From the IMG/VR virus record IMGVR_UViG_3300045286_000133, positions 1 to 26,206 of that record: a stretch of DNA of 26,206 nt; one strand, 5' to 3'. Position 1 is the stretch's first letter, and each line of letters opens with the position of its first letter. A model generated the notes under the pieces. The model had not been told where the DNA came from. It saw only the letters and a list, made by a program, of their open reading frames with translations, and ran no database searches. This document shows, one piece after another, positions 1 to 26,206 of the stretch. Both the position numbers and the translations under genes were made by a program. The DNA is from a virus.

Positions 1-1638
1 GTCGACGAACGCGCCCGTGGCGCCTCCGGTCGTCGACCGGCTGACGACCCGGCCGCCGCTGACCCTGTAGAGCGTGACGGCGCCGCTCGAGGCCCACTTC
101 ACCAGGGATGCCCCGACGACGCTCGGGATCGCCCAGACGCCGACGCTCTGGACGCCCGAGACGCGGTCGTACCGGACGACGAGCCACTCCCGGAGGTTGA
201 GCTGCGAGCTCTTCTCGCTGATCATCACGGCGCTGGCGGGGACGTCCGGCCCGACCTCGACGAGCTGGAGGCGCGTCTTCCAGGCCCGGCGCGACAGCGC
301 GTCCTTCCCGGCCGCCTTCGGCTCGTAGACCGAGGGGGGACCGAGGTACGCCCAGCCGTCGTGCCAGGGGCGGCCCTCGATGTCGTGGACCGCCATCAGG
401 AAGGAGCGGTAGAGGCCCCAGATCCAGTCCTGGATGGCGTTGCACTGCGCGTCGAGCGCGGCCTTCGAGAGGCCCCACTCGAGCGACTCGTCGAGCCGCT
501 GCCGGTTCCGGTACGCGCCCGGGTCGACGGAGACCGTGACCTCGGGCGTCACGTCCTGGAGCGCCCACTGCGCCCAGGCCGGCAGGCACTTCGCGAGGTC
601 CGTCGTCTGGCCGGTGAGCCGGATCGAGAACACGAGCGGCGTCGGGTCCTCCACGACCTGGACGCCGGCCACGACGTTGCCGTCCTCCCCGTCGTGGATC
701 GCGGCCCCGGCCCCGCTGGCGAAGGCGTCCCGGACGCGGAGGACCGGGACCAGGCGGCTGCCCTCGAGCCGGGAGTCCCACGCGAGCTCCGTCCGGCTCC
801 GGGCGATGACCATGTCGAGCGCGGAGAGCGTGTCCGCGTCCACGGCGAGGTCCCCGTGGAAGACTCGCGACCCCTGGAGGTCGAGCTCCCACTGCGCCTC
901 GCCGGTAGCGGCGCGGAGGTCGTTGTGGATCCCCATGACCCGGGCGTAGACGCCGGTCGCCGGCGTGCCGTTCCCGACCTCCTCCTTGAGCGTCACCGCC
1001 GGGCCGTCCCGCAGGACCGTGAACGGGTCCGCGCAGGTGACCTCGACGATGCCGCCGGCCGAGACCTGCGGGGACATCGTCCCCCACCAGGGCGACTCGC
1101 CGTGGACGCTCTGGAGCCGCACCAGGCGGTCGGACGCGACGAGCCCGATGTCGGGTGAGGTCCTCGGCACGCTGAACGTCATCCCGCCCTCGGTCGTCAC
1201 GCGCCGGCTGCGCAGGTAGCGGACGGGCGGGTTCGTCACGTTGAACGCGGCGATGCTCCCGAGGTAGGCCCCCGCCTTGTCGAAGACCATCATCGGGCGC
1301 CAGACGGGCGACGGTGCCGGCGCCGGTGACGGGACCGCGAGGATGTCGAAGATCTGGCGGACGGAGGACGACGCCAGCGCCTCGACGATCGCGAACGGCT
1401 GGTGCAGCGCCGACCCGGTCGCGCCGACCAGGTCGAGGAGCTGGTGGAGCACCCTGGACGGCGGCGGGTACTGGAGGACGTCGAAGATCTGGTGGATCCC
1501 CGACCCGACCTTCGACCCGATGTCGAAGACCTGGGAGAGCGAGCTCGACGGGACCGGCGACGGAGCCGATCCCGCGCCGACGAGCCCGTCGACGCCAGGG
1601 CCGACATAGCTCCCGTCCGGGCCGACGATGAACGGCAT
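1..1638 (-). CDS. Tail hub/tip protein, partial (runs off the left edge)
   Basis: The frame is open from an ATG at 1638 to the left edge, giving at least 546 residues with no stop. The ATG directly follows the TAG of the upstream propeller gene, and AGGGG lies 8-12 bases before it. Residues 35-100 hold five copies of a Q-[VILP]-[FL]-[DA]-[IVL] motif spaced 14-16 residues apart, followed by a Pro/Ala linker at 101-113. From about residue 115 the protein reads as a beta-rich tail-tip protein (GSIAAFNVTNPPVRYL, and later TVLRDGPAVTLKEEVGNGTP), in the style of the hub proteins of siphoviruses such as the ReqiPepy6 Gp37-like group. That family link is from memory and unconfirmed. Its place as the last tail gene seen, after two fibre-type genes, is unusual because hubs often follow the distal tail gene. 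It probably forms part of the tail tip and connects fibres to the tail tube. Confidence 0.75.
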   Translation of the reverse strand, partial: MPFIVGPDGSYVGPGVDGLVGAGSAPSPVPSSSLSQVFDIGSKVGSGIHQIFDVLQYPPPSRVLHQLLDLVGATGSALHQPFAIVEALASSSVRQIFDILAVPSPAPAPSPVWRPMMVFDKAGAYLGSIAAFNVTNPPVRYLRSRRVTTEGGMTFSVPRTSPDIGLVASDRLVRLQSVHGESPWWGTMSPQVSAGGIVEVTCADPFTVLRDGPAVTLKEEVGNGTPATGVYARVMGIHNDLRAATGEAQWELDLQGSRVFHGDLAVDADTLSALDMVIARSRTELAWDSRLEGSRLVPVLRVRDAFASGAGAAIHDGEDGNVVAGVQVVEDPTPLVFSIRLTGQTTDLAKCLPAWAQWALQDVTPEVTVSVDPGAYRNRQRLDESLEWGLSKAALDAQCNAIQDWIWGLYRSFLMAVHDIEGRPWHDGWAYLGPPSVYEPKAAGKDALSRRAWKTRLQLVEVGPDVPASAVMISEKSSQLNLREWLVVRYDRVSGVQSVGVWAIPSVVGASLVKWASSGAVTLYRVSGGRVVSRSTTGGATGAFVD

Positions 1639-2820
1639 CTAGGTCGTCCCCTGGATCGCGAACGAGAACGCGGCGTCGCTGGTGTATGTCCCCAGCCCCC
1701 AGACGCAGCGAAGCGAATCGGCGGCGTCCTGCGGCGTGCTCGGGCTCGCATTGTCGGAGACCGACGAGCTCGTGAGGGCCGAGTGCGACCAGGTCGCCCC
1801 GCCGTCGGCGGTCTCGTGGCGGAACATCTCGAAGTGGGCGCCGACCTTGACGGGCGCGAACACGGTCGTCGCGTCGCCCGCGGCGATGGCCCCGCCCGCG
1901 ATGTTCGGGTTGGAGCCGATGTATCCGCCCTGGTCCACGACGGTGGAGAGCGCCCAAGACGAGCCGTTCCACACCGCCCGGCGCTGGAGCGTCGAGGAGC
2001 CCGTGTCGGCGAACAGCACGGCCGCGGGCTGCCCGCCGTCCGTCGTCGCGCTCTCGACGTAGGCCCCGCCGAGGCTGGCGTCCGAGACGAGGGAGCCGTC
2101 ATTCGAGAAGGCCGCCAGCGCGCCCATGGAGGTGCCCGCCGAGTTGCGGAGCGTCGAGCCGTCCCAGTACGTGTGGTAGACCTTCGATGGCACGGTGCGG
2201 TCGGTGTCGGTGCTGTAGATGTCGATCCTCGAGCCGTTCCCCACCAGGTGCCAGAAGAACGTGGAGTCCACGGCCGGGTGCATGACCACGACCTTGGGCC
2301 CCCAGGTCGCCCCGCCGTCCGTCGACCGGTACCAGACCATGTCCCGGCTGCCGTTCCAGAAGCCGGTGATGAAGTAGACCTCGGTGCCCAGCGCCACCAG
2401 ATCGGCATAGGTGTAGACGCCGGACGACCCGAAGGCCGCGCCCGACCCGAACGCCGAGGAGTCGTTGGGCGCGCTCGAGGTCCACAGGACCGGCTGCGTC
2501 GTCCCGCCGTTCGCCACGTTCGCCACGAGGACCCGGCCGTCGGACGGGCGGACGAGCACGGCCGGCGCCACGTGAATCGCCCCGTCGACCGCGGTCAGCG
2601 GCGACCCGAGCGCCACGGGAGTCGAGAGCGACAGGCTCGCGTGGTCCCAGTGGGCGGCCCACGTCTGGCCCGACGAGTCGCACCACGCGAGGTGCGTGCG
2701 GCCGGAGTGGTACGCCGCCTGCGGGCCGGACATGACGTTCCAGAAGCCCGTGCCCCCGAGCGACCTGAACCGCGTGACCGCGGCCAGCCGGCGGAGCATG
2801 AACCGGTGCGCGAGCGCCAT
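1639..2820 (-). CDS. Sialidase-like (BNR/Asp-box) beta-propeller tail protein
   Basis: The product has 393 residues. The ATG at 2820 shares one base with the stop of the fibre gene (TGATG). Two Asp-box motifs of the form S/T-x-D-G-G-x-T-W occur, at residues 166-173 (STDGGATW) and 337-344 (TADGGATW). Many short W- and G-containing strand repeats lie between them, as in a six-bladed sialidase-type propeller. No full set of sialidase catalytic residues could be assigned (arginine triad, Tyr, Asp), so it may bind glycans rather than cleave them. The N-terminus is basic (MALAHRFMLRRL) and has no clear signal peptide, as expected for a virion component. Lying between the fibre and the hub gene, it is best read as a receptor-binding or glycan-contacting tail protein. 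Confidence 0.75.
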   Translation of the reverse strand: MALAHRFMLRRLAAVTRFRSLGGTGFWNVMSGPQAAYHSGRTHLAWCDSSGQTWAAHWDHASLSLSTPVALGSPLTAVDGAIHVAPAVLVRPSDGRVLVANVANGGTTQPVLWTSSAPNDSSAFGSGAAFGSSGVYTYADLVALGTEVYFITGFWNGSRDMVWYRSTDGGATWGPKVVVMHPAVDSTFFWHLVGNGSRIDIYSTDTDRTVPSKVYHTYWDGSTLRNSAGTSMGALAAFSNDGSLVSDASLGGAYVESATTDGGQPAAVLFADTGSSTLQRRAVWNGSSWALSTVVDQGGYIGSNPNIAGGAIAAGDATTVFAPVKVGAHFEMFRHETADGGATWSHSALTSSSVSDNASPSTPQDAADSLRCVWGLGTYTSDAAFSFAIQGTT

Positions 2821-4310
2821 CAGCCGACGAGCCGGTAGACGACGTTCGCGTGGAAGTACAGGCTGTTGGCGCTCGCGTGCTTGGTCGCGACGACGCGGAT
2901 GTACCGGTAGGTCGTCCCGAGCAGCGCCCCCACGGCCTGGTCGTGGCGGGTCCAGTTGGCCGACGTGTCGCTCGCCGTCGTCGGGTTGCCGCCGATGTTC
3001 GCCTCGGACTCGGCCGCCGTGCCCTTGATCGCCTGGATGTCCCAGTAGTTCGAGCCCGACGGCGACGCGTGGTAGGTCTCGTACTCGAGCGTCTCGATCC
3101 AATAGTCCTGGGTCCCGTCCGAGCCCATCCAGCGGTACGGGACCGCGGTGGCGGAGAACGGAGAGCCTGATCCCTCACCCTGCATCGGCTCGCGGAATCT
3201 CTGCTCGCTGAGCCAGCGCGTCCCGTCATAGACGTACAGGATGTTTCGGTCCGTGCGGAAGCACAGCATTCCGGTCGTCGGCGAGCCCGGGAAGGAGGTC
3301 CCCGGGTGCAGGTCGGTGCCGCTGCCGCCGGCGGGCGGGTCGATCCAGTGGTCGTTGTAGTCCGTCGCGTCGATCTTCGCGAGGACCTGGCCGGTGGTGC
3401 CGCCCGCGGGCACGCCGACGCCGTTCGTCCCGTTGGTGCCGTTGGTCCCGTTGGTGCCGGCCTGGGCGAGCACTCCCCAGTAGGTCCCGTTCGGGGGCTC
3501 GTGGTTCGTGTGCGCGAGGGTGCAGACGTACGACGAGCCCGAGTCGGAGACGGCATCGCCCTCGGCGTAGGCCGTGGACGAGTCCCAGGCGCCGCGCCAG
3601 ACCGAGGGCGCCTCGCCCGCGATGTTGATGTCCCAGTCAGCGTGCGTCCCGGAGCCGCCAGTCAGGTCGACGGTGACGGTCAGCGTGGCGCCGGAGTACG
3701 AGGCGACGACGCCCTCCATGAAGTCGGCGACGCCGGCCGCGGAGCTCGCGCGGACCCGGGCGCCGGCGCTGTAGGCGAGGCCCGCCTGGGTCGTGAACGC
3801 CTTCGAGCCCGTCCCGACCGCGAGCGACGTCGTGCTCGTGGCGCGGTATCCGTTGGCGGCCAGCGGGTTGAACGTGAACCGCTTGTCGACGATCTGGTCC
3901 GTCGCGACGACGGTCGCGCCCGGCGGCACCGTGACGAAGGCCAGCGCGACGTGGCCCGTCGGGAGGTCCGGCGGCTTGACGGCGGACAGCGCCGCGGCGG
4001 TGCCGGCCGTGTACGTCTTGACGCCGGCGTCCGACACGGAGACGAGGTCGATCCGCATCAGCGCGCCGTCCGCCGCGTCGACCGAGAGGTTCCCGGCCGA
4101 GACCGAGACGAGGTCGGCCGTCCCGGCGAACAGGCCGCCCGCCGCGACGTGGACCGTCATGTCCGGCGACCCCTGGGCCGTCACCTCGAGGCCGGTGTCC
4201 ACGCGGTAGCCGTCGAAGCCGCGCCGCAGGACCTCGAGGTCGCTGTTGTAGACGTGCGCCTGGACCGGGAAGGCGGCCTCGTCCTGGTCCGGGATCGTCC
4301 AGCCGGCCAT
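2820..4310 (-). CDS. Tail fibre with carbohydrate-binding module and collagen-like linker
   Basis: The product has 496 residues, with an ATG start overlapping the upstream stop by one base (TGATG). Residues 1-150 are a beta-rich N-terminal part that probably attaches to the tail; it contains VDKRFTFNPL. Residues about 237-285 match the CBM5/12 chitin-binding pattern (VWRGAWDSSTAYAEGDAV, then SSYVCTLAHTNHEPPNGTYW). Residues 285-297 are a short G-T-N triplet repeat like the collagen-like linkers of phage fibres. The following PAGGTTGQVLAKIDATDYN is a common fibre linker motif. The last 120 residues, rich in W and Y, are the likely receptor-binding tip. The repeat is also visible in the DNA as tandem ccgttggtg-type units near 3420-3460. 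The target is likely a host surface polysaccharide, which is inference. Confidence 0.85.
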   Translation of the reverse strand: MAGWTIPDQDEAAFPVQAHVYNSDLEVLRRGFDGYRVDTGLEVTAQGSPDMTVHVAAGGLFAGTADLVSVSAGNLSVDAADGALMRIDLVSVSDAGVKTYTAGTAAALSAVKPPDLPTGHVALAFVTVPPGATVVATDQIVDKRFTFNPLAANGYRATSTTSLAVGTGSKAFTTQAGLAYSAGARVRASSAAGVADFMEGVVASYSGATLTVTVDLTGGSGTHADWDINIAGEAPSVWRGAWDSSTAYAEGDAVSDSGSSYVCTLAHTNHEPPNGTYWGVLAQAGTNGTNGTNGTNGVGVPAGGTTGQVLAKIDATDYNDHWIDPPAGGSGTDLHPGTSFPGSPTTGMLCFRTDRNILYVYDGTRWLSEQRFREPMQGEGSGSPFSATAVPYRWMGSDGTQDYWIETLEYETYHASPSGSNYWDIQAIKGTAAESEANIGGNPTTASDTSANWTRHDQAVGALLGTTYRYIRVVATKHASANSLYFHANVVYRLVG

Positions 4311-5026
4311 CAGAACGCCTCGGTCTTGAGCGCGAAGTCGTCCGCCGTCACGGCCCCCGCGGATGCGGCCCAGCCCACGAGCTCCCAGATGCCGTCGGCC
4401 GCGCCGGCGGGGAGCGCGGGGAGCTGGATGCCGGTCGACTTCGAGGAGGCGGGCGAGAGCCACCGGAAGCAGTTGGCCTTGCCCGTCGCGATCGAGCCGC
4501 GGACGGTGCCGCCCGACCCCTGCTTGACGGTGATCGTGCGGCTGGCGCTGACCGTCGTGTGGACCGCGTAGACGTGGTCGAAGGTGGCGACGGAGAGGAC
4601 CTCGGAGGTCCCCGCGAGCGCGACCGTCTCCTTCGTCGGCGTCGACCCGACCAGGCCCCAGACGTCGACGGCCCGGGTGTCGGAGCCGTTGGAGACGAGC
4701 GACACCTTCGCCGGCGCGGAGAAGTCGGCGAGCGTGCCGGTCGCCGGGTCCGCATCGTCCGCGTCGTCGAAGCCGAGCCCGATCGACCCCGTCGCGTTCG
4801 TGGGCACGACGAGGACCCAGATCGAGTGCGCGCCGTATGCGTCCGTCCCGTGGGTGTTTTGGACGAAGATCTTCCGGGTCATCGACCCGCCGGCCAGGCG
4901 GGCGGAGTCCGAGACGTCCGGGAAGACGTTGTTGTCGGTCGCGTCGACGATCGGCGTCGCGCTCATCGCCCCGCCCTCGGACGCGCCCGAGGAGCTGAGC
5001 AGCCAGTGAAGGTCCGTTCCGTCCAT
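4310..5026 (-). CDS. Virion tail-tip protein, beta-sandwich type (unknown function)
   Basis: The product has 238 residues. The ATG at 5026 lies one base after the stop of the previous gene, so translation is probably coupled. The segment from about residue 21 (MSATPIVDATDNNVFPDVSD, then SMTRKIFVQNTHG) resembles small phage structural proteins in which an N-x-F-P-D-V-S segment precedes a beta-sandwich. The rest is rich in beta-branched residues and glycine. No enzymatic motif is visible. An alternative start is Met21, which begins the conserved part; the first 20 residues (MDGTDLHWLLSSS...) could be a non-conserved extension, although the upstream ATG has the better spacing to the previous stop. 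It probably belongs to the baseplate or tail tip. Confidence 0.7.
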   Translation of the reverse strand: MDGTDLHWLLSSSGASEGGAMSATPIVDATDNNVFPDVSDSARLAGGSMTRKIFVQNTHGTDAYGAHSIWVLVVPTNATGSIGLGFDDADDADPATGTLADFSAPAKVSLVSNGSDTRAVDVWGLVGSTPTKETVALAGTSEVLSVATFDHVYAVHTTVSASRTITVKQGSGGTVRGSIATGKANCFRWLSPASSKSTGIQLPALPAGAADGIWELVGWAASAGAVTADDFALKTEAF

Positions 5027-5027
5027 G

Positions 5028-5435
5028 TCAGCTCCAGGTGGGGTCGGGGGCGATGGCCTTGGCGGTGCAGAGCCCGGTCGCCGTGTCGACGACGAGCCCG
5101 CCGTCGAAGTAGACGGTCACCGACCGCCCGGCGGCGTCCTCGCCCGGCGCCGCGCAGGTGTAGGTGTGCGGGCCGGGTCCGGTCAGGGCCGCGAGCGTGG
5201 CGAGGTTCGCGACGCCCTGGGCGCCGTCGAGGAAGTCGAGGTTCGCGATCAGGAAGGTGAACCGGCCCGCGACCGGCTGCTGGCGGTTGAAGACCGGGGT
5301 CCGCGCCTGCATCTCCGTCACCAGCGCGTCCGATCCGAACTGCGACCGGGCGTCGGGGACGGAGCACGTGAAGTGGGCGGCGTCGTTCAGGTCGGTCCCG
5401 TCGAGCTTGTGGACCCAGCGCCTCGCCGTCGTCAT
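5028..5435 (-). CDS. Small tail protein after the tape measure (distal-tail position)
   Basis: The product has 135 residues, with an ATG start in an ATGA overlap with the tape-measure stop. The sequence (MTTARRWVHKLDGTDLNDA..., three cysteines, strand-rich second half with HTYTCAAPGEDAAGRSVTVY) suggests an all-beta fold. The position directly after the tape measure is where distal tail proteins (Dit) usually lie, but at 135 residues it is shorter than typical Dit proteins and no Dit signature was recognised. It is conservatively called a minor tail protein; the distal-tail assignment rests on position only. Confidence 0.65.
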   Translation of the reverse strand: MTTARRWVHKLDGTDLNDAAHFTCSVPDARSQFGSDALVTEMQARTPVFNRQQPVAGRFTFLIANLDFLDGAQGVANLATLAALTGPGPHTYTCAAPGEDAAGRSVTVYFDGGLVVDTATGLCTAKAIAPDPTWS

Positions 5436-8035
5436 CCCTGCACCGCCGCGAGGAAGCGCAGCTGCTGGACGAGGCTGAACTCGTCATGCGCGTCGGCGAT
5501 CGAGACGCTCTCGATCGTGATCTGCTGGTTCCGGGCGGCCGCCGCGGGGACGGGCACGGAGGACGAGGCGACCGCGGACGCGGCGGAGGCGACGTGGGAG
5601 ATCGCGGACTCCATGCCCGAGGCGAAGAGCTCCACCAGGCGGGCGCCGTAGTCGGACGGCCCGCGCCCCTCGGAGAGCGGCCCCTCCTTCGCCGGGCTGC
5701 GGACGCGCAGGTAGTTGCGGACCTTGCCGGCGATGACGATCAGCGACGAGTCGAGCGCCCCCGTCGCCCCCGGGCTCTCGATCCCCGTCGCGAGGGCCTT
5801 CGTGATCGCGGCCCCGTAGCCGGTCGCGTCGTCCCGGAGCTTCGCGAGCTGGTCCTCGGTCGCCTGCTTGACGTCGGCCCAGTGCTGCTGCACGTCCGGG
5901 TCGGCCGACTTGAGGCCCAGGACGAGGTCGTGCGAGGTCAGGAGCGCCTGCGTCTTCGCGATCTGCTGCTGGCGCGTCCCGGTCGCCGCCTGCTCGAGCA
6001 GCATCTCCTTGTTCGAGTCGCGGAGGTCTCGGATCCGGATCCGCGCCTCGGCCTTCTGCGCGTCCGTAGCCTTACGGTCGGCGAGGATCTTCTTCTGCGC
6101 GACGATGTCGGCGTTGTTGATGATGATCTGGTCGGCCGCGTTCTCCGCGCTCTGGGCCGCCGCCCGGGCCGTCGACCAGGCGCTCGAGAGCGACGCCTTC
6201 CCGGCGATGATCGCCTGGCGCTCCGCCGCGATCGCCGCGACGGCCCCGGCGACGGCCTGCTCCCGGGCGACCGTGCCGCCGTGGAAGAACGCCTTCCGGT
6301 TGGAGTCGGCGACGGCAGCGCTCAGGGCCGAGGAGGCGGAGGAGACCGCGGACGCGGCCCCCGCCATCGCGGACGCCGCGCCGTCGTCGAGGAGCTTCCC
6401 GGCCCGCTGGGACGTCTCGGCGGCCGCCGCCTGCATCCGCGCGAGGGCATCGTTGAGGGCCGCGACGCCCTGGGACGCCGTCGCGTACTCCTGCGGGCTG
6501 GGGCCCCCGAGCCATGACCCGGGGTTGGTGATCGACGGCAGCTGCGCCATCCGCGCCTGGAGGCGGTCCCGCAGCTGGCGCATCTGGTCGGCCGAGCCGG
6601 AGGCGAGCGCCGCGGCGACGTCGTCGATGTTCGACTGGCGCCTGCCCGCCGCGTCGTTGGCCGCGAGGAGGACCTCGACCGGGATGACGATCTGCCCGAG
6701 CGCGACGGCGGCGGCGACCGCGGCGGCGGCCGCGGAGGCGAGGGCCGACCCGGCGGCGGTCCCGGAGGCGGCGGCCGCGGCGACGACCTCGGGCGTCTGC
6801 GAGGCGACGGCTGCGGCGACCTCCGGCCCGGACGCGGCGACGGCGGCCGCCTCGGCGGCGCCCTCGGCGGCGCCGGCGGCCGTCCCGCCCGCGATCCACG
6901 CCGGAAGGGTGAGCCCGAGCTCCGCGGCGATCCTGGGCAGGAGCAGGCCCGCGAGCCCGCCGAGCCCGGCGAGGATGCCCTTCGTCAGCCCGGGGCCGAT
7001 CAGGGCGGTGACGACCAGCAGGTCGCCCATGTTGGTGCCGATGTCCGCGAGGCCGGCCTGGAACTTGTGCAGCATCAGGAGCGCCTGGCCGCCGAAGGTG
7101 CTGTCGTTGACCTTCGCGGCCTGCTCGACGGCTCCGGTGTAGTCGCTGCCGATGATGGCCGCCATGTCCTGCACCGACTGGGCGCCGGGGCGGAGCATGT
7201 TCGCGAGCGCGGAGCCGGCCCGCTGGCCGAAGAGGTCCGAGGCCTTCTTCGCCCGCTCGAGGTCGTCCGTCGTGTTCGCGATGTCCGCGACCAGCCGGCG
7301 GAACTCCTCGGGGCTCTTGACCTGCTTGATCGCGGTGTTGAAGCCCATCGTCACCCGCTGGGCGTCCACGCCGGCCTTGTTGAAGAGGCTCATCCACGCG
7401 ATCGCCTCGTCGCCGGTCATGTTGAGCGCGTTCATCGCGGGCGCGAACTTGACCAGGGCGTCGAGGGTGTCGTTGATGTTGATGCCCCACTTCTGGTGGG
7501 CGAGGGTGAGCTTGTCCATCGTGGCCGCCATCTGGTCCTGGCCGATGACGCCCGTCTTGACCAGGCTGTTCAGCCGCTCGACCGCGTCGGCGCCCGACCC
7601 GCCGGCGACCTCGGCGAAGTCGAGCACGTTCGAGGCCAGCGCCTTCGCGGCCTCGGCGTCGAGGTTGAAGTGCGTCTTGAGGCCGATCAGGACCTGCGCG
7701 ATCTCGTCGTACGACTGGTGGGCGTTCGCGAACAGGCCGTTCAGGACGGCCGAGAACGCCTTCGCCTCCTGGGCGTTCGCCCCGGTCTGGACCTGGTACT
7801 CGCCCGCGAGCTCGTTGAGCTTCGTCGCGCCCGAGATCGCCTCCCCGAGCGACAGGCCCGCGAGCGCCCCGGCCGCGCCGCGGGCCGCCTTCTGGATCGA
7901 GGCGTTGATGTTCGCCGACATGCGGTCGCCGACGTTCTTGCCCGACCTGTCGGCGAGCGCGAGCGCCTGGGCGTCGAAGCCCGTCCCGTCGAGCTGGAGC
8001 CGGACGGCGGCGAAGATGTCGGCGAGCGCGGTCAC
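5432..8035 (-). CDS. Tape measure protein
   Basis: The product has 867 residues from a GTG start, one base beyond the stop of the frameshifted chaperone. It sets tail length and passes into the host envelope at infection. Residues 1-335 are helical, with the MTP-like pattern of tail tape measures (e.g. EAIAWMSLFNKAGVDAQRV around 210-228). Residues about 338-465 form a long hydrophobic, Ala/Gly-rich stretch with several potential membrane helices. Residues about 500-700 are Ala-rich and helical. The C-terminal part holds the typical YLRVRSPAKEGPLSEG segment followed by GARLVELFASGM. No lysozyme, transglycosylase or peptidase domain is apparent. The length would correspond to a tail of roughly 130 nm if the usual 0.15 nm per residue rule applies. 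Confidence 0.95.
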   Translation of the reverse strand: MTALADIFAAVRLQLDGTGFDAQALALADRSGKNVGDRMSANINASIQKAARGAAGALAGLSLGEAISGATKLNELAGEYQVQTGANAQEAKAFSAVLNGLFANAHQSYDEIAQVLIGLKTHFNLDAEAAKALASNVLDFAEVAGGSGADAVERLNSLVKTGVIGQDQMAATMDKLTLAHQKWGININDTLDALVKFAPAMNALNMTGDEAIAWMSLFNKAGVDAQRVTMGFNTAIKQVKSPEEFRRLVADIANTTDDLERAKKASDLFGQRAGSALANMLRPGAQSVQDMAAIIGSDYTGAVEQAAKVNDSTFGGQALLMLHKFQAGLADIGTNMGDLLVVTALIGPGLTKGILAGLGGLAGLLLPRIAAELGLTLPAWIAGGTAAGAAEGAAEAAAVAASGPEVAAAVASQTPEVVAAAAASGTAAGSALASAAAAAVAAAVALGQIVIPVEVLLAANDAAGRRQSNIDDVAAALASGSADQMRQLRDRLQARMAQLPSITNPGSWLGGPSPQEYATASQGVAALNDALARMQAAAAETSQRAGKLLDDGAASAMAGAASAVSSASSALSAAVADSNRKAFFHGGTVAREQAVAGAVAAIAAERQAIIAGKASLSSAWSTARAAAQSAENAADQIIINNADIVAQKKILADRKATDAQKAEARIRIRDLRDSNKEMLLEQAATGTRQQQIAKTQALLTSHDLVLGLKSADPDVQQHWADVKQATEDQLAKLRDDATGYGAAITKALATGIESPGATGALDSSLIVIAGKVRNYLRVRSPAKEGPLSEGRGPSDYGARLVELFASGMESAISHVASAASAVASSSVPVPAAAARNQQITIESVSIADAHDEFSLVQQLRFLAAVQG

Positions 8036-8036
8036 G

Positions 8037-8776
8037 TCAGTCCGCCCGCTTCACGAGGCCGAGCTTGCCGAGCTTCGCGAGCGACGCGGCATACTCCGTC
8101 GCGGTCTGCGACGGAGCGTCGGGGAGGTAGCCCGGTCGCGGCAGCCGGCGCTGCCCCGGGTACTCGACCAGGAACGCGCCCAGCGTCGCGCGGGCGAGCG
8201 CGTCGGACGTGGCGACGAAGGTCTCGGTCATCCGCTCGCGGGCCTCCCGGACGAGGCGCTCCTGCGCCTTGGCGTAGTAGAGGCGGACCTGCCGGAGGGT
8301 GAGGCTGGCCTCGAGGTCCTCCCCGTTCCGGTAGCCCCAGACGGCGATGGCGAACTCGTGGAGCTCGGCGGGGCCGACGCGGCGGCCGCGTCGAGGGCCG
8401 CCTGGACGACCTCCCGGGCGACCATCAGCATCGCCGTCGCCGGGCTGCTCGCTAAAGGGAAGGCCACCGTGACCATCCGCTGGTAGATCGCGTCGAGCTC
8501 CCGCTCCGTCGCGTCGTCGAGGTCGCCGAGCGCGTGGGTGGCGTCGTACTCGAGGATCAGCCCGCGCTGGGCGTCGGCGAGCCGCTCGACGCCGTCGGGC
8601 GTGTCGTCGGGGACCCCGGCGAGGGAGGCGAAGACCTCCCTCATCCGGGCCGTCCACTTCCGGTTCTCGCGCCACTTGAGCTCGGGGACGAGGCGGACGG
8701 AGCCGGCCACCCGGAGGCGGAGGACGCCGGACGCGACGTCGTCCTCCTCGAGCTCGGGGTCCCTGGCCTCGGCCAC
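8037..8776 (-). CDS. Tail assembly chaperone, long frameshift product (GT-like)
   Basis: This fusion joins the first frame (GTG start at 8776) to the -1 frame that ends at a TGA at 8037, predicting about 246 residues. The -1 frame has good coding character only after about 8390: EFAIAVWGYRNGEDLEASL, then RQVRLYYAKAQERLVREA, ending GKLGLVKRAD. Before that point the first frame carries the coding signal (third-position G/C and a sensible protein). Making a short and a long chaperone through a -1 slip between the tail tube and tape-measure genes is a conserved feature of lambda-like tails (G and GT). The two frames overlap openly for several hundred bases, so the slip point is not fixed by stops. 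A single-base assembly error would look the same but is less likely at this syntenic position. Confidence 0.85.
8228..8776 (-). CDS. Tail assembly chaperone, short product (G-like)
   Basis: The unshifted frame gives 182 residues from a GTG at 8776, two bases after the tail-tube stop. Residues 1-135 look like a real helical protein (LVPELKWRENRKWTARM..., LDAIYQRMVTVAFPLA, MLMVAREVVQAALDAA). Residues about 136-182 are Ser/Pro/Arg low-complexity and look like translation of the wrong frame, so the short chaperone would carry a 45-residue tail without obvious fold. The role is chaperoning the tape measure during tail assembly, by analogy with lambda gpG. Confidence 0.8.
   Translation of the reverse strand: MAEARDPELEEDDVASGVLRLRVAGSVRLVPELKWRENRKWTARMREVFASLAGVPDDTPDGVERLADAQRGLILEYDATHALGDLDDATERELDAIYQRMVTVAFPLASSPATAMLMVAREVVQAALDAAAASAPPSSTSSPSPSGATGTGRTSRPASPSGRSASTTPRRRSASSGRPASG
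8363..8395 (-). promoter_or_regulatory. Probable -1 frameshift zone of the chaperone gene
   Basis: Reading the minus strand here, codons run GCC GCC GCG TCG GCC CCG CCG AGC in the first frame. In the -1 frame the sensible protein continues as GTC GGC CCC GCC GAG. Third-position G/C drops in the first frame and rises in the -1 frame across this stretch. No canonical X-XXY-YYZ heptamer is present; the nearest is GGCCCCG, where a CCG-to-CCC slip would keep two of three pairs. The exact slip base is unknown. Confidence 0.5.
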
Positions 8777-8778
8777 GG

Positions 8779-9540
8779 TCAGCCGACCGCGATCGAGATC
8801 GGGACGAGCGTCGGGTCGGCCGGGTCGTAATAGCCGGTCATCACGCAGTGGACGCCGGCGACGGCCGAGTCCGAGAACTCAGAGGTCATCTTGCCGTCAG
8901 AGAGCGCGTCCGTGACGGTGACGACCAGGTGACGGCCGTCGACGCCCACGCCGTCGAGGATCACGTCGGCGAACACCGACGTGTCGATGCGGCCGATGCG
9001 CATCGTCGTGGTCGTCACGTCCGCGTCGACGGTCCGCACGACCGCGTCGCCCGACGTGTGCGCCTTCCGCAGCGCCTCGACGAGCTCCACTGCCGGGTCG
9101 ATGATCGCCTTGACCTCGCCGTACTCGGCGCCGGCGCCCGTCCCGAACTTGAGGAACTGCCCCACCGCGAGCGGCGATGCCGTCGAGGCGAGCTCGACCA
9201 GCGTGTCCCCGATCGCCGAGTCGGCCCCGAGCGTCGTCGAGAACGCGCCGCCGCCGCCGACGGCCGAGCCGGCGCCGGAGCTCGAGGTCGAGCCGGGAAG
9301 CGCCCACGCCATCTTCGACGCGGTCAGCTCGTTGACGTCGAACTCGATCTGCGCCTTGGCCTTGGTGACGAACACGGCGCCCTTGACCGGTCCGCCGGCG
9401 CCCTGGAAGTCGGGCGCGTACTGCGTCTCCTCGACCGTCACCTTGGGCGGGGTGATGGTCGCGCCGACCTCGGTGCCGCCGACGGTGAGCGACGCCGGCG
9501 CGCCGAAGAACAGGGCGGTGGGGTCGATCGTGGTGGCCAT
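8779..9540 (-). CDS. Major tail tube protein
   Basis: The product has 253 residues from an ATG at 9540, preceded by a strong AGAGGAGAG ribosome site. The N-terminal half (FGAPASLTVGGTEVGATITP, VTVEETQYAPDFQGAGGPV) and the C-terminal segment (DGKMTSEFSDSAVAGVHCVM) are typical of siphovirus tail tube subunits, which stack as hexamer rings around the tape measure. Residues about 103-172 look like an inserted domain of the form GD-T-L-V-E-L...VGQFLKFG...EYGEV...AHTSGDAVVR, flanked by a Gly/Ser-rich linker (residues 84-99). Similar inserts decorate the outside of other phage tail tubes. Its position before the frameshifted chaperone and tape measure supports the call. Confidence 0.85.
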   Translation of the reverse strand: MATTIDPTALFFGAPASLTVGGTEVGATITPPKVTVEETQYAPDFQGAGGPVKGAVFVTKAKAQIEFDVNELTASKMAWALPGSTSSSGAGSAVGGGGAFSTTLGADSAIGDTLVELASTASPLAVGQFLKFGTGAGAEYGEVKAIIDPAVELVEALRKAHTSGDAVVRTVDADVTTTTMRIGRIDTSVFADVILDGVGVDGRHLVVTVTDALSDGKMTSEFSDSAVAGVHCVMTGYYDPADPTLVPISIAVG

Positions 9541-9567
9541 GCCGGTCTCTCCTCTGTGGTTCCGCGG

Positions 9568-9990
9568 CTAGACCGCCGCCGTCGTGGTGGGGTAGGCGAT
9601 GACGCCGCGGTAGAGCGGCTGCTGGGTGTCCGGGTCGCGGTCGGGGATGCCGCCCGAGACGACCTGGCTGTGGTACACGCCGACGCCCGACACCTTCCGG
9701 GCGGGCCGGTCGCGGAAGACGGCCTCGCACGCCTGGTACAGCGCCTCGGCGTCCGGCCACGTCGCGGCGTACGCGCGGATCCCGATCGTCGCGTCGCGGA
9801 TCCCGGTGTGGCCGATGTACGGGGCGTCGATGACCGTGAGGACGACGAACGCCTGGTAGCTCCCGGCTCCCAGGGCGTCGCCCGCGTCCGGCTCGACGCC
9901 GCGGATCCGGGTCGTGATGGCGGCCACGGTCGCGTCGTCACCGAGCTCGGCGATCGCCGCCTCGAGCGGGGAGACCTCCGCTATGGTCAT
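9568..9990 (-). CDS. Tail terminator-like protein
   Basis: The product has 140 residues from an ATG in an ATGA overlap with the preceding neck gene. The sequence (MTIAEVSPLEAAIAELGDDA, ...AFVVLTVIDAPYIGHTG, ..ATWPDAEALYQACEAVFRD) follows the alpha/beta pattern of tail terminator or tail completion proteins, which cap the tail tube at the neck. Position, size and the direct downstream tail-tube gene agree. No sequence signature strong enough to name a family was recognised. Confidence 0.65.
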   Translation of the reverse strand: MTIAEVSPLEAAIAELGDDATVAAITTRIRGVEPDAGDALGAGSYQAFVVLTVIDAPYIGHTGIRDATIGIRAYAATWPDAEALYQACEAVFRDRPARKVSGVGVYHSQVVSGGIPDRDPDTQQPLYRGVIAYPTTTAAV

Positions 9991-10490
9991 CCCGCCCTCC
10001 GCGCCCGGGTCGTCATGCCCCCGAGCACCGCCGGCGGGATGCCGCCGACGCCCCGGTTGAACGCCGGCAGCAGGAACGGCCTGGCGCGCTCCTTGACCGT
10101 CCCCTCCTCGGCGAAGTGCGAGATCGGCGAGTCGAACATGACGAACCCGACGACCTGGTCGGCCGGCGTCCGGGCGCCGCGCGGCTTGTTGCCCGAGGCG
10201 CTCCGCTCGGCCGTTCCGGAGACGAGCTTCCCGGCCGCGTAGACCGCGACGCGGCCCGTGTCCGCCATCATCGGGACGCCGCGCCCGGCCGCCTTCTCCG
10301 GGTCGCGCGGAGCGCTCGCCGCGGCGTCGTCCCGGACCCCGACGAGGACCTCCTCGAGGCCGTCGGCCATCCCCGCGGTGAGCTCGTCGAGCGCCTGGCG
10401 GTTCCAGACGATCTTCGCCCCGCGCCGCTCGACCGTGCGGAACGCGGCGGAGCCTCCGCGCTCGACCTCGCCGAATGCCGAGCCGGCCAT
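9987..10490 (-). CDS. HK97 gp10-like neck/tail completion protein
   Basis: The product has 167 residues, with an ATG sharing one base with the upstream stop. A helix containing WNRQALDELTAGMADGLEEVL is followed by DDAAASAPRDPEKAA. Strands then include VVGFVMFDSPISHFAEEGT and the ending RARPFLLPAFNRG. This is the recognisable layout of the HK97 gp10 family (helix, Ala-rich A-P motif, H-F-x-E-x-G-T, R-P-F-x-x-P). The family acts in the head-tail joining region. The first 20 residues (MAGSAFGEVERGGSAAFRTV) are less typical, but the start is fixed by the overlap. Confidence 0.8.
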   Translation of the reverse strand: MAGSAFGEVERGGSAAFRTVERRGAKIVWNRQALDELTAGMADGLEEVLVGVRDDAAASAPRDPEKAAGRGVPMMADTGRVAVYAAGKLVSGTAERSASGNKPRGARTPADQVVGFVMFDSPISHFAEEGTVKERARPFLLPAFNRGVGGIPPAVLGGMTTRARRAG

Positions 10491-10828
10491 CAGGCGCGCA
10501 CCATCCTGACGTCGACCTCGAGGTGCGGCGTCCGCCCGAAGGCGTAGTCCCGAACGCCGGTCACGTCGAAGCGCCGGCCGTCGTCCGGGTCGAACCGGAT
10601 CCACGCGGATGGCGAGAGGGCGCGCGGCTCGAGGAAGACCACGTGCGTGGAGACCTCGGCGCCTGCCTGGCTGGAGAGCTCGACCTCGCGCGCCGAGCGC
10701 GGCTGCACCAGGCCCGCGACGAGCTCCACCGTCGGCGTCCCGGCGGTCGCGTGTCCGTAGGCGTCAGCGGTCCCGGCGGTCGGCGTGACGATCGCGAGCG
10801 GGTGGACCAGGCGCGCGCGGAGGGACAT
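10490..10828 (-). CDS. Head closure (head-tail stopper) protein
   Basis: The product has 112 residues, with an ATG start overlapping the connector stop by one base. It is a small all-beta protein: VELVAGLVQPRSAREVELSS, STHVVFLEPRALSPSAWIRF, RRFDVTGVRDYAFGRTPHLE. The pattern of G-L-V-Q-P...T-H-V-V-F and a closing hydrophobic strand VDVRMV resembles SPP1 gp16/lambda FII-type stoppers, which seal the portal after packaging. Gene order (connector, stopper, gp10-like, terminator) is as expected for siphoviruses. Confidence 0.75.
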   Translation of the reverse strand: MSLRARLVHPLAIVTPTAGTADAYGHATAGTPTVELVAGLVQPRSAREVELSSQAGAEVSTHVVFLEPRALSPSAWIRFDPDDGRRFDVTGVRDYAFGRTPHLEVDVRMVRA

Positions 10829-11358
10829 CAGAGGACCCCCATCCCCTCGTCGAGCGTGGCGAGGATCGCCGTGCGCTCGTCGTCGTACTTCCCGGCCTGG
10901 AGGTTCTTCTGCTCGAGCCAGTCGCCGATGCGCTCGCCCGAGGTGCCGGGCAGGTACTGGAAGTCGAGCTCGACCAGCGCCATCGCGACGCGGTCCCGCT
11001 CCCGCGTGTCCCCGATCGAGTAGACGACGTCGACCCGGCCCTGCCAGGCGCGGCACGGGTTCGTCCCGGTGCGGAGCCGCTCGAGGACCGACCCCGTGCT
11101 GCGCAGGAGCCAGTCGTCGCCGGAGAGGAGGAGGGGCCGGCTGGTGTCGGCCCGCTCGATGACCCGCGCGACGTCCTCGGCCGGGTGGTCGAGCATGAGC
11201 AGCGGACCGTGCAGCCGGCTGTGCTGCTCGGTCCGCTCGCCCGGAGCCCCAGCCTCGTCCGCGATCGCCTCGTAGGCGGCGTCGATCGCCGACTGGACCG
11301 CGTCGTCGTCGGCCCCAGTCGTGACCCTCGCCCGGACGTCCGCGACGGTGATCGTCAC
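10828..11358 (-). CDS. Head-tail connector (adaptor) protein
   Basis: The product has 176 residues from a GTG three bases after the TAG of the preceding gene. An N-terminal helical part (TVADVRARVTTGADDDAVQSAI, DAAYEAIADEAG) is followed by strands and a C-terminal helix pair (RDRVAMALVELDFQYLP, ERIGDWLEQKN). This is the layout of the gp6/gp15-type adaptors that sit below the portal. The closing residues are DDERTAILATLDEGMGVL. No catalytic motif is present or expected. Confidence 0.8.
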   Translation of the reverse strand: MTITVADVRARVTTGADDDAVQSAIDAAYEAIADEAGAPGERTEQHSRLHGPLLMLDHPAEDVARVIERADTSRPLLLSGDDWLLRSTGSVLERLRTGTNPCRAWQGRVDVVYSIGDTRERDRVAMALVELDFQYLPGTSGERIGDWLEQKNLQAGKYDDERTAILATLDEGMGVL

Positions 11359-11361
11359 GGC

Positions 11362-11709
11362 CTACCGCTCGTAGAGCAGGATCAGCCGGCCGGTCTTCGT
11401 GTCGCCGCCGCCGGCGATCGTGACCTCGAGGCGGTCGTACACCGGCACGGGCACGCCGGCGCCGGTGATGTTGGAGCCGGCCGAGGTCTGCTCGAGGATG
11501 CTCGGGTAGTAGGTGCCGTCGGCCGCGACCCCGGTGACCGCCAGGATCGTCGTGTTCGCCGGCTGCTCCTTGATCGTGATGTCCGGCGTGTCGAGCGTGC
11601 CGAGCTCGACCCGGACCGCGTGCAGCAGGATGCCGCCGGCGCGGACCGTGGTGACGTCGGACCCGTCGGCCGCCGTGGTGATCGGGACGCTCTTGGTGAG
11701 GACGCTCAC
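11362..11709 (-). CDS. Small head-associated structural protein
   Basis: The product has 115 residues from a GTG in a GTGA overlap with the previous gene. It reads as one beta-sandwich: GGILLHAVRVELGTLDTPDI, TILAVTGVAADGTYYPSILE, then VYDRLEVTIAGGGDTKTGRL and ILLYER. The combination Y-Y-P...P-V-Y-D-R-L-x-V-x-I-A-x-G-G-D-x-K-T-G recurs in uncharacterised phage proteins encoded just after the capsid. It may be a capsid decoration or neck protein; the function is not known to me. Confidence 0.65.
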   Translation of the reverse strand: MSVLTKSVPITTAADGSDVTTVRAGGILLHAVRVELGTLDTPDITIKEQPANTTILAVTGVAADGTYYPSILEQTSAGSNITGAGVPVPVYDRLEVTIAGGGDTKTGRLILLYER

Positions 11710-11948
11710 GCCTGGCCTCCCTGGTCCCCGGCGTCGTCGCCGGCGTCGTCGGGATCCGGCGCAGGCTCCGGGAGCTGCCCGAAGGTCGGCCGGAACGGGC
11801 GGAAGAGGACCTCGCGGCCCTCGAGCATGGGGTGGCCTGCGACGACCGTGGACCCGGCCGGCACCGCGGTGCCGCGCCAGGAGAACGGCTGCACGGCCTC
11901 GAAGACCCGCGCCTCGGCGGGCGGGGACGCGGTTCGCTTCTGCGCCAT
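11706..11948 (-). CDS. Small protein after the capsid gene (unknown)
   Basis: The product has 80 residues from an ATG with a GAGAGAGGAG ribosome site upstream. Residues 14-52 form a compact, probably beta-rich unit (VFEAVQPFSWRGTAVPAGST, ...LEGREVLFRPFRPTFG). Residues about 59-80 are an acidic Asp/Gly tail. No motif identifies it. Small proteins of this kind with R-V-F-x-A...F-x-x-x-G-x-x-V-x-x-G-x are frequent directly after phage capsid genes, where they are annotated as hypothetical. Confidence 0.6.
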   Translation of the reverse strand: MAQKRTASPPAEARVFEAVQPFSWRGTAVPAGSTVVAGHPMLEGREVLFRPFRPTFGQLPEPAPDPDDAGDDAGDQGGQA

Positions 11949-11976
11949 TCGACTCGCTCCTCTCTCGGCGCCCGCA

Positions 11977-12003
11977 GGCGCCCCGGGGAGGTTCCGGGGC
12001 GCC
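11977..12003 (-). terminator. Strong GC hairpin after the capsid gene, with a competing hairpin
   Basis: A perfect 10-bp stem (arms 11977-11986 and 11994-12003, GGCGCCCCGG against CCGGGGCGCC) with a 7-base loop lies between the capsid stop and the next gene. No U-tract follows on the minus strand, so it may act as a partial terminator, attenuator or mRNA stabiliser. The arm at 11977-11982 can pair instead with 11967-11972 (GGCGCC with a 4-base spacer), so the two hairpins exclude each other. Confidence 0.55.
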
Positions 12004-12020
12004 GTGGGTGCCGTCGCTGC

Positions 12021-13487
12021 CTACTGGACCTTGAGGAGCCGGAAGGCGTTGAAGTCGAGCGGCTTGGTGGTGTTCCGCCACGCCGCGTAGATCTCCTGGT
12101 TGCCCGTCGGCCGCCCGCTCGCGTCGTAGGCGTCGAGGACGCGCGTCGTGAGCCCGAGGCGGTCGACCACCACGAAGTGGCTGAAGTCGCCGAAGAGCAG
12201 GATCTTCTTGGCGTCGGTCGCGACGTCGTCCATCGCGGACGCCTCGGCGACCGGGTACCCGCGGAGGGTCTTCGCGATCGCGTCGTAGATCGAGTTGCCG
12301 GGCTGGCCGGCGGTCCCGAACGGCGGGATGAGCTGCAGGATGCCGAGGTTGGCGCACATCCTGCCGCGCGCCCGGAAGCGCGGCGGCAGGGCGGCGATGA
12401 GCTTGTCGATGTCGCCCAGCGCGAACACGTCGTTCGTGATGGTCGGCACGATCGAGGTCGTGTCCGTGACGATCGCGGCGACGATGCCGTCCGGGGCGCC
12501 GGACCCGTCGCCCATGAAGAACTGGTCGGCCTCGAGGTCGTCCTTCGCGATGTTGACCATGCCGCCGACCTGGCCCATGAGGGCGGCCGTGCCGTAGTCC
12601 TGCAGGAACTCGAGCGAGACCGGGATTGAGACGTCGGCGCGCACCGGCGTCGCGGTCGGGCCGGCCACGTCGGTCGGGGCCCCGTCGGCGGCGCCGCTGG
12701 TGGTGCGCTCGCCGACGTAGGAGGCCGTGACGCCGGCGGTCGTGACGCCCTGCCAGGTCTTGGTCGTGATCGTCTCCTGCCGGGCCCAGCCGGGCTGGCG
12801 GAGCGGGTTGACCGAGCCGTCGCTGGTGACCACGAAGGTCGGGTCGATCGTCGGCGGGAGCGCGAGGCCGCCGTCCGTGCCGTCGCTGTACGACTGCATC
12901 ACGGCCATCATGGACGCGCCCAGGCCGCTGCGGTCGACGTCGCGCCGCAGCAGCTTGGCCGCCCACGCGTCCTGGTACGCGGGCGAGGAGCCGGCGATGA
13001 CGTAGCGGCTCGTCGCGCCGAACCGCTCGTCCTTGTGGCGCTCGATGACCCGCGCGAGCTTGTCGCGCGAGGCCTCGGTGTTCGGCGAGCTCGGGAACAT
13101 CGCCTTCTCCGCCACGCGCATCGCGCCGTCGCGGAGGGCTCCGGCGAGCTTGTCCGGGTCGCCGCCCGTCGCCGCGCGGTAGGCGGAGAGGTCGAAGATG
13201 TTGTCCGGCGTCCGGATGACGTTCGGCGCGGAGTACACGCTCGACGCCTCGACCCGGCCGGGCACCTTCAGGGCCGCAGCGACCTCGGTCTCGCGGATCC
13301 GCAGCTGCTCGATCGCCGCCTCGAGGTAGGCGCGGGCCTCCTTGTTCTCGTCGAACTCGGCCTGCTGCGCCTCGGTGTAGGGCTGGCCGTTGCTCTCGGC
13401 CTCGAGCTCCTGGAGCTTCGCGACGAGGTCGTCGAGCGCGGACTGGTGCGCCTCGCGGCCCCGGAGGCTGGTGAGTTCGATCTTCAT
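12021..13487 (-). CDS. Major capsid protein, HK97 fold
   Basis: The product has 488 residues, starting at an ATG in an ATGA overlap with the protease stop. Residues about 10-75 are charged and helical, with coiled-coil potential (SALDDLVAKLQELEAES, EQLRIRETEVAAALK). This matches the scaffolding delta domain that phages of this type fuse to the capsid and that the prohead protease removes. The main part has the hallmarks of HK97-fold capsids: VNPLRQPGWARQETITTKTW, PVRADVSIPVSLEFLQDY, ADQFFMGDGSGAPDGIVAA, and KKILLFGDFSHFVVVDRLG near the end. Cleavage probably falls shortly after residue 75. It is the largest head gene after the portal, and a strong hairpin follows it. Confidence 0.95.
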   Translation of the reverse strand: MKIELTSLRGREAHQSALDDLVAKLQELEAESNGQPYTEAQQAEFDENKEARAYLEAAIEQLRIRETEVAAALKVPGRVEASSVYSAPNVIRTPDNIFDLSAYRAATGGDPDKLAGALRDGAMRVAEKAMFPSSPNTEASRDKLARVIERHKDERFGATSRYVIAGSSPAYQDAWAAKLLRRDVDRSGLGASMMAVMQSYSDGTDGGLALPPTIDPTFVVTSDGSVNPLRQPGWARQETITTKTWQGVTTAGVTASYVGERTTSGAADGAPTDVAGPTATPVRADVSIPVSLEFLQDYGTAALMGQVGGMVNIAKDDLEADQFFMGDGSGAPDGIVAAIVTDTTSIVPTITNDVFALGDIDKLIAALPPRFRARGRMCANLGILQLIPPFGTAGQPGNSIYDAIAKTLRGYPVAEASAMDDVATDAKKILLFGDFSHFVVVDRLGLTTRVLDAYDASGRPTGNQEIYAAWRNTTKPLDFNAFRLLKVQ

Positions 13488-14629
13488 CGCGGGGTGCTCC
13501 TCTTGTCCCGGTTGCGGGCGTTGAACGCGCGCATGGCTGCCAGGTCCGGCGCCGGCTGCTGCTCGGCGCGGCGGATGGGGGTGACGGTCGCGGCCGCGGC
13601 CGGCTTCGAGCTCGGCGCGCTGCCCTGCATCCGGCGGACGGTGTCCTCGAGGGACCCGATGCGGTCGACCATGCCGGCCGCCTTGGCCTTGCCGGCGAGG
13701 AGCGTCCTGCCCTCGCCGTAGCCCGACGCCACCGCGTCGGGCGAGACCCCGCGGCCCTTCGCGACGTCGTTGAGGAACATCGCGTAGAAGGTGTCGACGT
13801 GGGACTGGATCTGGGACCGCGCCGCGTCCGTGAGCGGCTCGTGCGGGTTGCCCTCGGTCTTGTACGGGCCGGCGCTGACGAGCGTCGTCTTGACGCCGTC
13901 CATGGCCTCGGCCGCGCTCGTGTCCTGGTGGGCCGAGTAGATGCCGACGGAGCCGACCTCGCCGGAGGGCGAGCAGACGATCTCGGAGCACTGCGCGGCG
14001 AGCCAGTAGGCGGCGGACGCGCAGAGCATGTCGACCTGCGCGACGACCGGCTTCGCCCCCGCGGATGCCGCGCGGAGCTCCGAGCAGAACTCGGTGAGCC
14101 CGTCGACCGACCCGCCGGGGGAGTCGAAGTCGAGCACGACCGCCGCGACCGTCGGGTCGGCGAGCGCCTCGCGGAGTGCCATCCGGCACTCGTCGACGCT
14201 CGTCCCGCCGGGGGTCGAGGTCTCGTCGAACATCGAGGCGCGCTGGCTGATGACCCCGAACACCGGGATCACGGCCACGCTGCCGACCTGGTACCAGCAG
14301 TCCCCGCCGCCGTCGCCGTCCCCGCCCGCGTCCGCGCGCCGGCCCGTCGCCGCGGCGATCTCGTCGGCCGTGAGGCGGATCCCGGCCATCCGGCGCGTGA
14401 GGACCGCGTCGACCTTGCGCATCCAGTCCTCGTGGAGCGCCCAGGGGCGCTCGTAGAAGAATCGGGCGACGTGGCTGTAGCGTCGGCCGGCGCGGAGGGC
14501 GTTGCGGGCGAGCCCGAGCTCGGCGAGCGCCTGCGGGTCGAAGTCGTGCTCGTCCGGGGTCTGGGAGTCGGCGTCCGTGGCGTCGACGGACGTGTCGAGG
14601 GTCACGGCCTGGTCGATCGGGTCGGGCAT
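13484..14629 (-). CDS. Prohead maturation protease, S49 (SppA/ClpP-like) family
   Basis: The product has 381 residues. The ATG at 14629 is preceded by a GGAGGA ribosome site. It processes the capsid precursor during head maturation. Residues about 115-335 are the S49 domain: SVAVIPVFGVISQR at 117-130, oxyanion segment DSPGG at 169-173, catalytic Ser205 in MLCASAAYWLA, GSVGIYSAHQD at 226-236 and catalytic Lys257 in GPYKTEGNPHEPLT. The N-terminal 100 residues contain the helical stretch seen in phage members (ALHEDWMRKVDAVLTRRM), followed by an Asp/Gly-rich linker at 100-110. The C-terminal end (MRAFNARNRDKR, 366-377) resembles a motif near the portal C-terminus. Confidence 0.92.
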   Translation of the reverse strand: MPDPIDQAVTLDTSVDATDADSQTPDEHDFDPQALAELGLARNALRAGRRYSHVARFFYERPWALHEDWMRKVDAVLTRRMAGIRLTADEIAAATGRRADAGGDGDGGGDCWYQVGSVAVIPVFGVISQRASMFDETSTPGGTSVDECRMALREALADPTVAAVVLDFDSPGGSVDGLTEFCSELRAASAGAKPVVAQVDMLCASAAYWLAAQCSEIVCSPSGEVGSVGIYSAHQDTSAAEAMDGVKTTLVSAGPYKTEGNPHEPLTDAARSQIQSHVDTFYAMFLNDVAKGRGVSPDAVASGYGEGRTLLAGKAKAAGMVDRIGSLEDTVRRMQGSAPSSKPAAAATVTPIRRAEQQPAPDLAAMRAFNARNRDKRSTPR

Positions 14630-14662
14630 GGCGGAATCCTCCGGGGCGGTGACGCGGACCTG

Positions 14663-16471
14663 CTAGATGGCGGCACCCTGACGTTCTGCGTCCGCGGCGG
14701 TGACATTTCCGCGGTGGCGGTCGTTGAAGGCGGACATCGAGGCGGCCGTGGGCGCCTCTGACTCGTCCCGCCCGCCGGAGAGCAGCCGGCGGACGTGGCG
14801 CGGGTTGCGGTCGACCCGGGCGGCGATGTCGGGCACGGACATGCCCTCGGCGTGGAGGCGCAGCGCGAGCTCGCGGACCGAGAGGCCCGAGTAGTCCGGC
14901 AGGCGCTCGAAGCACGAGGGGTAGGTCGAGACGAACGGAGAGCCCGCGTCGAGGACGGTCCCCGCGGTGACCGGACCGAGCGACGCGAGCGTCCCCTCGG
15001 ACGCCCAGAAGTCGCGCGTCGCCCGGAAGCGGCCGGTCGGCGCCGGCGGCAGCGCCGAGACCGAGGTCGCCGGGATCGTCCCCCGGTCCGCGGAGGTGAC
15101 CATCCACGCGGCCGGCCCGGAGGGCTGCGCAGCGGCGCCGCCGCCCGGGAGCGCAGCGCCGGGCGGCTGCAGCTGGACCGACACGAGCCCCGTGTGGACG
15201 AGCAGGCTCTCGTCGCCGGCGATGGCGGCGGCGATCGCCGACGCCGGGGTGAAGCCGTCGCGGATGTAGCCGCCGATGGTCTGCTGGCGGATCTGGAGGA
15301 TCTTCGCCTGGTCGGTGACGTCCTCGCGCAGGAAGGCGACCTCGCGGTCGTCCGTCCAGAGGCGCGTGCCGGGCAGCGGCGGCACGATCCGCTCGAGCGC
15401 GCCGCAGGCCGACTTCCAGAGCGGCCGGAGCGTCGCGTCGCCGACGAGCCGCGCGGCCGCGGAGAAGTTGCCGACGTTGAGGCTCGACCCCTGGAGGCCC
15501 TCGGACAGCGCGGCAACGATCGGGTTGACGCCGGCGAGCGCGGCGATCCTGGTCTCGGCCTTCGCCTGGAGCTCGGTGAACTGGCTCGCCTGGAACGAGA
15601 GGCCGACCGGGGTGGTGGTCACGCCCGCGCCCAGGAAGATCGTCCGGAACGCGTTCATCGCGCCCCGGTGCTCCTGGTCGAAGAGCTCGATCCACTCCTT
15701 CGCCTTCTCCTTGGACATCGCGGCGGGGAAGGACAGCGCCAGGTTGGGCGTCGCGGCGTTGCGGAAGAAGCTGAGCTTGTAGTCGGTCGCGGCGCTGTCC
15801 CCGAGGACCTCGCGCAGACCCGCCGTGAGGAGCGAGACGCCGCGGTTCCGCGCGAGCGGGTCCTTGGTCGGCGTGTAGATCGCGACCTCGTCTGGCAGGT
15901 ACAGCCGCGGCGACGGGGCGATTCCCATGCCGCCCGGGTAGTGGCCGACGCCGATCACCCGCGCGGCCGGGTCCCACGCGCCGAGCTCGGTGTCGCGCTT
16001 CGGCGAGCCGTAGGCGATGTAGGTCCAGTCGGGCCGGAGGCGTTCCAGCTCGGGCCCCGCCGAGTGCACGAAGCCGTTGCCGCCGAGGGACGCGTCGAGC
16101 TCCATCTCGGCGAGCAGGTCGCCGGTGGTCCGGCCCGGCTCGGGGTTCTCGAGCGGGCGCAGCGCCTGGGTGCCGAACAGGGACCCAGGCCTCCCGCCGC
16201 GCAGCTGCTGGAACTGGAACCGGGCCTCGGCGAACAGGCGGGCGCGGATCGCGAGCACCGAGAAGACGACGCTGTTGCGCAGGTACGCCTGGAGCGTGAG
16301 GCCCATGAGCGACGGGTCGACGGGCTCGATCGGCTGGCCGCTCAGGGTCTGGAACTGGCTTAGCATCCCGGCGATCCCGAAGAGGCCGGTGTAGTCGTCC
16401 CAGCTGTTGATGTCCCAGCCCTCGGCGCGGCCGTCGGGCAGGGAGGCGATCGACTGGATCAGCGCGGCCAT
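14663..16471 (-). CDS. Portal protein with C-terminal helix-turn-helix extension
   Basis: The product has 602 residues from an ATG at 16471. Residues about 25-435 are an HK97-type portal: NSVVFSVLAIRARLFAEARF (67-86), YLPDEVAIYTPTKDPLARNRG (about 191-211, before GVSLLTAGLREVL), AMSKEKAKEWIELFDQEHRG (251-270) and the stem/crown helices ending near QLQPPG (433-438). It forms the dodecameric ring for DNA entry and tail joining. HK97-type portals usually end near here. This one continues for about 165 residues with a linker, a beta-rich stretch (FWASEGTLASLG) and a helix-turn-helix-like segment (SVRELALRLHAEGMSVPDIA, then ARVDRNPRHVRRLLSGG; 531-567). It ends with the AFN-x-R-x-R motif (581-586). 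The first eight codons lie inside the 89-bp direct repeat. Confidence 0.93.
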   Translation of the reverse strand: MAALIQSIASLPDGRAEGWDINSWDDYTGLFGIAGMLSQFQTLSGQPIEPVDPSLMGLTLQAYLRNSVVFSVLAIRARLFAEARFQFQQLRGGRPGSLFGTQALRPLENPEPGRTTGDLLAEMELDASLGGNGFVHSAGPELERLRPDWTYIAYGSPKRDTELGAWDPAARVIGVGHYPGGMGIAPSPRLYLPDEVAIYTPTKDPLARNRGVSLLTAGLREVLGDSAATDYKLSFFRNAATPNLALSFPAAMSKEKAKEWIELFDQEHRGAMNAFRTIFLGAGVTTTPVGLSFQASQFTELQAKAETRIAALAGVNPIVAALSEGLQGSSLNVGNFSAAARLVGDATLRPLWKSACGALERIVPPLPGTRLWTDDREVAFLREDVTDQAKILQIRQQTIGGYIRDGFTPASAIAAAIAGDESLLVHTGLVSVQLQPPGAALPGGGAAAQPSGPAAWMVTSADRGTIPATSVSALPPAPTGRFRATRDFWASEGTLASLGPVTAGTVLDAGSPFVSTYPSCFERLPDYSGLSVRELALRLHAEGMSVPDIAARVDRNPRHVRRLLSGGRDESEAPTAASMSAFNDRHRGNVTAADAERQGAAI

Positions 16472-16535
16472 CGGAGACTCCCGGCTTTCGAGGGGTCGAA
16501 GGTGACGGACCCGAGGAGGGCGAGGCCCGCGGCGA
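16447..16535. repeat. 89-bp direct repeat, left copy
   Basis: This stretch is identical, base for base, to 19506-19594 (offset 3059). It carries the 3' part of a small membrane-protein gene, the portal ribosome-site region and the first eight portal codons. Identity ends abruptly on both sides, with mismatches at 16446/19505 and 16536/19595. Confidence 0.97.
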
Positions 16536-16578
16536 AGGCGAGCTGGACGCCGGTGAGGATTGCGAGCGACTCGATCAT
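16459..16578 (-). CDS. Small membrane protein B, upstream of the portal
   Basis: The product has 39 residues from an ATG at 16578 and overlaps the portal start by 13 bases. It has one hydrophobic segment (AILTGVQLAFAAGLALLGSV) and ends in a basic tail (SLRWPR). Its last 24 residues are identical to those of the 65-residue protein encoded at 19518-19715, because the shared DNA lies in the 89-bp direct repeat. The N-terminal parts are unrelated. No strong ribosome site is visible. The conserved short C-terminus may have been kept because its codons overlap the portal translation start. Function unknown. Confidence 0.55.
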   Translation of the reverse strand: MIESLAILTGVQLAFAAGLALLGSVTFDPSKAGSLRWPR

Positions 16579-16583
16579 CGAAT

Positions 16584-18311
16584 TCACCAGGCGGCCGGAA
16601 TGATGACGGCCTGAGCCGCGGTCGCCCGGATGCCGGCGCTCCGCGGAGCGGCCCGGCCTCCGCCGGTCGTGGCGAGGCTCGCCGAGCGGGCCGACGAGGC
16701 GGACGTCGACGCGCTGGTCGAGGCGGACGAGGCGACGTTCTGGTACCGGGCGCTCGCGAGGCCGAGCGTCGCCGCCCCGTGCCCAGCCGACGCGACGGTC
16801 CCGGAGTGGGTCTCCGCCACGGTCTCGGAGATAAGCGCCGATCCCGACCCGGAGCTCCGCAACGACGAGGCTCGGCCGCTCCGCGTCGCGACGGAGGCCG
16901 GCCCGGACCCCGACAGCGCGGCGGCGAGCTCCCGGGCCGACCGGACCGAGGCCGAGGCCGAGCCCGATCCGGAGACCGGAGCGGAGATCGACCGGGCCGA
17001 CCCGGCCGTCTCGACGAGGACGCCGCCCGAGGCGGACGCCGGGGAGGTCCTCCGCGCGGTCGACGACGCGACCGCGGTCGACCCGGCGGCCGTCGCTGGC
17101 TCGATGGCCGCCCGGGCGGAGCTCGCGGCTATCGAGGCGGACCCCGCGCCGGCGCTAGCCGGCGAGGCGTCGAAGTTGACGCTCGTTTCCGCGGCGACGG
17201 CGTCGACCGAAGACATCCCGTGGCCCGCCGCCGCGACCGAGGCCGATCGGGAGCTCGAGGCGTACGCCGCGGCCGACCCGCTGGCGGTCTCCGCCGGCGA
17301 CGAGAACGCCTCCCGGGCGGCCGCGGTCGACTCCGAGCCCGCTCCCGTCGCCGCCGCGGCGGCGGGCCGCGAGCTCGAGCGGCCAGGTGACGCGGACCCG
17401 GATCCCGCGGCCGCGACCGAGGACGTCGCTGAGCGGGACCAGCCGGGCGTCAGAGACCCGTGCGAGATCGCGGACGCGGACCCGGTCCCCTGGTGGGTCG
17501 CGGAGCCTGTAGCCATGCCGTGCCCGCTCGCCGCGTACGCCCCGATCCCGGCGTGGACGGCGTTGGCCGACTCCGACCCGTGGCCCGTCGCCGCGACGCT
17601 CGCCGAGCCCGTGTGCTGCTCGTGCAGCTGGACCCAGGAGAGGATGCAGTCCTGGCTGGACGACGTCGTCGGGTTGAACGTCTGGCCCGACGCGCCCGTC
17701 GCCTGCAGTTTCGTCTGGGTCGAGTGTCGGATGCCCGAGGTCGTCGACCCGGCCGTCACCGTGACCTGTGCCGTCCAGCTGCCGTTGGTTGTGTCGGAGT
17801 CCTGCGTCGTGGCCCCGGTATTCTCCGAGTGGTACGCGCCGACGACCAGGTCGCCGATGGGGATGCTCGAGGTCGTCACCGTCGGGGCCGCCGTCGTCGC
17901 TCCGGTGTTGACGCCTCCCGTGACGTAAGCGACCTCGGCGGCGGCAGCGTGGGTGACCTCGTAGAGGCTCCACCCCTTGACCGCGGCGGCGACGCCCGAC
18001 GAGATCGGGATCGTCGTCGCGGTCGTCGGCGCGGCCGCGGTGCACGGGCTGGTGTAGATCGCGCCCTGGATGCCGGCGGAAGCGGCCCCGTTGTCGAAGA
18101 TCGGGGCCGTCCGCCTCGTCCAGACGTTGCCGACCGAGTCGGTCATCGAGGAGGCGAGGTCGTTGGTCGCCCCGCCGCTCGAGTTGTTGTCGGCCGTGAC
18201 GCAGAGCACCCCGAACGACCCCGCGGCGAAGTTGCCGGACGGGGTCGCGTTCAGGGGGTTCTCGGACGCGGACCCGGTTCCGGATCCGCGCCCGACGGCC
18301 GCGAGCGCCAT
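16584..18311 (-). CDS. Fibre-like protein with beta domain and Ala/Ser/Gly repeats
   Basis: The product has 575 residues. The ATG at 18311 directly follows the TAG of the upstream gene. Residues 1-232 form a beta-rich domain (FAAGSFGVLCVTADNNSSGG, SMTDSVGNVWTRRTAPIF, DCILSWVQLHEQ) like lectin or jelly-roll domains on phage and bacterial surface proteins. Residues 233-560 are an imperfect repeat of roughly 16-24 residues built on a G-[SH]-G-[SM]-[AE]-S core with spacers such as ARSARELAAAL. It could form an elongated beta fibre or act as a flexible spacer. There is no signal peptide or anchor, consistent with a virion protein. The closest analogy is a head or tail fibre; the exact place in the particle is unknown. 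Confidence 0.7.
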   Translation of the reverse strand: MALAAVGRGSGTGSASENPLNATPSGNFAAGSFGVLCVTADNNSSGGATNDLASSMTDSVGNVWTRRTAPIFDNGAASAGIQGAIYTSPCTAAAPTTATTIPISSGVAAAVKGWSLYEVTHAAAAEVAYVTGGVNTGATTAAPTVTTSSIPIGDLVVGAYHSENTGATTQDSDTTNGSWTAQVTVTAGSTTSGIRHSTQTKLQATGASGQTFNPTTSSSQDCILSWVQLHEQHTGSASVAATGHGSESANAVHAGIGAYAASGHGMATGSATHQGTGSASAISHGSLTPGWSRSATSSVAAAGSGSASPGRSSSRPAAAAATGAGSESTAAAREAFSSPAETASGSAAAYASSSRSASVAAAGHGMSSVDAVAAETSVNFDASPASAGAGSASIAASSARAAIEPATAAGSTAVASSTARRTSPASASGGVLVETAGSARSISAPVSGSGSASASVRSARELAAALSGSGPASVATRSGRASSLRSSGSGSALISETVAETHSGTVASAGHGAATLGLASARYQNVASSASTSASTSASSARSASLATTGGGRAAPRSAGIRATAAQAVIIPAAW

Positions 18312-18683
18312 CTACGGCGCGTTGAGGTCGAGGGTCGTGGTCGTACCCTTGATGGTGTAGGTCCCCTGGGCCCCGAAGACCTCGTTGGTGACGGCCTTCT
18401 TGAGGTAGCGGACCGTCCCGGCGGTGTTCCAGAGCGAGACGTACGCGATGGTCGTCCCGGCCGGTACGTCGAGCACGACGTCGCCGTTCTGGGTGGCCGC
18501 CCCGCCAGAGGCCGCGTTCCAGGCGACCGCCTTGCGGGCGTACGCCGGGCTGCCGCCGGTCACCTCGTTCGACGCCGAGTTGGCGCCGCCGGGGTCGGCG
18601 GTGTGGAGCGCCCACCGGGTGCCGAGCGCGGCGATCGCGTCGACCCCGACGTTGCGGGCGGTGGTGTCGTAGTCGTTGGCCAT
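18312..18683 (-). CDS. Fibre-associated structural protein
   Basis: The product has 123 residues from an ATG at 18683 with AAAGGGAAAG upstream. The sequence runs ALGTRWALHTADPGGANSAS, NEVTGGSPAYARKAV, GDVVLDVPAGTTIAYVSLWN and VRYLKKAV. The H-T-A-D-P-G...N-E-V-x-G-G-x-x-Y-x-R...V-P-A-G-T-T-x-x-x-x-x-x-W pattern is a familiar small phage protein found next to fibre genes and often annotated as a tail fibre component. It is probably a trimeric or capping beta-sandwich. It is co-transcribed with the 575-residue fibre-like protein that follows directly. Confidence 0.75.
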   Translation of the reverse strand: MANDYDTTARNVGVDAIAALGTRWALHTADPGGANSASNEVTGGSPAYARKAVAWNAASGGAATQNGDVVLDVPAGTTIAYVSLWNTAGTVRYLKKAVTNEVFGAQGTYTIKGTTTTLDLNAP

Positions 18684-18698
18684 CGCTTTCCCTTTCGC

Positions 18699-19382
18699 CT
18701 ATAAGTCGACCGAGAGGACCAGGGTGACGCGCTCGAGTGTTCCCGCCCCGAGCGCGGCCAGGATGACGTCGCCCTCGCCGAGCGCGGTCGACCAGCCGGC
18801 GAGCTCGCGGTCGTCGTACGACGAGGACGAGGACAGCGCCGGCGGCGACCCCCCGGTGATCGGGACAGCCGAGCCTCCGGCCGCGTCCCGGCGGGAGATC
18901 GAGATTTCGGCGTCGCCGTCCTCGGAGGCGACCAGGCGGACGCGCGAGATCGACCCCGGGAAGGGCACGACGACCGGGACTGGGGTCGGGTCGAGGACGA
19001 TCTCGATCGTCGTGCTCCGGCTCGCGATCTCCGATCCCGCCGGATGCGCCGCGGGAGCCGTCCCGTCGACCCCCCGGCGGACGTCGATGGTCGTCCCGCC
19101 GACCCTCGCGACCCGGAGGAGCTCCGACCCGATCCGGACGACCTGTCCGACCCGGAAGGCGGCCGTCGGCCAGTCGCGGTCCGCGGCGTCGAGCGCGGCC
19201 CGGGCCTCGTCGACCCTGGCCGCGAGTTCGTTGATCGCCTCTCCGTGCCGGTACCCGCGCGCCGCCTCGAGCGCGTCCTGGGCGGCCGCGAGGCCCGCGG
19301 CGAGCGCGGCGACCTCCTCCGAAGACCAGGCGTGTCGGAGGCTCGAGCTCGAGTTGTCGAGGTCGACGGCGAGTGCGATCAT
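18699..19382 (-). CDS. Virion protein with coiled coil and attachment-type beta domains
   Basis: The product has 227 residues from an ATG at 19382 with a GGGAGGA ribosome site. Residues about 22-70 form a charged Ala-rich helix with coiled-coil potential. Residues 76-120 carry the pattern FRVGQVVRIGSELLRVARVG, DVRRGVDGTAPAAHPAGSEI, which is widespread in phage fibres and tail-tube inserts. Residues 145-227 form a jelly-roll-like end (SRVRLVASEDGDAEISISRR, GWSTALGEGDVILAALGAGT) seen in virion-attachment domains. The aspect is of a fibre base or adaptor, but the gene lies in the packaging region rather than with the tail genes. Confidence 0.7.
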   Translation of the reverse strand: MIALAVDLDNSSSSLRHAWSSEEVAALAAGLAAAQDALEAARGYRHGEAINELAARVDEARAALDAADRDWPTAAFRVGQVVRIGSELLRVARVGGTTIDVRRGVDGTAPAAHPAGSEIASRSTTIEIVLDPTPVPVVVPFPGSISRVRLVASEDGDAEISISRRDAAGGSAVPITGGSPPALSSSSSYDDRELAGWSTALGEGDVILAALGAGTLERVTLVLSVDL

Positions 19383-19398
19383 CCCCGGTCCTCCCGCG

Positions 19399-19530
19399 TC
19401 ATACGGATCCCGACTCCGAGGCGGCGAACCGGTCCTCGTCCTCGCCGCCGGCGTGCAGGTCCTCCCGCGCGGACAGCGCGAAGCCGAGCCCGCCCGAGTA
19501 GTGCCCGATCGACTGGATCAGCGCGGCCAT
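19399..19530 (-). CDS. Short ORF that begins like the portal gene
   Basis: This encodes 43 residues from an ATG at 19530. The first eight residues (MAALIQSI) are identical to those of the portal protein because they are encoded in the right copy of the 89-bp repeat. The rest (GHYSGGLGFALSAREDLHAG, then an acidic stretch and ESGSV) does not match the portal. The repeat also supplies its translation start region, so it is probably translated. It may be a by-product of cassette insertion rather than a functional gene. Confidence 0.45.
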   Translation of the reverse strand: MAALIQSIGHYSGGLGFALSAREDLHAGGEDEDRFAASESGSV

Positions 19531-19594
19531 CGGAGACTCCCGGCTTTCGAGGGGTCGAAGGTGACGGACCCGAGGAGGGCGAGGCCCGCGGCGA
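19506..19594. repeat. 89-bp direct repeat, right copy
   Basis: This stretch is identical to 16447-16535. It covers the last 77 bases of the 65-residue membrane-protein gene, including its stop, together with the start of the 43-residue ORF. Together with the left copy it brackets the accessory cassette. Confidence 0.97.
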
Positions 19595-19715
19595 CCAGGC
19601 CGGCCGGCGGGAACCACAGCAGGGCGCCCAGGACGACGAGGCCGATTCCGGCAGTGATCGCGGCGATGGCGACCAGCCGAGGCTGCGGCTCGGGGATGCG
19701 CGGGACGCGGCTCAC
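19518..19715 (-). CDS. Small membrane protein A, after large terminase
   Basis: The product has 65 residues from a GTG in a GTGA overlap with the terminase stop. Two hydrophobic segments are present (about 14-35, LVAIAAITAGIGLVVLGALL, and 37-54), followed by a basic tail ending SLRWPR. The last 24 residues are identical to those of membrane protein B at 16459-16578. The stop lies 13 bases inside the next reading frame, the same arrangement as at the portal. Its coupling to terminase is strong, its function is unknown, and the class (a small two-helix protein between TerL and portal) has no name I recognise. Confidence 0.7.
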   Translation of the reverse strand: MSRVPRIPEPQPRLVAIAAITAGIGLVVLGALLWFPPAGLVAAGLALLGSVTFDPSKAGSLRWPR

Positions 19716-21526
19716 CGGATCATCACCCACGGCTCGGCCGACTCCTGCGCCTGGTGCACGATCATCCGGCCGACCGCCATGTCGGCGGCGACGATCCCGT
19801 CGATGCGCTCGCTGCTCTTGGACTTCGAGGGCTTCGGGTTGCCGGCCGAGTCGCGCTCGAGCTCGACGTTGCCGGCCATCCAGCGGAGGATCGGGTTGCC
19901 GCCGTGGTCGAGGAGGCCCGCAAGCATGAGACGCTCGAGCTCGTTCCAGCCGGGAGCCAGGCCGGCAGCGGTCTGCGGGACGACGACCATCGTCGCGCCT
20001 CCCGCCGTCATGTTCGTCGCGAGCTGGGTGGCGTTCCACCGGTCGTGCCCGGTCTCGACGATCTGGTTTCGCTCGGCGCGCGCCTCCGCGTCGCGCTGGA
20101 TCCAGTCGTAGTCGGTGACGTTGCCCGGAGTGGCCGTCAGGTACCCGTCGCGGACCCAGTCCTTGTAGGGCACGTTGTCGTGGCGCGACCGCCGCCCGAC
20201 GCCCTCCTCCGGGCACCAGAAGCGCGACACGATGGCGACCCGCCCGCCCTCGAGCGGGAAGGCGTCTACGAGGGCCGACAGGTCCTGGACGGACGCCAGG
20301 TCGAGACCTCCGAAGCCCGCGGCGCCGGCCGGCACGACGCGCTCTGCCCAGTTCCAGTAGGACTCGCGCTCCCCGGTCTCCGGGTCGACGAGCCGCCCAT
20401 CGCAACGGTCCCAGGCGGTGATGTCGAGTGCCTTGACGGTCTGCTGCACCGGGACGTTCATCTGCAGCTGGAGGAAGGCGTTGAGCTTGCCTGGCGATCG
20501 CCGCGCGGCCGCAGCTCGGGTGCGCAGGAAGTCGATCGAGACCGAGACGCCGAGGTTGGGGCAGGACTTGGGCCAGTTGGCCTCGTCGAACGGGTCGTCG
20601 CACTCGGCGCAGCCGAGCTGGGCCGAACCATGCTGCGGGCACCCGTCGAGCGTGTAGACGAGCACGAGCATCGAGTCGTCGGTTGCCCTGCCCTCGACGA
20701 CGGCGACCGCGTCCGCGCGCTCGGACTCCCAGACCATCGCGCCCTTCTTGCCGGCGGTGGTGATCTTCCAACCCATCGGCTGGCGGCGGGCGGCCGTCGC
20801 GGTCTCCACGTTGTCGATCGAGTCGCTGTCGTCGATGACGTGCAGCTCGTCGATCACGTAGCCGTGCGGGTTAATGCCCTGCTCGCCCTCGCCGCTGTCA
20901 CGGCCCAGGGGGCGGAAGAAGCTGGCGGTCGACTCGTCGGCGAGCGACAGGGCGAAGGAGGAGATCCGCGCCGCCAGCTCAGGACTGCGGTCGCGCATGG
21001 CCCTCGCGTCATTCCAGACGATCTTCGCCTGGTCGCGTTTCGTGGCGATGGAGTAGACCTCGGCGCCCGCCTCGCCGTCGAAGAACGCGAGCAGCAGGGC
21101 GACGCCCGCGGCGAGCAGCGTCTTGCCCTGCTTCTTGGCGACCTCGAGGTAGACCTGCCGGAACCGACGGGACCCGTCCTCGCGCTTCCACCCGAAGGCC
21201 GAGCCGACGACGAACTGTTCCCAGGGCTCGAGGCGGATCGGGTCGCCCAGCGGGTGTCCCGGCCGCGGCCCCCATTCGCCCTTGTAGTGGCGGAGCAGCC
21301 CGAAGAACGAGATGGCCCGCTGCGCGGCCTTGGCGTCCCACCGGAGACCGCGCTCCGCGCCCGTCGCGAGGTCCGAGAGGTGCCGCTCGCACGCCCGGCG
21401 CACGAGCCGGCCCGCGACGATCCTGCCTGCGACGACGTCGAGCGCGTAGGCGGTCACGGGATCCGGCGGCGCAGGCGGCTGCATCCTACGGCGAGCGGCC
21501 TTGGCGATCGGGACAGCGACGGTCAT
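19712..21526 (-). CDS. terL: Terminase large subunit
   Basis: The product has 604 residues from an ATG at 21526. The N-terminal ATPase has a Walker A-like segment at about 129-136 (VAKKQGKT) and Walker B at about 223-228 (YVIDEL). A cysteine-containing loop (CPQHG...CAECDD, 296-310) is a possible metal-binding insert. The C-terminal RNase H-type nuclease begins near FGGLDLASVQDLSA (405-418, with Asp409) and ends in SERIDGIVAADMAVGRM, whose Asp is the usual last metal ligand. The domain order and motifs fit the HK97-type (Terminase_1) group. It packages DNA into the prohead with the upstream small terminase. The 34-bp gap to the small terminase contains only a weak ribosome site (GGATGGGGA). 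Confidence 0.95.
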   Translation of the reverse strand: MTVAVPIAKAARRRMQPPAPPDPVTAYALDVVAGRIVAGRLVRRACERHLSDLATGAERGLRWDAKAAQRAISFFGLLRHYKGEWGPRPGHPLGDPIRLEPWEQFVVGSAFGWKREDGSRRFRQVYLEVAKKQGKTLLAAGVALLLAFFDGEAGAEVYSIATKRDQAKIVWNDARAMRDRSPELAARISSFALSLADESTASFFRPLGRDSGEGEQGINPHGYVIDELHVIDDSDSIDNVETATAARRQPMGWKITTAGKKGAMVWESERADAVAVVEGRATDDSMLVLVYTLDGCPQHGSAQLGCAECDDPFDEANWPKSCPNLGVSVSIDFLRTRAAAARRSPGKLNAFLQLQMNVPVQQTVKALDITAWDRCDGRLVDPETGERESYWNWAERVVPAGAAGFGGLDLASVQDLSALVDAFPLEGGRVAIVSRFWCPEEGVGRRSRHDNVPYKDWVRDGYLTATPGNVTDYDWIQRDAEARAERNQIVETGHDRWNATQLATNMTAGGATMVVVPQTAAGLAPGWNELERLMLAGLLDHGGNPILRWMAGNVELERDSAGNPKPSKSKSSERIDGIVAADMAVGRMIVHQAQESAEPWVMIR

Positions 21527-21560
21527 CGCACGTTCCCCATCCGGCCGACGATTCGCCGGC

Positions 21561-22067
21561 TCACGAGCCGGACCCCTCGATCCAGGCGTCGAGCGGGCTC
21601 TGCGCCGACGCGCCGACCTGGCTCACCCTCGCCCGCGACGCCGGCGTCAGGCCGAACTCGGTGAGCATGACCTTGGCGAATCGCGACGCCTCGGCGCCGA
21701 TCTCGACCGCCGGGTGCTTGCGGAGCATCCGGCTGCCGCCCTCACCCTCGATGTCGCCCCTGGTCTCGTAGGTCGAGCCCTGCTCGGTGACGATGCGCTT
21801 GGCCGTGACGTAGGATGCGAGCGAGTCGCAGAGCAGCCCGAGCGCGACGAGGTCCTGGGCGGTGAGGACGCGCATGCCGGCGAGCAGCGGCACCAAGTCG
21901 CGCCAGGCGCGGCGGGCGAGCGGGGAGAGGCGCAGCCAGGACGGCGGACGCGCCGCCTCGATCGAGACCAGGGCGGGCTTGGGCTCGTCGGGGTTGAGCC
22001 GTCCCCGGTCGTGCGCAGCGCTGCCGCTCACGACCTTGAGGTGCGTCGGCTTCCGCGGCGCGCCCAT
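21561..22067 (-). CDS. terS: Terminase small subunit, P27 family
   Basis: The product has 168 residues, with an ATG sharing one base with the HNH stop (TGATG). The start MGAPRKPTHLKVVSGSAAHD is the typical P27-family opening (R-K-P-T-x-L-K). Also typical are LSPLARRAWRDLVPLLAGM, the helix VLTAQDLVALGLLCDSLASY, and the C-terminal AKVMLTEFGLTPASRARV. The protein recognises phage DNA and loads large terminase. A longer upstream frame exists but is Arg/Pro-rich and runs through the HNH gene, so the overlap start is preferred. Confidence 0.93.
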   Translation of the reverse strand: MGAPRKPTHLKVVSGSAAHDRGRLNPDEPKPALVSIEAARPPSWLRLSPLARRAWRDLVPLLAGMRVLTAQDLVALGLLCDSLASYVTAKRIVTEQGSTYETRGDIEGEGGSRMLRKHPAVEIGAEASRFAKVMLTEFGLTPASRARVSQVGASAQSPLDAWIEGSGS

Positions 22068-22393
22068 CAGGCCGTCGCCCTCGAGCTCGAGCGCAGGCCC
22101 AGGCGAGCGTGGCACTGGTGCTCGGGGCAGGCGCACAGCCAGCGCTTGTTGGACGGCGCGTCGGTGCCGCCCAGGGAGACCGGGATCCGGTGGTCGCGCT
22201 GGAGGCTCCGGCCGCAGCCGCAGGCCTCGCATCGGGCGCCGGGCAGGGCCGCGGCGCGCTCGAGCTGGTGCGGCCGGCCGTAGCCGCGCCCGGCCGTGGT
22301 GCGCCGGTGGTAGACGCAGCGGCCCCGGCCACCCGGGACGGCGCGTCCTGGGCACCGGGGCTCGATGCACGCGGCGAGCGGCGCGATCGGCAT
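22067..22393 (-). CDS. HNH endonuclease
   Basis: The product has 108 residues from an ATG at 22393, eight bases after the previous stop, with TAGGGA upstream. An N-terminal zinc-knuckle pattern (C9, C14, C26, H29) is followed by the HNH core: C55-x-x-C58, D67-H68 in LQRDHRIPVSLGG, N82 in SNKRWLCAC and H92. HNH proteins next to small terminase are frequent in cos-type phages. There they stimulate terminase cleavage, so this position suggests cos-end packaging with overhangs. That role is inferred from context. Confidence 0.93.
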   Translation of the reverse strand: MPIAPLAACIEPRCPGRAVPGGRGRCVYHRRTTAGRGYGRPHQLERAAALPGARCEACGCGRSLQRDHRIPVSLGGTDAPSNKRWLCACPEHQCHARLGLRSSSRATA

Positions 22394-22401
22394 GGGCGTC
22401 C

Positions 22402-22707
22402 CTACGGCTGCGGGTCCGGCGGGGCCGACGTCAGGTGCTGCACCGCCGAGTGGATGCCGACCGCGGCGCTGGCGCAGCCGAGCCAGGAGATGAACACGAG
22501 CAGGGCGGCGTCGAGCGTGGGCACGCCGGTCGCGGCGCCGCAGAGGACGTAGCCGATCGCGGTCAGGACGAACGCCATGAGCGCGCCCGAGACGCGGGCG
22601 TCGAGGCCCGGGAACGTCTGCTTGAGCAGCGCGATCAGCGTCGTGACGACCGCGGCGAACGCCGTCACCCCCGCCGGCGTGAGCAGGTCTGCGAACGTGA
22701 TGTTCAT
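22402..22707 (-). CDS. Holin-like three-helix membrane protein
   Basis: The product has 101 residues. The ATG at 22707 is in an ATGA overlap with the previous stop; a longer frame upstream is Arg-rich and rejected. Three hydrophobic segments lie at about 11-29, 40-58 and 66-86, separated by short polar loops (LKQTFPGLDARVS; GVPTLD). The tail is short and uncharged (HLTSAPPDPQP). Size and topology fit class I-type phage holins, which form pores for lysin release. The nearby protease and further small membrane proteins support a lysis block. Many small phage membrane proteins share this topology, so the name is tentative. Confidence 0.6.
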   Translation of the reverse strand: MNITFADLLTPAGVTAFAAVVTTLIALLKQTFPGLDARVSGALMAFVLTAIGYVLCGAATGVPTLDAALLVFISWLGCASAAVGIHSAVQHLTSAPPDPQP

Positions 22708-22934
22708 GCGAACGCTCCTTCGGGATCCGGGTCGCTGCCGAAGCAGCGCTTGCAGAGCTGGCCGGCGTCGCACTCGGCGAGCTGGGCCACGGTGATCTCC
22801 TCGTGCTCGCCGGCGTCGTCGAGGTTGCAGCGCTCGTCGGTCAGCAGCGCCCCGCCGCGCCTGACGGCGGCGTGGACCCGGCCGGACGACCGATCGCGCA
22901 GCAGGACGGCCTGCTCGAGATCGATCGGGATCAC
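22704..22934 (-). CDS. Small cysteine-rich protein (possible zinc binder)
   Basis: The product has 76 residues from a GTG in a GTGA overlap with the protease stop. Four cysteines (C36, C55, C61, C64; pattern C-N-L-D-D...C-D-A-G-Q-L-C-K-R-C-F) could bind one zinc ion, and the surroundings are acidic. The N-terminal half (LEQAVLLRDRSSGRVHAAV) is a small beta unit. No family was recognised. It lies between the protease and the holin-like protein and is translated together with them. Confidence 0.65.
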   Translation of the reverse strand: MIPIDLEQAVLLRDRSSGRVHAAVRRGGALLTDERCNLDDAGEHEEITVAQLAECDAGQLCKRCFGSDPDPEGAFA

Positions 22935-23629
22935 GCCTTGTCCCCCTTCACGTCCACGGCGCGCCAGGCGTCGTGCATCGCCGGAAGCAGATACCGGTAG
23001 GGATCGTAACTATTACCGTTGACGCCCCACGCCTTGCCCCAGCTGTTCCTGACCAGCCACGAGCCGCCCGCGACCGAGTCGTCCCATCCGAAGAGCAGCC
23101 GCGCGTGGCCGCCGGCGACGCCGCCCGAGGGGGCGGGCAGGACGCCGCCGACGGGGCGGAACCAGCTGTTGAACCACGTCGAGGCGATCAGGACGGGGCC
23201 CGACTGCACCAGGGCCCGCTTGAGCGCGTCCACGGTGATCGGCACCGCGTAGTACGCGGCGATGCGGTTCTGCCCGGTCGCCGGCTTCCCGGTCTGCGGG
23301 ATGCCCTGCTTGAGCAGGACGGACAGCGCGGCGCGGCAGGTCGTCCCCTCGTGGGGGAGCGGGATGCCGTCGACCGCCTGCGCGCGGTCGTACAGCCACT
23401 GGGCGTCCAGGTCCAGGACGCCGTGCCCGTCGCGGAACTCCTCCCACTGCTTGAGGCCGCGGCTGCTGAACGCGACGCAGCGCCCGGTGTTGCCCTGGTT
23501 CGCCACCGGCGGCATCGACGCGGAGACGAAGCGCGAGGGCAGCGCCGCCGCGGTGTCGAGCTCGAGCTGGTAGTCGCGGGCGTCGGGCGGGCTCGGGATC
23601 GCCCCGAGGCCGAAGGGCAGGTCAGTCAA
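22931..23629 (-). CDS. Papain-like cysteine protease (C1 family)
   Basis: The product has 232 residues. The TTG start at 23629 overlaps the upstream stop (TTGA) and has GGAGG eight bases before it. The C1 catalytic set is intact: Gln45 and Cys51 in NQGNTGRCVAFSS, His175 in GGHARLLFGWDD and Asn195 in VRNSWGKAWG. The opening (FGLGAIPSPPDARDYQL) is that of the bacterial and phage C1 group, which lacks a propeptide. No signal peptide is seen, so export would need a pore such as the adjacent small membrane proteins. Between holin-like genes, a role in lysis or envelope degradation is plausible. Processing of virion proteins or of host proteins is also possible. Confidence 0.88.
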   Translation of the reverse strand: MTDLPFGLGAIPSPPDARDYQLELDTAAALPSRFVSASMPPVANQGNTGRCVAFSSRGLKQWEEFRDGHGVLDLDAQWLYDRAQAVDGIPLPHEGTTCRAALSVLLKQGIPQTGKPATGQNRIAAYYAVPITVDALKRALVQSGPVLIASTWFNSWFRPVGGVLPAPSGGVAGGHARLLFGWDDSVAGGSWLVRNSWGKAWGVNGNSYDPYRYLLPAMHDAWRAVDVKGDKA

Positions 23630-23853
23630 CGCAGGGACCTCCGCAGGATGTCGAGCGCGTCCACGCCCAGGAGGCCGCCCACCGCGCCGAGGAGCAGGCC
23701 GATGACGACCGGGTCCACGTCATAGCCAGGGACGAAGGCGTCGAGGAGGAGGAGCGCCACGGTGACCGCGCACAGGGCGCCTGCCGCGCCGATCCGCGCC
23801 GTCCGGTAGTCCCGCGAGCGCCGGTCGGCGCCGTCCCGGGCATCACGCGCCAT
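23626..23853 (-). CDS. Two-helix membrane protein, lysis-block candidate
   Basis: The product has 75 residues from an ATG at 23853, overlapping the upstream small membrane gene by 11 bases and sharing its stop with the protease start. The N-terminus is basic (MARDARDGADRRSRDYRTAR), followed by two hydrophobic segments at about 20-41 (IGAAGALCAVTVALLLLDAF) and 47-67 (DPVVIGLLLGAVGGLLG) and a basic end (LDILRRSLR). The double-helix hairpin with a charged N-terminus resembles small phage holins. No ribosome site is obvious, so translation is probably coupled to the gene before it. Confidence 0.65.
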   Translation of the reverse strand: MARDARDGADRRSRDYRTARIGAAGALCAVTVALLLLDAFVPGYDVDPVVIGLLLGAVGGLLGVDALDILRRSLR

Positions 23854-23980
23854 GCCGGCGCGAGAGGCGGGTCCACGCGTCGACGAGCAGGGCGAGGAGG
23901 CGGGGGAGGACGGTCCCGAGCAGCAGGCCGACCGCGGCGCCGGCCCAGAAGGACCCGGCGGAGGCGTCGCAGCCGTTCAC
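23843..23980 (-). CDS. Small single-helix membrane protein
   Basis: The product has 45 residues from a GTG at 23980. It has one membrane segment (SFWAGAAVGLLLGTVLPRLL, continuing ALLVDAW) and a basic end (TRLSRRHGA). An in-frame GTG at 24016 would give 57 residues. The same frame stays open further upstream and reads sensibly there (LLRDGRAVTFADWRAALQEC, then a Pro-rich stretch), but it has no usual start codon. The 5' end of this gene is therefore uncertain. Together with the next gene it may form a holin or antiholin pair. Confidence 0.5.
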   Translation of the reverse strand: MNGCDASAGSFWAGAAVGLLLGTVLPRLLALLVDAWTRLSRRHGA

Positions 23981-24134
23981 GCCGCGCCCATAGGGGGGTT
24001 GGCCGCCGTTGCCCACGACGGCCGGAGGGGGCGGGCACTCTTGCAGCGCGGCTCGCCAGTCGGCGAAGGTGACGGCGCGCCCGTCCCGGAGAAGGGGAGG
24101 GGGCGGGCGCCCGGGGAGGAGGAGCTCCGTTCCG
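23981..24134 (-). other. Stretch of unresolved coding frame
   Basis: Two minus-strand frames are open here with similar third-position G/C. One (GTG at 24138 to TGA at 23977, 53 residues, TERSSSSPGARPLPF...) links by GTGA overlaps to both neighbours but is low-complexity. The other extends the 45-residue membrane protein upstream with a more protein-like sequence, but it lacks ATG, GTG or TTG before a TAG at about 24173. I cannot decide between them. Confidence 0.35.
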
Positions 24135-24299
24135 TCACGCCCGCAATCGTCCGCCCGGCGGGAATCGGCCGTCTACGGGCGTTTTCCGCCCGTGCCGAAC
24201 GGCAGGGTATGGCGACAGTCTGGCGACACTCGCGGCGCTGCGCCGTTCAGGAGCAGCCGCCATCGCCGCGGCCTCATCGGGGGTCAGCCACTCGGTCAC
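24135..24299 (-). CDS. Short ORF starting like an excisionase-type HTH (doubtful)
   Basis: This encodes 54 residues from a GTG in a GTGA overlap with the LuxR-type gene stop. The first 12 residues (TEWLTPDEAAAMA) resemble the opening of MerR/excisionase-type DNA-binding proteins, but the expected helix-turn-helix does not follow. After residue 15 third-position G/C falls, and the frame crosses an 11-bp tandem repeat and a hairpin. It may be a remnant in which only the start survives, with the rest non-coding. Confidence 0.3.
   Translation of the reverse strand: MTEWLTPDEAAAMAAAPERRSAASVARLSPYPAVRHGRKTPVDGRFPPGGRLRA
24168..24203. other. Stem-loop between regulator and lysis genes
   Basis: A perfect 7-bp stem (24175-24181 ACGGGCG, 24187-24193 CGCCCGT; loop TTTTC) is enclosed by a second 5-bp pairing (24168-24172 GCCGT with 24199-24203 ACGGC). 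No T-run follows on either strand. It could end or attenuate transcription before the lysis genes. Confidence 0.45.
24210..24231. repeat. Two 11-bp tandem units
   Basis: TGGCGACAGTC at 24210-24220 is followed directly by TGGCGACACTC at 24221-24231 (10 of 11 identical). The spacing of one helical turn puts both units on the same DNA face, as for a regulator binding site. It lies next to the stem-loop, downstream of the LuxR-type gene. Confidence 0.5.
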
Positions 24300-24490
24300 G
24301 CAAGGCCCATCCGCACGGCGATGGCGACGGCCTGCGTCCGGCTCGCGGCCCCCAGCTTGTGCCGGGCGCTGGCGACGACGTGCGCGACGTGGTGGGCGGA
24401 GATGCCCATCTCGTGGGCGATCTGCGCGTCCGTCAGGCCGAGCGCAGCCAGGCGCAGCGCCTCCACCTCGCGGGGCGTGAGCGCGCTCAC
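24296..24490 (-). CDS. Stand-alone LuxR/GerE-type HTH protein (64 aa)
   Basis: The product has 64 residues from a GTG in a GTGA overlap with the 26-residue membrane peptide gene. It consists of the GerE helix-turn-helix alone: LTPREVEALRLAALGLTDAQ, IAHEMGISAHHVAHVVASAR, HKLGAASRTQAVAIAVRMGL. There is no receiver, autoinducer-binding or sigma domain. It resembles the HTH core of the 86-residue protein at 25385-25645 but is clearly diverged. In the recognition helix the usual T-V-K/R is H-H-V, so DNA specificity may differ. It is a likely transcription regulator of phage or host genes. Confidence 0.88.
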   Translation of the reverse strand: MSALTPREVEALRLAALGLTDAQIAHEMGISAHHVAHVVASARHKLGAASRTQAVAIAVRMGLA

Positions 24491-24567
24491 TCGCGCGGCT
24501 CCCCGAAGGAGGCCAGCCAGAGCGCGGCGGCCACGGCGACGGCCAGCAGGGCGAGCAGGCCGGCCAT
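24487..24567 (-). CDS. 26-residue membrane peptide
   Basis: An ATG at 24567 shares one base with the stop of the upstream gene (TGATG), and the stop overlaps the next GTG start (GTGA). The peptide is one hydrophobic helix (AGLLALLAVAVAAALWLASF) with an acidic-basic end (GEPRE). Both junctions argue that it is translated. Its frame is continuous with the first part of the broken gene before it, so it could also be the C-terminal anchor of that reading frame. Confidence 0.6.
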   Translation of the reverse strand: MAGLLALLAVAVAAALWLASFGEPRE

Positions 24568-24837
24568 CACGAGGCCACGTCCCACAGCCCGACCGACAGG
24601 CACGTCGGGCTGAACCAGACGCGCTCGCGGCGGGAGTTGACGCCGGACGCCTTCCCCTGCCCGCCGTAGCCGCCGTGCGCCTTCCACGGCAGCACGGTCC
24701 ACGAGCCGGGCATCTCGTGCTCGCCCTAGGTAGTTGACCGGCATCCGCAGCACGGGCCGCTCGGGCGTCCCGGCCCGCTGGCAGATGTCGCAGGTTAGCG
24801 ATCGGAACGATCGCTTCCTTCGAACGGTGATGGTCAC
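24567..24837 (-). pseudogene. Small cysteine-containing gene with a +1 frame break
   Basis: The gene starts at a GTG in a GTGA overlap with the RlpA-like gene and reads TITVRRKRSFRSLTCDICQR...RMPVNYLG in the first frame, to about 24725. From there the protein-like sequence continues one base on, in the frame starting EHEMPGSWTVLPWKAHGGYG and ending RRERVWFSPTCLSVGLWDVA, with a TGA at 24567 that abuts the next ATG. The total length of 271 bases is one more than 90 codons, so one extra base explains everything. The joined product would be about 89 residues. Its C-terminal part faintly resembles the end of phage DNA methylases (E-R-V-W-F-S-P), which is weak evidence. Causes could be an assembly error, a mutation, or a +1 shift at CTA-GGG-C. 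Confidence 0.6.
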
Positions 24838-25388
24838 GGCCACGTCACCTCCACCCCGAGCAGCCCCAGCGACGGGTCGCCGAGCGCCGCGAAGGCGTCC
24901 CGGCTGAGGTCGACAAGCCGGGTGCCATAGCACTGGCACCAGTCGTCGAGGAGCACCCGGACGGACGCCCCGCCGCGGGTGACCGTGACCGTCCTGCCGC
25001 GCCACGAGCGGCCCAGGGCGGCCCGCAGCGCCGGTCCGGCGGCGGCGGTGCCGACTGGCGCGGCGTACCACGACGCGACGCCGCTGAGGCCGTCCTGCGG
25101 GGGCGTGGAGGGTGCAGGCGAGGGTTTCGCGGTCGTCTGCGGCCTGCGCGACGCGGCCCGCGTGCCGGTCGTCGCGGAGGCGGGCCCGACGGGCAGAACC
25201 GCCGGGCCTGTAGAGGAGCCGCCTCTAGCTGACGGCGCCCCGGTCCGCCCCGACTCCTGGCCGCCCAAGGACGAATGGCGGTCGGGGCTGGCTTCGTCCA
25301 CCAGCGTCGGAGTCTGGGCGGGCCGCGGCGCCGCGGGCTGGCACAGGGCCAGCGAGGCGGCGAGGAGGAGGCGGAGGGCGGTCGTCAC
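24834..25388 (-). CDS. Exported RlpA-like double-psi beta-barrel protein
   Basis: The product has 184 residues from a GTG in a GTGA overlap with the upstream regulator gene. Residues 1-25 are a signal peptide-like segment (TTALRLLLAASLALCQPAAP); the Cys at 16 is preceded by L-A-L, a poor lipobox. Residues 26-100 are a Pro/Ser/Thr/Ala-rich linker. Residues 101-184 are the double-psi barrel: GVASWYAAP, GPALRAALGRSWRGRTVTVT, VRVLLDDWCQCYGTRLVDLS, DAFAALG. The D-W-C-Q-C-Y-G...D-L-S segment is typical of actinobacterial members. RlpA proteins bind or cleave peptidoglycan, but the usual H-G-x-x-T-A-S-G-E segment is missing here, so wall binding or remodelling is likelier than full transglycosylase activity. 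Confidence 0.8.
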   Translation of the reverse strand: MTTALRLLLAASLALCQPAAPRPAQTPTLVDEASPDRHSSLGGQESGRTGAPSARGGSSTGPAVLPVGPASATTGTRAASRRPQTTAKPSPAPSTPPQDGLSGVASWYAAPVGTAAAGPALRAALGRSWRGRTVTVTRGGASVRVLLDDWCQCYGTRLVDLSRDAFAALGDPSLGLLGVEVTWP

Positions 25389-25645
25389 GGGCGGAACCCG
25401 ATGCCCAGCGCGTCGAGCTGGCCGAGCACGTCGGCGTCCCGCTCGGGGGATCGGAGCGGCTCGATCAGCCCCATCGCCCGGAAGGCGTCCATCTGGCGGC
25501 TGACGCCGAGCTTCCGGTAGGCGTTGCGGATGTGGTTGCGGACGGTCTGCTCGGAGATCCCGCGCTGGGCCCCGACCTCGTCGCAGGACAGGCCGAGGAA
25601 GCGGAGCTCCAGCACCTCGCGCTCGCTGGGCGTCAGGGCGGTCAT
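25385..25645 (-). CDS. Stand-alone LuxR/GerE-type HTH protein (86 aa)
   Basis: The product has 86 residues. The ATG at 25645 overlaps the nuclease stop (ATGA); a longer frame upstream is Arg-rich and rejected. The GerE helix-turn-helix covers residues 3-62: LTPSEREVLELRFLGLSCDE, VGAQRGISEQTVRNHIRNAY, RKLGVSRQMDAFRAMGLIEP. The motif S-E-Q-T-V-R-N-H-I is a canonical recognition helix. The last 24 residues (LRSPERDADVLGQLDALGIG...) are unrelated to the family. With no sensory domain it may respond to its own level only, or may act like a sigma region 4 on host RNA polymerase. It lies directly before the RlpA-like gene and is co-translated with it. Confidence 0.9.
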   Translation of the reverse strand: MTALTPSEREVLELRFLGLSCDEVGAQRGISEQTVRNHIRNAYRKLGVSRQMDAFRAMGLIEPLRSPERDADVLGQLDALGIGFRP

Positions 25646-26145
25646 CGCGTCGCCTCGAGCCGCAGGTCGAACCAGGCGCAGCCGACGGCGAGCGCCGACC
25701 ACACGTCGCCGGACACGCCGTGGAGCGGGCCGGGCCGGGCCTTCGTGCCCTTGGCGCCGTCACCGCCGAAGCGGTCGAGCAGGGCGCGGCGGACGTTGGG
25801 GTCCTTGGCCTTGGCCGAGCCGCACAGGCAGACGACGACGTCCTTCCGGCCCAGCCACTCGACCGGGATGCGGAGCCTGGCGGCGACCTCCTCGAAGCGG
25901 CCGGTCCAGCGGACCGTGTCGAAGACCTCGCGCCCCACCGGCATGCCGTAGGAGTGGACCTCCTCGATGACGACCGCGTCGACGCGGTGGCCGTCGGGCC
26001 CGAGCCAGTTGAGCATCCACTGCCGGAGGTCGGCGTTCGGCTCCTTGCCGAAGAGCGCCGGGATGGGGATGCCGTCCTCGAGGACCATCCAGCCGGACTC
26101 CGCGGGCCCGGGGTCGATCGCCAGGATGCAGGTGCTCACAGCCAC
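25642..26145 (-). CDS. RuvC-like RNase H-fold nuclease (Holliday junction resolvase type)
   Basis: The product has 167 residues from a GTG at 26145 with GAGGAGG seven bases upstream. Residue 1 could instead be the GTG at 26139, which gives a GTGA overlap with the upstream frame but poorer ribosome-site spacing. Acidic positions fit the RuvC fold: Asp11 in ILAIDPGPAESGW, Glu61 or Glu62 in DAVVIEEVHSYG, and Asp147 in VSGDVWSALAVG near the end. The length matches phage RuvC-like proteins. Likely work is resolution of branched DNA before packaging, or cutting of recombination intermediates. A basic stretch (KGTKARPG) precedes the last motif. Confidence 0.82.
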   Translation of the reverse strand: MAVSTCILAIDPGPAESGWMVLEDGIPIPALFGKEPNADLRQWMLNWLGPDGHRVDAVVIEEVHSYGMPVGREVFDTVRWTGRFEEVAARLRIPVEWLGRKDVVVCLCGSAKAKDPNVRRALLDRFGGDGAKGTKARPGPLHGVSGDVWSALAVGCAWFDLRLEATR

Positions 26146-26206
26146 GGCACGGCCTCCTCGTCATCCCGGGGAAACGCACCGCGATCTGCGGACGCGCGAG
26201 AATGAC
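26136..26206 (-). CDS. C-terminal end of an upstream protein, partial
   Basis: One frame entering from the right edge gives 22 residues ending GAFPRDDEEAVPWL before a TGA at 26136. The acidic run followed by P-W-L at the very C-terminus recalls the acidic tip of single-stranded DNA-binding proteins (D-D-x-I-P-F), and an SSB next to a RuvC-type nuclease would fit. This is a weak inference from 22 residues. The other frames here stop earlier or read as low quality. Confidence 0.45.
   Translation of the reverse strand, partial: HSRASADRGAFPRDDEEAVPWL

Follow-up and report, generated by a model that had tools for sequence, protein, structure and literature searches.

The 26.2-kb stretch of DNA analysed here (hereafter the window), a metagenomic virus record with its virion genes on the minus strand, carries three genes (gp227, gp123 and gp575) framed by a perfect 89-nt direct repeat between the genes for the large terminase subunit (TerL) and the portal. 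These genes probably represent a fibre module that was acquired through illegitimate recombination where a small membrane-protein gene and the portal gene overlap, the accompanying 89-nt duplication of recipient sequence having been kept by selection.

The repeat and the genes that it frames

Genes on the minus strand of the window follow the order TerS, TerL, memA, gp227, gp123, gp575, memB, portal, protease, major capsid protein and tail genes (Table 1), and the genes of 227, 123 and 575 codons lie where an earlier note on this DNA had placed them. The two copies of the repeat are in direct orientation with a spacing of 3059 nt and agree at 89 of 89 positions, and their ends are sharp, all as first described; identity drops to 10-40% within the 10-20 nt that border them on either side. 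The longest exact direct repeat obtained in 60 runs of a first-order Markov simulation of the window was 19 nt (mean 16), so that the 89-nt repeat is far above what chance would produce.

Each copy consists of the 3′ end of a small membrane-protein gene (the last 24 codons, AGLALLGSVTFDPSKAGSLRWPR with the stop) and the first 8 codons of the portal gene (MAALIQSI). The stop of the membrane gene lies inside the first portal codons, and membrane gene and portal gene therefore overlap. The end of memA lies in the TerL-side copy, which also opens a false portal start running into a 43-aa ORF, while the portal-side copy ends memB and supplies the true portal start. In memB (16578-16459), a new start of 15 codons, MIESLAILTGVQLAF, leads in frame into the second membrane-gene end; this fusion could mean that memB is functional, and is treated in our main account as incidental. 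When 3,059 nt between the two copies are removed in silico, both genes stay in frame and encode a membrane protein of 65 aa and a portal protein of 602 aa, in agreement with the earlier note.

As the DNA comes from a metagenomic virus contig, an assembly artefact by which two phages were joined or the 89 nt duplicated may be envisaged. We consider this very unlikely: a k-mer assembler needs both junctions between repeat and module to exist in real molecules, so that only their order (linear or excised circle) would be doubtful, the GC content and third-position GC content of the module are those of its neighbours, and both flanking genes are intact.

Table 1. Features of the TerL-portal region of the window.
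Feature	Position	Strand	Basis
89-nt repeat, TerL-proximal copy: memA 3′ end and first 8 portal codons	19506..19594	-	exact match
89-nt repeat, portal-proximal copy: memB 3′ end and true portal start	16447..16535	-	exact match
memA, intact 65-aa small membrane protein between TerL and portal	19518..19715	-	translation, homologues
43-aa ORF: duplicated portal start (MAALIQSI) fused to GHYSGGLGFALSAREDLHAGGEDEDRFAASESGSV	19399..19530	-	TerS-profile match
gp227: coiled-coil-like N-terminus and tail-fibre-type motif	18699..19382	-	homologues
gp123: neck-whisker-like protein	18312..18683	-	PF23140 Gp80; PHROG 240
gp575: long fibre/stalk-type partner of gp123	16584..18311	-	N-terminal domain and repeats
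memB: 39-aa ORF, 15 foreign codons and duplicated memA 3′ end, in frame	16459..16578	-	
Portal, intact, 602 aa; start and upstream region from repeat	14663..16471	-	PF04860
Large terminase subunit (TerL), 604 aa	19712..21526	-	PF03354/PF20441

The TerL-portal interval in related contigs

TerL, portal and other proteins of the window were profiled over loci fetched from IMG/VR, and the gap between TerL and portal was taken as the distance between matched domains in the 158 loci in which portal follows TerL. At 3,466 nt, the gap of the window is the third largest among them (median, 390 nt), which bears out the view that the three genes are out of place here. Other large gaps that were inspected hold mainly protease and capsid genes (L038, L050 and L076, with a secreted FN3-like protein in addition in L076) or are due to inserts in TerL-side genes (L078, L145, L150).

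An uninterrupted TerL-portal region, as looked for in relatives, is indeed found. In 15 related contigs with portals 48-62% identical to that of the window, the membrane/portal boundary is present in a single copy and gp227, gp123 and gp575 are absent; the membrane gene of these contigs ends in ..FDP..WPR and a stop over the portal start, as it does in the window. Homologues of memA occupy the same place in L022, L023, L025, L089 and L113-L125, and in Gordonia phage Eyre TerL, a 53-aa gene and portal are found in direct succession. Because the boundary occurs once, without insert, in the 15 related contigs and in Eyre, we take the single-copy boundary as the ancestral state; the insert would therefore be an acquisition, and the repeat a piece of recipient sequence duplicated on entry. 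A mosaic boundary between TerL and portal had been suspected because their best relatives differ, and was dismissed, as L113, L114, L118 and L121 are similar to the window in both.

Repeats following TerL in four other loci (L016, L027, L054, L081) were considered as parallels and set aside as regulatory, that of L016 comprising promoter-like sequence and a gene start, and the others being intergenic. The L016 repeat is an imperfect direct repeat of about 90 nt located right after TerL and again 2.3 kb further on (4148-4240 and 6446-6538), and its gene start reads MGTTTRTDQEA. The portal protein of the window itself features a C-terminal helix-turn-helix domain at residues 533-565 (PF13384, above cut-off), with 3 of 5 portals of the clade matching PF13384 and all 5 aligning over the domain. 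Such a DNA-binding fold is unusual on an HK97-type portal.

The module proteins and their distribution

The three genes had been described as of fibre type, and in general they look so, but gp123 resembles neck-whisker proteins and not a tail fibre. It matches PF23140 (Gp80) above the curated cut-off (32.8 versus 27 bits) as well as PHROG 240, and in a profile comparison it matches chain K of PDB 9C39 (E 1e-5). The AlphaFold model of gp123 (pLDDT 88.8) superimposes on 9MT4, the connector of Bas63, and on chain K of 9C39, from the neck of Sf14, with TM scores of 0.72-0.78 and Foldseek E values of 4e-7 to 2e-6. According to the description in PMC11821841, 9C39 represents the neck of Shigella phage Sf14, with portal gp29 and whiskers gp30/gp31. 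The whisker genes of Sf14 are numbered directly after that of the portal, a position taken by related modules in L114, L117, L119 and L201. The protein shares the fold of the 9C39 and 9MT4 proteins, whereas its sequence identity to them is only 22-24%. From its fold, gp123 is predicted to be a neck-whisker-type protein, with a corresponding putative place in the virion. A role as capsid decoration protein was discarded, since the matched map is that of the Sf14 neck. The Gp80 of PF23140 is fiber I of podophage GP4. The only annotation given for PHROG 240 is head protein.

No solved structure is usefully similar to gp575 or to gp227. The 240-aa N-terminal domain of gp575 is 46% identical to one in L135, and its predicted model (pLDDT 36) is unusable; the remaining part of about 340 residues is made up of Gly/Ser/Ala-rich repeats that recur about every 20 residues. 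The gene gp227 encodes a motif common to tail proteins. In many phages, the partners of gp123 have in common Gly-rich repeats of about 20 residues and differ in their N-terminal domains (window 17280-17580 and its neighbours), as if heads had been swapped on a common stalk.

Relatives of gp123 were detected in about 30 other contigs, followed in most cases by a gp575-like gene. The pair is located at the gp_11362/gp176 boundary in L089, after the capsid gene (MCP) in L086-L088 and L195, between portal and protease in L201, after gp176 in L096, L099, L193 and L202, and upstream of TerL in L083, L094 and L203. This presence at many boundaries in otherwise unrelated phages supports the earlier description as an exchangeable surface module. 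The gp123 of the window is 89-91% identical in amino-acid sequence to the copies in L083, L085 and L089, against at most 29% for TerL, and only L089 among the three has homologous head genes (53-60%). Identity to the nearest copies at the DNA level is 80-82% at best, and these are therefore no recent donors; the exchange is old and the protein constrained. Searches of viral_contigs with gp575, gp227 and the window portal yielded no donor, and in the phage collection gp123 and gp575 had no match and gp227 short matches only. A small neck-whisker-like protein that is traded with a long repetitive partner among unrelated phages may serve as a marker for the evolution of virion surfaces.

Two sets of genes of other kinds were noted, named by eye from their sequences: asparagine synthase-like, epimerase-like and two glycosyltransferase-like genes between TerS and TerL in L201 (3007-6341), and methyltransferase-like and epimerase-like genes between the fibre module and the protease gene in L135 (10653-12244).

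The earlier note had regarded the repeated gene boundary as a docking site for such modules, i.e. a recurrent site of homologous exchange at which the module enters and leaves by crossover, perhaps switching within the population. A length of 89 nt is sufficient for recombination by phage or RecA functions, and excision would leave all genes intact. Nevertheless, no flanking direct repeat of at least 16 nt was found at 47 other gp123 loci, duplicate fetches of one contig included, with the single exception of a 20-nt match in L207 whose copies are 5.9 kb apart. It follows that the module does not include the 89-nt repeat. Moreover, a 27-nt part of the repeat has no other exact copy in viral_contigs, from which close kin may be missing, the boundary is present only once in the 15 related contigs, and the fibre modules of relatives use other boundaries, with a collagen-like fibre and a repeat protein after the portal in L114 and L117, respectively, and a two-part fibre module at the gp_11362/gp176 boundary in L118. 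These data speak against a docking site, which we regard as quite unlikely. The same low probability is given to a reversible switch, in which crossover between the two copies would allow a population to carry or shed a neck whisker while keeping its essential genes. The repeat is better read as the by-product of a one-off insertion, kept because the genes overlap.

Proposed mode of insertion

In the sequence of events that we favour, another phage would have supplied a 3-kb module comprising gp227, gp123 and gp575, probably for the making of a neck whisker, and illegitimate recombination would have placed it where the membrane-protein gene overlaps the portal gene. Two joints 89 nt apart on the recipient would have left 89 nt of recipient sequence on both sides of the module, which probably carried with it a scrap of a small-terminase gene on the left and a scrap of another gene on the right. 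Insertion without duplication would break one of the two genes, because they overlap and the start signals of the portal gene lie inside the membrane gene. The 89 nt duplicate everything needed to avoid this: the overlap, the stop of the upstream gene and the start signals of the downstream gene. Selection for an intact portal may then have retained an event that left the membrane gene with a complete end in the upstream copy and the portal gene with its start in the downstream copy. As the copies are identical, the duplication would be either young or maintained. Such an insertion would illustrate a way for a phage to take up new genes at a point where two essential genes overlap: the overlap is duplicated, and a datable scar is left behind.

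A hint at the previous address of the module comes from the 43-aa ORF. The peptide that follows the duplicated portal start, GHYSGGLGFALSAREDLHAGGEDEDRFAASESGSV and a stop, matches a motif found at the C-terminus of P27-type small terminases (LGFLPSAREGIHVPGADDDGDAFAAWAAGDG and a stop in L114). The match to the TerS profile amounts to 6 bits over about 25 residues, a score reached by 1 of 5000 shuffles before allowing for the 7 profiles tried, and the peptide ranks 3-4 among 10,386 other C-termini for a TerS match. This resemblance is suggestive of a scrap from the C-terminus of a small terminase, which would mean that the module was cut from a place adjoining TerS. An address of this kind is plausible because a collagen-like fibre gene lies between TerS and TerL in L005 (6690-8000), whose TerL is 67% identical to that of the window. 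The alternative assignment of the 43-aa ORF as a portal fragment was rejected as weaker than the TerS match.

The nature of this left border also bears on the possibility that the module was relocated within the genome from downstream of the portal, by a tandem duplication of the block of membrane-gene end, portal and module, after which the first portal and the second module were lost and the 89 nt stayed as a remnant. The geometry of the repeat would be the same. Furthermore, fibre modules occur downstream of the portal in L114, L117, L119 and L201, several relatives having them between portal and protease, and homologues of gp227 directly follow the portal in L114, L117 and L124. Relocation nevertheless requires three events, the sequence left of gp227 resembles the end of TerS and not that of the portal, and no remnant is apparent at the junction of portal and protease in the window, where the two genes are 33 nt apart. 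We thus judge it unlikely.

Two further candidates were ruled out. A transposon insertion would not account for the lack of inverted repeats at the borders of the insert and of any Pfam transposase match in gp227, gp123 and gp575, and an invertible fibre cassette or one moved by a site-specific recombinase is at odds with the direct, not inverted, orientation of the repeats and with a cassette that contains no recombinase gene.

Acquisition by illegitimate recombination recalls phage morons and other mosaic insertions in that genes are inserted between a pair that is contiguous in relatives; the module of the window differs by its long duplication of recipient sequence and has no promoter or terminator shown. 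A close precedent, for what appears to be the same kind of event, is provided by mycobacteriophage LRRHood, in which genes 43-46 lie on 1.35 kb of extra DNA between 29-bp direct repeats, and the repeat is single-copy in its relatives, Cali and other C1 phages (PMC3029335). The authors were unable to retrace how this DNA was gained, and prefer another phage as its source (PMC3029335). As in LRRHood, the insert of the window lies between direct repeats of recipient sequence that is single in relatives without the insert. In contrast, the repeat of the window is 89 nt long and spans two overlapping virion genes, and its cargo is not a repressor, as in LRRHood, but a virion module also found at other sites.
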